The notes beneath the pieces were generated by a model. It had not been told where the DNA came from and searched no databases. It was given only the letters and a program-made list of their open reading frames with translations. This document shows positions 1-64,000 of a stretch of DNA of 64,000 nucleotides, piece by piece (within the stretch, counting starts at the first letter, position 1; every line of letters begins with the position of its first letter). This DNA comes from Nitrospira sp. (lineage in GTDB: Bacteria > Nitrospirota > Nitrospiria > Nitrospirales > Nitrospiraceae), in NCBI GenBank assembly GCA_024998595.1, contig JACOEK010000001.1, forward strand, positions 558,001 to 622,000, in the 5' to 3' direction. Made by a program: the position numbers and the translations under genes.

Positions 1-1
1 A

Positions 2-949
2 AGCAAAGACGAGATTCGCGAGAGCCTGGTCGGCGCCGACATGGTATTCGTCACCGCCGGCATGGGCGGCGGCACCGGGACCGGCGCGGCACCGATTGTG
101 GCCAGCATCGCGCGCGAGCTGGGGATTCTCACCGTCGCGGTCGTGACGAAGCCGTTCCAGTACGAAGGGCATCGGCGGATGAGCCATGCCGAAGAAGGCA
201 TTCGCGATCTCGGCCGACATGTCGACACGTTGTTGATCATCCCCAATCAGCGGTTGCTGGGCATCGTGGATAAAGCCACCCCGTTGCTGGATGCCTTCAA
301 GGTGGCGGATGATGTGTTACGCCAAGCCATTCAAGGCATCGCCGACGTGATCACCACCACCGGGTTGGTGAATGTCGATTTCGCCGATGTGCGGACCATC
401 ATGGCGCACACCGGACGCGCCGTGATGGGCATGGGCATCGGACGTGGTGCCAACCGGGCGCAGGAAGCCGCGCAAAAGGCGATTTGCAGCCCGCTGCTGG
501 AAGAAGGAAGCGTGGAAGGAGCGCGGGGCGTCTTATTGAATATCACGGGTGGCCCGAACATGTCGCTGCACGAGGTGGAAGAAGCTGCGTCGATCGTGCA
601 ACATGCCGCGGATGCCGAAGCGAATATCATCGTCGGGCAGGTCATCAATCCTGAAATCGGCGACGATCTGATCGTGACGGTGATTGCGACGGGATTCGAG
701 CGCGAGGAGCAACCGGCCGCCAGGCCGGTGACACCCGAACGTCCTGCGGCGCGGACACCCAATGGCCGTCCTTCCCAGCAGGTGTTGACCGGCGTGCATG
801 CGTCAGGATCAGACCGCCCGCATAAAGACCTGGATCGTCCGACCTTTCTTCGCCGCATGGGTGAGACCCGGGAAGCGGTAGAACGGATCGCGGTCGTGGG
901 TGACGATGAGTGGGATGTGCCGACCTTCCTGCGGAAGCAGGCTGACTGA
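2..949 (+). CDS. ftsZ: Cell division protein FtsZ (5' end outside window)
   Basis: Tubulin-like GTPase that polymerises into the cytokinetic Z ring. The frame is open from the first bases, so the N-terminus is missing. The GTP-binding signature GGGTGTGAAP lies close to the start of the visible part, followed by the T7-loop region and the C-terminal tubulin-like domain ending near ATGFEREE. A Pro/Arg-rich linker of about 80 residues then leads to a C-terminal peptide, WDVPTFLRKQ, that matches the conserved FtsZ tail which binds FtsA and ZipA-type partners. Genes downstream (pgeF, yggS, proC, yggT, divIVA) are the usual followers of ftsZ. Identity is secure; only the beginning is cut off. Confidence 0.98.
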   Translation, partial: SKDEIRESLVGADMVFVTAGMGGGTGTGAAPIVASIARELGILTVAVVTKPFQYEGHRRMSHAEEGIRDLGRHVDTLLIIPNQRLLGIVDKATPLLDAFKVADDVLRQAIQGIADVITTTGLVNVDFADVRTIMAHTGRAVMGMGIGRGANRAQEAAQKAICSPLLEEGSVEGARGVLLNITGGPNMSLHEVEEAASIVQHAADAEANIIVGQVINPEIGDDLIVTVIATGFEREEQPAARPVTPERPAARTPNGRPSQQVLTGVHASGSDRPHKDLDRPTFLRRMGETREAVERIAVVGDDEWDVPTFLRKQAD

Positions 950-983
950 GCGCGAAGCGGTAGCTGCGAGGGTTGAAATCGGG

Positions 984-1721
984 ATGGTGTCAGAAGTCAT
1001 CACCGCGCCGTCGTTTGCGACGGCTGCGGATGGGGTGGAACATTTTTTCGGCACCCGGTTGTCGTCCGTATCGGTGACGCCGGGTCGTGCCTCTCTGCCC
1101 GGGGCTCTGCATCGCGAGCGGGGCGCGAGGGTGATTCTGTCCGTCAAACAGGTTCACGGGACGGATGCGCTGATCGTCGATCGACCGGTCGATCAGGATG
1201 AAGTGTTTGACGGCGGCTGGGACGCGCTGGTGACCAATCAGCCCGGTCTCATGATCGCCGTGCGGACGGCAGACTGCGTGCCCGTCCTTCTGCATGATCC
1301 TGTGCGGCGGGTCGTGGCCGCCATCCATGCAGGGTGGCGTGGCGCGGTGGCCGGCATTGTGCCGAAGACCGTGGCGTTGCTGGTCAGGCGGTTCGGGACA
1401 ATGGTTAAGGATCTGCACATGGCCATCGGGCCCTCTGCCGGTCCATGTTGTTACGAGGTGGACGGGCCGGTGCTGAGCCGACTCCGCGAGGTGTTCCCCG
1501 AATGGCACTCCGTCGTGTCGCCGGTGAATCTCGAGAAAGCGCATTTGGATTTGCGCGCATTTGTGCGACGTCAAGCGCTGACTGAGGGGGTTTATGCAGA
1601 GCGGATTGCCACCGTCGATGCCTGCACCATTTGCCAACCGGATACATTCTATAGCTACCGTCGAGAAGGCGTGGTGAAGGCCACGATGGTCAGCGGGATC
1701 GCCCTCCTGCCACGCCGGTAA
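984..1721 (+). CDS. pgeF: YfiH/PgeF-type multicopper polyphenol oxidase domain protein (purine nucleosidase-like)
   Basis: About 246 residues of the YfiH/DUF152 family. Members act as zinc enzymes on adenosine and inosine, and in E. coli as peptidoglycan-editing factor; which activity applies here is not visible. Seen: the TADCVPVLL segment with metal-ligand Cys, the AIHAGWRG motif with metal-ligand His, and a C-terminal CTICQ...FYSYRR signature. The frame is open upstream to 900, inside ftsZ, but the first conserved residues follow the ATG at 984 (MVSEVITAPSF), which lies 34 bases after the ftsZ stop; I chose it over the longer overlapping frame. It sits directly behind ftsZ and before yggS, a common arrangement. 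Confidence 0.9.
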   Translation: MVSEVITAPSFATAADGVEHFFGTRLSSVSVTPGRASLPGALHRERGARVILSVKQVHGTDALIVDRPVDQDEVFDGGWDALVTNQPGLMIAVRTADCVPVLLHDPVRRVVAAIHAGWRGAVAGIVPKTVALLVRRFGTMVKDLHMAIGPSAGPCCYEVDGPVLSRLREVFPEWHSVVSPVNLEKAHLDLRAFVRRQALTEGVYAERIATVDACTICQPDTFYSYRREGVVKATMVSGIALLPRR

Positions 1722-1825
1722 CTCCGCGCTCGGCTGGTAGTCTGACTCGTGGCCTGCAGCGACAGGTGCCTGGAGACCATAGCTGGCGAGGCTGGGGCGC
1801 AGGAGACAATCCGCAAGGCGGCAAG

Positions 1826-2551
1826 ATGGACGCAGAACTGGGGACAATTGCCGGCCGGGTTCGAGCGGTGTTCGACGAGATTCAACGCGCGGCAGTCCGT
1901 GCTGGACGTGCTCCGGAGAGCGTGCGGCTGCTGGCGGCATCCAAGACCGTCACCGTTGAACGGTTGCGGGAAGCAGTGGATGCCGGCGTTCGGCACCTTG
2001 GCGAAAACCGCCTGCAGGAGGCCCTCCAAAAAATCGAAGCACTCGATCGTGAAGGGGTCGTCTGGCATTTCATTGGCACGCTCCAACGGCGGAAGGTGAA
2101 GTCGGTCGTGGGGCGGTTCGAGACGATCCATTCGGTCGACAGCCTCGCGTTGGCGGAGGAGATCAATCGTCAGGCCAAGGCAATAGGAATGAGGCAACGT
2201 GTTCTGTTGGAGGTCAATCTCGGAGGAGAATCCAGTAAAGGCGGATTCGCGCCGCCGGAACTGGCTGCCGCCCTGCCTGCGCTGAGCGCGTTCGAACAGT
2301 TGGATATCCGCGGTCTCATGGCCATTCCTCCGCCGATGCCGACCGCGGAGGATGCTCGTCCATACTTCCGGGAGCTTCGACAACTGGCTCAGGCATTGAC
2401 AGCGCAGGGTTGCAGGAACATTAATATGCAGGAACTCTCGATGGGCATGTCGCACGATTATGCTGTCGCCATTGAAGAGGGCGCGACGTACGTGCGGGTC
2501 GGTACCGCAATTTTCGGGGCAAGGGGTGAGCAGCTCCATGATCAAAAGTAA
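1826..2551 (+). CDS. yggS: YggS-family pyridoxal 5'-phosphate homeostasis protein
   Basis: About 241 residues, a single-domain alanine-racemase-like TIM barrel that carries PLP and buffers its free pool and amino-acid/keto-acid balance rather than catalysing a defined reaction. The PLP lysine is in LLAASKTV near the N-terminus; LGENRLQEAL, HFIGTLQRRK, SVDS and the C-terminal LSMGMSHDY and VRVGTAIFG motifs are all present. The start at 1826 (MDAELGTIAG) gives the usual family length; the longer in-frame ATG at 1766 lies in sequence without family similarity. It overlaps proC by 14 bases, a coupling often seen between these two genes. Confidence 0.95.
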   Translation: MDAELGTIAGRVRAVFDEIQRAAVRAGRAPESVRLLAASKTVTVERLREAVDAGVRHLGENRLQEALQKIEALDREGVVWHFIGTLQRRKVKSVVGRFETIHSVDSLALAEEINRQAKAIGMRQRVLLEVNLGGESSKGGFAPPELAAALPALSAFEQLDIRGLMAIPPPMPTAEDARPYFRELRQLAQALTAQGCRNINMQELSMGMSHDYAVAIEEGATYVRVGTAIFGARGEQLHDQK

Positions 2552-3344
2552 CATCGCAATCCTTGGCGGCGGGCAGATGGCGGAGGCGTTGATCGGTGGT
2601 CTGCTGGCATCGAAGGTCAGCGAACCACATTTCATCTGCGCAACGGACCCCGTGGCGGCACGGCGAGATCATTTGAAGTCCCGCTTCGGCATTCACGTCG
2701 GTGAAAGCAATGTTAAGGCCGTCAGCGGCGCGGATCTCGTGCTCCTGGCCGTGAAGCCTCAGATACTGCCGACTGTGCTCAGTGACCTGGGTTCGGCGCT
2801 GGCAGGCAAATTGGTGGTCTCGATTGCCGCCGGCGTGCCGATGGCGTGGATTCGGGACCGGGTGTCGGCGGTGAGAGGCATTGTGCGAGCGATGCCCAAT
2901 ACGCCGGCGCTGGTGCGCGAAGGAGTGACCGCACTGGCGTATCAGGCGGATCTTGCTGTCGATGATATGGCGACGGTGCGGGCCTTATTCGAGGCGGTGG
3001 GTTCGGTGGTGTCGGTCGAAGAACGGCTGATGGATGCCGTCACCGGCTTGAGTGGAAGCGGGCCGGCCTATGTGTTCGTGGCAATCGAAGCACTGGCCGA
3101 CGGTGGAGTCAAAATGGGATTGCCACGAGGGACTGCGCAATTATTGGCGGCCCAGACGGTGCTCGGTGCGGCACGGATGGTCCTGGAGCGTGGGGAGCAT
3201 CCGGCTACGCTCAAAGATCAGGTGGCGTCGCCGGGGGGGACGACCATCGCCGGGTTGCATCAATTGGAAATCGGGGGCATACGGGGCTGTTTGATGGCGG
3301 CTGTCGAGGCGGCGACGAAACGTTCACAGGAGTTGGGACGCTGA
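2538..3344 (+). CDS. proC: Pyrroline-5-carboxylate reductase
   Basis: Last step of proline synthesis: NAD(P)H-dependent reduction of 1-pyrroline-5-carboxylate. About 268 residues. The N-terminal Rossmann motif is IAILGGGQMAEALIGGLL; LLAVKPQ, RAMPNTPALV and the C-terminal dimerisation-domain signature VTGLSGSGPAYVF followed by SPGGTTIAGL are typical of ProC. The start at 2538 places the Rossmann glycines just after the N-terminus; the ATG at 2460 would add 26 unrelated residues. The stop TGA overlaps the yggT start ATG (TGATG), so the genes are translationally coupled. Confidence 0.97.
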   Translation: MIKSNIAILGGGQMAEALIGGLLASKVSEPHFICATDPVAARRDHLKSRFGIHVGESNVKAVSGADLVLLAVKPQILPTVLSDLGSALAGKLVVSIAAGVPMAWIRDRVSAVRGIVRAMPNTPALVREGVTALAYQADLAVDDMATVRALFEAVGSVVSVEERLMDAVTGLSGSGPAYVFVAIEALADGGVKMGLPRGTAQLLAAQTVLGAARMVLERGEHPATLKDQVASPGGTTIAGLHQLEIGGIRGCLMAAVEAATKRSQELGR

Positions 3345-3640
3345 TGTTTGTGCTGAGCAATGTGCTGCAGGGAACGGCTACGGTGTTGGATACGGTGTTG
3401 TGGCTCTACATGTGGGTGATCATCGCCCGCGCATTGATTTCATGGGTCAATCCCGATCCGTGGAATCCGATCGTGCAATTCCTGGAGCGCGCGACGGAAC
3501 CGGTGCTCACGCCGATTCGGCGGCTGATAGGATGGCGCATGGGCATGGATCTTTCGCCGATGATTGCGATCCTGATCCTTGTCTTTATGCAATATGCCGT
3601 GGTTCAATCCTTGCGGGATATTGCCGTGCGGATGCATTAA
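3344..3640 (+). CDS. yggT: YggT-family integral membrane protein
   Basis: A 98-residue protein with two hydrophobic segments (about residues 12-32 and 68-90) flanking a loop with the family pattern ISWVNPDPWNPIVQFL and EPVLTPIRRLI. YggT proteins are inner-membrane proteins of uncertain function, linked by context to division, K+ handling and the divisome-proximal cluster. The start codon overlaps the proC stop and divIVA follows after 21 bases, as in many bacteria. Confidence 0.92.
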   Translation: MFVLSNVLQGTATVLDTVLWLYMWVIIARALISWVNPDPWNPIVQFLERATEPVLTPIRRLIGWRMGMDLSPMIAILILVFMQYAVVQSLRDIAVRMH

Positions 3641-3661
3641 CTGTCGGGCAAGAGGTGTCGC

Positions 3662-4174
3662 ATGAAGATCACTCCCATCGATATTCAGCAGATGGTTTTC
3701 CAGGTCAAGTTTCGAGGCTTTGACCGGGACGAAGTGAACCGTTTCCTCGAGGAGTTGGCGCTGACCGTCGAGAATCTGAATCGAGAGAACAGTCTGCTTC
3801 GTGAAAAACTCACCACCACCGAACAGCAGGTGACCGATCTGCGTCGCACGGAAGCGACCCTCTCCAACACCTTGGTGTCGGCGCAGACATTAGCTGAGGA
3901 TGTCAAACGGTCCGCTCAACGCGAGGCCGACTTGATCGTGAAAGAGGCCGAACTGAAGGCCAGCGAAATTATCCGGCAGGCTCGCGTGAGCCTTACGGAG
4001 ATGCAACGTGGCGTGGCGGATCTTCAAAAACAACGACTCATGATGGTGGAGCGGTTTCGTTCAACCTTGCGCTCGTTTGAGCGGATGCTGGAAGTGGAAG
4101 AGAGCGACGCGTTTCAATCGGACGCCGCTTCGGTCGAGGGGAAACTGGCCGGCGAATCAAGCCCTGCGCGTTGA
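3662..4174 (+). CDS. divIVA: DivIVA-domain coiled-coil protein
   Basis: 170 residues. The N-terminal DivIVA membrane-binding motif is clear: ITPIDIQQMVFQVKFRGFDRDEV, with the FxxxxxGYD-like FRGFDRDEVNRFL core, followed by a long heptad-rich coiled coil to about residue 150. The protein is expected at curved membrane (septum or pole) as a scaffold; in Gram-negative bacteria with ftsZ-linked divIVA its role is poorly known. A ribosome-binding site (AAGAGGTG) precedes the ATG. It is the last gene of the ftsZ-yggS-proC-yggT run. Confidence 0.93.
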   Translation: MKITPIDIQQMVFQVKFRGFDRDEVNRFLEELALTVENLNRENSLLREKLTTTEQQVTDLRRTEATLSNTLVSAQTLAEDVKRSAQREADLIVKEAELKASEIIRQARVSLTEMQRGVADLQKQRLMMVERFRSTLRSFERMLEVEESDAFQSDAASVEGKLAGESSPAR

Positions 4175-4286
4175 GTCCTCTGCATTCATCGGGAATTCCA
4201 TTCTTGCCTCTAAGCCTGAATTGGCGGTGCAGACCGTCCGCTCCAGACCTCTCCCTCTACCCGTACATCACGGGTAGAGCCAAGCT

Positions 4287-5417
4287 ATGGCCATGAACGA
4301 TCCAATTCAGTCGGCGCTGCAAGCCGCCGTCGATGACGGGACGTTTCCTGGCGCGGTCTTGGCGGTTCGATTGCGCGGTGAGGTCGTCTTCGAAAGCGCC
4401 GTCGGTCGGCTGTCACGGCAGGGGCCGGAAGAAGCCGTCACGGTCCACACCTGTTATGACCTTGCGTCCCTGACCAAAGTGCTGGCGACCACGACTGCGC
4501 TCGCCTTGTTGATGCAGCGCGGGCTCGTGAAGGTGGACGACCGTATTGACGATATCCTCCATGAATTGCGCGACAGCGTAATCGGAGGGGCGACGGTGCG
4601 GCAGTTGCTCACCCACAGTTCCGGTCTGCCGGGATGGCGTCCCTATTACGAGCGTATCGCTGTTACAGAGGCGACGCAGCCGGGATCCCTGGGCAGCCCT
4701 GTAGCGCGCGAGACCCTGATGGGGTTCCTTGCGAAGGAAGACTTGATCTATGAGCGAGGCTCCCGCAGCCTGTATAGCGATCTTGGGTTTATGCTACTCG
4801 GTTTTGCTGTCGAGCGGTTATCGGGCGAACCGCTCGATCAATTCTGCGGCGGGCAGATGTACGGGCCGCTCGGCGCCCTTCCACTGGCATATGCCGGGCG
4901 CGGGCCGATGTCGGCACTGTCCATACATCAGCATGCGGGATCACAAATCGCCCCCACGGAAGACGATCCCTGGCGGAAGCGAATCCTGCGCGGCGAAGTC
5001 CATGATGAAAATGCGTATGCGCTGGGTGGAGTAGCCGGTCATGCGGGGTTGTTCGGCACTGCCCGGGCGGTACTCGCCGTCTCGCAAGCGTGGATGGACG
5101 GTCGGCGCAAAAAGCGCGGTTTGTTGGAGCCAGAGGTCGTCGGGATGTTTACGAGCAATCGGCAGGGCGTTCCCAATTCCAGTTGGGCGTTGGGGTGGGA
5201 TACGCCGTCGGTACGGTCGTCCTCCGGCACGCGATTCTCTCCAGAGTCATTCGGCCATCTCGGGTTCACGGGCACGTCCTTGTGGATCGACCCCGTCAAA
5301 GAATTGGAAGTGGTGCTCCTCTCGAATCGGGTTCATCCCACCAGACGGAATGAGCAGATCCGGATCTTCCGCCCGCACATCCACGATGTCATTTGTCGGG
5401 AATTGTTGAGAAGCTAA
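4287..5417 (+). CDS. Serine hydrolase of the beta-lactamase/PBP (class C-like) family
   Basis: 376 residues with the beta-lactamase fold. The nucleophile motif SxxK appears as SLTK (around residue 60, LASLTKVLATT), the second motif as YSD (YSDLGFMLLG) in place of YxN, and a C-terminal HLGFTGTSLWIDP segment stands in for the KTG region (family members often carry HTG or GxT). No signal peptide or lipobox is seen, so it may be cytoplasmic. The substrate cannot be told: such proteins include esterases, D-aminopeptidases and cell-wall amidases. Its stop codon overlaps, tail to tail, the stop of the minus-strand gene that follows (shared bases 5414-5417). A second in-frame ATG lies two codons downstream. 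Confidence 0.85.
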   Translation: MAMNDPIQSALQAAVDDGTFPGAVLAVRLRGEVVFESAVGRLSRQGPEEAVTVHTCYDLASLTKVLATTTALALLMQRGLVKVDDRIDDILHELRDSVIGGATVRQLLTHSSGLPGWRPYYERIAVTEATQPGSLGSPVARETLMGFLAKEDLIYERGSRSLYSDLGFMLLGFAVERLSGEPLDQFCGGQMYGPLGALPLAYAGRGPMSALSIHQHAGSQIAPTEDDPWRKRILRGEVHDENAYALGGVAGHAGLFGTARAVLAVSQAWMDGRRKKRGLLEPEVVGMFTSNRQGVPNSSWALGWDTPSVRSSSGTRFSPESFGHLGFTGTSLWIDPVKELEVVLLSNRVHPTRRNEQIRIFRPHIHDVICRELLRS

Positions 5418-5734
5418 GCGGACAGGTCGGGATAGTCGGTCCAGGTCTCTTTTTCGGCGAGGTAACGGTTGCCCTTGAAGTTCAGGCGTGTGCGCAATTT
5501 GGTAAAGCCGACACTCAGCAGCTTGTCGACGACGGCTTTGACGGCAGCGCCGGTCGTTGAATGGGCTGCTCCCTCCACGGCATAGGCTTCGTAGGTCACC
5601 TTTCCCGCATATCCGGCCGCAACCCGGCTCACGAGGACGGCGCGGTTGAAGTAGCGATCGCTTGGATCGATCCCCTCGACCTGATGCCGTTCAATTAATC
5701 CCTCTTTCTTAAAGAGGAGGGGGAGTCCACTCAT
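5414..5734 (-). CDS. Small conserved-looking protein of unknown function
   Basis: 106 residues, not recognised. The start is set by a strong ribosome-binding site (GGAGG on the minus strand, 6-8 bases before ATG at 5734); the longer open frame to 5989 has no such support and runs into pgsA. The composition is ordinary for a soluble protein, with an alternating beta/alpha look (RAVLVSRVAAGYAGKVTYEA, then an Ala-rich helix AAVKAVVDKLLSVGF and a closing beta stretch). A DUF with a double-stranded-RNA-like or small alpha/beta fold is possible, but I make no functional call. It is divergent from pgsA. Confidence 0.65.
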   Translation of the reverse strand: MSGLPLLFKKEGLIERHQVEGIDPSDRYFNRAVLVSRVAAGYAGKVTYEAYAVEGAAHSTTGAAVKAVVDKLLSVGFTKLRTRLNFKGNRYLAEKETWTDYPDLSA

Positions 5735-5815
5735 ACAAAACCTCCGTCGATGATCCGCAGGCTGCGACTTACGGGTCCCGATTATAGGGACCTCCCTTGT
5801 CGAGTGCAACCGTCG

Positions 5816-5845
5816 TTGACAAGGTTCTGCAGGGGTTTCTATGAT
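5816..5845 (+). promoter_or_regulatory. Sigma70-type promoter of pgsA
   Basis: TTGACA at 5816-5821 and TATGAT at 5840-5845, separated by 18 bases. The predicted transcript would start near 5852, about 55 bases before the pgsA ATG at 5906, which argues against the longer upstream reading frame. Confidence 0.6.
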
Positions 5846-5905
5846 GCGCGATTCCGGCGGCATGATCAGGCAGCCGAAACGGCGATTCCAGCCCCTGTTA
5901 TTGTC

Positions 5906-6448
5906 ATGAATATGAACGTTCCCAACAGTCTCACGATGTTGCGCATCCTCTTGATCCCGGTCTATGTCGGGCTGCTTAACTACGAGCAATTCGACTATGC
6001 GTTGGCGATCCTGTTCATCGCCGGGTTGACCGACGCGCTCGACGGGATCATTGCCCGGGTGGCCAACCAGCGCACCAGGCTTGGAGAAGTGCTGGATCCC
6101 CTGGCGGACAAACTGATGTTGACGACAGGATTTATTACGCTATCTGTCATGCATCTCGTGCCGCTCTGGCTGACGATTCTCGTTGCCAGCCGCGACCTCA
6201 TGTTGATGTTGGGGGCGGCGGTCGCACACTTCACCAATACGCAGGTCGATATCTCGCCGACGGTGCTGGGGAAGGGCACTACATTGATCCAACTGGCGAC
6301 TCTGGTCGCAGTGGTCTTTTTCGCCTCGCGGCGACTGGATCTCGCCACCCTCGATCCGCTTCTGTATCTGATGGGCGCCGTGACGCTGACGTCCGGTCTG
6401 CACTACCTCTCCCGCGGCTACGTACGCATCACCTCCAGCCAGGCATAG
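5906..6448 (+). CDS. pgsA: CDP-diacylglycerol-glycerol-3-phosphate 3-phosphatidyltransferase
   Basis: About 180 residues, inner membrane. Makes phosphatidylglycerophosphate from CDP-diacylglycerol and glycerol 3-phosphate, the committed step to phosphatidylglycerol and cardiolipin. The CDP-alcohol phosphotransferase signature D-x2-DG-x2-AR-x8-G-x3-D-x3-D is complete (DALDGIIAR...GEVLDPLAD). Several hydrophobic segments surround it. The N-terminus NVPNSLTMLRILLIPV is typical. The start is 5906 (or the ATG two codons on); the promoter at 5816-5845 excludes the frame opening at 5750. Confidence 0.93.
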   Translation: MNMNVPNSLTMLRILLIPVYVGLLNYEQFDYALAILFIAGLTDALDGIIARVANQRTRLGEVLDPLADKLMLTTGFITLSVMHLVPLWLTILVASRDLMLMLGAAVAHFTNTQVDISPTVLGKGTTLIQLATLVAVVFFASRRLDLATLDPLLYLMGAVTLTSGLHYLSRGYVRITSSQA

Positions 6449-6513
6449 CCTGCCGTCACTGGCTCGGCCGCTTATGTCGCCTGCTCCTGCGGCTCCGTCT
6501 TTCGTGCATTTGT

Positions 6514-6542
6514 TTGACAGTTTTTAGGTCGTCTTATAGACT
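6514..6542 (+). promoter_or_regulatory. Sigma70-type promoter upstream of pilC
   Basis: TTGACA at 6514-6519 and TAGACT at 6537-6542 with a 17-base spacer, about 65 bases before the pilC start. A clear ribosome-binding site (AAGGAG) precedes the ATG. Confidence 0.55.
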
Positions 6543-6609
6543 TCGATCATAGTTTTCCGCTGCATACCTACGTGTCCTGCCTGGCGTTCAAAGGAGTAGG
6601 AACCTCGTT

Positions 6610-7827
6610 ATGAGTACATTCGCCTATGTCGGACGAAACCGCCAGGGTGCTGTGAAGAAGGGTGAACTCACCGCCAAAACCAGAGATGAGGCGGTGGACC
6701 AGCTTCGCAAGCAACAGGTCGTCGTGACCAGCCTGGAAGAAAAGTCAGGCATGGGCGGAAAGTTCAAGCTGAGCCTCGGGAGCGGCCTGACCGACAAGGA
6801 TCTCGTCGTGTTCACCCGCCAATTCGGCACGATGATCAATGCCGGACTGCCGTTGATTCAGTGCCTCGATATTCTTTCCACCCAGTCTGAAAATAAAGTC
6901 CTGCGAGAAACGGTCGGTGACGTGAAGAATAGCGTGGAGGCCGGCTCCACATTTTCGGACGCCTTGAGGCGGCACCCCAAAGTATTCGATGATCTTTACG
7001 TCAACATGATCCACGCCGGTGAGGTGGGCGGTCTGCTCGATACGATTCTGACCCGTCTGGCCAAGCACATTGAGAAGGCCATGAAACTGAAGGGCCAGAT
7101 CAAGTCGGCGATGGTCTATCCCACGGCGATCGTGGGAGTGGCGGTGGTCATCATCAGCGTGTTGATGGTGTGGGTCATTCCCGTGTTCGCGCAAATGTTC
7201 ATGGAAATGTCCGGTGGTAAAGTCGGATTGCCGGGACCCACCCAGATCGTCATCAACGTCAGCAACTTTTTCCAGAGTTTCTGGTACGCCATGTTCGGGG
7301 CCATGGTCGGCGTGGTGATCGCGATCAAGCGCTACTATGCCACCGTCAACGGGCGGGTGGTGATCGATCGCCTGCTCCTCAAGATGCCGATCGTCGGAGA
7401 TTTGATCAGGAAAGCGTCCGTCGCGAAATTTACCCGCACGCTCGGAACCCTGATCACCAGCGGTGTGCCGCTGTTGGAAGGACTGAGTATCTGCGCCAAG
7501 ACGTCGGGCAACAAAGTGATCGAAGAAGCGCTCATGAATGCGCGGGTGAGTATCAGCGGAGGAAAAACGATTTCCGAGCCGCTGGCGAAGTGCAACGTGT
7601 TCCCCAAAATGGTGACGCACATGATCGCCGTCGGCGAATCGACCGGCGCGCTCGATGCCATGCTCGGCAAAATTGCCGACTTTTATGAAGACGAAGTCGA
7701 CCAGGCCGTCGAGACACTGACCTCGCTGCTGGAACCGATCATGATGGTGGTGTTGGGCACCATCATCGGCTTTATCGTCGTCGCCATGTACCTGCCGATC
7801 TTCACGATGGCGCAGGCCATCCAGTAG
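6610..7827 (+). CDS. pilC: Type IV pilus inner-membrane platform protein PilC
   Basis: 405 residues, the usual size. Two tandem T2SSF (GspF/PilC) domains at about residues 70-195 and 275-395; each carries the FxRQFGTMINAGLPL / FTRTLGTLITSGVPL type core. Three strong membrane segments are visible (about 170-195, 220-245, 370-400). PilC couples the PilB/PilT motor ATPases to pilus assembly and retraction. No pilB or pilT is in the window, so this is either a split locus or they lie elsewhere. A perfect GC-rich hairpin follows the gene before pilS. Confidence 0.96.
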   Translation: MSTFAYVGRNRQGAVKKGELTAKTRDEAVDQLRKQQVVVTSLEEKSGMGGKFKLSLGSGLTDKDLVVFTRQFGTMINAGLPLIQCLDILSTQSENKVLRETVGDVKNSVEAGSTFSDALRRHPKVFDDLYVNMIHAGEVGGLLDTILTRLAKHIEKAMKLKGQIKSAMVYPTAIVGVAVVIISVLMVWVIPVFAQMFMEMSGGKVGLPGPTQIVINVSNFFQSFWYAMFGAMVGVVIAIKRYYATVNGRVVIDRLLLKMPIVGDLIRKASVAKFTRTLGTLITSGVPLLEGLSICAKTSGNKVIEEALMNARVSISGGKTISEPLAKCNVFPKMVTHMIAVGESTGALDAMLGKIADFYEDEVDQAVETLTSLLEPIMMVVLGTIIGFIVVAMYLPIFTMAQAIQ

Positions 7828-7854
7828 CGACGCTGCATAGTCGCGTCCGATTCC

Positions 7855-7890
7855 GGCGCGCGGCCCGATCTGATGAGAGGGCCGCGCGCC
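7855..7890. terminator. Perfect 12-bp GC-rich hairpin between pilC and pilS
   Basis: GGCGCGCGGCCC (7855-7866) and its exact complement GGGCCGCGCGCC (7879-7890) with a 12-base loop, 28 bases after the pilC stop. There is no T-run, so it may attenuate or stabilise the transcript rather than be a classical intrinsic terminator. Confidence 0.55.
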
Positions 7891-8032
7891 GCACATCCAT
7901 CAGGGCAACGCGCCCGGCATGCTGTCTTCAACCTGCCTAGTTTCGTCCACCGACACCGAATCGCGAGGCGATCGACTACTCACGCGTGCGCACGCTGTCG
8001 ATGCAGTTCCTGCACCGGCCGGCGAGCGTGCT

Positions 8033-9727
8033 ATGCCTGAATTGAAGACCCGGCTTCATTGGCTCATGGGGCTGCGGGTGGCGTTGGTCACGCTGATGCT
8101 GGGCTTATCCCTGGCCTTTCAGTCGACGCGTGGCGAATCCGCGCCTACCTTTACCGCACTCATCGTCTTCACCTACACCGTTACCATCCTGTACGCGTTG
8201 GTGCTGAGGAGGCTCAGGACCGCCGATGCGTATACGGCGTTCATCTGGGTGCAGGTCGGAATCGATGTGCTCCTTGAAACCGTCCTGATCGCAAGGACGG
8301 GAGGAGTCGAGAGTCCGTTTGCCGTGCTGTATGTCATCACGGTGACGGTAGCCAGCTTGGTCCCGCACCGACGTGTCGGCATTGTCACGGGAGCCGGTTG
8401 CACCCTCCTATTCGGTTCCATCACGGCGGTTCAATATTTCGGGCTGTGGAACGCCTCTACCTGGTTGCCCCCTAGTAAGCTGGAAGGGCCCGAAGCCTTG
8501 CAGACATTTGAGGTGTACGGGCTCGCATTCCTGGTTGTGGGATTCTTAAGCAGTGTGCTGGCCGATGAGCTTCGCCATGCCGGTCAGTCCCTGAGGGAGA
8601 AGGAGCAGGGGCTTAGCCGCCTCCAGGTGTTCCACGAAAGCATCGTGCGAAGCATCAGCAGCGGTGTATTTACGACCGATCAGGAGGGACGTATCACCTC
8701 GTTCAATCCCGCAGCGCATGAGGTGACTGGCTATACATTCGCGGACGTGCAGGGGCGCTTGTGGCAGGAAGTGTTCAATTGGCACCCTGTGGATCGATCG
8801 CAGGATGCAGACATGACGTCGCTCTCTCCTTTGCGGTTTGAGGTCGATTGCTTTCATGCCAACGGCAGCTGTCTGGTGTTGGGCATGACTCTGTCGCCGC
8901 TCCAGGAGCATGGGACGCAACGCGGTTTGGTGGGGGTCTTCAAGGATCTCACGCAGATTCGCTACCTGGAAGAAGAAATGCGTCGGCGAGAATGGCTGGC
9001 CAACCTGGGAGAGATGTCTGCGGGTATGGCGCATGAAATACGTAATCCCCTCGGAGCATTGGCCGGAGCGATGCAAATGTTGCGGCAGGACGTCGGCTCC
9101 GATGAGACCAGCCAGCGGCTGATGGACATTGCCATTCGTGAGGCCAGGCGGCTCGACAATATCATCACGGAGTTTCTGCAATATGCGCGGCCGCCCGCCT
9201 TGCGCATCGCCGAGCAAGATTTGAATAAAGTCCTTGCCGATACGCTGGATCTGATCCAACATGAAGCGCGATCACGGGCTGGCATCACGATCGTATCCCG
9301 CCTGGCCCCGACCGCCCTGGTGGCGCAAGTGGATCAGGATCAGCTGAAACAGGTGTTCTGGAACCTCGCGGTGAATGCGTTCGATGCGATGCCTGCTGGA
9401 GGGACACTGACGATTGCCACCGGACTGCGGCGCGTGGAAGTTGGTGGGCGCCGCGCGGATGTGATTGAGATCAGCTTTCACGATAACGGGGAAGGCATTC
9501 CCAAGCAGAACTTCGACAAGGTCTTTTTGCCGTTTTTTACGACGAAAAAAGAAGGATCCGGATTGGGGCTGGCCCAGGTTCATCGCATCGTGGAGTTGCA
9601 CGACGGATGGATCAAGGTAGAGAGCGAAGTCGGGAGCGGCGCACGGTTTGTCGTGTGTCTTCCGCAGTCCGGGGAAACCGGTGCTCGCTTGCGGCATGAG
9701 GGAAGGGAACCGTGGAAAAGATTCTAG
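8033..9727 (+). CDS. pilS: PilS-type membrane sensor histidine kinase
   Basis: About 564 residues from the ATG at 8033. Six or so hydrophobic segments occupy roughly residues 10-175, then a PAS domain (about 200-310, IVRSISSGVFTTDQEG), a HisKA domain with phospho-acceptor His in MAHEIRNPLGAL, and a HATPase_c domain with N box, DNGEGIP and GSGLGLA. In PilSR systems the kinase reads pilin levels in the membrane and controls pilA transcription. Frame is open to 7919, but residues before 8033 look non-coding. The end overlaps the pilR start by 16 bases. Confidence 0.93.
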   Translation: MPELKTRLHWLMGLRVALVTLMLGLSLAFQSTRGESAPTFTALIVFTYTVTILYALVLRRLRTADAYTAFIWVQVGIDVLLETVLIARTGGVESPFAVLYVITVTVASLVPHRRVGIVTGAGCTLLFGSITAVQYFGLWNASTWLPPSKLEGPEALQTFEVYGLAFLVVGFLSSVLADELRHAGQSLREKEQGLSRLQVFHESIVRSISSGVFTTDQEGRITSFNPAAHEVTGYTFADVQGRLWQEVFNWHPVDRSQDADMTSLSPLRFEVDCFHANGSCLVLGMTLSPLQEHGTQRGLVGVFKDLTQIRYLEEEMRRREWLANLGEMSAGMAHEIRNPLGALAGAMQMLRQDVGSDETSQRLMDIAIREARRLDNIITEFLQYARPPALRIAEQDLNKVLADTLDLIQHEARSRAGITIVSRLAPTALVAQVDQDQLKQVFWNLAVNAFDAMPAGGTLTIATGLRRVEVGGRRADVIEISFHDNGEGIPKQNFDKVFLPFFTTKKEGSGLGLAQVHRIVELHDGWIKVESEVGSGARFVVCLPQSGETGARLRHEGREPWKRF

Positions 9728-11091
9728 TCGTCGATGATGAGCAGGGTCTGCGCGATGTGTTGAGCATCATGCTGAAACGGGCGGGGTATACCGTGACCGT
9801 GGCGTCGGACGGAGAAGAGGCGATTGCGCAGATTCAGAAGGAGATTTTTGATCTGGTCATCACCGACCTCAAGATGCCGAAAGTGGGGGGCCTTGAGGTA
9901 CTGAAGGCTGTCAAGACTGCGTCTCCGGACACCGTGGTCCTGATGATCACGGCCTTTGCGTCCGCCGACTCGGCGGTGGAGGCGATGAAACATGGGGCGT
10001 ACGACTATCTCACCAAGCCGTTTCAGGTCGATGAAGTTCAACTGATCATTCGCAATGCGATCGAGCGGCGCCGGCTGTCGACGGAGAACATGCTCCTGAA
10101 GCGGGAACTGGCCAGCCAGTCGTCGTTTTCGCAGATCGTCGGCCAGAGCGAGGCCATGCAAAAGGTCTACGATGTCATCAGGAAAGTGGCAGATTCCAAG
10201 AGCAATGTCCTGATCGGAGGGGAAAGCGGAACTGGTAAGGAATTGGTGGCGCGAGCCATTCACTTCAACAGCGCGCGCGCCTCGATGCCGTTCGTGACGG
10301 TCAATTGCAGCGCGGTGCCGGAAACGTTACTCGAAAGTGAACTGTTCGGCCATATGAAGGGCTCCTTCACCGGCGCGATTTCCAACAAGGCCGGTCTCTT
10401 CGAAGTGGCGAACGGCGGTACGATTTTTCTCGACGAAATCGGCGATACCACGCCTGCGATTCAGGTCAAGCTGTTGCGGGTGATTCAGGAACGTGAGTTC
10501 CGGCGGGTGGGCGGAACGCAGGATGTGAAAGTGGATGTGCGTATCGTTGCGGCCACGAATCGTGACTTGGAAAAGGCAGTCGCCGAAGGCGCATTTCGGG
10601 AAGATCTGTACTACCGGCTCGATGTGATTCCGATCAAGCTTCCGCCGCTGCGCATGCGCACGGGCGACATTCCGCTCTTGAGCCAACATTTTCTGGAGAA
10701 ATTTGCCAAGGAAAGTGGTAAACCAGTGCCGACGATGAGCCAGGAGGCCATGCGCGTGCTGTTGGCGCATGAGTGGCGAGGCAACGTTCGTGAATTGGAG
10801 AACGTCGTCGAACGCGTCGTGGCCTTCACCATGGGATCGTCGGTGACGGATGCGGATATTCGCGGATGGCTCCATAAGCCGGTGAACAACCAGCAGGCCG
10901 TGCCATCGGAATTACCGGAAGACGGCCTGGACCTTGAGGGGCTGATCAACACGATCGAGAAGGATCTGCTGTTGAAAGCGCTCGAGCGGAGTCAGTGGGT
11001 CAAAAAGCGAGCCGCGCGATTGCTGCGGTTGAATACCCGATCGTTCCGGTACCGTCTTGAAAAATATGAAATCAAAGGAGGCCGGGATTAG
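9712..11091 (+). CDS. pilR: PilR-type sigma54-dependent response regulator (NtrC family)
   Basis: 459 residues starting at GTG 9712 inside the end of pilS. Receiver domain at 1-120 with phospho-acceptor Asp52 (VITDLKMP) and a conserved TKPF lysine; central AAA+ domain at about 140-370 with Walker A GESGTGKE, a GSFTGA loop (the sigma54-contact motif is normally GAFTGA; Ser at position two is an accepted variant), Walker B GTIFLDEIGD and an arginine-finger region; C-terminal Fis-type helix-turn-helix (LLKALERSQWVKKRAARLL). It would activate a sigma54 promoter, most likely of pilA, in response to PilS. Confidence 0.94.
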   Translation: MEKILVVDDEQGLRDVLSIMLKRAGYTVTVASDGEEAIAQIQKEIFDLVITDLKMPKVGGLEVLKAVKTASPDTVVLMITAFASADSAVEAMKHGAYDYLTKPFQVDEVQLIIRNAIERRRLSTENMLLKRELASQSSFSQIVGQSEAMQKVYDVIRKVADSKSNVLIGGESGTGKELVARAIHFNSARASMPFVTVNCSAVPETLLESELFGHMKGSFTGAISNKAGLFEVANGGTIFLDEIGDTTPAIQVKLLRVIQEREFRRVGGTQDVKVDVRIVAATNRDLEKAVAEGAFREDLYYRLDVIPIKLPPLRMRTGDIPLLSQHFLEKFAKESGKPVPTMSQEAMRVLLAHEWRGNVRELENVVERVVAFTMGSSVTDADIRGWLHKPVNNQQAVPSELPEDGLDLEGLINTIEKDLLLKALERSQWVKKRAARLLRLNTRSFRYRLEKYEIKGGRD

Positions 11092-11111
11092 CGCCGCCCA
11101 GTCAGCTGCGA

Positions 11112-12011
11112 GTGAATTCTACTAGTCTGCTGGTTCTGACTCCTGCCAAAGTCAATCTCATTCTCAGGGTGCTCGAACGACGGCCTGACGGTTTCCATGC
11201 CATCTGGTCGTTGATGCATACGATTGGGCTCAACGATGAGTTGACGCTCACGATGCAGCCCGCCGCCGCTTCGCGTATCGCCTTGCGCTGTGACCAGGCC
11301 GGGTTGGCGGTGGATCACACCAATCTCGTCTATCGGGCCGCGGAGCTCGTGTTGGCGCGGGTCGGTCGCACAATCGATCTCTCCATCAGCTTGACCAAGC
11401 GCATTCCGATGGGGGCCGGACTGGGCGGAGGCAGCAGTGATGCGGCGGCGACCATTCTCGGCCTGACTCGGTTGCTGGGATTGGAGTGGTCCGTCGGGCA
11501 GATGGCGGAGGTGGGGCAGCAGTTGGGCAGTGATGTTCCGTTCTTTTTTGTGGCGCCTGCCGCCTGCGTCACCGGACGAGGTGAGCATGTCCGGCCGGTC
11601 CAGGTGACAGGAGCGCGATGGATCGTGCTGGTCAACCCGGGATTTCCTGTCGCCACCAAATGGGCCTACCAGCAGTTGTCTGCCACGCGCTCCGGCGTGT
11701 GTCCTCTCTCGTCGGCGGTGCAACAATTGAATCAACGCTCCGTGCTTGATTGGTCGGAACTCGTGCCCTTGGTGGCGAACGATTTTGAGACGCCCGTGTT
11801 TGCCCACCATCCGGTACTGGCTCAGATCAAGAGCCACTTGCTGAGCTTGGGGGCCGAGGTTGCCCTGTTATCTGGAAGCGGAGCAACGATGTTCGGCGTA
11901 TTCCGGGGCGAATCTGCCGCGCAGGAGGCCGCTCTTGCGTGCGCGCGCAATTCCGGAATGACGGCCTATGCCGTGCCGGCGTCAGGTGCCCCTTCGACGA
12001 CTGTCATCTAA
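11112..12011 (+). CDS. ispE: 4-diphosphocytidyl-2-C-methyl-D-erythritol kinase
   Basis: 299 residues, GHMP kinase of the non-mevalonate (MEP) isoprenoid pathway; phosphorylates CDP-methylerythritol. The N-terminal motif TPAKVNLIL...RRPDGFHAI and the ATP-binding loop PMGAGLGGGSSDAA are diagnostic; GSGATMFG near the C-terminus is the third GHMP motif. The start is GTG at 11112. It follows pilR after 20 bases and precedes prs, the usual partner of ispE. Confidence 0.96.
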   Translation: MNSTSLLVLTPAKVNLILRVLERRPDGFHAIWSLMHTIGLNDELTLTMQPAAASRIALRCDQAGLAVDHTNLVYRAAELVLARVGRTIDLSISLTKRIPMGAGLGGGSSDAAATILGLTRLLGLEWSVGQMAEVGQQLGSDVPFFFVAPAACVTGRGEHVRPVQVTGARWIVLVNPGFPVATKWAYQQLSATRSGVCPLSSAVQQLNQRSVLDWSELVPLVANDFETPVFAHHPVLAQIKSHLLSLGAEVALLSGSGATMFGVFRGESAAQEAALACARNSGMTAYAVPASGAPSTTVI

Positions 12012-12059
12012 CGGGCAACTTCTACAGGCGTTTTCAGCGCCGCGACCCGCCGCAGATTG

Positions 12060-12088
12060 TTGACAACTTCCCAGGCTTTTCGTTAATG
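12060..12088 (+). promoter_or_regulatory. Possible sigma70-type promoter of prs
   Basis: TTGACA at 12060-12065 and TTAATG at 12083-12088 with a 17-base spacer in the 225-base gap between ispE and prs. No tRNA gene, which often lies at this spot in other bacteria, could be folded from this gap. Confidence 0.4.
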
Positions 12089-12236
12089 TGCTGAGCTTCG
12101 GTAGGCGTCCTCTTGTCCTGACAGTACGAGGTCAGCGGGATTTACAGCGGGTCCGTTCCGTGCCCACCGTTTTATACGAACTCGAAACGCATCGTCACAG
12201 CATCGGCATCGCCACGTACCGCATCGAAGGGGTGGA

Positions 12237-13178
12237 ATGAACAGGGAACTGAAGCTCTTTTCGGGCAACGCCAATCCTGCGCTTGCGCGTGCGATCGGCT
12301 CGTATCTCGATTTGCCCATCGGCGCGGCTACGGTGTCCTCTTTCAGTGATGGGGAAATTCGGGTGCGCGTCGAAGAGAATGTGCGCGGGGCGGATGTGTT
12401 TCTCATCCAGTCCTGTTGCTCACCGGTCAATGATTCGATCATGGAAATGCTCATCATGATCGATGCGCTCAAGCGTTCGTCGGCCAATCGCATTACCTCG
12501 GTGATTCCGTATTTCGGCTATGCCCGGCAGGATCGTAAAGATCAGCCGCGTGTGCCGATCTCAGCCAAACTGGTGGCAGACCTCATCACCACCGCCGGCG
12601 CGGACCGGGTGCTGACAATGGATCTTCATGCCAGCCAGATTCAGGGGTTTTTCAATATTCCTGTGGACAATCTGTACGCGTTGCCGGTGCTGTTGGATCA
12701 CATTACCAAACGGAAAATAGACGATCTGGTCGTGGTGTCGCCTGATGCGGGTGGTGTGGAACGCGCCCGCGCCTTTGCGAAACGTCTCCAGGCCAATCTC
12801 GCCATTATCGATAAGCGGAGAGAAGGGCCGAATCAGGCGCAGGTGATGAATATTATCGGTGATGTGCAGGGAAAGAGCGCCTTGCTCCTCGACGACATGA
12901 TCGATACCGCAGGCACCATTGTGCAGGGAGCTCAGGCCTGTCTGGACAAGGGGGCGCGGGAGGTGTGGGCCGGCTGTTCACACGGAGTCCTGTCGGGGCC
13001 CGCGTTAGAGCGCCTCCAACAGTCCGGACTGACGGATGTGCTGGTGACCGATTCGATTCCGTTGCGCGGCAAGGAGTTGAAGTGTCCGAAGTTGAAAACG
13101 TTGTCTGTGGCTCCACTATTCGGTGAAGCCATCAGGCGTATCCATGAGGATGAATCAGTAAGTTCGTTATTCGTGTAG
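12237..13178 (+). CDS. prs: Ribose-phosphate pyrophosphokinase
   Basis: 313 residues. Makes 5-phosphoribosyl 1-diphosphate from ribose 5-phosphate and ATP for nucleotide, His and Trp synthesis. Family motifs: [32 protein letters not shown] (metal and ribose-phosphate site), [13 protein letters not shown] and the PRPP loop [12 protein letters not shown]. Full length and no anomaly. The next gene rplY follows after 37 bases; ispE-prs-rplY-pth is a widespread order. Confidence 0.97.
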
Positions 13179-13215
13179 GCCGTCCGCGTGGAGCGACAGG
13201 TCGAGGAGGAGCATC

Positions 13216-13983
13216 ATGAAATTCGAGTTAACCGTTGAGAGCAGAGAAGGTGGGGGCAAGGGCCCTGCGCGTCAACTTCGTCGTGCCGGTCGCGTTCCGG
13301 CGGTTCTGTACGGGCAGGGGGAATGTCTCCTGCTCTCGGTCAAGCCGGATGAGCTGGTAAAAATTTTACGGTCCCAAGCCGGGTCCACGGCGCTCATCTC
13401 CCTGACGATCAATGGGGCGAAATCCAAGGCCAACCGCACGGCGCTGTTACGAGACTTCCAGGTGGATCCGATCGCCGGAAGCGTGCTGCATGCTGACTTT
13501 TTTGAAATCGCGATGGACAAGCCGATCCGCGTCAAGGTCCCTGTGCATTTGACCGGTGGTCAACCGATCGGCCTCAAAGAGGGCGGTGTGCTGCATCAGG
13601 CATTACGCGAATTGCATGTGGAATGTCTCCCGTCGGTGTTGCCGGATTTCATCGCGGTCGATGCCTCGCAATTACAGATCAATGAAGGCATCCATCTGAA
13701 GGATATTGCGAAGACGGAAGGTTTGCGCTTTCTGGACGATCCCGACCACATGGTCGTGAGTGTGGCGGCTCCGATGACCGATGCCAAGCTGGAATCCTTG
13801 CTTGCCACGGGTGCGGCCGGGGCTGAGGGCGCCAAGGAACCGGAAGTGGCGGTCAAGGGGAAAGCTGCGACTGAAGGCGCCGCTGGCGCAGAAGCCGGCA
13901 AGGCGGGTGACGCCAAGGCCGGGGCGGCTGCGCCCAAGGCGGGAGCGGCTCCAGCGAAGAAGGAACCAGAAAAGAAGAAGTAG
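13216..13983 (+). CDS. rplY: Ribosomal protein L25 (Ctc/TL5 long form)
   Basis: 255 residues. Binds 5S rRNA in the large ribosomal subunit. The N-terminal L25 domain (about 1-95) begins with GKGPARQLRRAGRVPAVLYG; the beta-rich C-terminal TL5 domain spans about 95-190. The last 60 residues are a low-complexity Ala/Gly/Lys/Pro tail, AAAPKAGAAPAKKEPEKKK at the end, probably unstructured and RNA-contacting. Ribosome-binding site GAGGAGG lies just before the ATG. Confidence 0.95.
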   Translation: MKFELTVESREGGGKGPARQLRRAGRVPAVLYGQGECLLLSVKPDELVKILRSQAGSTALISLTINGAKSKANRTALLRDFQVDPIAGSVLHADFFEIAMDKPIRVKVPVHLTGGQPIGLKEGGVLHQALRELHVECLPSVLPDFIAVDASQLQINEGIHLKDIAKTEGLRFLDDPDHMVVSVAAPMTDAKLESLLATGAAGAEGAKEPEVAVKGKAATEGAAGAEAGKAGDAKAGAAAPKAGAAPAKKEPEKKK

Positions 13984-13988
13984 TTGCG

Positions 13989-14567
13989 TTGCGTCTGCTT
14001 GTTGGATTGGGCAATCCCGGAGCTGAGTATGCCGATACGCGGCACAATATCGGCTGCTGGGTGATCGAACGGGCGGCAGCGCGATGGTCGATACGTCTCA
14101 CCAGAAAAGGCGCGGCCCAGCGAGGCTCGGGTCGCGCCGGTTCTAAGCTAGTCGAGCTGGCCGGTACGCTCGACTGGATGAATCTCAGCGGTCCCCCCCT
14201 CAAAGGTCTCCTTCGCGAACTTGGTCTGGCGCCCGAGGCCTTAGTGGTCGTGCATGACGATCTGGATCTGGAGCCAGGTCGGTTGCGGATCAGGCAGGAC
14301 GGCGGCAGCGGCGGTCACAATGGTCTCAAGTCGATCATTGAAGCCCTGGGAACTTCCAAGTTTGTTCGTTTGAAGGTTGGGGTGGGGCGCCCGGCCCCGC
14401 GGCAAGACTCCGCCGATTATGTGCTGGAGCCTGTCTCACCTGAAGAACGAGCCCTGTATGTCCCCTGCCTTGACCGAGCCGTCGATGCGCTGGAGTTACT
14501 CTTGAATCGCGATGTCGCCACGGCGATGAATCAATTCAACGTACGGGAAAAACTCGACGAGAAGTAA
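13989..14567 (+). CDS. pth: Peptidyl-tRNA hydrolase
   Basis: 192 residues; frees tRNA from stalled peptidyl-tRNA. Catalytic His lies in NPGAEYADTRHNIG; the other conserved elements are HDDLDLEPGRLRI and GGSGGHNGLKSI. The start is TTG at 13989, five bases after the rplY stop (RLLVGLGNPG immediately follows), since no ATG or GTG exists before the first conserved residue. It is almost certainly cotranscribed with rplY. Confidence 0.95.
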   Translation: MRLLVGLGNPGAEYADTRHNIGCWVIERAAARWSIRLTRKGAAQRGSGRAGSKLVELAGTLDWMNLSGPPLKGLLRELGLAPEALVVVHDDLDLEPGRLRIRQDGGSGGHNGLKSIIEALGTSKFVRLKVGVGRPAPRQDSADYVLEPVSPEERALYVPCLDRAVDALELLLNRDVATAMNQFNVREKLDEK

Positions 14568-14675
14568 CCAGCGGGGAAAGGATTCTTCTCATGTGTGGCG
14601 AAGGACCTTCTCTTACGATGACGGGGTTGCCGGGACTTCCTCAGTCGGCAGCAGTACACAATCTCCCTATGGTAA

Positions 14676-14695
14676 AGTGACGTATTCGTGTCACT
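14676..14695. promoter_or_regulatory. Inverted repeat AGTGAC-N8-GTCACT before the dioxygenase gene
   Basis: A 6-bp perfect dyad with an 8-base centre, ending 12 bases before the ATG at 14708. The spacing fits a dimeric regulator's operator or a small hairpin over the ribosome-binding region. No regulator gene is adjacent. Confidence 0.35.
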
Positions 14696-14707
14696 CTGGG
14701 AGAAATC

Positions 14708-15913
14708 ATGACCACGCCACTTCGATCACCTCTCTCACTCGCGGCGTTTGACCTGTCTCCTGATCGCGGCTTTCTTCCTGCGACTGACCCCGTGGACCAG
14801 CTTCCGGAGGAGCCGATCGTGAATCAAATCGCGACGGAGCTACCGAAGTTCCTCACCGCCCGGCAATTCCGCCAGTTTATTCAGGACCGGTCGGACATTA
14901 TGGGCCCGGTGGCTGACGATTGGGGGCTTGATGTGTTCCGTTCCGCCATGCGAACGCTGTCGTTTGCCGGCCATGCCTATGTCTGGGAAAATCCCGATGA
15001 TCCCGCAGCCAGGTTGCCCGCCAGCATAGGCCTGCCCTGGTATCGCGTTGCACAACAGCTAGGCCGTCCGCCGGTCCTTTCGTACGCCTCGTATGCGTTG
15101 CACAACTGGCGGCGACTCGATCTGCAGAAGCCGATTGAGCTAGGCAATATCGTGCTCCTACAGAATTTTCTCGGCGGGCTCGATGAAGAATGGTTTGTGT
15201 TGATCCATATCGATATCGAGGCGAAGGCCGGGCCAGGATTGCAGGGATTGGTTCAAGCGCAGAATGCCGCGCAGGAGGATGAGGCGGAGGACGTGCTGGC
15301 CGGGTTGAACGCGCTCGCAGCCGCGCAAGAGGCGATGCGGGAGACGCTCCTTCGTATGCCGGAACGGTGCGATCCCTACATTTATTACAGTCGAGTGCGA
15401 CCCTATATTCATGGGTGGAAAAACAGTCCCGCATTGCCGGAGGGACTGTTGTACGAAGGGGTATCGGACTACGCTGGACGTCCGCAGCAATTCCGCGGGG
15501 AAACCGGCTCGCAAAGTTCGATTGTGCCGGCGTTGGATGCGGGCCTTGGCGTGCTTCATGCCGATGATCCGTTGACGCAATATCTGGTCGAGATGCGCGA
15601 CTATATGCCGCCGCGCCATCGGGCATTTGTGTCCGCGTTGGAAGCGCGTGTGGACGGGCAACAGCGCCCCCTGTTGTATGGGTATGCCCGCGATCGCAAG
15701 GCGACGAATCCTGAATTATGGAAGGCGTTTTGTGCCTGTGTGGATTTACTGGCCCAGTTCCGCGACATTCATGTCGGCTACGCCGAACGGTATATCTTCC
15801 GTCAACATCAGTCGCATGCGAGTAACCCGACTGCCGTGGGCACAGGTGGCACGCCGTTCATGCCTTATCTGAATAAGCATCTCGAGGAGACCAAGCACCT
15901 CATCCAGGACTGA
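14708..15913 (+). CDS. Indoleamine 2,3-dioxygenase-like haem protein
   Basis: 401 residues matching the IDO family, which opens the indole ring of L-tryptophan to N-formylkynurenine using haem and O2. Shared with animal and bacterial IDOs: RPYIHGWKN with a substrate-binding Arg (Arg231), GETGSQSS, EMRDYMPPRHRAF, the proximal haem His in FRDIHVGYAERYI (His355) and the C-terminal GTGGTPFMPYL loop. The N-terminal 45 residues are family-specific leader without a signal peptide. No kynurenine-pathway genes are nearby; it stands alone between pth and a small membrane protein gene. The family call is firm, the true substrate is not. Confidence 0.85.
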   Translation: MTTPLRSPLSLAAFDLSPDRGFLPATDPVDQLPEEPIVNQIATELPKFLTARQFRQFIQDRSDIMGPVADDWGLDVFRSAMRTLSFAGHAYVWENPDDPAARLPASIGLPWYRVAQQLGRPPVLSYASYALHNWRRLDLQKPIELGNIVLLQNFLGGLDEEWFVLIHIDIEAKAGPGLQGLVQAQNAAQEDEAEDVLAGLNALAAAQEAMRETLLRMPERCDPYIYYSRVRPYIHGWKNSPALPEGLLYEGVSDYAGRPQQFRGETGSQSSIVPALDAGLGVLHADDPLTQYLVEMRDYMPPRHRAFVSALEARVDGQQRPLLYGYARDRKATNPELWKAFCACVDLLAQFRDIHVGYAERYIFRQHQSHASNPTAVGTGGTPFMPYLNKHLEETKHLIQD

Positions 15914-16002
15914 CCGCGCAGGTGGGATCGTGCTCCCGTGTTTCGGGCTGGAATACTGGCATCAGAGTTCGTACACTGCGTCGTGCCGATGTGCTTCGAC
16001 CT

Positions 16003-16215
16003 ATGCGCAAACCAGGCGAACCCATTTATCTCCGAATCCACCTGATCGCTCTGGCGTTGGTCCTTCTCGCCACAGTAGCGTTGCCGCGAGCAGCGGAATT
16101 TTTTATCGGCCCGCTGAGTTTCGGTACGCGCGCCTTGGCGGGGTTGGGGATAGCTGTGGCGGGTGGGATTGCTCTGTACCTCCTCTATAATTCTTCCGCC
16201 CGGAATGAGCCCTAG
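16003..16215 (+). CDS. Small two-helix membrane protein, unknown
   Basis: About 70 residues from the ATG at 16003 (frame open from a GTG at 15922). Two hydrophobic segments (about 12-32 and 43-63 of the short form) with a short polar loop and a basic N-terminus (MRKPGEPIYLRIH), suggesting an inner-membrane hairpin. No family recognised. It follows the IDO-like gene in the same direction and could be cotranscribed. Confidence 0.5.
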   Translation: MRKPGEPIYLRIHLIALALVLLATVALPRAAEFFIGPLSFGTRALAGLGIAVAGGIALYLLYNSSARNEP

Positions 16216-16409
16216 CCGCCACGAGGCGACCCTCCAGCTTGCTCTACAGTGTCGCTGCGCCGGTGTCGAACCATTCTGCATTGTTCCGGTCTGTCGCGCA
16301 TCTACCCCGTACCAGCTTCGCTTGTAATTCGACATCACTGAAGTCCTCACAGCAAAGTTGTCCAGTCTCCTGCGGCGATCGCCTGTTATGATCATGGTAG
16401 CCCTCGCCC

Positions 16410-17063
16410 ATGGAGAACGTCACCATGGTATGGATGCCATTTGTACGCAGTCGATTCCCAGTTGCAGTGTCTGTGGCACTGCTCCTCCTCGCTCCTGTCG
16501 CGACGAGGGCCGAATGGTATGCGGCAGCCCAGCTGGGTGTGAACTTCGCGGATCCCATCCGGAATGTCCGAGGGAGCGGTTCCCTCGCCGGGTTGGAGGC
16601 GCCTAACTTCAATCTCAAGACCAGTCCTGCTTTCGGCGGCAAATTAGGTTTCTTTCCCAATCATGGGATTCTGGGAATCGAATTGGATGTGTCGCACAGT
16701 ACCCCGCACATCAAAAATCTCGACGACGTGCCGGGCATTCACCTCTCTGTGACCAACATCGGCCCCAGCGTCATCCTGCGTTATCCGGGCGTGACCTGGC
16801 AGCCTTATATCGGAGGCGGCCCGGCTGTGCTGGTGGCGCATCTCGGCCGATCTTCGACCACGGAGAGCGATACTCAGGTGTCGCTCGGCGCCAATGTGCT
16901 GGTCGGTATCCGGGCGTTCGTCACGCCGAAGGTGGCGCTGTTTACCGAATATAAATACACCGATTCGACGTTTCGCTTCGGCGGCGCGTTCGGGCCGGTG
17001 GGTGGCTTTGATGGTACCTATCGGGCCCATCAGCTGTTCATGGGCCTGTCCTATCACTTCTAA
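16410..17063 (+). CDS. Outer-membrane beta-barrel protein (OmpA/OprF-barrel-like)
   Basis: 217 residues. Signal peptide with basic start and hydrophobic core (VAVSVALLLLAPVATRA, cleavage after TRA) and then alternating beta strands ending in an aromatic C-terminus (LFMGLSYHF), the outer-membrane insertion signal. Resembles eight-stranded barrels such as opacity-type or lipid-A-modifying proteins; YIGGGPAVLVAHLG and ALFTEYKY are typical strand sequences. Function unknown. In-frame ATGs at 16425 and 16434 are equally possible starts. It heads a small set of envelope genes with the two lipoproteins downstream. Confidence 0.75.
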   Translation: MENVTMVWMPFVRSRFPVAVSVALLLLAPVATRAEWYAAAQLGVNFADPIRNVRGSGSLAGLEAPNFNLKTSPAFGGKLGFFPNHGILGIELDVSHSTPHIKNLDDVPGIHLSVTNIGPSVILRYPGVTWQPYIGGGPAVLVAHLGRSSTTESDTQVSLGANVLVGIRAFVTPKVALFTEYKYTDSTFRFGGAFGPVGGFDGTYRAHQLFMGLSYHF

Positions 17064-17075
17064 GAGAGGCTTGCC

Positions 17076-17375
17076 ATGACGCGATCAATCACCCTGTTCT
17101 TTATCGCAGGCATCCTGCTGTTCACGGCAGGCTGCGCAGAGTCATTGCACCAGGGGCAGCGGGGGGCTGGGTGGAGCGGCCAATCGAATGCCGGGTATAC
17201 AGACGGCCCAGCCTACGGCGGCGCAGGATATTGGTGGAATCCATTCGGATACTATGGCTCCGGCTACGGGTGGTATGGAGGAGGCTACGGCGGCACCCAT
17301 CAATCATCGAATGCGCCCGCACCTCGTCCGACTCCCCCGGACAACGCGCCGCCCCAGTTTCAGAAGAAGTACTGA
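17076..17375 (+). CDS. Gly/Tyr-rich lipoprotein, copy 1
   Basis: 99 residues with a type II signal peptide: lipobox FTAGC with the acylated Cys near residue 20. The mature part is mostly Gly, Tyr and Trp (YWWNPFGYYGSGYGWYGG), then a proline-rich end RPTPPDNAPPQFQKKY. It starts 12 bases after the barrel gene. The tail and repeat style match the next gene, so the two are paralogues. Such proteins could be surface-associated or sticky matrix components; no function is known. Confidence 0.7.
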   Translation: MTRSITLFFIAGILLFTAGCAESLHQGQRGAGWSGQSNAGYTDGPAYGGAGYWWNPFGYYGSGYGWYGGGYGGTHQSSNAPAPRPTPPDNAPPQFQKKY

Positions 17376-17386
17376 GGTGTCAACCG

Positions 17387-17812
17387 ATGTTCGGCGTGAA
17401 CAAAGAGAGTAAAGCTCCTGCCATCGGTGCAGCCAGCATGAACGCCATCGCGCGCATGGTCCTATTGGTGTGTGTGGTTGGAGCGTTCTCGGCCTGTGCG
17501 CAGTCGGCTCATCAACTGGAGCGGCAGTCGATGGGGGATTCTCTGTTGGACCCCGGCTACGCCGGCGCCCAGTCGTATGCGCCTTGGCCCGGACCCGGTT
17601 ATGGCCCGGGGTATGGGATTGGCTATGGCGCGGGCTATTGGGGCCATCCATTCGGGTATTACGGTATTCCCTACGGAGGGTATGGTCCAGCAGGATTTGG
17701 GTGGTATGGCGGGTACGGAGGATTTGGTGCAGCGCGTCCGCCGTCAGGTGTGCAGGGCCCTCGGCCCACTCCTCCGAGCCACGCGCCCCTGCAGTTCAGG
17801 AAAAAGTACTGA
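17387..17812 (+). CDS. Gly/Tyr-rich lipoprotein, copy 2
   Basis: About 141 residues from ATG 17387 (or 124 from ATG 17438). Lipoprotein signal with FSACAQ as lipobox, then a Gly/Tyr/Pro-rich body (GYGPGYGIGYGAGYWGHPFGY) and the ending RPTPPSHAPLQFRKKY, nearly the same as the end of copy 1. The spacing to copy 1 is 11 bases, so both are probably one transcript. No recognised family. Confidence 0.7.
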   Translation: MFGVNKESKAPAIGAASMNAIARMVLLVCVVGAFSACAQSAHQLERQSMGDSLLDPGYAGAQSYAPWPGPGYGPGYGIGYGAGYWGHPFGYYGIPYGGYGPAGFGWYGGYGGFGAARPPSGVQGPRPTPPSHAPLQFRKKY

Positions 17813-17937
17813 AAGGTCATACGACATCGACTGGGTAGGGCTCCTGTCTCGATCCTCATGACCTGGGGAGTGACACGTTTATTGACGAATCTGACTCTCC
17901 TCTGCCCGGCCGAGATCTTGTTGCGCAAGCAAGGTTG

Positions 17938-17967
17938 TTGACAGGCTCCAAAATCCTATGGTAGCTT
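17938..17967 (+). promoter_or_regulatory. Possible promoter of the rpsF operon
   Basis: TTGACA at 17938-17943 with TAGCTT at 17962-17967 (18-base spacer), about 80 bases before the rpsF start; this is the only good -35 element in the 236-base gap after the lipoprotein gene. Confidence 0.4.
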
Positions 17968-18048
17968 CCACGGCTCATGTCGGCAGGTCCGGCATGCCTA
18001 CACCTCGCTCCCGTCTTTGATGGGGGCCAATGTCCAGGAGGAATCTGC

Positions 18049-18408
18049 ATGGAGCTCTACGAGTCCCTGTTCATTATTCGTCCGACTTTAAGCGACGAAG
18101 AAACGACGACGCTGATTGAAAAAATGAAGGGCACCGTCACCAAGAACGGCGCCACGCTCGTGCGGGCCGAGAATTGGGGCCGCAAGAAGCTTGCTTACGA
18201 AATCAAGCGCGAGCGTAAGGGCACGTACGTCTATTTTTATTTTCAAGGCCCCGGTACGACGATCGCCGAGCTGGAGCGCGCCTATCGGCTTGAGGACTCG
18301 ATCATCAAGTTTCTCACCGTAAAATTGGAGCAGGAGCCCGCTCCGCCCAGGGGTGCCCCCGTGGCCGCACCAGCCGCACAAGGAGCCACCGTTGGCGGGG
18401 TTCAATAA
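18049..18408 (+). CDS. rpsF: Ribosomal protein S6
   Basis: 119 residues. Binds the central domain of 16S rRNA with S18. Typical S6 start MELYESLFIIRPTLSDEE, the KKLAYEIKRERKGTYVYF core, and an Ala/Pro-rich tail. The ATG at 18049 has a strong ribosome-binding site (AGGAGGA). The end overlaps the ssb start by 17 bases. Confidence 0.96.
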   Translation: MELYESLFIIRPTLSDEETTTLIEKMKGTVTKNGATLVRAENWGRKKLAYEIKRERKGTYVYFYFQGPGTTIAELERAYRLEDSIIKFLTVKLEQEPAPPRGAPVAAPAAQGATVGGVQ

Positions 18409-18787
18409 AGTCATTCTGGTCGGAAATCTGACCCGGAACCCAGAGCTACGGTATACCCCCAGCGGGACGCCGGTCGCCAGCTTCGGTTTGGCGACCAGTC
18501 GACGCTTCAAGCAAGGCGATGAGCTGAAGGAAGAGGTTTGCTTCATCGACATCGTCGTGTTCGGCAAACAGGCCGAACATTGCGGGCAATACCTGAGCAA
18601 GGGCAACGGGGTGATCATCGACGGCCGTCTTCAGCAGCGTCGATGGGAGACGGAAGACGGCCAGAAACGTAGCAAACACGAAGTCGTAGCCCAAGGTGTG
18701 ACCTTTCTGCCGAAGCGTGGCGAGGCCGGAGGCGAGGGCGGCGGCATGCATGAAGAACCACCTTCATACGAAGACGAACAGTTGTAG
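18392..18787 (+). CDS. ssb: Single-stranded DNA-binding protein
   Basis: About 131 residues. OB-fold DNA-binding domain (FNKVILVGNLTRNPELRYTPSG and DGRLQQRRWETEDG) and a short acidic C-terminal tail ending DEQL. The start is TTG at 18392, with AAGGAG six bases upstream at 18380-18385 inside rpsF; the GTG at 18353 would add residues unlike SSB. The S6-SSB-S18 order is the usual one. Confidence 0.93.
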   Translation: MAGFNKVILVGNLTRNPELRYTPSGTPVASFGLATSRRFKQGDELKEEVCFIDIVVFGKQAEHCGQYLSKGNGVIIDGRLQQRRWETEDGQKRSKHEVVAQGVTFLPKRGEAGGEGGGMHEEPPSYEDEQL

Positions 18788-18802
18788 AAGACGGAGGCGA
18801 TC

Positions 18803-19060
18803 ATGGAACGAGGAGATCGTGGGAACAGCGGAGGGGGCGGCGGTCGGTTCTTTCAGCGCCGGAAGCCGTGCCGGTTTTGTGTCGATAAAGCCCCGATTGA
18901 TTTTAAGGATATTGGCCTGTTGCGAAATTTTCTGACGGAACGGGGACGAATCGTCCCGCGCCGTATTTCCGGCAACTGCTTGCAGCACCAACGTGTGTTG
19001 ACGGTGGCGGTGAAGCGGGCACGCCAGATCGCCCTAGTCAGTTTCGCTGAAGAGCGATAG
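18803..19060 (+). CDS. rpsR: Ribosomal protein S18
   Basis: 85 residues. Gly-rich N-terminus, then [11 protein letters not shown] and the S18 core ([26 protein letters not shown]). Partner of S6 in the 30S platform. It sits 15 bases after ssb. Here L9 does not follow; YceD and L32 do instead. Confidence 0.96.
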
Positions 19061-19143
19061 GGCAGGGATAGGATTTGGTGAGTGTTGAATCAAGTGGCTT
19101 GGCTGCCTGTCTCCTAGGTGATTCGGGGGCGGATGGTCTCGTC

Positions 19144-19749
19144 ATGACGGTGCCCATGGATATGCTCAATCCAGCGATTGTCGATATCGGTCCGGAAGGT
19201 CTGTCCGTGTCGTGTACGGCTTCAGGGCCTCAATTGGGTTTGGAGGAGCCGGAGGACAAGTTTGAGGGCCCGCTGGCGATTCAGCTCGAGCTCTCTGAGC
19301 AAGAAGGGCGGATCTCAGTCACTGGAACGTTGGAAAGTACCGCAATCCGTCAATGCGTTCGTTGTCTCGCGGACTATTCTGAACCGCTCGTGGTCTCGCT
19401 CTATGCGGAATATCTTCCGCAAGCCAGCGTAGGTGCCAAATCGGCCCCGGCGGAACAGGGGCGACGACCTGCGAGACGCGGAGCTCAGCCGGTTGAGCCA
19501 GAGGAAGAAGCGGATGAAGAGGATGAATTGTATTGGTATCAAGGCGATCACCTTGATCTGGTCCCGATGCTGCGCGAGCAGGTGATTCTGGCCGCTCCGA
19601 TGCAGCCGATATGTCGCGAAGCATGCCTGGGACTCTGTCCTCAGTGCGGACAGAATCTCAATGAGCGCAGATGCGGCTGCCCTCCGGCGCAAGCGCCGAG
19701 TCCGTTTCGTGTACTGCGAGGGCGTGGGTCTAAAGGTGAACACGCATAG
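19144..19749 (+). CDS. yceD: YceD/DUF177 domain protein
   Basis: About 201 residues. Family proteins are linked to large-subunit rRNA processing and are almost always encoded before rpmF, as here. The domain has CVRCL in the middle and a C-terminal zinc-like cluster, CLGLCPQCGQNLNERRCGC, with an acidic linker (EEEADEEDELYW) in between. The frame is open to TTG 19075 or GTG 19078; I chose ATG 19144 since family homology begins near MLNPAIVDIGPEGL. Confidence 0.85.
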   Translation: MTVPMDMLNPAIVDIGPEGLSVSCTASGPQLGLEEPEDKFEGPLAIQLELSEQEGRISVTGTLESTAIRQCVRCLADYSEPLVVSLYAEYLPQASVGAKSAPAEQGRRPARRGAQPVEPEEEADEEDELYWYQGDHLDLVPMLREQVILAAPMQPICREACLGLCPQCGQNLNERRCGCPPAQAPSPFRVLRGRGSKGEHA

Positions 19750-19787
19750 TCTGTTAACCGGGTCATGTGCCCGTTGAAGGAGTCGTC

Positions 19788-19973
19788 ATGCCAAATCCAA
19801 AACACAAACATTCACGATCCCGTCGAGACATGCGGCGAACGGCCAAGACCAGGCTGGTGCCTCCAGGATTTTCGCTCTGCCCGCAGTGCCACGAATTGAA
19901 GCTGCCGCACTATACATGCATGAACTGCGGAACCTACAAGGGCAAGGCGGTCATCGTCGTCGAGGAATCCTAA
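19788..19973 (+). CDS. rpmF: Ribosomal protein L32
   Basis: 61 residues starting [17 protein letters not shown]. Zinc-binding form: CPQCHE...CMNCG gives two CxxC pairs. An upstream in-frame GTG/ATG at 19767 is unlikely; the ATG at 19788 has GAAGGAG before it. It is followed by the plsX-fab cluster, the usual neighbourhood of rpmF. Confidence 0.96.
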
Positions 19974-20125
19974 ATCGCGTGTTATTTTTTTGACGTGATT
20001 CGGGTACAATTGCCCACCGTGATCACGATCCGACGCTATGTCATGCGTGAGGCCGTTCAGGTCCTAGCCGGCACGGCGTCTCTACACGATTCTTCACATC
20101 TCTATCCGTGGACCGCTAACCGCAC

Positions 20126-21157
20126 ATGAAGATTGCCGTCGATGCGATGGGCGGAGACCACGGACCGGCCCCGGTCATTGAAGGCGCGATGCAAGCCGCG
20201 CAGGAACTGGGTGTCGGTATCATTCTGGTCGGCAAGGAAGACGCGCTGACCGCCGCGTGCCACAAACTCAACTGCAACGATACGCGGATCACGATCCGTC
20301 ACGCTCCGCAAGTGGTGGAGATGCACGAGTCACCTGCCGCGGTGGCCCGGAAGAAGCGAGACTCGTCCATCTGGGTGGCAACCGAACTCGTCAAATCCGG
20401 TGAAGCTGATGCAGTCGTCAGTCCCGGCAATACCGGTGCGAGCATGGTGGCTTCCTTCTTCGTGTTGGGATTGATCAAGGGGGTCGAGCGACCGGCGATT
20501 GCCACGATGTTGCCCACGTTGACGGGTAGTGCCGTGATGCTCGATGTAGGGGCCAATGTCGATTGCTCGGCGCAACATCTGGAGCAGTTTGCCTTGATGG
20601 GAAATGAATTTGCCCGGCATGTCTATGCCAAGCCCAATCCGCGCGTGGGACTTTTGAGCATCGGAGAGGAAGACAGCAAAGGGAACGAAGTCACCAAGGA
20701 AGCATTCAAGCTCTTGAAAGCCAGCCCATTGAATTTTATCGGGAACATCGAGGGGCGCGAAGTCTACAGCGGGAGTGCGGATGTGGTGGTGTGCGACGGG
20801 TTTATCGGCAATGTGGCGCTCAAGATTTCGGAAGGTGTTGCGGACGTCATCAAGAAGTTGCTGATGAAGGAACTCTCCGGTTCATGGCTCGGACGGTTGG
20901 CCTATCCCTTGATTGCCAAACCGCTGCTGAACTTGAAGCGAAAAATCGACTATGCGGAATTCGGCGGGGCGCCTTTGCTGGGGGTAAACGGCACCACCAT
21001 GATCTGCCATGGCCGCTCGTCCGCCAAGGCCATCAAGAATGCCATTCGTCGAGCGAAGGGGTTGGCCGAAACTAGGTTGGATGAGTTGATTCAACGCGAC
21101 ATCGAGGAAAGTCTGAGACGGCATCAAGACGAGCGTCTGGAAGGGAATCAGGCGTGA
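20126..21157 (+). CDS. plsX: Phosphate acyltransferase PlsX
   Basis: 343 residues. Converts acyl-ACP to acyl-phosphate, the substrate of PlsY in phospholipid synthesis. MKIAVDAMGGDHGP at the start, SPGNTGA, MLDVGANVDC and GVNGTTMICHG match the family along its whole length. The gap of 152 bases after rpmF holds nothing clear. It overlaps fabH by 4 bases. Confidence 0.97.
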   Translation: MKIAVDAMGGDHGPAPVIEGAMQAAQELGVGIILVGKEDALTAACHKLNCNDTRITIRHAPQVVEMHESPAAVARKKRDSSIWVATELVKSGEADAVVSPGNTGASMVASFFVLGLIKGVERPAIATMLPTLTGSAVMLDVGANVDCSAQHLEQFALMGNEFARHVYAKPNPRVGLLSIGEEDSKGNEVTKEAFKLLKASPLNFIGNIEGREVYSGSADVVVCDGFIGNVALKISEGVADVIKKLLMKELSGSWLGRLAYPLIAKPLLNLKRKIDYAEFGGAPLLGVNGTTMICHGRSSAKAIKNAIRRAKGLAETRLDELIQRDIEESLRRHQDERLEGNQA

Positions 21158-22131
21158 TACGGGGGCGGATCACAGGAACCGGGTCTTACGCGCCCGAGCG
21201 GGTGATGACCAATGGTGATCTGGAGCAGCTGGTGGCAACCTCCGATGAATGGATTCGCGAGCGCACGGGGATCCGAGAACGACGCATCGCAGCTCCGGGG
21301 CAGGCCTGTTCAGACTTGGGCCTGATTGCCGCGGAACGTGCATTAAAGGCGGCTGGCCTGTCTGGCAGTGATCTCGACCTGATTCTGCTGGCGACCTGCA
21401 CGGGCGACATGCCCTTGCCGTCGACCGCCTGCCTGCTCCAGCATCGATTGGGTGCGACGCGGGCGGCGGCCTGCGACATCTCCGCCGCTTGCTGCGGGTT
21501 TGTCTACGCGTTAGGTGTCGCTGATGCCTATATTCGAACAGGGATGCGCCATGTCCTGGTCGTGGGGTCGGAAGTGATGTCCACGATTACAGATTGGACG
21601 GACCGCAACACGTGCATTTTGTTCGGGGATGGCGCCGGCGCGGCGGTGGTGAGCGCGGAAGAGGGAGATCGCGGAATTCTATCCACCCACCTGCATTCGG
21701 ACGGCAGTTTATCTGATTTGATCGTGGTGCCTGGAGGCGGAACGCGGATTCCCCCTTCTGAAACGATGATGGGCGAACGGTCACAGTACATCAAGATGAA
21801 GGGGAACGAAACCTTCAAGGTCGCGGTACGGACCCTGGAGGAAGTGGCGCGCGAAACGCTCGCTGCGCACCAGTTATCGGTCGACGACCTGGATGTCTAT
21901 ATTCCTCACCAGGCGAACCTGCGCATTATCAGAGCGGTGGCCGATCGACTCGGCCTTCCGTTGGAAAAAGTCGTGTTGAACATGGATCGGTATGGCAACA
22001 CGTCGGCAGCCTCCATCCCGATCGCCCTGGATGAAGCCGTGCGGGACGGACGGGTCAAGGACGGACAATTGGTGATGTTCGGGGCATTCGGCGCGGGGCT
22101 GACCTGGGCGTCGACGTTGATTCGCTGGTGA
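21154..22131 (+). CDS. fabH: 3-oxoacyl-ACP synthase III
   Basis: 325 residues. Starts fatty-acid synthesis by condensing an acyl-CoA with malonyl-ACP. Catalytic triad: Cys in DISAACCGFVYAL, His in PHQANLRII and Asn in YGNTSAASIP. Start GTG at 21154, overlapping the plsX stop (GTGA). Full length. Confidence 0.97.
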   Translation: MIRGRITGTGSYAPERVMTNGDLEQLVATSDEWIRERTGIRERRIAAPGQACSDLGLIAAERALKAAGLSGSDLDLILLATCTGDMPLPSTACLLQHRLGATRAAACDISAACCGFVYALGVADAYIRTGMRHVLVVGSEVMSTITDWTDRNTCILFGDGAGAAVVSAEEGDRGILSTHLHSDGSLSDLIVVPGGGTRIPPSETMMGERSQYIKMKGNETFKVAVRTLEEVARETLAAHQLSVDDLDVYIPHQANLRIIRAVADRLGLPLEKVVLNMDRYGNTSAASIPIALDEAVRDGRVKDGQLVMFGAFGAGLTWASTLIRW

Positions 22132-22237
22132 GGGGCATCCACTAATCGGTCATCTGGCCTGAGACGCGGCTGTGCCGAATGTGGCCGGCTTTTTCCCGTT
22201 GACATTGGGCATGGTTTCTACGATACCTTACGCGGTT

Positions 22238-23191
22238 ATGACAGCTTCACCAATCGGATTTTTATTCCCCGGACAGGGGTCGCAATCAGTAGGTATGGGA
22301 CGCGGATTGTATGATGCGTTCCCGACGGTGAGGGCGGTGTATGAAGAAGCCTCCTCCATCCTCGGCTATGATGTGGCGCAGCTCTGCTTTGAGGGGCCGG
22401 TCGAACGACTGAATCTTACAGAACATACTCAGCCGGCTTTGCTGGTGAGTAGTGCGGCGGCGCTCAAGGCATTGGAGCCGGCCGGACTGACTCCCGTGGC
22501 TGTTGCCGGGCATAGCCTCGGAGAATATTCGGCGGTCTTTGCAGCCGGCGGCGTATCCTTTCGGGATGCGGTAGCCCTGGTGCAAAAACGTGGGCGTTAT
22601 ATGGCCGAGGCCGTGCCGCCAGGAACCGGGCTGGTCGCCGCATTGCTCGGTCTTTCGGCAGAGGTCGTCAGAGCAGTATGTCAGGAAGCCGCGTCAGTCG
22701 GTGTGGTCGCGGCCGCGAATTTCAACTCACCCGGTCAGGTCGTGATTGCCGGTGAGAATGCGGCGGTCGAACGGGCCATTGAAATCGCCAAGTCCAAGGG
22801 GTGCAAGAAGGCGATTCCCCTTCCGGTGAGTGTGCCGGTTCACACACCCTTAATGCAGGGTGCCGCAGATCGGCTGGCAGCGGAATTCGGTGGGATCACC
22901 TGGCGGGATTTGACGGTGCCATTGGTCAACAATGCAGAGGCGGTGGCTCTGCGCCGATCGGAAGACATTCGGGCCTCGCTGGTTCGACAGTTGCCGTCAT
23001 CGGTGCGGTGGGAAGAATCGGTGCACATGATGGCGCACTTGGGTGTGACGACCTTCGTCGAAATCGGACCGGGGACGGTGTTGACGGGCTTGGTGAAGCG
23101 TATTCTTCCTGGTGCGGTCACGGCCAATGTGCATGATCCAAAGTCATTGGAGGCGGCACTCACCACCGTTGGCATGAATAGTCAGGCATAA
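22238..23191 (+). CDS. fabD: Malonyl-CoA:ACP transacylase
   Basis: 317 residues. Loads malonyl groups onto ACP. FLFPGQGSQSVGMG at the N-terminus, active-site Ser in GHSLGEYSA, and His in VPVHTPLM. The ATG at 22238 gives the normal start; the frame opens earlier at 22172 in non-homologous sequence. Confidence 0.97.
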   Translation: MTASPIGFLFPGQGSQSVGMGRGLYDAFPTVRAVYEEASSILGYDVAQLCFEGPVERLNLTEHTQPALLVSSAAALKALEPAGLTPVAVAGHSLGEYSAVFAAGGVSFRDAVALVQKRGRYMAEAVPPGTGLVAALLGLSAEVVRAVCQEAASVGVVAAANFNSPGQVVIAGENAAVERAIEIAKSKGCKKAIPLPVSVPVHTPLMQGAADRLAAEFGGITWRDLTVPLVNNAEAVALRRSEDIRASLVRQLPSSVRWEESVHMMAHLGVTTFVEIGPGTVLTGLVKRILPGAVTANVHDPKSLEAALTTVGMNSQA

Positions 23192-23220
23192 GCAGCCTAG
23201 AGATTGCGGGGAGTAGACTG

Positions 23221-23964
23221 ATGTCATTACAGGGGAAAGTGGCGATTGTTACCGGCGGGGCCCAGGGCATCGGGCGTGCGATTGCGGAAGGCTTGGCTGA
23301 GGATGGCGCGGATATCGCTGTCGCAGATCTCGATCCCGCGCGGTCGCAGGACGCGGTTGCGGCGATTCAGAAACTGGGGCGCCGCGCGATCAGTGTCAAA
23401 GTGAATGTGTCCGATTGGAACGATGCTAAGGCGATGGCCGACCAGGTCATGCAGGAATGGGGTCGGATCGATATCCTGGTCAATAATGCCGGTATCACGC
23501 GAGACGGGCTGTTGCTTCGGATGAAGGAAGAAGATTGGAATCTGGTCCTGCAGGTCAATTTGAATGGGACCTTTCATTGCACCAAAGCCGTTCTGCTCCC
23601 CATGACGAAGCAACGGTTTGGTCGGATCGTCAATATCGCTTCGATTGTAGGAGCGATGGGGAACGTAGGGCAGGCGAACTATGCCGCGTCAAAGGCAGCC
23701 GTCATCGGGTTTACTAAAACTGCGGCGCGCGAATATGCGAGTCGAGCGGTGACGGTCAACGCGGTGGCGCCGGGCTTTATCGATACGGCCATGACGCAGG
23801 GGTTATCGCCGGAGGTGAAGGAAGCCTTGCAGAAACAAATCCCGCTGGGACGGTTGGGGCTTCCTTCCGATATTGCCGCAGCGGTTCGGTTTCTGGTGTC
23901 GGATGCAGCGTCGTATATCACGGGGCAGGTGTTGCACGTGAACGGCGGCATGCTCATGGTATAA
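23221..23964 (+). CDS. fabG: 3-oxoacyl-ACP reductase
   Basis: 247 residues, short-chain dehydrogenase. NADPH-binding TGGAQGIGRA, NNAG motif (LVNNAGITRDG) and catalytic Tyr-Lys in YAASKAAV. Reduces 3-oxoacyl-ACP in fatty-acid elongation. It lies between fabD and acpP as in many bacteria. Confidence 0.96.
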   Translation: MSLQGKVAIVTGGAQGIGRAIAEGLAEDGADIAVADLDPARSQDAVAAIQKLGRRAISVKVNVSDWNDAKAMADQVMQEWGRIDILVNNAGITRDGLLLRMKEEDWNLVLQVNLNGTFHCTKAVLLPMTKQRFGRIVNIASIVGAMGNVGQANYAASKAAVIGFTKTAAREYASRAVTVNAVAPGFIDTAMTQGLSPEVKEALQKQIPLGRLGLPSDIAAAVRFLVSDAASYITGQVLHVNGGMLMV

Positions 23965-24062
23965 GTGAGTCGGGCCGGTATCTCGATCGATTCCGATCGA
24001 ATCGGATGTGCCGGCAAAGAATGTGGCGGATGAGATAAGATGGGAAGGAGGTGGGCAAGTCC

Positions 24063-24296
24063 ATGGCAACAGTAGATGAACGGGTGAAGAAGATTATTGC
24101 CGAGCAGTTGGGGGTTGAGGAAGAGGAAGTGACGCTGGAAGCGCATTTCGTTGAAGACTTGGGCGCGGATTCGCTCGACACGGTGGAGCTGGTGATGGCC
24201 CTGGAAGAAGAGTTCGAAATCGAAATCCCCGATGAGGATGCAGAAAAGATCCTCACCGTTGGGAAAGCGTTGGATTATATCAAAGAGAAAGCGTAA
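24063..24296 (+). CDS. acpP: Acyl carrier protein
   Basis: 77 residues, very acidic. Phosphopantetheine attachment Ser in [11 protein letters not shown]. The ATG at 24063 is preceded by GGAGGTG; a GTG at 24051 is the only longer option. Carrier for all fatty-acid synthesis intermediates made by the enzymes encoded around it. Confidence 0.97.
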
Positions 24297-24307
24297 CGGA
24301 CGGCAGT

Positions 24308-25558
24308 ATGCACGATCGTTCCGTCAGACGTGTGGTGGTGACCGGTCTTGGACTCGTGACGCCTCTTGGAACCGGCGTCGACAAGACGTGGAAAGCACTC
24401 TGTGCCGGCGAGTCCGGCGTCGGTCGAATCACGCGATTCGATCCGAGCGGATACGACGCGCAGATTGCCGCAGAGGTCAAGGATTTCGATCCGGCGCAGT
24501 TCATCGAGAAAAAAGAAATCAAGAAGATGGACACCTTCATCCACTATGCGGTGGGGGCAAGCCAGCTGGCGGTGGACGATGCCGCGCTAAAAGTCTCGCC
24601 TGAAGAAGCGACGAGAGTCGGGGTCTACATCGGGTCTGGTATCGGTGGGCTGGGGTCTATCGAGCACTACCATGACGTGCTGAAGGAAAAGGGACCGGGT
24701 CGGGTCTCGCCCTTTTTCATTCCGATGACGATTATCAATCTGGCCTCGGGCCAGGTCGCGATTCGGGTTGGTGCAAAGGGCCCGAATTCCTGCGCGGTCA
24801 CGGCCTGCGCAACCGGGAACCACTGCATAGGTGATGCCTATCGCCTCATCAAACGGAACGATGCGGATGTAATGATTGCCGGTGGTGCGGAAGCGGCAAT
24901 TACACCGCTGGGTGTGGCCGGGTTTGCCTCGGCGAAGGCCCTTTCTTTTCGAAATGACGAACCGACGAAGGCGAGTCGGCCGTTCGACAAAGATCGCGAC
25001 GGATTCGTGCTAGGCGAAGGGGCCGGCGTGGTCGTACTCGAAGAACTGGAGCATGCTCGCGCGCGTGGCGCACGCATCTATGCCGAAGTCATCGGATACG
25101 CTATGAATAGTGACGCCTACCACATTACCGCGCCTCCAGAAGAGGGCGAGGGTGCGGTTCGGTGTATGGAAATGGCGATCGCAGATGCCGGTGTACTCAA
25201 GACCGACATTGGTTACATCAATGCCCATGGCACGTCTACCATGGCGGATGCTATCGAAACCAAGGCCATCAAACATGTGTTCGGGGAGCAGGCATACCGG
25301 ATTCCGGTCAGTTCGACGAAGTCCATGACGGGTCATCTGCTGGGTGCGGCCGGAGGGATCGAAGCCGTGTTTAGCATTCTTGCCTTACACCATGGCGTTT
25401 TGCCTCCCACTATCAACCTTGACCATCCCGATCCTGCTTGTGATCTGGATTATGTGCCCAATAAGGCCCGTCCAGCCAAGCCACAGGTGGCCCTCTCCAA
25501 TTCGTTCGGCTTCGGCGGGGTCAACGCCTGCTTGCTCTTTCGCAGATGTGACCCGTAA
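24308..25558 (+). CDS. fabF: 3-oxoacyl-ACP synthase II
   Basis: 416 residues. Chain-elongating condensing enzyme. Catalytic Cys in [12 protein letters not shown], His in [13 protein letters not shown] and second His in [14 protein letters not shown]-terminal FGFGGVNAC is the typical end. Cotranscribed with acpP (11 bases apart). Confidence 0.97.
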
Positions 25559-25584
25559 TCCTTTCCAGCCATGAGTCAGGTGGT

Positions 25585-26292
25585 ATGACGCCGGCAACGT
25601 CAATTGAGGCGGTCCAGCGCCTTCTGGGCTACCGGTTCCGTCAGCCTCGTCTGCTGGAAGAAGCCCTGACCCACAAATCCTACTCAAACGAGCGGCGCAC
25701 CAAAGATCGAACACAGAACGAACGCCTGGAGTTTCTTGGCGATGCGGTGCTGTCGCTCGTCATGAGTGAGTATCTCGCCACCGAATTTCCGGGGAGCAAC
25801 GAGGGCGGGCTATCCAAGCTGAAAGCTCACCTCGTGAGTGAGGCGTCGCTCGCCAAGGCCGCCCGACGGATGAAGCTGGGCCGCCTGTTGCGATTGGGAA
25901 AGGGTGAGGAACTCTCGAAGGGTCGGGAGAAACATTCGCTGTTAGCGGATGCGCTCGAAGCATTGATCGCGGCCGTCTATTTAGATGGCGGACTTGAGGC
26001 AAGCCGGACCTTTACTCTGCGGGTGTTGGAGGAAGAATTGCTGGCGACACGGGCGGAACAGGCTCGGCCCGGGATGGAAGACTATAAAACGCAGCTCCAA
26101 GAACTCTGCCAGAAGCGGTTCGAAAGCCTGCCGCAGTATGCCACGGTACGGGAGTCAGGGCCGGATCATGAAAAGGTGTTCGAGGTCGAGCTGACAATCC
26201 AGGGGGTGATGCGGGGAATCGGATGCGGCCACAGCAAAAAAGAAGCGGAGCAGATGGCTGCGCGGGAAGCACTGACACAATTGACGGCGTGA
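25585..26292 (+). CDS. rnc: Ribonuclease III
   Basis: 235 residues. Catalytic domain with NERLEFLGDAVLSL and the acidic DALEALIAAVYLDGG (Mg2+ ligands), then a double-stranded-RNA-binding domain from about residue 160 to the end (KTQLQELCQ...GIGCGHSKKEAEQMAA). Processes rRNA and structured mRNAs. fabF-rnc adjacency is common. Confidence 0.97.
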   Translation: MTPATSIEAVQRLLGYRFRQPRLLEEALTHKSYSNERRTKDRTQNERLEFLGDAVLSLVMSEYLATEFPGSNEGGLSKLKAHLVSEASLAKAARRMKLGRLLRLGKGEELSKGREKHSLLADALEALIAAVYLDGGLEASRTFTLRVLEEELLATRAEQARPGMEDYKTQLQELCQKRFESLPQYATVRESGPDHEKVFEVELTIQGVMRGIGCGHSKKEAEQMAAREALTQLTA

Positions 26293-26324
26293 GCTATTAT
26301 TCAGTGAACCGACAAGGAGGCAAA

Positions 26325-26975
26325 ATGACACAACAACCATGGCACAATCGGTTTGGGCGCGCGGGAGTGATGAGTCTGATCCTGGCCTTCGGGATGGCTG
26401 GAACCTGCCTCGCGGCTGATGCTCCGGCCAAGGGAGGCGATGCCGTCAATGCGAGCAATGCGCGAGCAGTCATCAAGACCAAGTTAGGCGACATTGAGAT
26501 TAAGTTTTTGCCGGACGTCGCCCCGAAGCATGTCGAAAATTTCATTAAGTTGGCCAAATCCGGATTTTACAACGGCACGATTTTTCATCGAGCCATCCCT
26601 GGTTTTATGATTCAGGGGGGCGATCCAAACACCAAGGACTCTTTGAGAAAGGAAGCCTATGGTCAAGGTGGTCCCGGCCACAACGTCAAGGCTGAATTCA
26701 GCGACCTCCCCCACAAACGCGGCGTCGTATCGATGGCGCGAGCACAGGACCCCGATAGCGCAGGGTCCCAGTTTTTTGTCGTCGTCGAAGAGTCGCGATT
26801 CTTAGATAGGAAATACACCATTTTCGGTGAAGTGGTGAAAGGTATCGGAGTGGCGGACAAGATCGTGGCATTGCCGAGAGTCATGTGCCAGACAGGTGCG
26901 CCGAGCCCTGCCGACAAGGGACCCTGCGATAATCCGATCGACCGGATTGAAATGACGGTGACGATTATCGAGTGA
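26325..26975 (+). CDS. Periplasmic cyclophilin-type peptidyl-prolyl isomerase
   Basis: 216 residues from ATG 26325, with AAGGAGG before it. A signal peptide ends near TCLAADAP. The cyclophilin domain contains FHRAIPGFMIQGGDPN, GVVSMARA and GSQFFVVVEES. It catalyses cis-trans isomerisation of prolyl bonds in exported proteins. The last 25 residues include two Cys that could be disulphide-bonded. The frame is open further upstream inside rnc but is not homologous there. Confidence 0.93.
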   Translation: MTQQPWHNRFGRAGVMSLILAFGMAGTCLAADAPAKGGDAVNASNARAVIKTKLGDIEIKFLPDVAPKHVENFIKLAKSGFYNGTIFHRAIPGFMIQGGDPNTKDSLRKEAYGQGGPGHNVKAEFSDLPHKRGVVSMARAQDPDSAGSQFFVVVEESRFLDRKYTIFGEVVKGIGVADKIVALPRVMCQTGAPSPADKGPCDNPIDRIEMTVTIIE

Positions 26976-26987
26976 ACCGGTAGAACT

Positions 26988-27030
26988 GAGCATCGGGCGG
27001 ATCCTGCTCGACACGATCAGCCCGGTGCTC
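26988..27030. terminator. Hairpin between converging genes
   Basis: GAGCATCGGGC (26988-26998) pairs with GCCCGGTGCTC (27020-27030) over 11 bp with one G-T pair, in the 65-base gap between the cyclophilin gene and the converging minus-strand gene. There is no T-run; a shared bidirectional terminator is possible. Confidence 0.4.
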
Positions 27031-27040
27031 ATGCGCCTGA

Positions 27041-27616
27041 TTAGAAGGGCTGATTCTGTTGTTGGGCGCGGACCAATGTCAGGAAGTGAGAGAGGGCTTT
27101 GGTCATGCGCTCTGCGTGAGAGGCGGAGCGAAAGAGCAGCGTGTCTTCAGGAAACTGGCCTTTCACTTCCGAGACTGCTCCGGTGCAGAAGCTGGTCTTC
27201 AGGATGCAGGGGCCGTTGGTATTGCACGAGATGCGAACCCCATATAGAACCAGGTTGTTCTCCCGAGTGTCCTGGCCCTGGTATGCGAAGGTGTCGATAT
27301 CCTGGAGATTAAAATGAGTGAACCCGGTGTTGACCTCGTCATGCCCGTGGTTCAATTCGATTGTGCCAAGTCTGGTTCCCGTCGGAATTACACTATACAC
27401 TTCGGTAATCTTGGTGGGCTTCCCAGCTTTGGGATTCCGGCAGCTCAGGCTCCGCACAAACCCATGCGTATTGGCCATGTCGCTGATGAACTGCACGGTG
27501 TCGTCGAGGGATTGACTGAATCCTGCGGTTGGTACGAGAACCCCACAGACAAAGGCCACGGCCAGACTGACTTTCTGGAACCATCCGCGCCGCAAATTCA
27601 CATGTTTCTTCTGCAT
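27041..27616 (-). CDS. Exported protein of unknown function
   Basis: 191 residues. Signal peptide VSLAVAFVCGVLVPTAGFSQ with likely cleavage after GFS. The mature part (TVQFISDMANTHGFVRSLSC...) has four Cys (SLSC, RISC, GPC and SFC) that could pair in the periplasm. A good ribosome-binding site (AGGGAG) precedes the ATG. No family recognised. Its C-terminal half is mixed alpha/beta with a hydrophobic helix near the end (ALSHFLTLVRA). Confidence 0.7.
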   Translation of the reverse strand: MQKKHVNLRRGWFQKVSLAVAFVCGVLVPTAGFSQSLDDTVQFISDMANTHGFVRSLSCRNPKAGKPTKITEVYSVIPTGTRLGTIELNHGHDEVNTGFTHFNLQDIDTFAYQGQDTRENNLVLYGVRISCNTNGPCILKTSFCTGAVSEVKGQFPEDTLLFRSASHAERMTKALSHFLTLVRAQQQNQPF

Positions 27617-27778
27617 GGTCCATCTCCCTCATAACCTGCAGGGACCTTGTCCCTGAGGTGCCCTAACGTACTGAACCTGCCGGCGTAGTGCAATCCGTAC
27701 GTATGCACAGCATCTGACCACTCAGGAGGCACCCGGGGCAGCTCCATCACGTCCACAGAAGCATCCCCGAGGCAGGAA

Positions 27779-28669
27779 TCACACGACGTCTTGGGCGATT
27801 TCGGCCGGAGTAGTAGGGAAGACAGCTGGATCGATGGGCATAATCGGCGAAAGATCGATTTGTTCAGCGATGGAGCCGAACCGGAAGGTGTTCATCAAGG
27901 TGGACATGCGGAATTCCATCTTGTCCAGATTCATATAGTGGAACATTTTGGACAGGAACGGGCCTTCCATATGCGGTTGGTGAGGATCGAGTTCCCACGG
28001 ATGAAAGTACATGACGAGGGGGCGACCTTTTTGTTCAATCCTCCGCATCAGCCCGCATAGAGCTGGGAACGGCAACAGCCGGAAATAGCTTCCGCCGGCA
28101 ATAGGGATCCGGACTCCTCCCAGATTGACCGTCGATGGAGGAACTTCCCAAATGGGTCCCGAGGAGGTTTGCTTGAGATGGTGCCAGGGATCTGATCCGG
28201 GAAGACCACAATGATCGTGCCGAATGGGAACGACGCTGGAATCGTAGGTATAACCTTCTTCCGCCAGAATCGGCAACGCCCACAGAGTTTCACGCGTAAT
28301 GGTGAAGCCTGGTGCGCGATATCCCTGGACCGGAGCCCCTGTGAGGTCTTCCAATATCTGTTTTGCTTGTCTCACGTCGGCGCGGAACAAATCGGGCGTT
28401 TGGGCCGTGACTAACTCATGCCCATATCCGTGAGATGCGATTTCATGTCCGCATTCGGCAATTTGTTTGATCAGACCGGGGTGCCGCTCGGCGACCCAAC
28501 CCAGAACAAAAAACGTAGCTTTGGTTTCATACCGTGCGAGTAGATCCAGCACCTTGCAAGTGTTGGCGGTCACACGGCTTTCAAAAGCCCCCCAGTGTCG
28601 CCGGCGAATAGGCGAATCAAACCGTGAAACCTGGAAATGTTCTTCGATGTCGAATGTCAGGCAATGCAC
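27779..28669 (-). CDS. Polysaccharide deacetylase, PEP-CTERM-locus (DUF3473) type
   Basis: About 296 residues from GTG 28669, which has AAGGA 8 bases upstream; the frame opens at 28783 but the first conserved residues are HCLTFDIEEHFQ. NodB-homology domain: the metal-binding Asp is in TFDIEEHFQ, the HxxxH in SHGYGHEL, then GYRAPGFTIT, DSSVVPIRH, and a C-terminal YFHPWELDPHQP of the DUF3473 subfamily. Family members sit with exosortase/EPS loci and remove acetyl groups from exopolysaccharide. No exosortase or glycosyltransferase is in this window. Confidence 0.88.
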   Translation of the reverse strand: MHCLTFDIEEHFQVSRFDSPIRRRHWGAFESRVTANTCKVLDLLARYETKATFFVLGWVAERHPGLIKQIAECGHEIASHGYGHELVTAQTPDLFRADVRQAKQILEDLTGAPVQGYRAPGFTITRETLWALPILAEEGYTYDSSVVPIRHDHCGLPGSDPWHHLKQTSSGPIWEVPPSTVNLGGVRIPIAGGSYFRLLPFPALCGLMRRIEQKGRPLVMYFHPWELDPHQPHMEGPFLSKMFHYMNLDKMEFRMSTLMNTFRFGSIAEQIDLSPIMPIDPAVFPTTPAEIAQDVV

Positions 28670-28766
28670 AGCTGTAATCCTTAGGTGTAGGGTTTTGCCT
28701 ACTGGCTGGGGTGGGTAAGGGTTAGCATGCTGACGGTGGAGAGATGCCCCTTTCGACCCGCTTTGT

Positions 28767-28796
28767 ATACTATGTGTACGCAACGAAGTAAAGCAA
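28767..28796 (-). promoter_or_regulatory. Possible promoter of the deacetylase gene
   Basis: On the minus strand, TTGCTT (28791-28796) and TAGTAT (28767-28772) with an 18-base spacer. The predicted leader is about 90 bases. It is the best candidate in the 302-base gap 28670-28971. Confidence 0.35.
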
Positions 28797-28891
28797 AGTT
28801 TAAGCCACTATTTTTCAGTAGGTATTTCAATGGGATAATCAGAAATTCGTGGCACGAACGGAGGACGTGTATCGGAGAAGTCTTACAAGAG

Positions 28892-28927
28892 GTATCTGAA
28901 AAGATACATGCGCACCTGCGACAGGTG
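28892..28927. terminator. Tandem small hairpins at the end of the kinase operon
   Basis: Two short inverted repeats: GTATCT-GAAA-AGATAC (28892-28907) and CACCTG-CGA-CAGGTG (28913-28927), about 45 bases beyond the stop of the minus-strand operon. The rest of the 302-base gap (28670-28971) shows only the putative deacetylase promoter. Confidence 0.35.
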
Positions 28928-28971
28928 AATCACGAGACGCGGCGCATAGGGTAGAGATGAGATGTTGTTTG

Positions 28972-30219
28972 TCAGGCGGCCGGTCTTTTTCTTTCGCTGT
29001 CTGCCAGTTGTTGCTGAAGTGGCACGGTGAACCGGAAGGTGGACCCTGAACCCGGCTCACTTTCCGCTCCGATATGTCCTCCCATTAACTCCACCAGTTG
29101 TTTGCAAATGGCCAGTCCCAATCCCGTTCCTCCGTACTTCCTCGTTGTGGATCCATCCGCTTGCACGAAGGGCTGGAATAATTTACCGAATGCGCTGGGT
29201 GCAATCCCGATGCCGTTATCGACAACGGAGAATCGGACATGACTAATGCGGTCCGCATTCGATGACGAATCGGCATATCTGGTGGTGGGAAACTCGAGAC
29301 GCTGCTCCGGAGGCCGTTGGTCCAGATCGACCACGATGGAAACCGTTCCGCGATCGCTGAATTTGATCGCGTTCGCAAGCAAGTTGCTGAGCACCTGCTG
29401 CAGGCGTGTCGGATCCCCACATAACGCGGCCGGCACATCCTCCGCAATCTGAGAGTGAAGGATGAGACCTTTGCGCTGCGCACGCTCTGCGAACAAAGCC
29501 AGGACTCGATCAACAAACTTCGGCAGGTCAAAGTCCAGCAACTCGAGGGACAGTTTGCCGGATTCGATTTTTGAAAAATCGAGAATGTCATTAATGATGA
29601 CCATCAAGGAATCGCCCGAGGAACGGATCGTTTGTGCACAATCCAGCTGTTCTGGCGTCAGGTCGGTTTCGAGGAGCCAGTCGGTCATGCCGAGCACGCC
29701 GTTCATCGGGGTGCGAATTTCATGGCTCATCGTGGCAAGGAATTCGGATTTGAGCCGGGCCCCTTCCATCGCCGCATCGCGAGCTTGCGTCAGAGTAGCC
29801 TGGCTGGCTCGCAGCTCCTGAAGTACCTGATTGGCTCGAACCATATAGCGGATGCGGTGGGTTAAGAGCATGGCGTTCAAAGGTTTGACGATAAAATCCG
29901 TCGCGCCGGCATCATACGCTTTGGTGATCGATTCAAAGTCGTCCAGACCGGTCATGATGAGAATCGGAGTATGTTCGCCTCCTGGCAACTGTCGCAAAGC
30001 TGCACAAGTTTGAAAGCCATCCATCTCTGGCATCATCACATCGAGTAGCACTACATCTGGAGGGCATTGCTGAAAGGCTGCGCAGGCTTCGCGCCCGTTC
30101 TCAGCCTCCTCGACCACCCACCCGGCCTGTTCCAGGGCCTCGCGAGCAAACATGCGGATAATGATGTCGTCGTCCGTAATCAACGCATAGGGCGATCGTT
30201 CCGATGTGAGCGGGTTCAT
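28972..30219 (-). CDS. Receiver-histidine kinase protein (REC-HisKA-HATPase)
   Basis: 415 residues, soluble. N-terminal receiver domain (1-125) with phospho-acceptor Asp60 ([11 protein letters not shown]) and Lys112 (VKPL); a short coiled segment; HisKA with His166 in [11 protein letters not shown]; HATPase_c with DNGIGI and GGTGLGLAI. Receiver-first kinases take a phosphoryl signal or protein cue and pass it on. Its start overlaps the upstream hybrid kinase by 4 bases (ATGA), with an AAGGAG before it. It has no HPt or output domain, so it is probably an intermediate in the same relay. Confidence 0.9.
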
Positions 30220-33200
30220 GATGATTTCTCCTTGGCGATCTCGTTTCGAAAGACGGCACAGGCGGTAGCATATGCGGACTGTAATTCGTCCAAAATGCGA
30301 TCGGCATCGATCAGGTTCTTTTGAGCCCCCATCACTTCAAGCTCTTTACATCGGGCGGCTACCGCAAGGGCTCCAAGCTGGGCGCTGCTCGATTTGAGGC
30401 GGTGCGCAACGGCTTGCAGTCCTGCGGGATCGTTTGCGCGAATCGCCTTCTGCAAGGCGTCCACACTATCGCGTGAATTATCGAGATATTTGCGAAGAAC
30501 CGAAGCCAGCACATCGGGCCGGTTCGGTCGTTGTAAGGCGCGAATGCCGTCGAGGGCCTTGGGGTCCATGCTGGGTGTGGCTGCGGTGCTGCTCGTTGCG
30601 GGGACGGTCCCAGTGTGCGGTGAATCGCCATTCACCTGATTTGAAGTCTCCTGTCCCAAGACTGGTGTGGAGTTCTGGCCGGGCGCCTTCCTGTCCAGCC
30701 ATTTCTGCACGATAGTCTGCAATTGCACCTGCGTATAAGGTTTAGTCAGATAGTCATCCATGCCGGCCGCGAGACATTGTTCTCGGTCGCCTTGCATGGC
30801 ATTCGCGGTCAACGCAATGATGGTGAGCCTTTGCTGTCCCGATGAAGCTTCGTGGCGGCGAATTTCTCCTGTGGCCGTCAGGCCATCCATCTCGGGCATC
30901 TGACAGTCCATGAGTACGAGATCAAAGTGGCTGCGCGCGGCCAATTCCATAGCTTGCCGGCCGTTTTCCGCCATCTCGACCTGGTAGCCGAGTAGTTCCA
31001 ACATACCGACCGCGACTTCGCGGTTCACCGGGCTATCTTCAGCTACGAGAATCCTGGCCGAAGGGTGGCCCGCTCCATTGGCATTCGGTGCGGCAGCTGA
31101 TGGAAGCGGTTGCGACGGACAATAACTATGTTCGTGGGTGAACTGCGGTTTCGGAAGTTCCGGATACGAAGTCAGGCCGGAGGCCGTTCCCGCACCGAGA
31201 GGTTGCAGTTCTAATCGCGCCGTAAACGAAAATGTCGAGCCGCGTCCTGGTTCACTTTCAACGGTGATTGCTCCACCCATCAGCCCCACCAGTTGTTTGG
31301 CGATGGACAGCCCGAGTCCTGTCCCGCCGTATCGTCTGGTGGTTGAGCCATCGGCCTGCGCGAAGGCATCAAAGATCCGCAATTTTGCCGCAGCGGGTAT
31401 GCCGATGCCGGTGTCGGTGACCGAAATGCGGAGCTGTGCATGGGTAGGAGTGCCACTCACATAGCCGGCCGTCAGCGAAATGGCCCCGGCTTCCGTAAAC
31501 TTCATGGCGTTGCCCAGAAGATTCATCAGGATTTGACGGAGTCTGACCGGATCGCCCTTCAAGTAACGCGGGACAGTTTCGTCGATCTGTTGAGTCAGAC
31601 GAAGGTGTTTGCGCCGGGCGGCCTCCATGAAGAGCTCGAGCGATTCGTCCAGCAGTTGCGACAAGTCGAATTCGACACATTCCAGATCCAGTTTGCCCGC
31701 TTCGATCTTTGAGAAATCGAGAATATCGTTGATGATGGCGAGAAGGGTTCTTCCCGACCGGTGAACGGTCGATGCGAGGTGTCGTTGCTTGTCCGTCAGA
31801 GTGCTGTTGAGCAAGAGCTCGGTCGTTCCAAGCACGCCGTTCATGGGCGTACGAATTTCGTGACTCATATTGGCGAGAAATTCGCTCTTGGCCTTGCTGG
31901 CTGCTTCTGCGGCCTCCTTTGCCGCGCGGAGTTCTTCCTCGGTGCGTTTGCGGTCGGTGGTATCGATATGGATGCCGACCATACGCGCGGCCACTCCATA
32001 CATGTCCCGGATGAGGCTGCCGCGGGATAAGATCCAACGGTACGATCCATCCCGATGCTGGAGCCGATGTTCGATCTCAAACTGGGATTTATCGCCATCC
32101 AAGCAGGATTGGATGGTCTGATGCACTCGCGGTTGGTCTTCCGAGTGAATCCGGGATCGCCATTCATCGAATGCATTAGGGAGGGTCGTGTCGTCATAGC
32201 CGATCTGATTCTTCCACTGCGGAGAGAAGTAGACTGTGTCGGTGGCAAGGTTCCAATCCCAGATCCCGATGTGCGAGCCTTGTACCGTCATCGTGAGTCG
32301 GGCTTCGCTGGTGCGCAAGGCTTCTTCCGCTTGTTTACGCTCTGAAATATCCACGACAAAGGCTGTGAACGAATAGGCATTTTCCAGGCGGAGAGGGGTG
32401 ACGGCCAGTTCGATCGGAAATTCTGTGCCGTCCCGTCGCAGGGCGGTAATTTCGATTCGTTTGTTGAGGATCGGACCTTCCCCGGTTTGAAAGAACTGCT
32501 TGAGCCCGCGCCGATGGGCCTCTCGCTGAGCGGGGGGAATAATGGTCTCCGCCATCAAACGACCGACAGCTTCCTGTCGAGTCCACCCGAATGTCTGTTC
32601 AGCCTGAGTATTCCATCCGGTAATGCGTCCCTGCTCGTCCATGCTGATTACTGAACTGAGTGCAGTGTCGATAATTAATCTGGTGCGCCCCTCGCTCTTG
32701 CGCAAGGCTCCTTCGGCACTGAGACGCTCGACCGCTTCCAGGGCTAAGGACACCAACGAAGCGATGGCATAACTGAATTGCTGTTCCTCGAGCATCCATG
32801 AGCGAGGCGACCCCACATGCTCATTGCAGAGTACCCCGACTAGTTTCCCTTTGAAGCGGATGGGAATATCGAGCAGGGCGCCGATTCCTAGCGGGGTTAA
32901 ATAGTCGTCGGTGAACTCGGAGGTACGAGGATCCGTCCGCGCGTCAGACGCGTCGATGACACGTTCCGTGAGAAGTTCTCGGAAATATCCCGGAAAGTGC
33001 TCTGCGAGGAGTTCCACGCCGGAGGAATGTATGTTGGCAGACACATCGTAGAGATCCTTGCAGGTAATGGCATGGTGATCCTCGCGCAGCAGCCAGATGC
33101 TACAACGGGCGACTCCGAGGGTCGCGGCTGTGACGCGAGTAATTTCTTTCAATGCCGGTTCCAGCACGCCGCTTTGAATGATGCTATTGCTTGTCAGACC

Positions 33201-33857
33201 AAAGAGTGCGGCCTGATGTTGCCGCAATAAATGTTCCGTATGGCGACGAACATCCTCCGCCTGCTTTCGCTCCGAAGTGTCCCGAAAAACCAGCACGGCT
33301 CCGGCAGCCTGACTGTCCCGCTCAATGGGGGCCAGCACGCAGGAAACGGGAAACGAACGGCCGGTGATCGAAGTGAGAATGCCGTCATCGGTTCTGAACG
33401 AATGCCCTTGAGCCGTTTCATCCAGAAGCATTTGGGTGAAGATCGGCTCCGTGAGATTCGTGCCATAGGAGAGGGAAATCATGTCCGGCAGGCGTCGCCC
33501 CACGACCTCTGCTTCGGTGAGTCCCCACAAGCGCTGCCCTTCAGGATTCAGCAGCACAATGTCCCAGTTCCGATCCACGACGCAGAGCCCGTCACCCATT
33601 GAGCGAAGTACCGTTTGTAACTTGTCTCGTTCCTCGGTAAGCCGGCTTTCCGATGTTCGGCGGAGTTGCTCATTCAACTCCTGCATTTCTTTTGCGGAAA
33701 GGTCGATCGAACGTTCGAGCAGTTCCCGTCCTTGATCGGATTCGACGTAGCTCCGGCTCACCCGTTCGAGCAGTTGCTGCCAGGCCTCGAGAGAGGCCGG
33801 CGCTGCGGCCTGTTCCAATCCCAACCGCTTCAGTTGTCGTGTGAGCAGCGGATGCAT
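30216..33857 (-). CDS. PAS/GAF hybrid histidine kinase with receiver and HPt
   Basis: 1213 residues, no membrane segment. A 75-residue helical start ([13 protein letters not shown]...[20 protein letters not shown]), PAS (about 80-200), GAF (about 215-375), PAS (about 390-510), PAS with PAC (about 515-635), HisKA (His in [14 protein letters not shown]), HATPase_c ([15 protein letters not shown]), receiver (about 930-1045; Asp in [11 protein letters not shown]) and a C-terminal HPt (His in [13 protein letters not shown]). A complete multistep phosphorelay in one chain. It starts 5 bases after the FIST gene stop, without its own ribosome-binding site, so it depends on coupled translation. The helical N-terminus also occurs in kinases linked to FIST/NosP sensors. 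Confidence 0.93.
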
Positions 33858-33862
33858 AGCAA

Positions 33863-35011
33863 TTAGAATTCGGTAATCGTGGTCAACGTCATGGTTTGGT
33901 TATGGAGATCACAGGCTCCGCTGGCATAAGGGGAAATTTCCCCATACGAATAAAAGCCGACTTGGCTGCTTCCGTTCGGCAGAATGTCCAGCGTCGCCTC
34001 AATCTCTTCTTCCGTTCGTTCCCCGAGCACCAAGCGTCGACCGACACAACTGATAGCGATCGAAAGGGTGGGAGACGAGGTGCCTGCCTGCTCCTGGTTA
34101 TGGAGGGTGAGGGTTGCCGCTTCGGAGGCGCCTTGGATCAAGCGGTCAAAGTTGGCGCGCATCAACTGGGCGAGAACGCCTTCCGGCAGATCACCGGCGA
34201 AGGTCATGGATTGTGCGGCTTCATCCACGGCCAGGATGGTGCGAACCAGGACTTTCCCATCCGTGTTGGAGGATCTGATGGCGAGAGGAAAGAGAAGTCC
34301 TGTGGCCGGCAGACCGCTGGCGCGGTCACCGAGATACTCTTTGTAGAGTTGTAGCGCCGGGCGCCCATCCAGTTCATAGAGAATGTTCCCGTCGGATTTG
34401 GTCACTTTCCGCTCAGGACCGAACTTATCCCAACCTCCCTTTGAGCCGTGCCCTAGTCGAATATGGTCGCCATAGAAGCCGACGGCGGTCACATAACCGC
34501 TTTGAGGCGCTCGATCTTTTATGACCCACGTCCGCTTGAAGTCAGTCCCGTCACCAGCCAGCCCGCCGGTCACGACGACATCGCCCCCCAGAGTGTCGTT
34601 CAATCCCTTCACGAGTTCGCTGCCATTGACGTTCAGCCCGTCAGAGAGCACCAACACCCCTCGAAGCGCGGGCTGATGAAGGCTGGCGGCAATGGCGCGT
34701 CCTGCAGCATAGGAATCTTTGGGCGTGTGAACCGCCGCGTGAGTGGTGAGGAGGCGCGACTTGTCAAAGCGCACCGCGGCAACGACCAGGCTGTCATCCG
34801 AGATTTCGGAACCGTGAATTTCTCCAGCCGTGGAGCAGCCCATCACGTGGCTGCGAGGGCAGGCATCTAATATCTCCTGGATGAGAGCCGGCCGGTCGAT
34901 CACACGTGAACCTCCGAACAGTAAAAGGAGGCTGGTCTCCGAATCGAGGGCGGCCAGTTTAGCCGGAAGGCCGGACTGACCGGGCTTGAGACAGGTGGTC
35001 GCGACATGCAT
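33863..35011 (-). CDS. FIST-domain sensor protein, NosP-like
   Basis: 382 residues. FIST_N (about 20-220) shows VMGCSTAGEI, the typical core of the family, and GLAGDGTDF; FIST_C covers about 225-370 and ends with FYSYGEISPY and CDLHNQTMTLTTI, a pattern characteristic of NosP-type proteins. NosP proteins are haem-binding nitric-oxide sensors that control a partner histidine kinase usually encoded next door. That partner gene is right downstream (5 bases). Haem or NO binding here is an inference from the family; no ligand can be read from the sequence. The start has AAGGAG 8 bases before ATG. Confidence 0.88.
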   Translation of the reverse strand: MHVATTCLKPGQSGLPAKLAALDSETSLLLLFGGSRVIDRPALIQEILDACPRSHVMGCSTAGEIHGSEISDDSLVVAAVRFDKSRLLTTHAAVHTPKDSYAAGRAIAASLHQPALRGVLVLSDGLNVNGSELVKGLNDTLGGDVVVTGGLAGDGTDFKRTWVIKDRAPQSGYVTAVGFYGDHIRLGHGSKGGWDKFGPERKVTKSDGNILYELDGRPALQLYKEYLGDRASGLPATGLLFPLAIRSSNTDGKVLVRTILAVDEAAQSMTFAGDLPEGVLAQLMRANFDRLIQGASEAATLTLHNQEQAGTSSPTLSIAISCVGRRLVLGERTEEEIEATLDILPNGSSQVGFYSYGEISPYASGACDLHNQTMTLTTITEF

Positions 35012-35026
35012 GGGGGCGTCTCCTTG

Positions 35027-36763
35027 TTAACGGTGAGGGTGCGGCAGCGTCTCTGTGGATGAGATGGATTGATCCGACGCGCTCGATCGAACTGCGGTGG
35101 CATCGGATGAGATCGTAAACCAGAAGGTGGAACCCGCTCCGGACGCACTGGTGAGTCCCAGGTGTCCGCCCATCATGCCGACGAGTTGCTTCACAATCGC
35201 CAGGCCGAGTCCCGTCCCGCCGTATTTTCTCGTGGTTGACCCGTCGGCCTGGGCAAAGGAATCGAAGATTCGATCCTGAGCGTCCTGCGGAATGCCGATC
35301 CCTGTGTCGGACACCTCAATGCGCACATGTCCGGGGTGGCTCCCATCGATAGTTGCTGAGATTGCAATACGTCCGGTTGCCGTGAATTTGAGGGCATTGC
35401 TGATGAGGTTAGTCAGGATCTGTCGGAGTCGGTGGGGGTCTCCGTGGAAGGTGACGGGACTGTCTTGCGCGATGGTGACCGTCAGCGTCAGCCCTTTTTT
35501 CAGCGCCTGTTCATGGAAGATCGTCGAGGTTTCGATCAGGAGCTGCCGCAAATCAAAGGGGATATGTTCCAGCACCAAGCGGCCGGCTTCGATCTTCGAA
35601 AAATCCAGGATGTCGTTGATGATGTGCAGTAAGTTGGTTCCAGATGTGTGTGCCGTATCAGCATATCGCCGTTGTTTCTCGTTGAGCGTGGTTGCGAGGA
35701 GCAACTCGGTCATGCCGAGCACCCCGTTCATCGGAGTTCTGATCTCGTGACTCATGTTCGCCAGGAATTGGGACTTGGCCTGACTGGCCGCTTCCGCGGC
35801 GTCCTTTGCCCGCCGAAGGGCTTCCTCCTGCTGCTTACGCTCGGAAATGTCCTGAATGAAGGTGGTGAACTGTTGAGCTCCGCCGATCGCCAGGCAACTG
35901 GTGGCGATTTCAACGGGAAATTCCTGCCCGGAACCGGTCCGGCCGACACTCTCCACACGGCGGTTGAGAATCGCTCCGGGAACGAATCCGGAAAGGACGA
36001 CTCCGGCCTCGGCAGCGGATGAAGATTGGGCCGTGGATAGATACGTGGTCAGGGGTTGTCCGATGGCGTCGGTGCGGGAAATGTCAAACATGAATTCGGC
36101 CTGGGTGTTCCAGTCGGTAATGATTCCCGAGGCATTCGTGGTGACTACGGCGTCGAGGGCGGTTTCGATGATCATCCGGGTGCGGGCCTCGCTCTGCAGG
36201 GCTTCCTCGCGCGAAAGTTCATTCACTCGCCAAAAATAAAGCAGCGCCGCGCATTGAGCCAGGATGAAACTGCCGTGAATCAGTGCCCAGGTCCACGGAT
36301 GTGCCTGGCCTTCGTCGTGGACGTACACCATGTCCGGAAAGAGGGTGCCGATGATCCCGTGATCGATGACGATGAACTGCAGACCGACCAAAAAAGGGAG
36401 CCAGTCCTGGTACAGCACGATCACGGACATCATGACGAAGAAATGAAAGTGCAGCTCGATTCGCCCTCCCGAGAGATGCACGAGAAGAGCCGAGGCCGTC
36501 ACCAATCCATAGGTAGCAATGGCAGCTTGAAGTCGACGGCCGACGACGGGAAGTTGTGCTGCGATGGCGATGGCGCCGAGGAGGGCTCCGCCGCCCAGGT
36601 AGAGGCTTGGTCCGGTACCCATATAGGCGCCGTAGAGGGGAACACCAAGAACGTGGAGCCAGAGGATGTACAGAATACCCCGATGACGGACGGACCAGGC
36701 CGGCTCGTCCAGCGCATCTCCCTTCGGCAAAGCGGCTAAGAGGTTACTGAGAAATGAGTGCAT
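35027..36763 (-). CDS. Membrane sensor histidine kinase with His-rich transmembrane domain
   Basis: About 578 residues from ATG 36763 (TTG 36772 is the alternative). Six hydrophobic segments between about residues 28 and 180 carry conserved-looking histidines, notably GGRIELHFHFFV and IVIDHGIIG; then PAS (about 185-305), HisKA (His339 in [14 protein letters not shown]) and HATPase_c. It has no receiver or HPt, so it is an orthodox kinase that could phosphorylate the receivers encoded downstream. Fifteen bases separate it from the FIST gene. The membrane module resembles sensors attached to cyclic-di-GMP enzymes elsewhere; its ligand is unknown. Confidence 0.85.
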   Translation of the reverse strand: MHSFLSNLLAALPKGDALDEPAWSVRHRGILYILWLHVLGVPLYGAYMGTGPSLYLGGGALLGAIAIAAQLPVVGRRLQAAIATYGLVTASALLVHLSGGRIELHFHFFVMMSVIVLYQDWLPFLVGLQFIVIDHGIIGTLFPDMVYVHDEGQAHPWTWALIHGSFILAQCAALLYFWRVNELSREEALQSEARTRMIIETALDAVVTTNASGIITDWNTQAEFMFDISRTDAIGQPLTTYLSTAQSSSAAEAGVVLSGFVPGAILNRRVESVGRTGSGQEFPVEIATSCLAIGGAQQFTTFIQDISERKQQEEALRRAKDAAEAASQAKSQFLANMSHEIRTPMNGVLGMTELLLATTLNEKQRRYADTAHTSGTNLLHIINDILDFSKIEAGRLVLEHIPFDLRQLLIETSTIFHEQALKKGLTLTVTIAQDSPVTFHGDPHRLRQILTNLISNALKFTATGRIAISATIDGSHPGHVRIEVSDTGIGIPQDAQDRIFDSFAQADGSTTRKYGGTGLGLAIVKQLVGMMGGHLGLTSASGAGSTFWFTISSDATAVRSSASDQSISSTETLPHPHR

Positions 36764-36955
36764 GAATTTCAACGAGTTGCGCGTGCGGTCCGGATTCTGC
36801 CTTGTGCGCAGGTGTAAGTCCTGACCCGCCTGTATCGGCAGAAACTCGTTATAACTAAAGAGAAAACTGGGCAGGGAGGGGATGGAATCTAGTGCCTGAC
36901 AACCTGCCGGAAAGGAGAGCGAGGGTGTCTCGTCATTGGGCCGAGCGGTCTGTGG

Positions 36956-37657
36956 TCAGTGGTGGTGATGGCGGCATTCAGGGCTATGCACATGGGCCGG
37001 TGGTTCCTGCGTAGGCGGGGTCAGTTGTCCTGGAAGCACAATCCGTCCGGCTTCGTGTTGCTTGGTCAGATGTTCTGCGATCTCGGGGTGGAAGGTTTTG
37101 ACATAGCCGATCATACCGAGGAGAAAGCGGCGTGATTGGAAATCTTGGCCGGAAAATTCCGTCAGGAGCGCCAATGCGCGATCGAGAATTTCAGGAGCCG
37201 AGCCGGCGTCGGCAATCTGTTGAGGTTGCTGTTTGACGAAGGTGTCATATTCTTTTTTGAGACGCTCCGCAAAGACCGGCATCGGCGCAGCCGGCACGTG
37301 GAGAGGGCTGAGAGTGCGGCGCAACGCTTGGATTGCCGCAAACACCTCGGCATCCTGACCGTCCCGCCGGTCGTGGAAATAGCCGAAGGTGACGACTTCG
37401 ATCAGATTGAACAACGCGGCCGCTTTTTCTCCGCCAACCACGCTGAGCTGGCGATAGAGTTCCCGCCGTACCGGGGCGAATTGTTCACCCATACGTTTTT
37501 GCTGATAATCGCTGCCGGTATCCAAGTAGTCGCAGTCTGGGGGGCAGGCGATGCGGGTCAGGCGATGTTCGCCGCAACATTGGCTGCAAATCAGTCCGGT
37601 GAGGGCGGGACAGGAGCGTTTCCCTTTGCGCTGGTTACAATAGACACATCGGCTCAT
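36956..37657 (-). CDS. Cys-rich/His-tailed protein of unknown function
   Basis: 233 residues. The first 50 residues hold nine Cys in a zinc-finger-like layout (CVYCNQRKGKRSC, CSQCCGEH, CPPDCDYL), resembling a B-box or zinc-ribbon; the C-terminus ends HVHSPECRHHHH, a potential metal-binding tail. The middle is helical without known domains. Its start overlaps the stop of the upstream propeller gene by 4 bases (ATGA), so the two are coupled. A metal-handling or assembly role for the exported propeller is possible; I make no call. Confidence 0.7.
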   Translation of the reverse strand: MSRCVYCNQRKGKRSCPALTGLICSQCCGEHRLTRIACPPDCDYLDTGSDYQQKRMGEQFAPVRRELYRQLSVVGGEKAAALFNLIEVVTFGYFHDRRDGQDAEVFAAIQALRRTLSPLHVPAAPMPVFAERLKKEYDTFVKQQPQQIADAGSAPEILDRALALLTEFSGQDFQSRRFLLGMIGYVKTFHPEIAEHLTKQHEAGRIVLPGQLTPPTQEPPAHVHSPECRHHHH

Positions 37658-38685
37658 TTCCGGGGTGATCCTTCCTTTTCAGATTTTTTTGGTTCAACGA
37701 ACCCGTAGTCTGCCAGCGTGCGTTTGGCGCGGTCGCCCGATGACGCAGTGGGAGATTCCAGACCGTTGACCTCGGCGGCATTCGAGTCCTGATACGGGAC
37801 AAGAATCAGGTGGTTCACCCGGTCAATTCCGAGATCCGAGGGACCCGGGAGATATTCCGCGATCACCTGAAACTTATTGTTCGGCAGCATCCGCCAGATT
37901 TTTCCCTTCGTCGCGTCGGCGACATACATGCTGCCCCAACGGTCGAAATCTACGCCGCTGAGGTTTTGAAACCGTCCGGTAAAAAATCCATTGGAGGCCA
38001 GCTCGGTAAGGGCGCCTTCAGGAGTGATGTCGAAAATCTTGCCCGAGTCATAACTGACCACGGCCAAGTGTCCGGTCTTGGGATTCACGGCGACTCCTGA
38101 GGGCCCCGCCAAATGGGCTCCGGAGAGGAGCAGCGTGAGGGTCGGCGGCGGGGTAAGATCGACCCGGTAAATCGCATTGCCGCCCTGGTCTGCAAGATAC
38201 AGATGGCCCTGCCCATCGGCAGCCACGTCCACGAGTGACTGGGTTGCCTTGCCGTCGGCGGGACGGGGCAACACTATCATCGCGAGGGGTTTTCCCGTCT
38301 CCTTGTCGAAGGCGCGCAGGGTATCGACATCTGTGACATACAAGACCTGATCGACGATAGCCATGCCTTTGGGGGCATGGAGAGTGACTTCCCCGCGGCC
38401 GCCTTCGATAAACTTGAAGGCGGTAATGCGTCCGTCGTCGCTCAGCTTGGTAATGAATCCATTGTTATCCCGGGCGTTGTTGTCCCCATTGATGTTCGAA
38501 ATGAAATAGGACCTCGACGGCGGGTCGGCCAGAAAGCTGTGTGGGGATTCCAATCCGCTCACTTGCAGGGCCCAGGCCCATGAAGAGGCGAACAATATCG
38601 CCATGGCGGCCGCGAGAGCCAGTCCAGGAGTGTAACGGCGCCTCGGCCGCTGAGGGAAAATGGAAAAGATGGTCATGGAAATCAT
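37654..38685 (-). CDS. Exported NHL/SMP-30-like beta-propeller protein
   Basis: About 343 residues; ATG at 38685 or 38676. Signal peptide (PGLALAAAMAILFASSWAWA). Mature part has repeated propeller blades of the type GLESPHSFLAD, APKGMAIVDQVLYVTDVD, QGHLYLADQGGNAIYRVD, PSGVAVNPKTGHLAVVS and GVDFDRWGSMYVADATKGKIWRM. NHL-like propellers bind proteins or sugars, or act as lactonases; no catalytic residues can be assigned. Divergent from folD. Confidence 0.8.
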   Translation of the reverse strand: MISMTIFSIFPQRPRRRYTPGLALAAAMAILFASSWAWALQVSGLESPHSFLADPPSRSYFISNINGDNNARDNNGFITKLSDDGRITAFKFIEGGRGEVTLHAPKGMAIVDQVLYVTDVDTLRAFDKETGKPLAMIVLPRPADGKATQSLVDVAADGQGHLYLADQGGNAIYRVDLTPPPTLTLLLSGAHLAGPSGVAVNPKTGHLAVVSYDSGKIFDITPEGALTELASNGFFTGRFQNLSGVDFDRWGSMYVADATKGKIWRMLPNNKFQVIAEYLPGPSDLGIDRVNHLILVPYQDSNAAEVNGLESPTASSGDRAKRTLADYGFVEPKKSEKEGSPRK

Positions 38686-38872
38686 CAACGAAGGTGTCGG
38701 ACAGAAGATTCTGTCGCTGCATCGTAGCCAAGGGTCTCGAAGGCTGTCAAGGAAGCGGCTGAATCACACGTGCAATGCGGCGAGAAAGCCGGATCCACCA
38801 GCGGCCGGATGATCTTGCAAGGACCCTATTATGTCGAGGCCTTCCATCAGGAATTTCTCACCCTCCCCAGCG

Positions 38873-38902
38873 TTGACTTGTTGAAAAATTGCCTGCTATG
38901 GT
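38873..38902 (+). promoter_or_regulatory. Sigma70-type promoter of folD
   Basis: TTGACT (38873-38878) and TATGGT (38897-38902) with an 18-base spacer, about 40 bases before the GTG start of folD. Confidence 0.5.
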
Positions 38903-38942
38903 GCCCTCACTTTTCGCTTCTATTCAGGCCAGGGAGGATATT

Positions 38943-39803
38943 GTGGCGGCACGAATTATCGATGGGAAAGCATTGGCGCAACAGGTGCGTGACCGGCTGG
39001 CGATTGAATCGGCGGCGGTCCTGGCAAAGACCGGGGTAAAGCCGGGTCTCGCCACGATTCTCGTGGGGGATGATCCCGCGTCGCACCAGTATGTGAAGAG
39101 CAAACAGAAAGCCTGCGATGCGGCGGGTATCTATATCGACGATTATAAATTGCCTGCCACGACCACGCAGGCGGACTTGTTGGCGTTAATTGCAAAGAAG
39201 AACGCGGATCCAAAAGTGCACGGGATTCTCGTGCAGTTGCCGCTTCCCAAGCACATCGAGAGTCGCGTCGTGCTGGAGGCCGTGTCTCCGGATAAGGACG
39301 CCGATGGGTTCCATCCGTATAACTTTGGCCGGCTGGTCGAGGGCAATCCGGTGTTCGAGGCTTGTACCCCAAAGGGCGTCATCAAGATGATCGAGTCGAC
39401 CGGCGTCGGCATCGAGGGCAAGCGTGCGGTGGTACTGGGACGCAGCAATATCGTGGGAAAACCGTTGGCGCTCATGCTGTTGCAGCGGAACGCCACGGTG
39501 ACGATTTGCCATTCCAAGACCAAAGACTTGGCGGCGGTCTGTCGCGAGGCGGAGTTGTTGCTGGTGGCCATCGGAAAGGCCAAATTTGTGACTGCCGACA
39601 TGGTGCGGGAGGGAGCGGTTGTCATCGACGTAGGCACGAATCGGTGGACGGACGGCAAGTTGTGCGGCGATGTGGACTATGAGCCGGTGAGCCAGAAGGC
39701 GGGCTGGATCAGCCCGGTTCCCGGTGGCGTCGGGCCGATGACGATTGCAATGTTGCTCGACAATACCGTTGAATCTGCTAAGAGAATGGCAGGGATGAAA
39801 TAG
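38943..39803 (+). CDS. folD: Methylenetetrahydrofolate dehydrogenase/cyclohydrolase
   Basis: 286 residues from GTG 38943, preceded by AGGGAGG. Bifunctional enzyme joining formyl- and methylene-tetrahydrofolate. Catalytic Lys in YVKSKQKAC, the family motif LVQLPLPKHI and the NADP loop GRSNIVGKP. The longer frame (38889) adds non-homologous residues. In one-carbon metabolism it feeds metF two genes on. Confidence 0.96.
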   Translation: MAARIIDGKALAQQVRDRLAIESAAVLAKTGVKPGLATILVGDDPASHQYVKSKQKACDAAGIYIDDYKLPATTTQADLLALIAKKNADPKVHGILVQLPLPKHIESRVVLEAVSPDKDADGFHPYNFGRLVEGNPVFEACTPKGVIKMIESTGVGIEGKRAVVLGRSNIVGKPLALMLLQRNATVTICHSKTKDLAAVCREAELLLVAIGKAKFVTADMVREGAVVIDVGTNRWTDGKLCGDVDYEPVSQKAGWISPVPGGVGPMTIAMLLDNTVESAKRMAGMK

Positions 39804-39819
39804 TCGCGGTCAGGTCACT

Positions 39820-39885
39820 GACTCCTTGTGCTCGCGCGACGCGCGGCCTGGGAAGGCCCTCGTCGGACGCGCGCAATGAGGAGTC
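39820..39885. other. Long imperfect hairpin between folD and metF
   Basis: GACTCCT (39820-39826) pairs with AGGAGTC (39879-39885); inside lie GC-rich complementary runs around GCGCGAC / CGCGCGC and a tip GGCCT-GGGA-AGGCC (39845-39858). There is no T-run. It could end folD transcription or act as a leader element of metF. I compared it with SAM- and SAH-riboswitch layouts and saw no match. Confidence 0.4.
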
Positions 39886-39948
39886 AATGCCCCGTCCGCT
39901 CTGGCAAGGGGTGGAGCTAAACAGGATCGAGATGGATAGGAGACTCGT

Positions 39949-40839
39949 ATGAGCCGGGAGCCGCGGCGACTCAAGGACGTGCTGGCGCAGGGGCAGTTTG
40001 CCGTGACGGTGGAATATAACCCGCCAAAGGGCACGAATCTGACTCATGTGCTGGAAAGTGCGAAGACGCTGGTCGGGCGTGTGCACGGGGTTAACGTCAC
40101 CGACAATACGGCCGCGATTGTGCGAGCTGGGTCGTTGCCCGTCTGTCGCTTGTTGTATGAGCTGGGGCATGACCCGGTGATGCAGCTGACTTGCCGGGAT
40201 CGCAATCGCATTGCGATGCAGTCTGATCTCATGGGCGCACACATGCTCGGCATCCGCAACATTCTCTGTCTGACCGGGGATTATCCCACCGTCGGGGACC
40301 ATAAGGACGCCAAGCCCGTGTACGACCTGGATTCCGTGCAGGTCATGCAACTAGTGGGCGGGCTGAATAACGGCAAGGACTATGCGGGCAACAAGCTCGA
40401 TGGTTCGACGGACTTCACGATCGGCGGCGCCGTGACCCCTGAAGCGGATCCGCTCGGGCCGATGCTGGTCAAGTTCGAGGTCAAGGTTCGAGCCGGAGCG
40501 GAGTTCTTTCAGACCCAGGCAATCTATCAACCGGAGCAGTTCAAAAAGTTCATGGCTGCGGTGCGTCCATTGAAAGTGAAGGTGCTTGCCGGGATTCTGC
40601 TGTTGCGCAACGCCAAGATGGCGGAATTCATGAACGCCAATATTCCCGGCGTCTGTGTGCCGCAAGAGATGATCGACGAGATGCGCGCGGCCGGGGACAA
40701 ACGCGCCCTTGATGCGGGGGTGGAGATTGCCGTGCGGACCATCAAGGCGGTGCGCCCCTACTGTGACGGCGTCCATATTATGGCCATCAAATCAACGGAA
40801 CGGTTGCCGGAAATTCTGACGAAAGCCGAGCTCGGGTGA
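39949..40839 (+). CDS. metF: 5,10-methylenetetrahydrofolate reductase
   Basis: 296 residues, a FAD-dependent TIM barrel that forms 5-methyl-tetrahydrofolate for methionine synthesis. N-terminal VEYNPPKGTN motif, then NVTDNTAAIVRAG, NILCLTGDYP and FFQTQAIYQPEQF. It lacks the Cys-rich C-terminal domain found in some anaerobic homologues; a stand-alone version of that domain is encoded at 53.4 kb. The stop overlaps the panB start (TGATG). Confidence 0.95.
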   Translation: MSREPRRLKDVLAQGQFAVTVEYNPPKGTNLTHVLESAKTLVGRVHGVNVTDNTAAIVRAGSLPVCRLLYELGHDPVMQLTCRDRNRIAMQSDLMGAHMLGIRNILCLTGDYPTVGDHKDAKPVYDLDSVQVMQLVGGLNNGKDYAGNKLDGSTDFTIGGAVTPEADPLGPMLVKFEVKVRAGAEFFQTQAIYQPEQFKKFMAAVRPLKVKVLAGILLLRNAKMAEFMNANIPGVCVPQEMIDEMRAAGDKRALDAGVEIAVRTIKAVRPYCDGVHIMAIKSTERLPEILTKAELG

Positions 40840-41627
40840 TGACAGTCCCCGACTTGCTGAAGTCCAAGCGCGACAGACGCAAGATCGTGGTGGTCACGGC
40901 CTATGATGCGCTGTTCGCGCGCATTGTCGAGCAAGCCGGCATCGATGTGATCCTGGTGGGCGATTCGCTGGGCGTGGTTGTGCAGGGCAAGCCCAATACC
41001 CTCTCGGTCACCATGGAACAGATGCTGTACCACACCGGGCTCGTAGCCGGAGCGGTCCAGCGATCGTTGGTGGTCGGTGACATGCCGTTTATGTCATATC
41101 AGGCCAGCCAGGAGGAGGCGTTGCGAAACGCCGGCCGGTTCCTTCAAGCCGGAGCCCATGCCGTGAAACTGGAAGGCGGCGCGGCTGTGGCAGATCGCGT
41201 GGCGGCGATGGCCAAGATCGGCATCCCGGTGATCGGTCACCTCGGCATGACGCCACAATCCGTCCAGCAATATGGCGGGTACAAAGTGCAGGGAAAGGGC
41301 AAGGATCGGGCGCAACCGCTGATCGACGATGCCCTTGCCTTAGAAGCTGCCGGTGCTGTCGCCATTGTACTGGAGGCGATTCCCGCGGGATTGGCGAAGA
41401 CGGTCAGCGAGGCGCTTACGATTCCGACCATCGGTGTTGGGGCTGGTCCGCATTGCGACGGGCAGGTGCTCGTCCTCTATGATCTTCTTGGTTTGTTTGA
41501 TGAGTTCGTGCCGAAGTTCGTGAAGCCGTATGGCCATCTCAAGGCCGATGCGCTCCAGGCCCTGCGCCGATACAAGGATGAGGTTGAGCAGGGCACCTTC
41601 CCGTCCGATTCTGAAAGCTATCACTGA
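40839..41627 (+). CDS. panB: 3-methyl-2-oxobutanoate hydroxymethyltransferase
   Basis: 262 residues. Uses methylene-tetrahydrofolate to make ketopantoate for CoA synthesis. Motifs: VVVTAYDALFARI, VLVGDSLGVVVQG (metal site), VVGDMPFMSYQ, AVKLEGG and GIPVIGHLGMTPQSV. The ATG at 40839 overlaps the metF TGA, and GTG 40836 is the only longer option. Sharing an operon with metF fits the common folate cofactor. Confidence 0.96.
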   Translation: MTVPDLLKSKRDRRKIVVVTAYDALFARIVEQAGIDVILVGDSLGVVVQGKPNTLSVTMEQMLYHTGLVAGAVQRSLVVGDMPFMSYQASQEEALRNAGRFLQAGAHAVKLEGGAAVADRVAAMAKIGIPVIGHLGMTPQSVQQYGGYKVQGKGKDRAQPLIDDALALEAAGAVAIVLEAIPAGLAKTVSEALTIPTIGVGAGPHCDGQVLVLYDLLGLFDEFVPKFVKPYGHLKADALQALRRYKDEVEQGTFPSDSESYH

Positions 41628-41649
41628 GTAGGCTCGCCATCTCTCGCAT

Positions 41650-42183
41650 TCAACGCGCTTGGTTCTCCTCTCGATCTGTCGATAATACGAACCGAATGGG
41701 CGTGTCTATCTTCCTTTGATCCAGCCAACTCGCACACTGTTTGGCGACGGCGGCAATATTCAGTCCCATATAACGATCGGGGACGAGTATTAGGCGAGCA
41801 TGGGCTCGTGCAATGAGGTTCTGCGTCGCCTGCTGGTTGCCAAGCTCAAATTTGAGATTGGCAGCGGCGCAGTGAATGAGTGCTTGGAAGAAGTTGCCTT
41901 CCAGGGTGGTTCGTCCGTAGGCATGCCAGAATCCCTCAAAGACTTCGTGCGCTTCCCACCAATAGGTCCAATTGTAGAGATCGATGCCGTAGAGATAATC
42001 CTCGGAGGTCATCCATTGGTTCGGCTCGAAGGGGCGAGGGTACGGTTCTGGTTGTTTGAACGAATGGCCCTGTGGATGACGACGTGGATGTGGGGTTCGC
42101 CCGGGAAGAAAGCGGTAGGTGGGAAATGTCCTGTTCGTGTACCGTGGCCAATCGACCATGGCCGGCCGGTCACCCTCCGCCAC
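41650..42183 (-). CDS. DUF309 domain protein
   Basis: 177 residues from GTG 42183 (ATG 42159 is the alternative). The DUF309 core is IDLYNWTYWWEAHEVFEGFWHAYG and FFQALIHCAAA, a short helical fold with conserved Trp-Glu-His (WWEAHE) that suggests a metal or ligand site. N-terminal 50 residues are Pro/Arg-rich. Function unknown. Overlaps the end of apaH by 14 bases. Confidence 0.82.
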   Translation of the reverse strand: MAEGDRPAMVDWPRYTNRTFPTYRFLPGRTPHPRRHPQGHSFKQPEPYPRPFEPNQWMTSEDYLYGIDLYNWTYWWEAHEVFEGFWHAYGRTTLEGNFFQALIHCAAANLKFELGNQQATQNLIARAHARLILVPDRYMGLNIAAVAKQCASWLDQRKIDTPIRFVLSTDREENQAR

Positions 42184-42988
42184 GGGTCTCCTCGCACCGT
42201 ACCTGAAACACCTTCCGATCTTCCAGGCGCAACGCCGTCAGCTGTCTTCCGTACACGCAGCCGCTATCCAGTGCCAACATGTTGGCCGTGAGTTTCAATC
42301 CCATGGCGGCCCAGTGTCCGAAGACGATCGTGGCCGTTGCATTGCGTCGCCCCGGCACGTCGAACCAGGGCTGAAACCCGTCCGGTGTTCGATCGGGAGG
42401 TCCCGAGAAGGAAGATTCCATGAGGCCTTCGCGTGAGCAGGCTCTCAATCGGGTCAGCACCTTGATGATAGTGGCCTGGCGAACCGGGCCTGCCAGGTCC
42501 GGGCGCCATTGCAACGGACCGCTGGGGTGAAGCGCGCGCAACGTCTCCGTGAACTCATCTCCCCGCATCGCCGTCTGGGCTTCCCCGGCCAGGGCCTCGG
42601 CCTGTTCCACAGTCCAGCCAGGCAGAAGTCCCGCATGGACCAATAAGAAATCCCCCTCCCGATACACCAACGGTTGCTGACGCAGCCAACCCATCAGGTC
42701 ATCGCGATCCGGGGATTCTAAGACTTGGGTCAAGGTATCGCTGGGACGAAGTGACGCCAGCCCGGCAGCCACGGCGAGGAGGAAGACATCGTGATTGCCG
42801 AGAACCGTAACGGCGGCGGAGCCGAGGCCACGAATGTAGCGCAGCACGTGGAGAGAGTCGGGGCCACGGTTGACGAGATCGCCGACAAACCAGAGGCGGT
42901 CGTGCTTCGGGTTGAATTGAATGGTCTTCGTGAGCTGCGTCAGGGATCTGAAGCAGCCTTGCACGTCGCCGATTGCGTAGGTCGCCAT
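42170..42988 (-). CDS. apaH: Symmetrical bis(5'-nucleosyl)-tetraphosphatase (ApaH)
   Basis: 272 residues from ATG 42988. Cleaves Ap4A to two ADP, and removes Np4 RNA caps. Metallophosphoesterase motifs: AIGDVQGC, FVGDLVNRGPDS and LGNHD. A downstream VHAGL motif completes the metal site. The frame is open upstream to 43027 but the family start is MATYAIGDVQG. It is followed by DUF309. Confidence 0.93.
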   Translation of the reverse strand: MATYAIGDVQGCFRSLTQLTKTIQFNPKHDRLWFVGDLVNRGPDSLHVLRYIRGLGSAAVTVLGNHDVFLLAVAAGLASLRPSDTLTQVLESPDRDDLMGWLRQQPLVYREGDFLLVHAGLLPGWTVEQAEALAGEAQTAMRGDEFTETLRALHPSGPLQWRPDLAGPVRQATIIKVLTRLRACSREGLMESSFSGPPDRTPDGFQPWFDVPGRRNATATIVFGHWAAMGLKLTANMLALDSGCVYGRQLTALRLEDRKVFQVRCEETRGGG

Positions 42989-43054
42989 GGATGGGCCAAG
43001 ACTAGCGTGGACGAGGCCGGTTCGCAAGTCAGGAACGGATCTGCAAACGACGAG

Positions 43055-45055
43055 TCATGAGGTCGTACGCTGCAGGAGCTCGCTGGTGATTGTCGCGCAG
43101 GCCGCTTGGTGGGCGTCTGTGAGCTGTGCCAGCAGGCTGGCGGCACCGTCGAGGCGTGCGAGGCGTCCCAGGTTTTCCAGTTCCTTGCAATGGGCCGACG
43201 TGGCCAAGGCCCCAAGCTGTGCACTGCTGGATTTTAACCGATGCGCCGCCTTGGCAAGCGCAACCGGGTCTTGGGTGTGGACGGCAGTGCGAATCTCCTC
43301 GACCAAGATTCGAGAATCGTTGAGATAGGCCGTCAGGACCTTGGCGAGGATATCGGGGCGTCCGGGCCGTTGCAGTGCCAGGATTGCTTCCCATGCGGAT
43401 TTGTCGATCTCTGCGGCGGAGGGAGGCGCTGGTTGATCGGACGGCGAATCACCCGGCCTGGCGGACTGGGCTGATTCGACCTCCGACGTGGTCTCCGTCC
43501 TCCGTAACGGCAGCCATTGCGTCAGCATCTCACTGAGGTGCGCCATGGTAAAGGGCTTTGCCAGGTAATCATCCATACCTGCGGCCAGGCACCGGGCCCG
43601 ATCACCCTCCATTGCATTGGCGGTGAGGGCGATGATGGGCAGGTGGCGGCCTCCTGCCTCTCGTTCCTGCTGCCGAATCGCGGCGGTGGCGGTAAAGCCG
43701 TCCATCTCCGGCATCTGACAATCCATGAGAACCAGGTCGTACTGGTCCCGCGCAACCGCTTCGAGCGCGAGCCGGCCGTTTTCGACGGCCTGCACGAAGT
43801 GTCCGAGCATGTCCAGCATACCCAGCGCCACCTCCCGATTGACGGGCGTGTCTTCGACAAGGAGAAGGCGGGCCGCTTGAAAGGGTTTCGGGCCAGGGGT
43901 TGAAGGGATGGGCGGCGGAAGTTGAACGGGCGCACGATGTCGGGTTTGGAGCAGGCCGAGCAGGGCTTGGCGAAGCAGGGTGTTCCTGACTGGTTTGGTC
44001 ACCCATGCGTCCAGATCGGGCGCGCCGGACGCACTGGCGTCATAGCCCACCGACGTAAGCATCAGGAGCCGCAAGTCGGCGAGGCGCGGATCATTTCGAA
44101 TGGCCTTGGCCAACTCCAATCCGTCCATGTCCGGCATATGCAGATCCAGAATGGCCAGGTCGAACGGCTGTGGCGAGTTGGAGTTCGATCCGAGGAACAC
44201 CAATGCTTCTTGCGCCGAAGCGGCCAAGGTTGGAAGCGCGCCCCAGGTGCGGAGATGTTCATACAGGATTTCGCGATTGGCCGGTGTGTCATCGACGACC
44301 AGAATTCGCTTTTTGAGAAGCGCTTGGTCAGGCGCCTGTTCCTGTCCTGGAGCCGCTGCGGGTTGTCGTTCCAAGACTGCTGTGAACCAGAATGTGGAAC
44401 CCTCTCCCACTTGGCTCTCCACGCCGATCTGACCCTGCATGAGCGCGACAAGTTCTTTGACGATCGTGAGGCCGAGCCCCGTCCCTCCGAAGCGTCTGGT
44501 GGTCGTGCCGTCGGCTTGAGAAAAGGCTTCGAAGATGCGTTGATGGGCCTCGGCCGGAATGCCGACGCCGGAATCTTTCACCTCGAATCGAAGGGTGACG
44601 GTCGTGTTCGTCTCAGTCACCGCATAGACTCGCACGTTGATCTCCCCTTTCGCCGTGAACTTCAAGGCGTTACTGATCAGATTGAGCAAGGCCTGGCGAA
44701 GGCGAATAGGATCGCCGCGGAGGGCGTGTGTGAAGTGGCCCAGCAGCTGACAGGTCAGCTCGATCTGTTTCCGCTGGGCGGGACCTGCAAAGAGCTCCAC
44801 GGCGCTTTCGACGGTTTCCTGCACATCGAAATCCAATTGTTCCAGCTGGAGTTTACCCGCTTCGATTTTGGAGAAGTCGAGAATGTCGTTGATGATCGCC
44901 AGAAGCGCTTCGCCGGATTGTTGAATGGTCCGGGTCAGATGACGCTGCCGCGTATCGAGGGTGGTCGCCAGTAAGAGCTCGGTCATGCCCAGCACGCCGT
45001 TCATGGGCGTCCGGATTTCATGGCTCATGTTTGCGAGAAATTGCGACTTGGCCCG
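43055..45055 (-). repeat. Paralogous kinase module, copy A (partner 49193-51181)
   Basis: Codons 300-966 of this kinase and codons 314-976 of the kinase at 49193-52123 share the same domain order (HisKA-HATPase-REC-REC-HPt) and long identical blocks, such as [25 protein letters not shown] and [20 protein letters not shown]. The sensor ends differ completely. This fits duplication of a signalling module followed by sensor exchange. Confidence 0.7.
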
Positions 45056-45955
45056 GCTGGCTGCCTGAGCTTCTTCAGCGAGCCGCTGGGCTTCTTGCGA
45101 GGCGAGTTCCAGTTGCCTGGTCCGCTGCGCCACCTTGTCTTCCAGACCATGTTGATAGTCCTGAACTTGAGCCTGTGAGATGCGCAAACGGCTGGTCATG
45201 CGGTTGAATGCATCAGCCAGACGGTCCACCTCGTCATGGGTGCCTGCGGCGACATCGACATCGAGTCGTCCTTCCGCGATGTGTCCCGCCGCTTCGACCA
45301 AGGCCAGAATAGGTTTGGTGATGCTCCGCGTCAGGATCAACGACATGGACAGTCCGACCACCAGAACGACTCCGATGACGAACCCGGTGATCAGCACAAA
45401 TTGCTGGAGGTTTTTTTGCAACCGTTCCTGACTCAGGCCGAGCTGAATGTAGCCGATGACCGCCGCCGGTGCCGACGACGCGTTGGACTCGAGAAACAGC
45501 GGATCGGCGGCCGATACCGGTCGACTGACGACGGGCACCAGAATATCGATATAGGACGGGTGTCCCGGCTGAATGACCACTTCCTCGAAGAGCAGGCCTC
45601 CGGCGGCTGGGAGGCGTGTTCTGAGCCCCGTGGGGATGGCGATCTTGGCGCCCCAGGTTTCTTCCAGCAGCGCCCGCCGATCTTTGCCGAGCACGGCAGC
45701 ATAGGCAATATCCGGCAACGCTTGAAGTCCACCGACCACCCTGCGCACGGCATCCTGGTTTTCCGTATAGACGGCGTATTCGCTGTTTTGCGCGATCATC
45801 GCGGCGGTGGTGAGGCCGGTGTTGACCAGATCCTGATAGCGAGTGGTGATTTCCCGGTGCACGACGAATGTCGCGATGCCGATTGCCGTCAACACGACCA
45901 GCCCGATACTCAGGAGATTGAGCTTGTCTCGTAGTCCGAATCTTTTCCTGGCCAT
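43055..45955 (-). CDS. HAMP hybrid histidine kinase with two receivers and HPt
   Basis: 966 residues from ATG 45955 (longer frames are not homologous). TM1 (about 13-32), a periplasmic sensor of about 150 residues with no named domain, TM2 (about 185-207), HAMP (208-260), coiled coil, HisKA with His312 in [14 protein letters not shown], HATPase_c ([15 protein letters not shown]), receiver 1 (Asp in [13 protein letters not shown]), receiver 2 (Asp in [11 protein letters not shown]) and HPt (His in [13 protein letters not shown]). It starts 17 bases after the binding-protein gene, so its likely stimulus is the bound periplasmic ligand. From the HisKA onward it is nearly a copy of the kinase at 49193. 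Confidence 0.93.
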
Positions 45956-45972
45956 CTCTGTCCTCGCTGCAG

Positions 45973-46926
45973 TTATTGAAAAACCTGCGTGGCGCCGCGC
46001 ACGACGTCCTGGGGCAGTTCCAGGTTCATGGCGCCGGCTGTTTTCAGATTCACCGAGTAGGTCACCTTGCGCGGAAAGATAGGCGCAAGGGCGGCGGGAC
46101 TGGCCCCGCCGAGGACTTTCCCGGCAACCTCTCCGCATTGGGTTCCGATATCGAGGTAGTCGCGATCAAGGGCGTAGAGCGCGCCTGCCTTGACCCACGA
46201 TGTAGACAATCCCGCGAGCGGTATCTTGTTTCGCAGTGTACTCAGCAAGATCGGTTCAGCGGTTTGAGGCGTCATCACGACGGAATCAGAGATCCCCCAG
46301 AGCGCATCGACATTGCGCGAGAGGTTTTCCAACGCATCGGGAAGGGCGCGGGGTGTATCCACCGCCTGTGTCACAAGGGTCAGGCCGGTTTCCTTCGCGA
46401 CGCGCAAGGCGCTGCTCACCTTGGATTGGTTTTCCTTGGGATTAAAGAGCACGCCGACGGTAGTGGCGGTGGGGACAATACGGCGAAGCCACTGCATTTG
46501 GATGTCCACAGGAAACTCCAGCAAGACGGCGGTGCCGTTCGAGGCAGGCTTGATGTCATCCGCTGTGACAATCATGGTGGCTAAGAGAGGCAGTTGTCCC
46601 ACTTCGCGCACGGCAGCTTGCGTGGCGGCACTCCCCAAGGTCACGACTAAACGGGCGCCGTGTTTCTTGATGTCGGCGAGTACGTCCTGTGTCTTCGTGG
46701 GGTTGCCTTGAAGCGCATGGATTTCCACGGACAGATTGATCCCTTGTTTGGCCAGCGATTGTTGAAACCCTGCTAGCACGTCTTGATAGGGTTTTAAGTC
46801 TTGGCCGTTCAGCACCACGATCCGGCCGGAATCGGCGCATACCAAATCGGGGCTTGCGATGAGCCTCAGGATGGTCACGATGAGCGCGATCCCGATTGCC
46901 GGCATGAGGTGCGTGAGTCGACGCAT
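45973..46926 (-). CDS. Periplasmic substrate-binding protein (ABC SBP, PF04392 type)
   Basis: 317 residues. Signal peptide with cleavage near LVCADS. Two-lobed binding-protein fold seen from [14 protein letters not shown], the [11 protein letters not shown] hinge region, [11 protein letters not shown] and [15 protein letters not shown]. This family (DUF534/TrpX-like) usually feeds an ABC importer, but no permease or ATPase gene lies near. Sandwiched between a TonB receptor (16 bases upstream) and a histidine kinase (17 bases downstream), it probably presents its ligand to the kinase's periplasmic domain. The ligand is unknown. Confidence 0.85.
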
Positions 46927-46942
46927 CGGCAGTGCGAGTCCC

Positions 46943-49048
46943 TTAGAACCGGTATTTCAGTTTGACCCAGAATGTCCGGCCATCCTGGTCGATCACGTCC
47001 TGCACGTGCTCCCCAGAACCCGGATAGCCATACTTCTGGTTCATGAGGTTGTTGATATGGCCGGAGAGTTCCCAGCCTTTGACGATCCGCTGGCTGAACA
47101 GCGAGACGTTTAGAATATAAAAAGGGCTGGCGCTGTTTCCGGCGAGCGTCAGGCGCGAACTGGTGTATCGTCCTTCAAATCCGGCGAAGAGTTTGTCCGT
47201 GATCACCGGAAGGATCACATTGGCCTTCGCCAGATGTTGTGGGGAGTTCGTCAGTCTCCGGTCGCCGTCCTCGTTTTCTGTATGCTGCAGAGCATAGCTC
47301 AGGCGTCCTTCCATGCCTGATGGCCATTTGCCTTCGAGCGCGAGTTCCACGCCGCGGGCGTGGATGTTGTCGACATTGCTGTAGAACAGCTTTCCGTCCG
47401 TCGGATCCGTGGTTTGGCTGATCAACCCGGAGATGTTGTATCTGTACAGACTGCCGAGGGCACGGAGGTGGTCTCCCAGGTACTGCTCCACGACGAGTTC
47501 GTAGGTTTTGATCCGCTCGGGCCTGATGTCTGGATTGGCCTTGAAGGTGGATCCTGTCACATAAAACTGCTCGTAGGGATTGGGTGCTCGGAAGGCCTGC
47601 CCGTACAAGAGTTTCACCGTAGTCTTATCCCAGGTTGAAATGAGCCCTGCCCGAGGATTGGTCGTGCCGCCAAACGTACTGTACTGATCGTGACGGAGAC
47701 CGGCGGTCAGAACGAGATGATCGGTGATCGCCCATTCATCCTGCAGATAGGCGGCGACAAAGCTCGAGGTCCGTTTGTCGTCGAGATAGGTGCTTGGAGG
47801 GGCAATGTCGGCGTTGCTTTGATTGAGTCGAAATTGATCTCGATACTCCGCGCCGACGGTGACTTTGTGATGGTCGAACAACCGTTTGGTGATCGTCAGT
47901 TCTGCGCCCCACCAGTCGGCCTCGGTCGAGTCTTTATTGATGGTAAACGGCGGCGTGCCGGTTCCGGCGTAGTCGTAGGGAAGGTGCGCGCGATAGTAGT
48001 ACCGGTCGTAGTAGACCCGGGCCTTCACATTGAGTTGGTTGACGAATTCGTGCTGATAGACGAGATCGAGATAGGTCCGTTCGTCGATGGTATTCTGTCG
48101 ATTGTCGTTGAAGACGGTGCCGAAGGAGGCGGTGGGCACGTTCTTTTTGCGCCACTGGTGGCCGCCCAAGAGGGTGAAGTCCCCGTAAGAGAGTTTGCCG
48201 GTGTAATAGTAGAGATTGTCGCGATCCGCATCCTTCGCAATACCATTATTGATGGAAGAAAAAGCCGGATAGGATAAGTCGCGATGCCCTTCGCTATCCG
48301 AGAAGGAGCCGGAGAGGAGCATCTCCAGACCATTTGAGAACTTGTTGCCGTAACTGAGGCGGCTTCGGTACGTATTGAAGCTGCTGGCTTCTCCCGAGAC
48401 CTCCGCGCCCTTGAGGTCGCGCCCCCGTTTCGTAATCACATTCACCACGCCAAAGAACGCATTGGTGCCATACAACGAGGACCCGGGGCCTTTGATGATT
48501 TCCACTCGATCGATCAAATCGACGTCGATCGGCATTTCGGTGCCGCTTCCGCCCTGATCGTAGACGGCATCGTTTAATCGATGGTTGTCGATCAGCAACA
48601 GGACGCGGGAGGTGTAGTCGCCAGGCCGGTTGAAGCCTCGAATCCCCAGGTAGCCATAGTTCCGGTCATTGCTGGTAAACAAGCCCGGCACGCTGTCGAG
48701 TATCTGCGCAAAGTTCCTGTAGCCGTATTTCTTGATTTGGTCTGCCGTGATGATGATGACCGCTGCCGGCGCTTCATGTACCTTCTGATCGTACTTTGCC
48801 GCGCCATACACCGAGGGAATGTCCTCGAAGAGCGTGCTTTCCTTCCCAGTCGTCTGTTGGCCCGCGGACGTGGCTGGAGGAGACAGGTCCGGGAGATCCA
48901 ACGAGACGTCCGTTTGCACAGAAGGCGCATCGTCTGCGAGTGTCGTCGCATGCGAAGGGTGTGTGAGAAGCGCCAGGATCGTGACGGCCAACAAGCCACT
49001 GGCGGTTGAGGGCAGTATCCTCTTGCAGGGTCTGAACAGGCAGCGCAT
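46943..49048 (-). CDS. TonB-dependent outer-membrane receptor
   Basis: About 701 residues from ATG 49048, which has GGAG six bases upstream; ATG 49060 is the alternative. A signal peptide (GLLAVTILALLTHPSHA) is followed by a plug domain with VYGAAKYDQKVHEAPAA, the plug's NYGYLGIRGFNRPG and GPGSSLYGTNAFFGVVNVITKRG, and then a 22-strand barrel ending FWVKLKYRF. The substrate is not readable (siderophore, cobamide, sugar or peptide are all possible). Its operon position before a binding protein and kinase suggests a signal-linked uptake route. Confidence 0.93.
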   Translation of the reverse strand: MRCLFRPCKRILPSTASGLLAVTILALLTHPSHATTLADDAPSVQTDVSLDLPDLSPPATSAGQQTTGKESTLFEDIPSVYGAAKYDQKVHEAPAAVIIITADQIKKYGYRNFAQILDSVPGLFTSNDRNYGYLGIRGFNRPGDYTSRVLLLIDNHRLNDAVYDQGGSGTEMPIDVDLIDRVEIIKGPGSSLYGTNAFFGVVNVITKRGRDLKGAEVSGEASSFNTYRSRLSYGNKFSNGLEMLLSGSFSDSEGHRDLSYPAFSSINNGIAKDADRDNLYYYTGKLSYGDFTLLGGHQWRKKNVPTASFGTVFNDNRQNTIDERTYLDLVYQHEFVNQLNVKARVYYDRYYYRAHLPYDYAGTGTPPFTINKDSTEADWWGAELTITKRLFDHHKVTVGAEYRDQFRLNQSNADIAPPSTYLDDKRTSSFVAAYLQDEWAITDHLVLTAGLRHDQYSTFGGTTNPRAGLISTWDKTTVKLLYGQAFRAPNPYEQFYVTGSTFKANPDIRPERIKTYELVVEQYLGDHLRALGSLYRYNISGLISQTTDPTDGKLFYSNVDNIHARGVELALEGKWPSGMEGRLSYALQHTENEDGDRRLTNSPQHLAKANVILPVITDKLFAGFEGRYTSSRLTLAGNSASPFYILNVSLFSQRIVKGWELSGHINNLMNQKYGYPGSGEHVQDVIDQDGRTFWVKLKYRF

Positions 49049-49192
49049 ATGCGACTCCATGGAGTAAGACTTATCCCTCCGTTATCGGCCGAAGACTTAC
49101 GTAACTTGACGAATCTGCAAGCGGGATGGTCGAAAGTGGAGGCTGTGACGCGTATGTGCGGGGGTCGAAAGGGCGAGGAATTTGGCGTGCGG

Positions 49193-52123
49193 TCAGGTCG
49201 TGGTATGACTTCGAAGTTCGGCGGCAATCGTGGTGCAGGCCGTGTGATGCGCATCGGTGAGCTCAACCAACAGGCGTGCGGCATCGTCGAGGTGTGCGAG
49301 GTGCCCTAGGTGTTCCAGCTCTTTGCAGTGAGCTGCCGTGGCCAAGAAACCGAGTTGCGCGCTGCTGGACTTCAATCGATGCGCGGCTTTGGCGAGGGAT
49401 CCAGAGTCTTGGGCTTCCACTGCGGCGCGAATCTCCTCCACCAGCATGCGGGAGTCGTTCAGATATGTCGTGAGCACCTTCGCAAGAAAATCGGGGCGTC
49501 CCGGGCGTTGAAGCGATTGAATGGCTTTCCATGCGGTCTTGTCGATTGCCGCTTCTGCGACTGCACGATCTTCCTCCTGCGTCGATTTGCGGGCTGGAGT
49601 TGGTGAAGGGGTGGTTGAAGCGTTGTCCGCCTGGGCCGGTGCCAACCAATGCGTGAGGATTGCGCTGAGTTGTGCGACCGTAAACGGCTTGGCCAAATAG
49701 TCGTCCATACCGGCCGCCAGACAGCGGGTGCGATCGCCCTCCATTGCATTTGCGGTGAGCGCGATGACGGGTGTGCGGTGACGATCTTTCGACTGATTCT
49801 CCCATTGGCGAATAGCGGCGGTCGCGGTGAAGCCGTCCATTTCCGGCATTTGGCAATCCATCAGGATGAGATCGAACCGTTCCCGTGCGACCGCCTCAAG
49901 GGCGAGACGTCCGTTTTCGACGGCGTGCACGGAGTGCCCCAGGATGTCCAGCATTCCCGTAGCCACCTCCCGGTTGACTGGTGTGTCTTCGACCAGAAGG
50001 AGACGGGCGGAGTGGGATGCTGTCGTCGCGGGGGATGAGGCAACGGAGTCTGGACGGCGAACAGGGGGGCGATGTCCTGTCCGGAGCAGGCCGAGGACGG
50101 CTTGTTGCAGTAGTGATTTTCGAACGGGTTTGGTGACCCATCCATCCACGGCGGGGACGCCGGGCGCTCCTGCGTCATACCCGACCGAGGTGAGCATCAG
50201 CAGGGGCAGCGTGGCTAATTGTGGATCAGCCCGGATCGCCTGCGCCAGTTGCATCCCGTCCATGTCGGGCATCTGGAAATCCAGAATGGCCAACTCGAAC
50301 GGTCGGTCCGCGGCGGCGGCGCGAAGCTGCGCCAGCGCATCGCCCGCAGAGGCGGCGAGTGCAGGGATTGCTCCCCAGGAACGGAGATGATCGTCCAGAA
50401 TCTCACGATTGGCCGCCGTGTCATCGACGACCAGAATTCGTCGTTGGAGCAGCGCATGCTCTGGATGCTGGTCCTGGGCGGTTAGCGGTTGTCGCTCGAA
50501 GACGGCGGTGAACCAAAACGTGGACCCCTGGCCCACCTGGCTCTCCACGCCGATCTGTCCCTGCATGAGGGCGACAAGTTCCTTGACGATGGTGAGTCCG
50601 AGGCCTGTGCCCCCGAAGCGGCGGGTAGTCGTTCCGTCGGCTTGTGAAAAGGCCTCGAAGATGCGTTGGTGGGCCTCAGCTGGAATGCCGACGCCGGAAT
50701 CTTTCACCGCGAATCGCAGGGTAACGGTGTTGTCGGTCTCGTTCACCAAGTCGATGCGCACGTTGATTTCCCCGGCGGTCGTGAATTTCAGCGCATTACT
50801 GATGAGGTTCAACAGCGCCTGCCGGAGCCGGATCGGGTCGCCGCGGAGGCCGCGTGGAATCGAACTCGGCATGTGGCAGGTGAGTTCAAGGCCTTTCCGT
50901 TGAGCCGGAGTGGCAAAGAGTTCCACGGCGTTATCCACCGTGTCCTGAAGATCAAAGTCCAGTTGTTCCAGTTGGAGTTTGCCGGCTTCGATTTTGGAGA
51001 AGTCGAGGATGTCATTGATGATCGCGAGGAGCGACTCGCCGGATTGTTGAATGGTGCGCGTGAGGTGGCGTTGCCGGGTATCGAGGGCGGTTGTGAGTAA
51101 AAGCTCGGTCATGCCGAGGACGCCGTTCATCGGAGTCCGGATTTCATGGCTCATGTTGGCGAGAAATTGCGACTTGGTGCGGCTGGCGGCTTCCGCAGCT
51201 TCTTTTGCCAGCAACAATTCCTGAGCGGTGCGTTTCAGCGGGGAGATATCGGAGGCGACGGCGAGGTAGCCCGTGATATTGCCGTCGGCGTCCCGCAGTG
51301 CCGTGACATTCAGAAGGACCGTTCTCCTTGTGCGGTCTTTCCGAATGTAGGTCCACTCATACTCATTGGGCAGATTGCGCCGGCATTTTTCGACGAAGAC
51401 GTCAAATCCCGGCTCGATGGTGTTGCCCAATTCCTGGGAGAGTTGTTGGGCTCGCGCCACGACTTCCGCGGGATCGTGAAAGATGCCCGGGTGCTGCCGG
51501 CCGATCAATTCGTCGGCTTTATAACCCAGAAGGGTTTCCGCCGCCGGATTGAACAGTTGGATGATGCCGTCAGGGCGACAGGAAATGATCGCGTAGCCCG
51601 CATTGTCCAATATAGCCCGTTGAAACGTCGCATAGGCGCGGAGTTCGGTTTCGGCTCGACGTTGCTCGGTGATGTCGCGAACGGTTGCCTGCAATCCCTC
51701 AACGCCTTGGAGAGTGATGCGAGTCAATTGGACGGTGGCCAAAAAGTTCGGTCCGCCGACTCGTTTGTGCATCCATTCGAACAGGTGAAAGCCTTCCCGC
51801 ATGGCGGCCTCGATGGCCTTGGGCGCCTTGACCATGGACAGTTCCCCGTCCGGCTGATACTCGGGTGACACATCTCCAGGGCCGAGGGACGTGAAGTGCG
51901 CCTCGTCCCGTGCGCCGAACAGTTCGACCGTGGCCGGGTTGCAGGCGATAAAATTCCAATTGGGCGGATACAAAATCATGATCGCGTCTCGCGAGGATTC
52001 GAAGAGGCGCCGGTATTTCTCTTCGCTCTCACGCAGGCTCGACTCGTACCGATGTCGCACCATGACCGGTTCGCTTTCGGCGCGGGCCTGAGCAGGTTCG
52101 CTCTGTTCGCTCGGTTCTTTCAT
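49193..52123 (-). CDS. PAS-PAS hybrid histidine kinase with two receivers and HPt
   Basis: 976 residues, soluble. Two PAS domains (about 33-150 and 165-300) with PAC ends, HisKA with His326 in [14 protein letters not shown], HATPase_c, receiver 1 (Asp in LAILDFQMPDMDG), receiver 2 (Asp in [11 protein letters not shown]) and HPt (His in [13 protein letters not shown]). From the HisKA on it parallels the HAMP kinase at 43055. It begins 4 bases inside the preceding frame (ATGA) and lies 145 bases before the TonB receptor. It may share the same relay as the downstream kinase. Confidence 0.93.
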   Translation of the reverse strand: MKEPSEQSEPAQARAESEPVMVRHRYESSLRESEEKYRRLFESSRDAIMILYPPNWNFIACNPATVELFGARDEAHFTSLGPGDVSPEYQPDGELSMVKAPKAIEAAMREGFHLFEWMHKRVGGPNFLATVQLTRITLQGVEGLQATVRDITEQRRAETELRAYATFQRAILDNAGYAIISCRPDGIIQLFNPAAETLLGYKADELIGRQHPGIFHDPAEVVARAQQLSQELGNTIEPGFDVFVEKCRRNLPNEYEWTYIRKDRTRRTVLLNVTALRDADGNITGYLAVASDISPLKRTAQELLLAKEAAEAASRTKSQFLANMSHEIRTPMNGVLGMTELLLTTALDTRQRHLTRTIQQSGESLLAIINDILDFSKIEAGKLQLEQLDFDLQDTVDNAVELFATPAQRKGLELTCHMPSSIPRGLRGDPIRLRQALLNLISNALKFTTAGEINVRIDLVNETDNTVTLRFAVKDSGVGIPAEAHQRIFEAFSQADGTTTRRFGGTGLGLTIVKELVALMQGQIGVESQVGQGSTFWFTAVFERQPLTAQDQHPEHALLQRRILVVDDTAANREILDDHLRSWGAIPALAASAGDALAQLRAAAADRPFELAILDFQMPDMDGMQLAQAIRADPQLATLPLLMLTSVGYDAGAPGVPAVDGWVTKPVRKSLLQQAVLGLLRTGHRPPVRRPDSVASSPATTASHSARLLLVEDTPVNREVATGMLDILGHSVHAVENGRLALEAVARERFDLILMDCQMPEMDGFTATAAIRQWENQSKDRHRTPVIALTANAMEGDRTRCLAAGMDDYLAKPFTVAQLSAILTHWLAPAQADNASTTPSPTPARKSTQEEDRAVAEAAIDKTAWKAIQSLQRPGRPDFLAKVLTTYLNDSRMLVEEIRAAVEAQDSGSLAKAAHRLKSSSAQLGFLATAAHCKELEHLGHLAHLDDAARLLVELTDAHHTACTTIAAELRSHTTT

Positions 52124-52611
52124 GCGGAAAGCTCGTCCGTTTTGCCGAAATGTCCGGCAGTCTCGTCGTTCGCATACGGGCCAGCGAGACGGTGTCCCCC
52201 GAGTTGTGCCAGGGAAGATTTCAACGTATGCGAGATGGTCTTGATGGCTTGGACGCCGCCGCCGATTATATGTTTCTCGAGCTGGGGCAGCTGAGTCTGG
52301 GCGGTGGGCTGAATCTGTTGTTTAATGGTGTGAGTGTTTAGGGCATTGCCTCGGAGCCGGCACTCGGTGCAGTTGGCCAAATTGTCTACATTCAGATTGC
52401 CAAAACTCTTCTTCCCCGTCGTGCTACCATCTTCGGTGCTAGGGAGCTGATAGTCATTTTCCAGGGAACGTTCTCCGCAGGGATTCAGCCGAGGAGGGGC
52501 CGTATCGCAGGCGGCGCAAACGAGCGCGTGCTTGCTTGTGAAGGCAGGAATAGCCTCTGCGACTGGAGTGGAGACCGCATAAATTCCGGACATGATGGCG
52601 AGTACCGTCAT
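52120..52611 (-). CDS. Decayed cytochrome-like leader fused to an HPt-like segment (probable remnant)
   Basis: About 163 residues from ATG 52611 (frame open to 52725). The N-terminus has an exported leader and IPAFTSKHALVCAAC...APPRLNPCGE...NDYQLP, a match in layout to Nitrospira-type secreted cytochromes that begin IPAFARK...CxxCH...PKLNxFGE; here the haem His is Asp (CAACD). The rest of that family's body is missing. The C-terminus reads AIKTISHTLKSSLAQLGG, like the HPt core [11 protein letters not shown] found in the kinases nearby, but stops short of a full domain. It overlaps the kinase start by 4 bases. Expression is unknown; it looks like two gene remnants joined. Confidence 0.45.
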   Translation of the reverse strand: MTVLAIMSGIYAVSTPVAEAIPAFTSKHALVCAACDTAPPRLNPCGERSLENDYQLPSTEDGSTTGKKSFGNLNVDNLANCTECRLRGNALNTHTIKQQIQPTAQTQLPQLEKHIIGGGVQAIKTISHTLKSSLAQLGGHRLAGPYANDETAGHFGKTDELSA

Positions 52612-52903
52612 TGCAATTCGGACAACAATCGCCGTTCCCCTCGACTGTCTGGCCAATACTGCATCCTTGTCCTGTCGGAGCCTATCCGCGTGACAACGCG
52701 GACGTCTCCCGTGCCTGGTGGGCATGCACGTCGACAGTCTGATGTCGGTGGATTCGGCTGAGGACTTTAGGCTCGGCGTGAGTTCCGTCGCTTGTTTGAA
52801 GTGACGCTGGGCCGGTTAGGGATGGGGTTTTGAAAAAGAGGTGCGGAGTAAACCAGCTTTATGCAATTGGCTCGCTCATTGGGCTAGAGGGTGGGCGAGC
52901 AAT

Positions 52904-53332
52904 TTACTCTGGATATCTGGCTTCGATTACGCTACGAAGTCCGCCACGGGCAGCGAATTCCCCCGTGACCCGTGCCCAGATCGGACGGCAGGATGCGACG
53001 ATGTCGCGAAGAATACGGTTGACGGCATTTTCGTAGAAAATGCCGACATTTCGATAGGCGTGGATATACATTTTCAGCGCTTTGAGCTCCAGGCAGGCTT
53101 TATCCGGCTTGTAATGGAGGGTGATGGTGCCAAAGTCAGGGAGGTTGGTTTTGGGGCAGATGGCCGTATACTCGGGAATCTCGATCGTAATTTCATATCC
53201 TTTGTACTGGTTTGGAAAGGTTTCAATGTCGGGTAAAGGAGTGGAAATCCCGCTCCGGGCATGCCGTTCGTTGTAGCCCAGCTTCGTGGTGGTGCTCTTA
53301 CCTGTTAGTTTCTTGCCGCCCTTTCCCTTCAC
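52904..53332 (-). CDS. queF: NADPH-dependent 7-cyano-7-deazaguanine reductase
   Basis: About 142 residues from GTG 53332 (AGAGG just upstream); TTG 53359 is the other option. Reduces preQ0 to preQ1 in queuosine synthesis. The catalytic Cys is in TAICPKTNLPDFG, with the substrate Glu in the VGIFYENAVNRIL helix, and the YkvM-type short form is full length. It lies 27 bases after the Cys-rich domain gene, so the two share a transcript. Confidence 0.92.
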   Translation of the reverse strand: MKGKGGKKLTGKSTTTKLGYNERHARSGISTPLPDIETFPNQYKGYEITIEIPEYTAICPKTNLPDFGTITLHYKPDKACLELKALKMYIHAYRNVGIFYENAVNRILRDIVASCRPIWARVTGEFAARGGLRSVIEARYPE

Positions 53333-53359
53333 ACCATCACCTCTTGAGTCCCCGCGCAA

Positions 53360-53608
53360 TTAGACTTGTTTCATCCATTCCAACTGGCCCAGCTCATTGA
53401 GCTTGTTGTACAGTGTGACCCATGGACAGGTCATATCCGGATAGACTTCACAAAACCCGCCCTTTCGGACCCCTCCACACGGGCCATGGCTCATGAATTT
53501 CGGGCATTCGGCTTTGAGCGACCCATCGGGGATCGGGGGGCGCTTGTGCACTCCTCCGACACATTGGTCGCCCTGTTCTTCTCCTGGCACAAGGACTCGT
53601 ATTGCCAT
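53360..53608 (-). CDS. Stand-alone Cys-rich domain resembling the C-terminus of methylenetetrahydrofolate reductase
   Basis: 82 residues. The conserved core is AECPKFMSHGPCGGVRKGGFCEV...CPWVTLYNKL, as in the C-terminal domain attached to MetF/MetV-type proteins of anaerobes. Cys16, 35, 44, 53 and 61 could bind a metal or Fe-S centre. Here it is an independent gene, with its own ATG at 53608. It precedes queF and is divergent from the oxidoreductase operon. A partner role for the MetF encoded at 39949 is possible, as is an unrelated electron-transfer role. Confidence 0.75.
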   Translation of the reverse strand: MAIRVLVPGEEQGDQCVGGVHKRPPIPDGSLKAECPKFMSHGPCGGVRKGGFCEVYPDMTCPWVTLYNKLNELGQLEWMKQV

Positions 53609-53641
53609 AGGCGTTATAAAACCTATCGTGTTAAGCGATAA

Positions 53642-53670
53642 TTTTTACGCGCTTCTCAGGTGAACTGCAA
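53642..53670 (-). promoter_or_regulatory. Possible promoter of the Cys-rich domain gene and queF
   Basis: On the minus strand, TTGCAG (53665-53670) and TAAAAA (53642-53647), spacer 17, about 35 bases before the ATG at 53608. Confidence 0.4.
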
Positions 53671-53739
53671 CAGAATTGAACCTTATTTCGAGTTGTTCTT
53701 ACGTCAAAAACTTTGCGTTCAAGCGGATTTAGGGCCAAG

Positions 53740-53767
53740 GGCCTAGCAGAGCGGCCTCCACTAGGCC
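53740..53767. other. Inverted repeat in the divergent region
   Basis: GGCCTAG (53740-53746) and CTAGGCC (53761-53767) form a 7-bp dyad with a 14-base loop. Together with the two promoters this is what the 465-base gap 53609-54073 holds; the stretch is richer in A+T than the flanking genes. An open frame at 53713-53928 there has no ribosome-binding site and is not called. Confidence 0.3.
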
Positions 53768-53878
53768 TTCTTTCGTTCGGCGTGGGCCTTCTGCAAAGTT
53801 GCAATGCTTTTGTGGACTCTATAAACTTGCCATTACCTTGGAATGACAGGTTCTTCCTAATTTGTAGTGCCGATTTTA

Positions 53879-53908
53879 TTGACAGATTTTTTTGTGCTTT
53901 GCTACACT
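53879..53908 (+). promoter_or_regulatory. Sigma70-type promoter of the oxidoreductase operon
   Basis: TTGACA (53879-53884) and TACACT (53903-53908) with an 18-base spacer in AT-rich sequence, about 165 bases before the first gene. The leader contains a hairpin at 54009-54044. Confidence 0.6.
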
Positions 53909-54008
53909 CGGCGGCATTAGACAGTTAGGTCGTAAGTCGACATTCCTTTCCGTTTCAGGAACACAGTCCAGTACTTAGTTCGAACAACGTCGATATAATC
54001 CGCACTTG

Positions 54009-54044
54009 GCTTTCTTTCTGTCAGGCTGAAGGACGGAAGAAAGC
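54009..54044 (+). promoter_or_regulatory. Leader hairpin before the oxidoreductase operon
   Basis: GCTTTCTTTC (54009-54018) pairs with GGAAGAAAGC (54035-54044), 10 bp with one G-T pair, in the long 5' leader and 30 bases before the first ATG. It might affect translation or mRNA stability. Confidence 0.35.
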
Positions 54045-54073
54045 ACCAGAGCATAAAAGGGGAGGGAATCCTT

Positions 54074-54973
54074 ATGAGTCTTGATTACGTCAAGTTCTCC
54101 AGCGGCTTTGAAAAGTTTATGCCGAAAGAATATCGGGACATGGTCGAGCATGGTCCCTTTGGAAAAAAAGTCTCTGTTTCGCAGATGGGATCCTTCAAGG
54201 AAGTGCTGGAAGAGCACCCAATGTGTGCCGGATGTGCTATGACCCTCTTCATCCGCCTTGCCATGATTGCATTTCCAAATCCTGAAGATACCATCACTGT
54301 TGGAACAGCCGGCTGTGGACGTTTGGCGATATCACAAGCTGCCATTCCCTTCGTGTACGGCAACTATGGTGACCAAAATGGTGTAGCCAGCGGGTTGTCC
54401 CGCGGATTGCGGCTTCGCTTTGGTGATAAGCCGAAGGATGTGGTCGTGATGGCCGGTGACGGCGGTACGGCTGATATCGGATTCCAGCAGGTGCTTCACT
54501 CTTGGTTCCGGAAAGAACGCTTTACTACGATTATGTTGGACAACGAAGTCTACGGGAATACCGGTGGGCAGGAAAGCGGAATGACGAATCGCGGTGCCGT
54601 CCTTAAGATGGCTCCATTGGGGAAAAAGTTTGAGAAAATGGACATGTTGCAGATGGCGAAGGTGGCCGGCTGTGCGTATGTCGCAACGGTCGTTCCGAAT
54701 AATCCGCGTCGTGTTGAAAGCGTGATTAAGAAGGCTGTGCTGATTGCCAGAGAGGTTGGATCGACGTATATCCAGGCCTATACTTCCTGCAACATTGAGT
54801 ATGCCATTCCCACCGACAAGGTCATGGAAGACGCCAAAAACGTTGAAAACGATCGCTATCAGTTCTCCGAATACATTACCGATGAAGCAAAGCAATTTCT
54901 CACGGAGCGCTATGGGTATAAGGAGTTCCTCCCGAAGCCCGCTGCTCCCGCGCCTGGTCTCCCGAAGGCCTGA
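54074..54973 (+). CDS. porB: 2-oxoacid:ferredoxin oxidoreductase, beta subunit (TPP-binding)
   Basis: 299 residues. Binds thiamine diphosphate: MAGDGGTADIGFQQ followed by DNEVYGNTGGQ. The CAGCAM start and TAGCGR supply Cys that may ligate a 4Fe-4S cluster. The GDGGTADIG form is typical of pyruvate-type beta subunits, while 2-oxoglutarate-type ones usually read GDGDALSIG; so pyruvate synthase (acetyl-CoA + CO2 + reduced ferredoxin to pyruvate) is my preferred reading. First of five genes in the operon. Confidence 0.88.
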   Translation: MSLDYVKFSSGFEKFMPKEYRDMVEHGPFGKKVSVSQMGSFKEVLEEHPMCAGCAMTLFIRLAMIAFPNPEDTITVGTAGCGRLAISQAAIPFVYGNYGDQNGVASGLSRGLRLRFGDKPKDVVVMAGDGGTADIGFQQVLHSWFRKERFTTIMLDNEVYGNTGGQESGMTNRGAVLKMAPLGKKFEKMDMLQMAKVAGCAYVATVVPNNPRRVESVIKKAVLIAREVGSTYIQAYTSCNIEYAIPTDKVMEDAKNVENDRYQFSEYITDEAKQFLTERYGYKEFLPKPAAPAPGLPKA

Positions 54974-54996
54974 GCAACGTTTAAGGAGGATTCAGT

Positions 54997-55710
54997 ATGG
55001 CGACACGGTTCAATATTCGTATGGCAGGTGTGGGTGGCCAGGGCGTTGTGACCGGCTCGCACATTCTGAGCACGGCGGTTATTCATGCTGGCGGGGAAAG
55101 TACGATCGTACCGTTTTATGGATCGGAAAAGCGCATGGCGCCGGTTGAAAGCTACGTCAGGGTCTCAGACGAGCCTATTTACGAAATCGGCGAAATCACT
55201 TTCCCTCACATCATTATCATTTTTCACCCTCAAGTAATCACGCACGGCAAGTCGTATACGATGCCGTTCTATTTCGGCTTAAAGGAAAATGGCATCGCGT
55301 TAATCAATAATGACGGCCCGATGAAATTGCACCGGGATCAGGCTCGGGAGCTTGAAGAGCGTCATGCAAAGCTGTACTACTTCCCTGCTACCAAGCTTTC
55401 GCTCGAAGTTGCGGGAATGGATCTCGCCACGAATATGGCGTTGATGGGATGTATTGGAGCTATTACTGGACTCACGTCAGTAGAGGCACTAGAGCAGTCC
55501 GTCAAGGATCGATTCCTCGGAAAGGGCTTTGTCGTATCCGGCGGAACCGCCGCTCTGGATAGTGTCGTCGAGCGGAAATTTAAGAAAAAGCAAGAATTGA
55601 TTGAGAAAAATGTGGCTGTCATTCGAGCTGGCTGGAATTATGCTGTTGACCATGGATGGGCCGCGCCATCCGTGAAACGTTCGGAAGCAACGGAGAGCGT
55701 CACAGCGTAA
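54997..55710 (+). CDS. porG: 2-oxoacid:ferredoxin oxidoreductase, gamma subunit
   Basis: 237 residues. The signature MAGVGGQGVVTGSHIL and FYGSEKRMAPVESYVR are those of gamma subunits, which form a structural part of the CoA/TPP core. It follows porB after 23 bases with a good ribosome-binding site (AAGGAGG). Confidence 0.88.
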   Translation: MATRFNIRMAGVGGQGVVTGSHILSTAVIHAGGESTIVPFYGSEKRMAPVESYVRVSDEPIYEIGEITFPHIIIIFHPQVITHGKSYTMPFYFGLKENGIALINNDGPMKLHRDQARELEERHAKLYYFPATKLSLEVAGMDLATNMALMGCIGAITGLTSVEALEQSVKDRFLGKGFVVSGGTAALDSVVERKFKKKQELIEKNVAVIRAGWNYAVDHGWAAPSVKRSEATESVTA

Positions 55711-55734
55711 TCCGGTTCACGACAAGGAGTTCTC

Positions 55735-56058
55735 ATGTATCTCGTAGCCGATATCAGCGTTGAGATCTGTGCCGCAAAAAGCTGCAAGCTCTGCACTCAA
55801 TACTGTCCTGAAGCCAATACCATCCTTTACAGCGATGAAATGGGCAAGGATAAGGGGTTTAAGTATGGGTCAGCCTATGTGGCTGTAGATCGGTGCAAGG
55901 GCTGCGCGCAGTGCGTGTGGGTCTGTGACAACATGGCAAAGAATAACGCCATTAAAATGATTATGATCGACCAGTTGCCGGTCGCGGCATTGACGGACAA
56001 TATTACCTATGGCGAAAAAAGTACGACGGCGACATTAGTCAGCCCCGTAGTTGGGTAA
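55735..56058 (+). CDS. porD: 2-oxoacid:ferredoxin oxidoreductase, delta (ferredoxin-like) subunit
   Basis: 107 residues. Two clusters of four Cys, CAAKSCKLCTQYCPE and CKGCAQCVWVC, indicate two 4Fe-4S sites, though the first is spaced C-x4-C-x2-C-x3-C rather than the standard C-x2-C-x2-C-x3-C. It passes electrons from ferredoxin to the catalytic subunits. 24 bases after porG. Confidence 0.86.
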   Translation: MYLVADISVEICAAKSCKLCTQYCPEANTILYSDEMGKDKGFKYGSAYVAVDRCKGCAQCVWVCDNMAKNNAIKMIMIDQLPVAALTDNITYGEKSTTATLVSPVVG

Positions 56059-56079
56059 TTGGACGAAAGGGGAACGGGC

Positions 56080-56844
56080 GTGGGAACGACACAAGATACG
56101 AGAGAACGGATTATCGTGCCGGGACCGGCTGGGTTCCATCCGCCGTCAGCGGCTCAGTTAGGAGTGTCGCTGCCTGATCCTGGGCAGGGCCTGTATTACG
56201 GCCTCCTCGAACCTAATGAAGACACAGTGATCGAAGAAATGGCTCGGAAAATGTTGACGAGCCCGAATGCAACGATTTTCCCAGGACCTCTCGTCTTGTG
56301 GGCGTGGAACAACCATGCAGTTGAAAAAGCAAAGGCCGTTCTGGAGATTGCAGCGCAGATCCCGGATGTCATGATCATACCCATGCCTGATTATCGACCC
56401 AAGTATCCGAAGATCGATCCCGAAGAGGTAATCAATCCAAATCATCCCAATCTTACGATTTGGGGTAACAAGATTGAGGCGTGCATTTTTATTGGCGTGC
56501 ATTGTCATTACGCGAACCTCACTCTGAAAATGATTCGTGCAGGGACGAATTGCTGCACAATGGCCATTTGCGCTGAGCAAGGACATGAAGACGCCATGTT
56601 GACGATTCGGGACTCCGATACTTTAAAGTTGAAGAAGACTGCGCAAATCTTCAAAAAAGTTCGTGAGGAGATGGGCATTAAACTCCCCGAGAATGGAGAA
56701 AATGTCCGCTTCACTGGGACTCAGTCGAAAGTCCACGATGGCAAGACGCATACAAATCCTATGACTTTTATGCCTTCGGCTGCTAGTGCAGGTAGTGCAG
56801 CTGCTTTTGGTCACTCGCCTGATCAGATGAAGCGAGAAGGCTAG
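56080..56844 (+). CDS. porE: 2-oxoacid:ferredoxin oxidoreductase, epsilon subunit
   Basis: About 254 residues from GTG 56080 with AAGGGG just before it; TTG 56059 is an alternative adjoining the porD stop. This fifth subunit is known only from the five-subunit enzymes of microaerophilic reductive-TCA bacteria such as Hydrogenobacter; it is thought to help oxygen tolerance or assembly. Seen: a hydrophobic core with IFPGPLVLWAWNNHAVEKA, VIPMPDYRPKYP and an HCHYANLTLKMIRAGTNCC stretch. No known catalytic domain. Confidence 0.75.
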   Translation: MGTTQDTRERIIVPGPAGFHPPSAAQLGVSLPDPGQGLYYGLLEPNEDTVIEEMARKMLTSPNATIFPGPLVLWAWNNHAVEKAKAVLEIAAQIPDVMIIPMPDYRPKYPKIDPEEVINPNHPNLTIWGNKIEACIFIGVHCHYANLTLKMIRAGTNCCTMAICAEQGHEDAMLTIRDSDTLKLKKTAQIFKKVREEMGIKLPENGENVRFTGTQSKVHDGKTHTNPMTFMPSAASAGSAAAFGHSPDQMKREG

Positions 56845-56879
56845 GGTTTTAGGCCAAGGCGATATAGTCAAGAGGTGTA

Positions 56880-58229
56880 ATGATGAGCGAAGCATTGGAA
56901 CCTAAACAAAAGACAGTTCCCCAAGGCGATCCAGCCACGAGCGTCTCGCCGCCGAAGGTAGAAACGAAGAAGGATCCGCATGCGGCCGCGAAGCAACAGA
57001 AGGTCGTAACGCCGGAGTATATGTTTTTGGAAGCTCCGAGGACCAAAGAATTTATTACCGGCAGTGAGGCTGCAAAAGAGGCCATCCGTCGTTCCAACGT
57101 CGATCTAGCCATTGCCTACCCAATCACCCCACAAAGTGAAACCATGCAGCTCGTAGGCGTGCTGTATGGTGAAGGGTATGTGAAAGAATATTATCGCGGT
57201 GAAGAAGAGGTCGGCGTCATGGCGGCTATCGCGGGTGGTTCGCGAGCCGGCGTTCGATGTTATACCGCGACGGCTGGTCCTGGCACCTTGAGAGGACTGG
57301 AAGGGATTGCTTCATGGCCTGGCCATCGGTTGCCCGTTGTGGCTATGTTCACATGCCGAGTGGTGAACGCACCCTTGGCGATTCAGCCTGACAATATCGA
57401 AGTATCGTATCTGCTCAATTGCGGCATGATCGTGTTCCATGCTGAAAATCAGCAGGACATGTATGACTTTACGTTAGCAGGATTTATCATCAGTGAAAAA
57501 AATGATGTCACTCTTCCTGTTGGCGTCTGTTGCGACGGATTCTTTGTTACCCATGCTCGTGGTTACGTGCGCATGCAGGATCGTGACATGAAGCTTCCGC
57601 CCCGCGAGCCTTGGCGTGGAGCCGTTCCAGTTCTGGATGCAGAGAATCCTCCGGCGCGACTCTCTCGTGATGCCCCAGTTCAAAAATCCAACTTTATGGC
57701 ATACAACATTCACGCTGTATGGCAACAGGAAGTGTGGGCTGCGGTCGAGCGTTCTCGAAAGTACATTAATCAGTACATGGGGGGGCTGCTTACCGCTGAG
57801 AATGTCGAAGATGCCGAAGCCGTCATTATTGCTTCTGGTAGTGCAGCGGCTCAATCTCGTGAGGCTGTACGCATTTGTGCAGAAAAGGGAATTAAGATTG
57901 GCCTGATTAAGATTCGCTCGCTTCGGCCGTTCCCGACCCAAGAATTGCGCAAGTTGTGTGCAAAAGCTAAATTGATCGTTGTGCCGGAATTTAACTACGT
58001 CGGATGGTTGGCGAAGGAAGTAGCGACTGCCATCTACGGCTTTTCAAATGCGAAGATCATCGGAGGCCCACGCGTTTATGGTGGTCAGTCGATGCCGGTA
58101 GAGTTGATAGTTGACGAAGTTGAGTCCGGATTAACCGGAAAGAAGTCGACAAACGTAGCTATTTCTCAGGTCATGGGTGCATCAGCCGCTGACCATGAGG
58201 CTATGGGCCACTTCATGCGTAGTATTTAG
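56880..58229 (+). CDS. porA: 2-oxoacid:ferredoxin oxidoreductase, alpha subunit
   Basis: 449 residues. The pyrimidine-binding half of the TPP site and CoA region: AYPITPQSETMQLVG, YRGEEEVGVMAAIAGGSRAG, TATAGPGTLRGLEG. It has a 60-residue Lys/Pro/Ala-rich start (KQKTVPQGDPATS...) that precedes the core at about residue 45, longer than in most homologues. Two consecutive ATGs at 56880 and 56883. The operon closes with the perfect hairpin terminator. Confidence 0.9.
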   Translation: MMSEALEPKQKTVPQGDPATSVSPPKVETKKDPHAAAKQQKVVTPEYMFLEAPRTKEFITGSEAAKEAIRRSNVDLAIAYPITPQSETMQLVGVLYGEGYVKEYYRGEEEVGVMAAIAGGSRAGVRCYTATAGPGTLRGLEGIASWPGHRLPVVAMFTCRVVNAPLAIQPDNIEVSYLLNCGMIVFHAENQQDMYDFTLAGFIISEKNDVTLPVGVCCDGFFVTHARGYVRMQDRDMKLPPREPWRGAVPVLDAENPPARLSRDAPVQKSNFMAYNIHAVWQQEVWAAVERSRKYINQYMGGLLTAENVEDAEAVIIASGSAAAQSREAVRICAEKGIKIGLIKIRSLRPFPTQELRKLCAKAKLIVVPEFNYVGWLAKEVATAIYGFSNAKIIGGPRVYGGQSMPVELIVDEVESGLTGKKSTNVAISQVMGASAADHEAMGHFMRSI

Positions 58230-58252
58230 ACTAAGAACTACGCTTTTGAGCC

Positions 58253-58299
58253 AAAATAGTAGAGCCCGTTCGGTTAGACCGAACGGGCTCTACTATTTT
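58253..58299. terminator. Perfect 22-bp bidirectional terminator
   Basis: A 22-base arm at 58253-58274 is an exact reverse complement of 58278-58299, around the 3-base loop TAG; the arms begin with AAAA and end with TTTT, so it works in both directions. It lies between the porA stop and the end of the small minus-strand gene. Confidence 0.9.
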
Positions 58300-58320
58300 A
58301 GGGATATTTATCGTAGGTTT

Positions 58321-58569
58321 TCAGCCCTGAAGATCTTCGTCGAGTAGATCAGGGCTTTCCGGCATGCCGTGAGCCACGTATTTGGCATACGATAAATAAA
58401 TCGATGCACTATCACGCATGGCTTTGGTGCCATTGGCCATGCGATGCAGCTTGTCTGAGCCAGGTGCTTCAGTCTTGCGGAGATGATCAACATGGTCATG
58501 TAGGACTATGGTAAAGCGCTCCATGGCCATTTCTACTTCCCGGTAGGCTTGCAAAATAGGGTCAGTCAT
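58321..58569 (-). CDS. Small helical protein of unknown function
   Basis: 82 residues, start ATG 58569 with AGGAG upstream. Almost entirely helical, with charged amphipathic stretches (EVEMAMERFTIVLHDHVDHLRK and SIYLSYAKYVAHG). No family recognised. Its own promoter is visible, so it is a separate gene. It converges on porA across the shared terminator. Confidence 0.6.
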   Translation of the reverse strand: MTDPILQAYREVEMAMERFTIVLHDHVDHLRKTEAPGSDKLHRMANGTKAMRDSASIYLSYAKYVAHGMPESPDLLDEDLQG

Positions 58570-58590
58570 GTGAAGTACTCCTCTTAATTT

Positions 58591-58620
58591 AGAATACAGC
58601 AGCCATCTTTAAAGGGTCAA
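58591..58620 (-). promoter_or_regulatory. Promoter of the small minus-strand gene
   Basis: On the minus strand, TTGACC (58615-58620) and TATTCT (58591-58596), spacer 18. It gives a leader of about 15 bases with the AGGAG site. Confidence 0.5.
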
Positions 58621-58635
58621 CCGAGGACCGTCATT

Positions 58636-59841
58636 ATGTACCGCCTATCATCTGCAGTATTAAGCACCATCGCAACGGTGGCCAAGCTAAACATTTGCGA
58701 ACCTCGGCAGAGGATTTCAGAGTCCCTCCTGAATGGCGTGAGGGAACTTTCAGAAATGTTTATCAGGGGCGGCGAAGGCATTGGGACTGCCTATCTAGAG
58801 AATCAGCGACTCCGTACCAGTTACTTAGCCTACTATGTGCCAGTTAATCTAGGGAAGGTTCAGTTTCTCTTGGAAGAGTTGCGGCCCGTACTTCCACGTT
58901 CTGCAGATAAGGAGTTTCGAGTGTTAGACCTTGGCGGAGGGCCAGGAACGGGGGCACTTGGTCTGCTGGATTGGTGCTGTTCTCAATCCCTTCCCCCGGC
59001 GGCATCGATCAGCATGACGGTGGTTGACCGCTCGCCCGAGGTGTTAAAACTCTGTAATGAACTTTGGCAGGTATATGGCAAGCAGAATCACGATCATCCT
59101 GTCGGTACCTTGCAAACCGCTACGTGTAATCTTGAGCGTGGCGTTCCGTCCGCACTTCGAGTGGGGGGGCGAGACAATGGATATCATCTTATCATTGTTC
59201 AGAATATCCTTTCTGAGCTTTTCGTCGGGAGTTCAGATCCCATTAGTAAACGGACGGAATTTGTCAGCCAATTACTAACCTACTTGGCACCGGAGGGAAG
59301 TCTGATGTTGATAGAGCCGGCATTGAGGTCGGCATCAAGAGCTCTGCATCAGGTGCGGAACAATTTATTGGCCGATCTCCAATGCACGGTCTTCAGCCCT
59401 TGCCTACACAATCAACCCTGCCCCGCACTCATCAAGCCTGACGATTGGTGCCACGAGGAGCGCTTTTGGGAAACTCCGGACTGGATTGCTCAAATTGACG
59501 ATAGTGTGGGGTTTATTAAGGATGCGCTTAAATACTCCTATGTGATTCTGCGCAAAGATGGGAAAACCTTGGTGCCTCAAAATCCCCATTACCACCGTGT
59601 CGTGAGCGAGTTGCGCGAGTTGAAGGGAGAGAAAAGAGTTTGGTTGTGCGATGCGGAGGGAAGATCGGAACTCGGCCGCCAGGATAAAGAACGTTCGCCC
59701 TCAAATGCTGCATTTGACGACTGGCATCGAGGAGCAATTGTTCGAGTCGACGACATCGTCAGAAAAGAAAGGAAAGGTCGCCCGGCAATGGTCGGCCGCA
59801 TCCTCTCTTCCGGAGTTGCGGAAGTAATTCGGCCTGCGTGA
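58636..59841 (+). CDS. Rsm22/METTL17-like small-subunit rRNA methyltransferase-family protein
   Basis: 401 residues. SAM-binding motif VLDLGGGPGTGALGLL (about 96-112), VVDRSPEVL, and later a Cys set typical of the Rsm22 family: Cys256, 262, 272 in SPCLHNQPCPA...DWCHEERFW and Cys338 in RVWLCDAEGR. In mitochondrial relatives (METTL17) the equivalent Cys hold a 4Fe-4S cluster and the protein helps small-subunit assembly. Bacterial members are of unknown role. It has no operon partner. Confidence 0.78.
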   Translation: MYRLSSAVLSTIATVAKLNICEPRQRISESLLNGVRELSEMFIRGGEGIGTAYLENQRLRTSYLAYYVPVNLGKVQFLLEELRPVLPRSADKEFRVLDLGGGPGTGALGLLDWCCSQSLPPAASISMTVVDRSPEVLKLCNELWQVYGKQNHDHPVGTLQTATCNLERGVPSALRVGGRDNGYHLIIVQNILSELFVGSSDPISKRTEFVSQLLTYLAPEGSLMLIEPALRSASRALHQVRNNLLADLQCTVFSPCLHNQPCPALIKPDDWCHEERFWETPDWIAQIDDSVGFIKDALKYSYVILRKDGKTLVPQNPHYHRVVSELRELKGEKRVWLCDAEGRSELGRQDKERSPSNAAFDDWHRGAIVRVDDIVRKERKGRPAMVGRILSSGVAEVIRPA

Positions 59842-59845
59842 CGCG

Positions 59846-60040
59846 CTAGTCCGCTTCAGGCTCTGAGGAGCCGTGTTGATGAGATACCCGATCCTCATCA
59901 AAGAGCTCGGCCATTTCCGTCGCAATCATGTCTCGATCGTTGGGCACCGAGACAAGGGGAATTTCCTTGCGAGGCTTAGGTGTCGCATCGGCGCTAGGGG
60001 GAGGCGTTTGAGGGATAGAGGGCTTATTTGTGTCGCTCAT
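59846..60040 (-). CDS. Short acidic/Pro-rich hypothetical protein
   Basis: About 64 residues from ATG 60040 (frame open to 60058). Low-complexity N-terminal half (PQTPPPSADATPKPRKE) then a charged tail (DRDMIATEMAELFDED). No family and a weak ribosome-binding site; it may not be expressed. Convergent with the methyltransferase gene. Confidence 0.35.
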   Translation of the reverse strand: MSDTNKPSIPQTPPPSADATPKPRKEIPLVSVPNDRDMIATEMAELFDEDRVSHQHGSSEPEAD

Positions 60041-60078
60041 AATATCGTCAGTATACACGAAACGAGGGTGAGAAAGGG

Positions 60079-60441
60079 CTATTCAAACGCTTCCAAGGAA
60101 GAGCGTTCAGGGAACTGGGTTTGGCATGCGGTGCAAGTGACGAAATAAATGGCTTCCCGGACAGACATGGTAATGCGGAAATCGAGAGAGACTCCCCGAT
60201 GGTGACAGTTTTGGCAAGAAATCTCTTTGAGCCGGTATGGAATATCAGGTTGAGTCCGCACATAAAATTCCATGTCCGTATAAACCGGGAAGCTATAGCG
60301 GCATTTCAAGCACACGCCGCGGCATTCTCCATCGGATTGCAATGTTCGACGATCGATGCCGAATGTATTCGTTTTGCAGATTGCGCACTGCACGGTGGAT
60401 AACCGCTTTTCTATCTGGTCTATCGGAATAAGAGCCATCAT
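60079..60441 (-). CDS. Zinc-ribbon protein with four CxxC motifs
   Basis: About 120 residues from ATG 60441 (GGGGGA upstream; ATG 60438 is adjacent). Four CxxC pairs (CAIC, CLKC, CQNC, CTAC) suggest two zinc ribbons. The intervening sequence is basic and hydrophilic, as in small nucleic-acid-binding proteins. Function not known. Transcribed away from the phosphatase gene. Confidence 0.6.
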   Translation of the reverse strand: MMALIPIDQIEKRLSTVQCAICKTNTFGIDRRTLQSDGECRGVCLKCRYSFPVYTDMEFYVRTQPDIPYRLKEISCQNCHHRGVSLDFRITMSVREAIYFVTCTACQTQFPERSSLEAFE

Positions 60442-60520
60442 GTTCCCCCAGTAACCGAGGTGAGTATACGCACCCGTGCAGGGTATCTTCAATTGCCAAG
60501 CCAAGAATCGCATGAATTCC

Positions 60521-60548
60521 TTGACCCCTTCGCGCAGGACCCTATACT
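60521..60548 (+). promoter_or_regulatory. Promoter with a very short leader before the phosphatase gene
   Basis: TTGACC (60521-60526) and TATACT (60543-60548) with a 16-base spacer, only 9 bases before the ATG at 60558. The transcript would begin at or next to the start codon. Confidence 0.5.
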
Positions 60549-60557
60549 AACCTCACA

Positions 60558-60986
60558 ATGCATATGATCAATAAGCGTCTCCTCGTCGGTAATGCCGATG
60601 ATGCGAAGAATCCTCCGCCACAGGTCGGGGCGATACTCATGGTAGCGGAAGAACAAAATGTGACAGTGCCTCCACGGGTTATCTATGCCAAGGTGCCCAT
60701 GAAGGAGTTTGGTGAGCCTTCGGTTTCAGCTATGTACGATGCCGTGCAATGGATCGAGGCGCAATTGCCTAACAATCGGCTGATGGTGTGTTGCCGGGCG
60801 GGCATGGGACGTTCAGTTTCGGTAGTAATCGCCTATCTTTGCTGTGTGGAGGGAATGGTTTATGCCGATGCGCTTAAGCTTGCACTTACAAGACGTCCAG
60901 GTGGTATGCCTTTGCCTCGCCTTGACGCGGTTATCGAGGATGTTTGCCGCAGACGTCAGGGCCTAAATGGGCCCTCCCGCTCATAG
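60558..60986 (+). CDS. Dual-specificity phosphatase-like protein
   Basis: 142 residues. The signature C-x5-R appears as CRAGMGRS with Cys79 as nucleophile and Arg85; the residue before the Cys is another Cys (Cys78), where most family members have His. Downstream, RRPGGMPLP is typical of the family. It would act on phosphoproteins or other phosphoesters. Second ATG at 60564. No ribosome-binding site is seen, in line with a leaderless message. Confidence 0.75.
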   Translation: MHMINKRLLVGNADDAKNPPPQVGAILMVAEEQNVTVPPRVIYAKVPMKEFGEPSVSAMYDAVQWIEAQLPNNRLMVCCRAGMGRSVSVVIAYLCCVEGMVYADALKLALTRRPGGMPLPRLDAVIEDVCRRRQGLNGPSRS

Positions 60987-61171
60987 ATCAGGATCCGCAA
61001 AACGTGCAGTTGTCTCTCACCATTCGTCCTTCTGATCCTTCCTTCATTCCTGGCATCTCCTCCGTCGTCACGTAGTTTAAAATTGCGCCCGGCACGAGTT
61101 GCATTTTCGCTCATCTCCGTGGCGTAATTTGACTCGTTCCGTGTCATCACCTCTTTGCCCAGGAATCTTCC

Positions 61172-62017
61172 ATGCCTGAATTGCCGGAAGCAGAAGTCGC
61201 TGCGCGTCAATTGCGCGAACGAGTTGTTGGAGCCTTGGTGCGCGATTGCTGGGTAGGGCGAGGAGACATTGTGCGAGAAGGCTTGTCTTCCTTGGAGTGG
61301 TTCCGCCACGCCACGATTACGGGAGTTGAGCGACGGGGGAAGAGTGTCATTATTGCGTTTCTACGCGCTGGACAGACCAGATTTCTTGCTGCCGAATTGG
61401 GTATGACCGGGTTGCTGTTATTCCGGAAAACGCCGGCTAGATACCCGCAGCATACGCATTTTATCCTGCACCTTGAAGGAGGCCTTGAGCCCGAGATTCG
61501 GTATTGGAACCCCCGTCGGTTCGGGCGACTCTCTTTGTTAGACCAGGCTGGACTGGATCAATACACGTCTCGTCGATTTGGGCCGGACCCGTTGCTAATG
61601 AGTCTAAAGGAGTTTGTGCAGCTGCTTTCATCCACCCGCGGCAGGCTGAAGTCCCTTCTGATGCATCAACAGGCTATCGCTGGGATCGGGAATATTTACG
61701 CCAATGAAATCCTGTTCCGTGCCCGGCTTCATCCCGATCAGCCATCCAATCAGGTCGGAGAAAAGGCAGTGATGCGTCTGCATGAAATCATGGGCGACGT
61801 ATTACGAGAGGCGATCACTATGGGTGGGTCCAGTGTGCGCGACTATTTTGCCCCGGACGGAACAGAGGGACAGTATAAACGCCGACATTTGGTGTATGCC
61901 AAGTCGGGCGAACCTTGTTCGAACGATTGCGGGGCGTTGATCAAGCGCTCCATCGGCGAGCGAAGTTCATTTTATTGTCCTAGATGCCAACGGATTCGTC
62001 GCCTGCGCGTTGGCTAG
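61172..62017 (+). CDS. mutM: Formamidopyrimidine-DNA glycosylase
   Basis: 281 residues. Removes 8-oxoguanine and formamidopyrimidines. N-terminal catalytic Pro-Glu (MPELPEAE), Lys in RRGKSVI, an H2TH region (QQAIAGIGNIYANEILF) and a C-terminal zinc finger. The finger reads C-x3-C...C-x2-C (CSNDC and CPRCQ), one residue longer at the first pair than the usual C-x2-C. The 185-base gap before it shows nothing clear. Confidence 0.93.
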   Translation: MPELPEAEVAARQLRERVVGALVRDCWVGRGDIVREGLSSLEWFRHATITGVERRGKSVIIAFLRAGQTRFLAAELGMTGLLLFRKTPARYPQHTHFILHLEGGLEPEIRYWNPRRFGRLSLLDQAGLDQYTSRRFGPDPLLMSLKEFVQLLSSTRGRLKSLLMHQQAIAGIGNIYANEILFRARLHPDQPSNQVGEKAVMRLHEIMGDVLREAITMGGSSVRDYFAPDGTEGQYKRRHLVYAKSGEPCSNDCGALIKRSIGERSSFYCPRCQRIRRLRVG

Positions 62018-62150
62018 GTGCTGAAGGGGTGAGACCGTTCATCCCCATATTCAGCAGGACAATATAAACTTATCAATTATTTATGGTGATGAATCTTCAG
62101 TGCTCATTATGGTAGGACTTCTGTGCTGACAGCTTGGGCCTTTTGGAGGA

Positions 62151-62179
62151 TTGAGCTAATCAGCAGAATTCGGTACTCT
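62151..62179 (+). promoter_or_regulatory. Sigma70-type promoter of the ATP-citrate lyase operon
   Basis: TTGAGC (62151-62156) and TACTCT (62174-62179) with a 17-base spacer, about 47 bases before the aclB start at 62226. Confidence 0.55.
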
Positions 62180-62225
62180 ACCGCTCCGTTTCTTGGCCCT
62201 ATCACATACCAAGGAGTCGTCAATC

Positions 62226-63425
62226 ATGGCGAAAGTGCTGGAAGGTCCCGGGATGGGGCTGATGAAGAAGTGGGGAATTAATGTTCCCAATTATGTTGTC
62301 GTCACTTCAGTCGATGAGCTAACCAAGCTGGGGCAAGCCAATGAATGGCTGAAGAAGTCTAAGCTTGTTGCCAAGGCGCATGAAGCGCTCGGTTCGCGTT
62401 TTAAGCTGGGATTGGTCAAGGTCGATTTAGATTTCAAGGCTGCGGAAGCCGCAACCAAGGAAATGATCGGCCGCCAAGTCGGTAGCATCACCGTGACCCA
62501 GGTCATTGTCTCGGAAATGATCCCGCACAAGGAAGAATATTATTGTGCGGTGAAATCGACTCGTGAGGGCAGTGAAATCCTTGTGGCCAATTGTGGCGGG
62601 ATTGAAGTTGAGTCTAATTGGGAGCGTGTCAAACGCTTGTGTCTTGAAATTGGGCAATCTCCTTCTCCGGAATCCCTTGAAAAGTTGAGCAAAGACGCAG
62701 GGTTCTCCGGCGGACTTGCCAAAAAAATGGCTGAGTTCGCGGGGAAAATGTTTGCCTGTTTTGATAGTGAGGACGCGCAGTACCTCGAAGTGAACCCGGT
62801 AGTTTTGCGAGCCGGCGATGATGAGTTGGTTGCCCTTGATGCGGTCACTCTCCTCGACGGCGATGCCAAGTTCAGGCATCCCGATTGGAACTTTGCCTTC
62901 GCCGCGGAATTTGGCCGAGCCTACTCCAAGCAAGAGATTGAGGTCATGGCGGTTGACAGCAAGATCAAGGGCTCAGTTAAATTCATTGAGATTCCTGGTG
63001 GCGATACAGCCATGTTGCCTGCCGGCGGGGGCGCCAGTGTGTATTACTCGGATGCTGTAGTGGCTCGTGGCGGCAAGTTGGCGAATTATGCGGAATACTC
63101 TGGGGATCCACCCGATTGGGCGGTCGAAGTTCTAACCGAAAAAGTGTGCTCCCTTCCTGGTATTAAAAACATCATTGTCGGTGGTGCCATTGCAAATTTC
63201 ACCGATGTGAAAAAGACATTCGGCGGCATCATCAACGGTTTTCGCAAAGCCAAGTCAGAAGGCAAACTGAAGAACGTGAAGATTTGGGTGCGTCGTGGTG
63301 GGCCGCGTGAAAAAGAAGGCCTGGATGCGATGCGCGCGCTGAAAGACGAAGGCTTTGATATCAATGTCTTCGACCGCAATACACCGCTCACCGACATTGT
63401 CGACAAGGCGCTCCAAGCAAAGTAG
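62226..63425 (+). CDS. aclB: ATP-citrate lyase, small (beta) subunit
   Basis: 399 residues from ATG 62226 (AAGGAG upstream). Together with AclA it splits citrate with ATP and CoA into acetyl-CoA and oxaloacetate, the key step of the reductive TCA cycle. It has an ATP-grasp/succinyl-CoA-synthetase-beta-like build: VLEGPGMGLMKKWGINVP at the start, VANCGGIEVESNWE, YLEVNPVVL and the C-terminal CoA-ligase-like MLPAGGGASVYYSDAVVARGG. The size matches the subunit of split-form enzymes. 42 bases lie before aclA. Confidence 0.95.
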   Translation: MAKVLEGPGMGLMKKWGINVPNYVVVTSVDELTKLGQANEWLKKSKLVAKAHEALGSRFKLGLVKVDLDFKAAEAATKEMIGRQVGSITVTQVIVSEMIPHKEEYYCAVKSTREGSEILVANCGGIEVESNWERVKRLCLEIGQSPSPESLEKLSKDAGFSGGLAKKMAEFAGKMFACFDSEDAQYLEVNPVVLRAGDDELVALDAVTLLDGDAKFRHPDWNFAFAAEFGRAYSKQEIEVMAVDSKIKGSVKFIEIPGGDTAMLPAGGGASVYYSDAVVARGGKLANYAEYSGDPPDWAVEVLTEKVCSLPGIKNIIVGGAIANFTDVKKTFGGIINGFRKAKSEGKLKNVKIWVRRGGPREKEGLDAMRALKDEGFDINVFDRNTPLTDIVDKALQAK

Positions 63426-63467
63426 CCTGCCGCCTATGACCAACTGAATATAAGGGGAGATCCCGAG

Positions 63468-64000
63468 ATGAGTATTCTGGCAAACAAAGACACCCGTGTG
63501 GTGATCCAGGGTGGTCAAGCCGGTGTCAACGCCGCCCGCCGCATGGCCGAGTTCTGTTATCTCATCAAGCGTCCGCTGAACGTCGAGGCGTTTGTCTATC
63601 CGCCCGATGCCGGCAAGACGAATGAGATCCCCTACGGCAGTGGCCTCATCGCTATTCCTGTGTACAAGTCCATCGCGGAAGCGACCAAGCATCATCCGAC
63701 TCTGAATACGAGCCTGGTCTATATCGGCGCTGACCGTGCGATGAAGGGCGGCATGGAAGCGCTCGACGATTCACATATCAAGGTGGTCTCAATGATCACT
63801 GAAGGGGTGCCGGAGAAGGATGCGAAGATTCTCGGGGCCCATGCGCGCAAGTTGGGGAAGGTCTTTAACGGGCCGTCGTCCATCGGCATCATCTCTGCCG
63901 GAGCGTGCCGTCTTGGGGTGATCGGTGGTGCGTTCGACAATCTCGTTCTTTCCAAGCTGTATCGCGAAGGATCGTTCGGTGTGATCACCAAGTCTGGCGG
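63468..64000 (+). CDS. aclA: ATP-citrate lyase, large (alpha) subunit (3' end outside window)
   Basis: The first 177 codons are visible. They show the CoA-binding, succinyl-CoA-synthetase-alpha-like domain: NKDTRVVIQGGQAGVNAARRM and later HARKLGKVFNGPSSIGIISAG. The remaining CoA-ligase and citrate-synthase-like part, including the phospho-His, lies beyond the end. Ribosome-binding site GGGGAGA before ATG 63468. Confidence 0.94.
   Translation, partial: MSILANKDTRVVIQGGQAGVNAARRMAEFCYLIKRPLNVEAFVYPPDAGKTNEIPYGSGLIAIPVYKSIAEATKHHPTLNTSLVYIGADRAMKGGMEALDDSHIKVVSMITEGVPEKDAKILGAHARKLGKVFNGPSSIGIISAGACRLGVIGGAFDNLVLSKLYREGSFGVITKSG

Follow-up and report, generated by a model that had tools for sequence, protein, structure and literature searches.

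An orphan indoleamine 2,3-dioxygenase family gene, near-core in Nitrospira and probably not tied to a kynurenine pathway

Bacterial members of the indoleamine 2,3-dioxygenase (IDO) family have been in print since 2007, when the Global Ocean Sampling paper, in an excerpt, placed IDO in Erythrobacter litoralis and Nitrosococcus oceani (PMC1821046). Some bacterial IDOs are poor tryptophan enzymes: an excerpt of PMC4217691, citing Yuasa 2011, gives very low tryptophan rates for the recombinant proteins of E. litoralis and Neptuniibacter caesariensis. IDO and TDO are described as mutually exclusive in bacteria in part of a review (PMC4191572), and a Candida IDO appears in part of a published listing. 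That bacteria, a nitrifier among them, can carry IDO is already known. N. oceani is an ammonia-oxidising autotroph, the IDOs of E. litoralis and N. caesariensis are presumably those named 'group I' by Yuasa et al. 2011, and we know of no settled role for bacterial IDOs that act poorly on tryptophan.

The window analysed here is the whole 64,000-nucleotide stretch of a Nitrospira sp. contig that holds the IDO gene of Table 1. In a Pfam profile search the encoded protein scores 284.5 bits against PF01231 (curated cut-off 26 bits) and covers positions 2-410 of the 412 in the profile, which makes it a family member by score, and a genome-wide profile search finds this gene as the only PF01231 match in its genome. 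The nearest PDB chains by sequence are IDO2 and IDO1. An AF2 model of the protein (mean pLDDT 80.7, built from 27 aligned sequences) has IDO2 and IDO1 crystal structures as its top Foldseek matches, with a TM of about 0.83 by query length (0.83 to IDO2 9uz4_A), so that the predicted model has the IDO fold. The proximal haem ligand His355, the substrate residue Arg231 and the GTGGT loop (Gly378-Thr382) are all in place, and Arg231, His355 and GTGGTPF (378-384) do not vary among the 30 sequences of alignment A2, one of them from the window. Judged by sequence and predicted fold, the protein is a real haem dioxygenase of the IDO family with its catalytic marks, as the preliminary description held.

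Table 1. Features in and around the IDO gene; positions are those of the window.
Feature	Position	Strand	Remarks
Peptidyl-tRNA hydrolase gene (pth)	13989..14567	+	Upstream neighbour; in the 1.5-kb flank of 19/27 genus loci
Extended -10-like promoter element TATGGTAAAGT	14668..14678	+	Conserved in the genus; named by its likeness to the consensus
AGTGAC-N8-GTCACT dyad	14676..14695	.	Exact; ends 12 bases before the ATG
Likely ribosome-binding site GGGAG	14698..14702	+	Putative, from sequence
IDO-family haem dioxygenase gene	14708..15913	+	ATG to stop, 401 aa; PF01231 match, AF2 model, alignments
Key residues of the IDO protein			Proximal haem ligand His355, Arg231, Thr379, distal His167, pocket loop Gly264-Glu265-Thr266-Gly267
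70-aa hydrophobic ORF	16003..16215	+	No Pfam match; just downstream of IDO in 27/27 genus loci

The likeness to mammalian IDO2 and IDO1 is one of fold, at 25-32% identity in the Foldseek listing, with the proximal His, Arg231, Thr379, Phe163 and Tyr126 shared; Arg231 and Thr379 we take to be the substrate-anchoring residues of IDO1. The pockets differ in other positions. At the distal site the Nitrospira protein has His167 whereas IDO2 has Thr and wild-type IDO1 Ser; the aligned IDO1 chain reads His there and is presumably an engineered mutant. A distal His is a feature of TDO (PF03301), which by established knowledge performs the same general chemistry. Tyr226-Tyr227 of the Nitrospira protein correspond to Phe-Phe in IDO1 and Phe-Tyr in IDO2, and Glu265-Thr266-Gly267 to Gly-Ser-Ala in both, the mammalian loop reading Gly-Gly-Ser-Ala. 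The IDO1 loop adopts differing conformations, according to the title of PDB 7yxt. The IDOs on plasmids of Haladaptatus, Halomicrococcus, Natronosalvus and Natronococcus, 33-36% identical to the Nitrospira protein, carry the same haem and Arg/Thr residues but, unlike it, are linked to kynureninase, kynU being annotated beside IDO in 6/6 of the loci read (of 7 haloarchaeal matches). Their pocket loop is Gly-(Ala/Gly)-Ser-Gly and they have Gly or Ala at position 227.

Pocket residues and the gene tree were compared in 36 sequences, namely the window, 26 of 80 kept relatives and 9/10 plasmid matches (H10 was left out). His167, Arg231, His355 and Thr379 are constant in all 36. A subfamily spanning Nitrospirota, Armatimonadota and several proteobacterial MAGs has Tyr226, Tyr227 (Phe in one row), Arg229, His235 and Gly264-Glu265-Thr266-Gly267 in 27/27 rows of alignment A3, and differs from the kynU-linked haloarchaeal IDOs at pocket positions 227, 229, 235-237 and 265-266. 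Outside the subfamily, the Sphingobium plasmid IDO (L134; 44% identity) branches closest (support 0.74); it belongs to the Sphingomonadales, the order of Erythrobacter, whose low-activity IDO, like that of N. caesariensis, is likewise bacterial. The Sphingobium loop is Gly-Gln-Thr-Gly, and two Methylocystis IDOs outside the subfamily also have Gly-Glu-Thr-Gly; the Glu-Thr loop is thus not exclusive to the subfamily. No kynU annotation lies within 4-5 kb on either side of these three genes. As the two Methylocystis IDOs share it, the Gly-Glu-Thr-Gly loop may be a wider marker of kynureninase-free IDOs.

A conserved acidic residue in a loop predicted to face the substrate suggests an altered substrate preference, which would fit the very slow tryptophan turnover given for the E. 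litoralis and N. caesariensis IDOs in the excerpt of PMC4217691. A tentative extension is that the proteins with this loop form a class of haem dioxygenases whose physiological substrate is something other than free L-tryptophan, for example a derivative whose amine Glu265 reads; we consider this possible rather than probable.

The preliminary description called an IDO unexpected in a chemolithoautotroph. Our genome survey speaks against this, as the gene is present in 28 of the 29 genus genomes, Candidatus Nitrospira defluvii (FP929003.1) among them, and the N. oceani IDO had been in print since 2007 (excerpt of PMC1821046). The sole genus genome without IDO is 88% complete and in about 1030 contigs. 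At the level of the family, 117/175 genomes score above the PF01231 cut-off and 9/22 genera have a match; in two family genomes (G094 and G157) the match has an internal stop codon, and there the gene may be decaying or mis-assembled. The collection scan gave at least 580 relatives. Among the 80 kept are N. moscoviensis, further Nitrospirota, Fimbriimonadales/Armatimonadota, and MAGs carrying the labels Deltaproteobacteria, Desulfuromonadales, Gammaproteobacteria and Proteobacteria. The Nitrospira sequences group in a single clade of the gene tree (support 0.99), which lies within a larger clade holding every Nitrospirota sequence used (1.0). By these distributions and the tree, IDO is a near-core gene that has been vertically kept in Nitrospira. 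Recent acquisition or carriage as phage cargo was rejected, given that Nitrospira clade and the lack of a match in phage records and PHROGs. In the phylum of one distant relative (L119), IDO was found in 1/198 genomes sampled, that of L119 itself. No publication title on IDO in Nitrospira stands among the literature matches listed. As far as that literature goes, what is new here is the near-core conservation in Nitrospira, the pocket motif of the subfamily, and an IDO together with a TDO-kynureninase pair in one genome, as set out below.

Based on our profile searches, the Nitrospira IDO likely does not feed a kynurenine pathway. Such a pathway was said in the preliminary description to be absent nearby, and indeed none of its genes is among the five neighbouring ORFs scanned with Pfam or, as read from the ORF list, in the remaining neighbourhood. 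Nor did a complete pathway elsewhere in the genome, which would have made the gene ordinary, come to light: the genome has no match to kynureninase (TIGR01814) at E <= 0.001 and none to TDO. None of 61 relatives reaches the kynureninase cut-off of 246.4 bits; 11 of them have matches below it, one of these in the genus (G016, 29 bits). TDO matches are missing from all 25 genus genomes searched and occur in 2/41 relatives. Both of these (G044 and G050) belong to the order, lack IDO and carry a kynureninase-like gene of 96-103 bits adjoining TDO, and the TIGR01814 cut-off alone is therefore too strict here. As a positive control, three of the haloarchaeal kynU genes were scanned and gave 353-391 bits. 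Among 14 IDO-carrying genomes drawn from the 80 kept relatives (of unstated completeness), none reaches the kynureninase cut-off and 13 have no match. The exception is NPIRA02 (L111, G211), with a kynureninase-like match of 106.7 bits. A profile for 3-hydroxyanthranilate dioxygenase was silent in all 31 genomes searched, and equally so in the control genomes.

In NPIRA02 a TDO gene and the kynureninase-like gene overlap (L143:1420-3478), and an orphan IDO lies elsewhere in the same genome. Within the order Nitrospirales TDO was thus seen beside a kynureninase-like gene in three genomes (NPIRA02, G044 and G050). The NPIRA02 pair counts against a simple rule that IDO never occurs with kynureninase, and the genome is an exception to the published mutual exclusion of IDO and TDO. 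The pair has a dioxygenase of its own, and the IDO sits apart from it.

Nor need NAD come from tryptophan in the Nitrospira genome, since it encodes nadB (L-aspartate oxidase; 556 bits against a cut-off of 452.75); NAD synthesis by that route is accordingly unlikely.

Genes beside IDO were listed for 79 of the 80 kept loci (L095 is absent) and the window. Fifty-six of these loci (L063-L118) come mostly from Nitrospira at about 65% identity, with L087 (80%) and, further off, L107-L113 and L115 among them as well. In those Nitrospira at about 65%, IDO occupies a different genomic place, frequently following SAM synthetase and SAH hydrolase, whose clusters accompany it in 28/56 and 32/56 loci, respectively; this association may be inherited synteny. 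More distant relatives have catabolic neighbours. In NPIRA02 IDO is preceded by genes for a B12-binding mutase domain, a carboxyltransferase, an enoyl-CoA hydratase, an HMGL-like lyase and MeaB, a leucine-type catabolic run, and by a 420-aa ORF without Pfam match between that run and IDO. Upstream of IDO in L119 are an acyl-CoA dehydrogenase, MeaB, cystathionine beta-synthase and a cystathionine gamma-synthase-type enzyme, with the same clusters in L126, and a cystathionine gamma-synthase family gene precedes IDO in Methylocystis heyeri. These neighbours hint at a role in amino-acid turnover. The search for a universal partner gave no gene common to the IDO loci of all groups.

A MeaB-family gene stands shortly before IDO in six loci of Nitrospirota and Deltaproteobacteria MAGs (L111, L113, L115, L119, L123 and L126; one cluster, with the Pfam assignment made on the L119 member), and several of the six sit within acyl-CoA or amino-acid catabolic runs.

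Given the above, we favour the reading that the gene encodes an orphan bacterial IDO that cleaves the indole ring in tryptophan or a tryptophan-like compound and probably does not feed a kynurenine pathway, and put its probability at roughly 55%. Under this scenario the ferrous haem would bind O2 and add it across the C2-C3 bond of the substrate, an indole amino acid (tryptophan or a near derivative) that Arg231 and Thr379 hold in place; an N-formyl product would result. That product would not be handed to kynureninase; it would probably be hydrolysed to a kynurenine-type amine and formate, and then left or exported. The enzyme would serve in amino-acid turnover or indole disposal, and its expression would depend on a simple conserved promoter, not on a dedicated operator. 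The reading draws on the family, fold and residues of the protein, its near-core status, the lack of a kynureninase match in its genome, nadB, the catabolic context in some relatives, the conserved promoter-like element, and the presence in NPIRA02 of an IDO besides the TDO-kynureninase pair. Several points count against it: in NPIRA02 a TDO already stands beside kynureninase, the catabolic context is absent from the genus loci of the window itself, the Glu-Thr loop occurs outside the subfamily too, and the candidate enzyme for the next step, the PF04199 protein described below, scores low as an arylformamidase and looks secreted by eye, which IDO does not. Furthermore, the low rates of the E. 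litoralis and N. caesariensis enzymes mean that tryptophan may not be the substrate.

An ordinary L-tryptophan dioxygenase, followed by a PF04199 formamidase and an unspecific transaminase in a short branch ending at kynurenine or kynurenic acid and formate, is an unlikely though serious alternative. The genome encodes one PF04199 protein (149 bits), 38-44% identical to those near IDO in the L063-L118 loci, 20/56 of which have such a gene no more than about 3 kb from IDO, in two arrangements, and the retained Arg231 and Thr379 would suit tryptophan. However, PF04199 is also found in IDO-less members of the family, and the arylformamidase profile TIGR03035 (cut-off 223 bits) gives 60 bits on the 172-aa core of the Nitrospira protein and 90 bits on that of L076. 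By eye the PF04199 protein also has an apparent signal peptide. The pocket is moreover unlike that of the kynU-linked haloarchaeal IDOs at the positions named above.

Less probable still, and argued from analogy, is a haem protein that is non-catalytic or works by a side activity, such as an O2 or NO sensor or store, or a haem that reacts with nitrite. An IDO-like myoglobin of abalone (excerpt of PMC4191572) and a nitrite reductase activity of human IDO1 (excerpt of PMC9246256) have been published, and would lend such a role some plausibility. The carrier belongs to a genus of nitrite oxidisers. Binding of O2 or NO, and equally the degradation of an indolic signal, both suggested in the preliminary description, are possible roles. 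Against this, Arg231 and Thr379, constant in the 36 sequences, would be needless in a pure O2 carrier, and IDO is also found in phyla that are not known for nitrification. In addition, three IDO-less family genomes (G029, G075 and G078; 99% complete) have partial narH (TIGR01660) matches of about 113 bits, which we take as probable nitrite oxidoreductase, and a strict tie between IDO and nitrite oxidation was rejected on these matches. The genome of the window (G000, 99% complete) has no narH/NxrB-like match at E <= 0.001, and 15/29 genus genomes have at least one; the copies missing from G000 are perhaps collapsed or unassembled.

The significance of the gene depends on which substrate it uses. 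With a near-core IDO whose pocket motif differs from that of the kynureninase-linked IDOs, this major genus of nitrifiers offers a defined, testable set in which to look for the true substrate. Should the enzyme act on tryptophan, it would give bacteria regarded as lithoautotrophs an oxygen-dependent outlet for an amino acid.

Upstream of the gene, 27 of 30 IDO loci were compared; L002-L004, of another genus, were excluded, and G016 and G053, whose gene is fragmented, gave no locus. The pattern T[AG]TG[GA]TA[GAC]A[GA]T, derived from the same rows, is matched by 26/27 genus members, and we call the element extended -10-like from its likeness to the consensus. A simple sigma-70 scan of the IDO upstream region, which requires a good first hexamer, gave no + strand promoter, and extended -10 promoters can have a poor first hexamer. 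The dyad, described as perfect and operator-like, is indeed exact, and the last three bases of the -10-like element are the first three of its left arm. It is perfect in 1/27 genus members, that of the window; elsewhere the next best partner of the left arm is 5/6 at another spacing, and L025 and L029 retain the left arm with a 4/6 partner at the same spacing. Allowing one mismatch at most, the pattern occurs at 3 places in the genome (1 exact) against 5 for a reversed control. Perfect 6+6 dyads with a spacer of 3-14 are found in 556/2556 overlapping 100-base stretches of the window (22%), and those with a spacer of exactly 8 in 2%. These comparisons suggest that the dyad is a palindrome that arose by chance next to a conserved promoter. 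That a transcription factor acting on it would control IDO upon an indole signal is very improbable despite its position just before the ATG, the rarity of the exact spacing and the partial partners in L025 and L029, and an operator role was rejected as the dyad is not conserved, its genome count lies under the control and dyads with spacers of 3-14 are common in the window.

Downstream, the 70-aa ORF has two likely membrane spans by eye, and a conserved TGGAAT-17-TACACT-like element precedes it in 9/10 aligned rows. A search of the IDO loci of other groups gave no convincing match to this ORF. Further along, at 17076-17812 of the window, two adjacent Gly/Tyr-rich ORFs, the first without a Pfam match, have the look of paralogous small lipoproteins.
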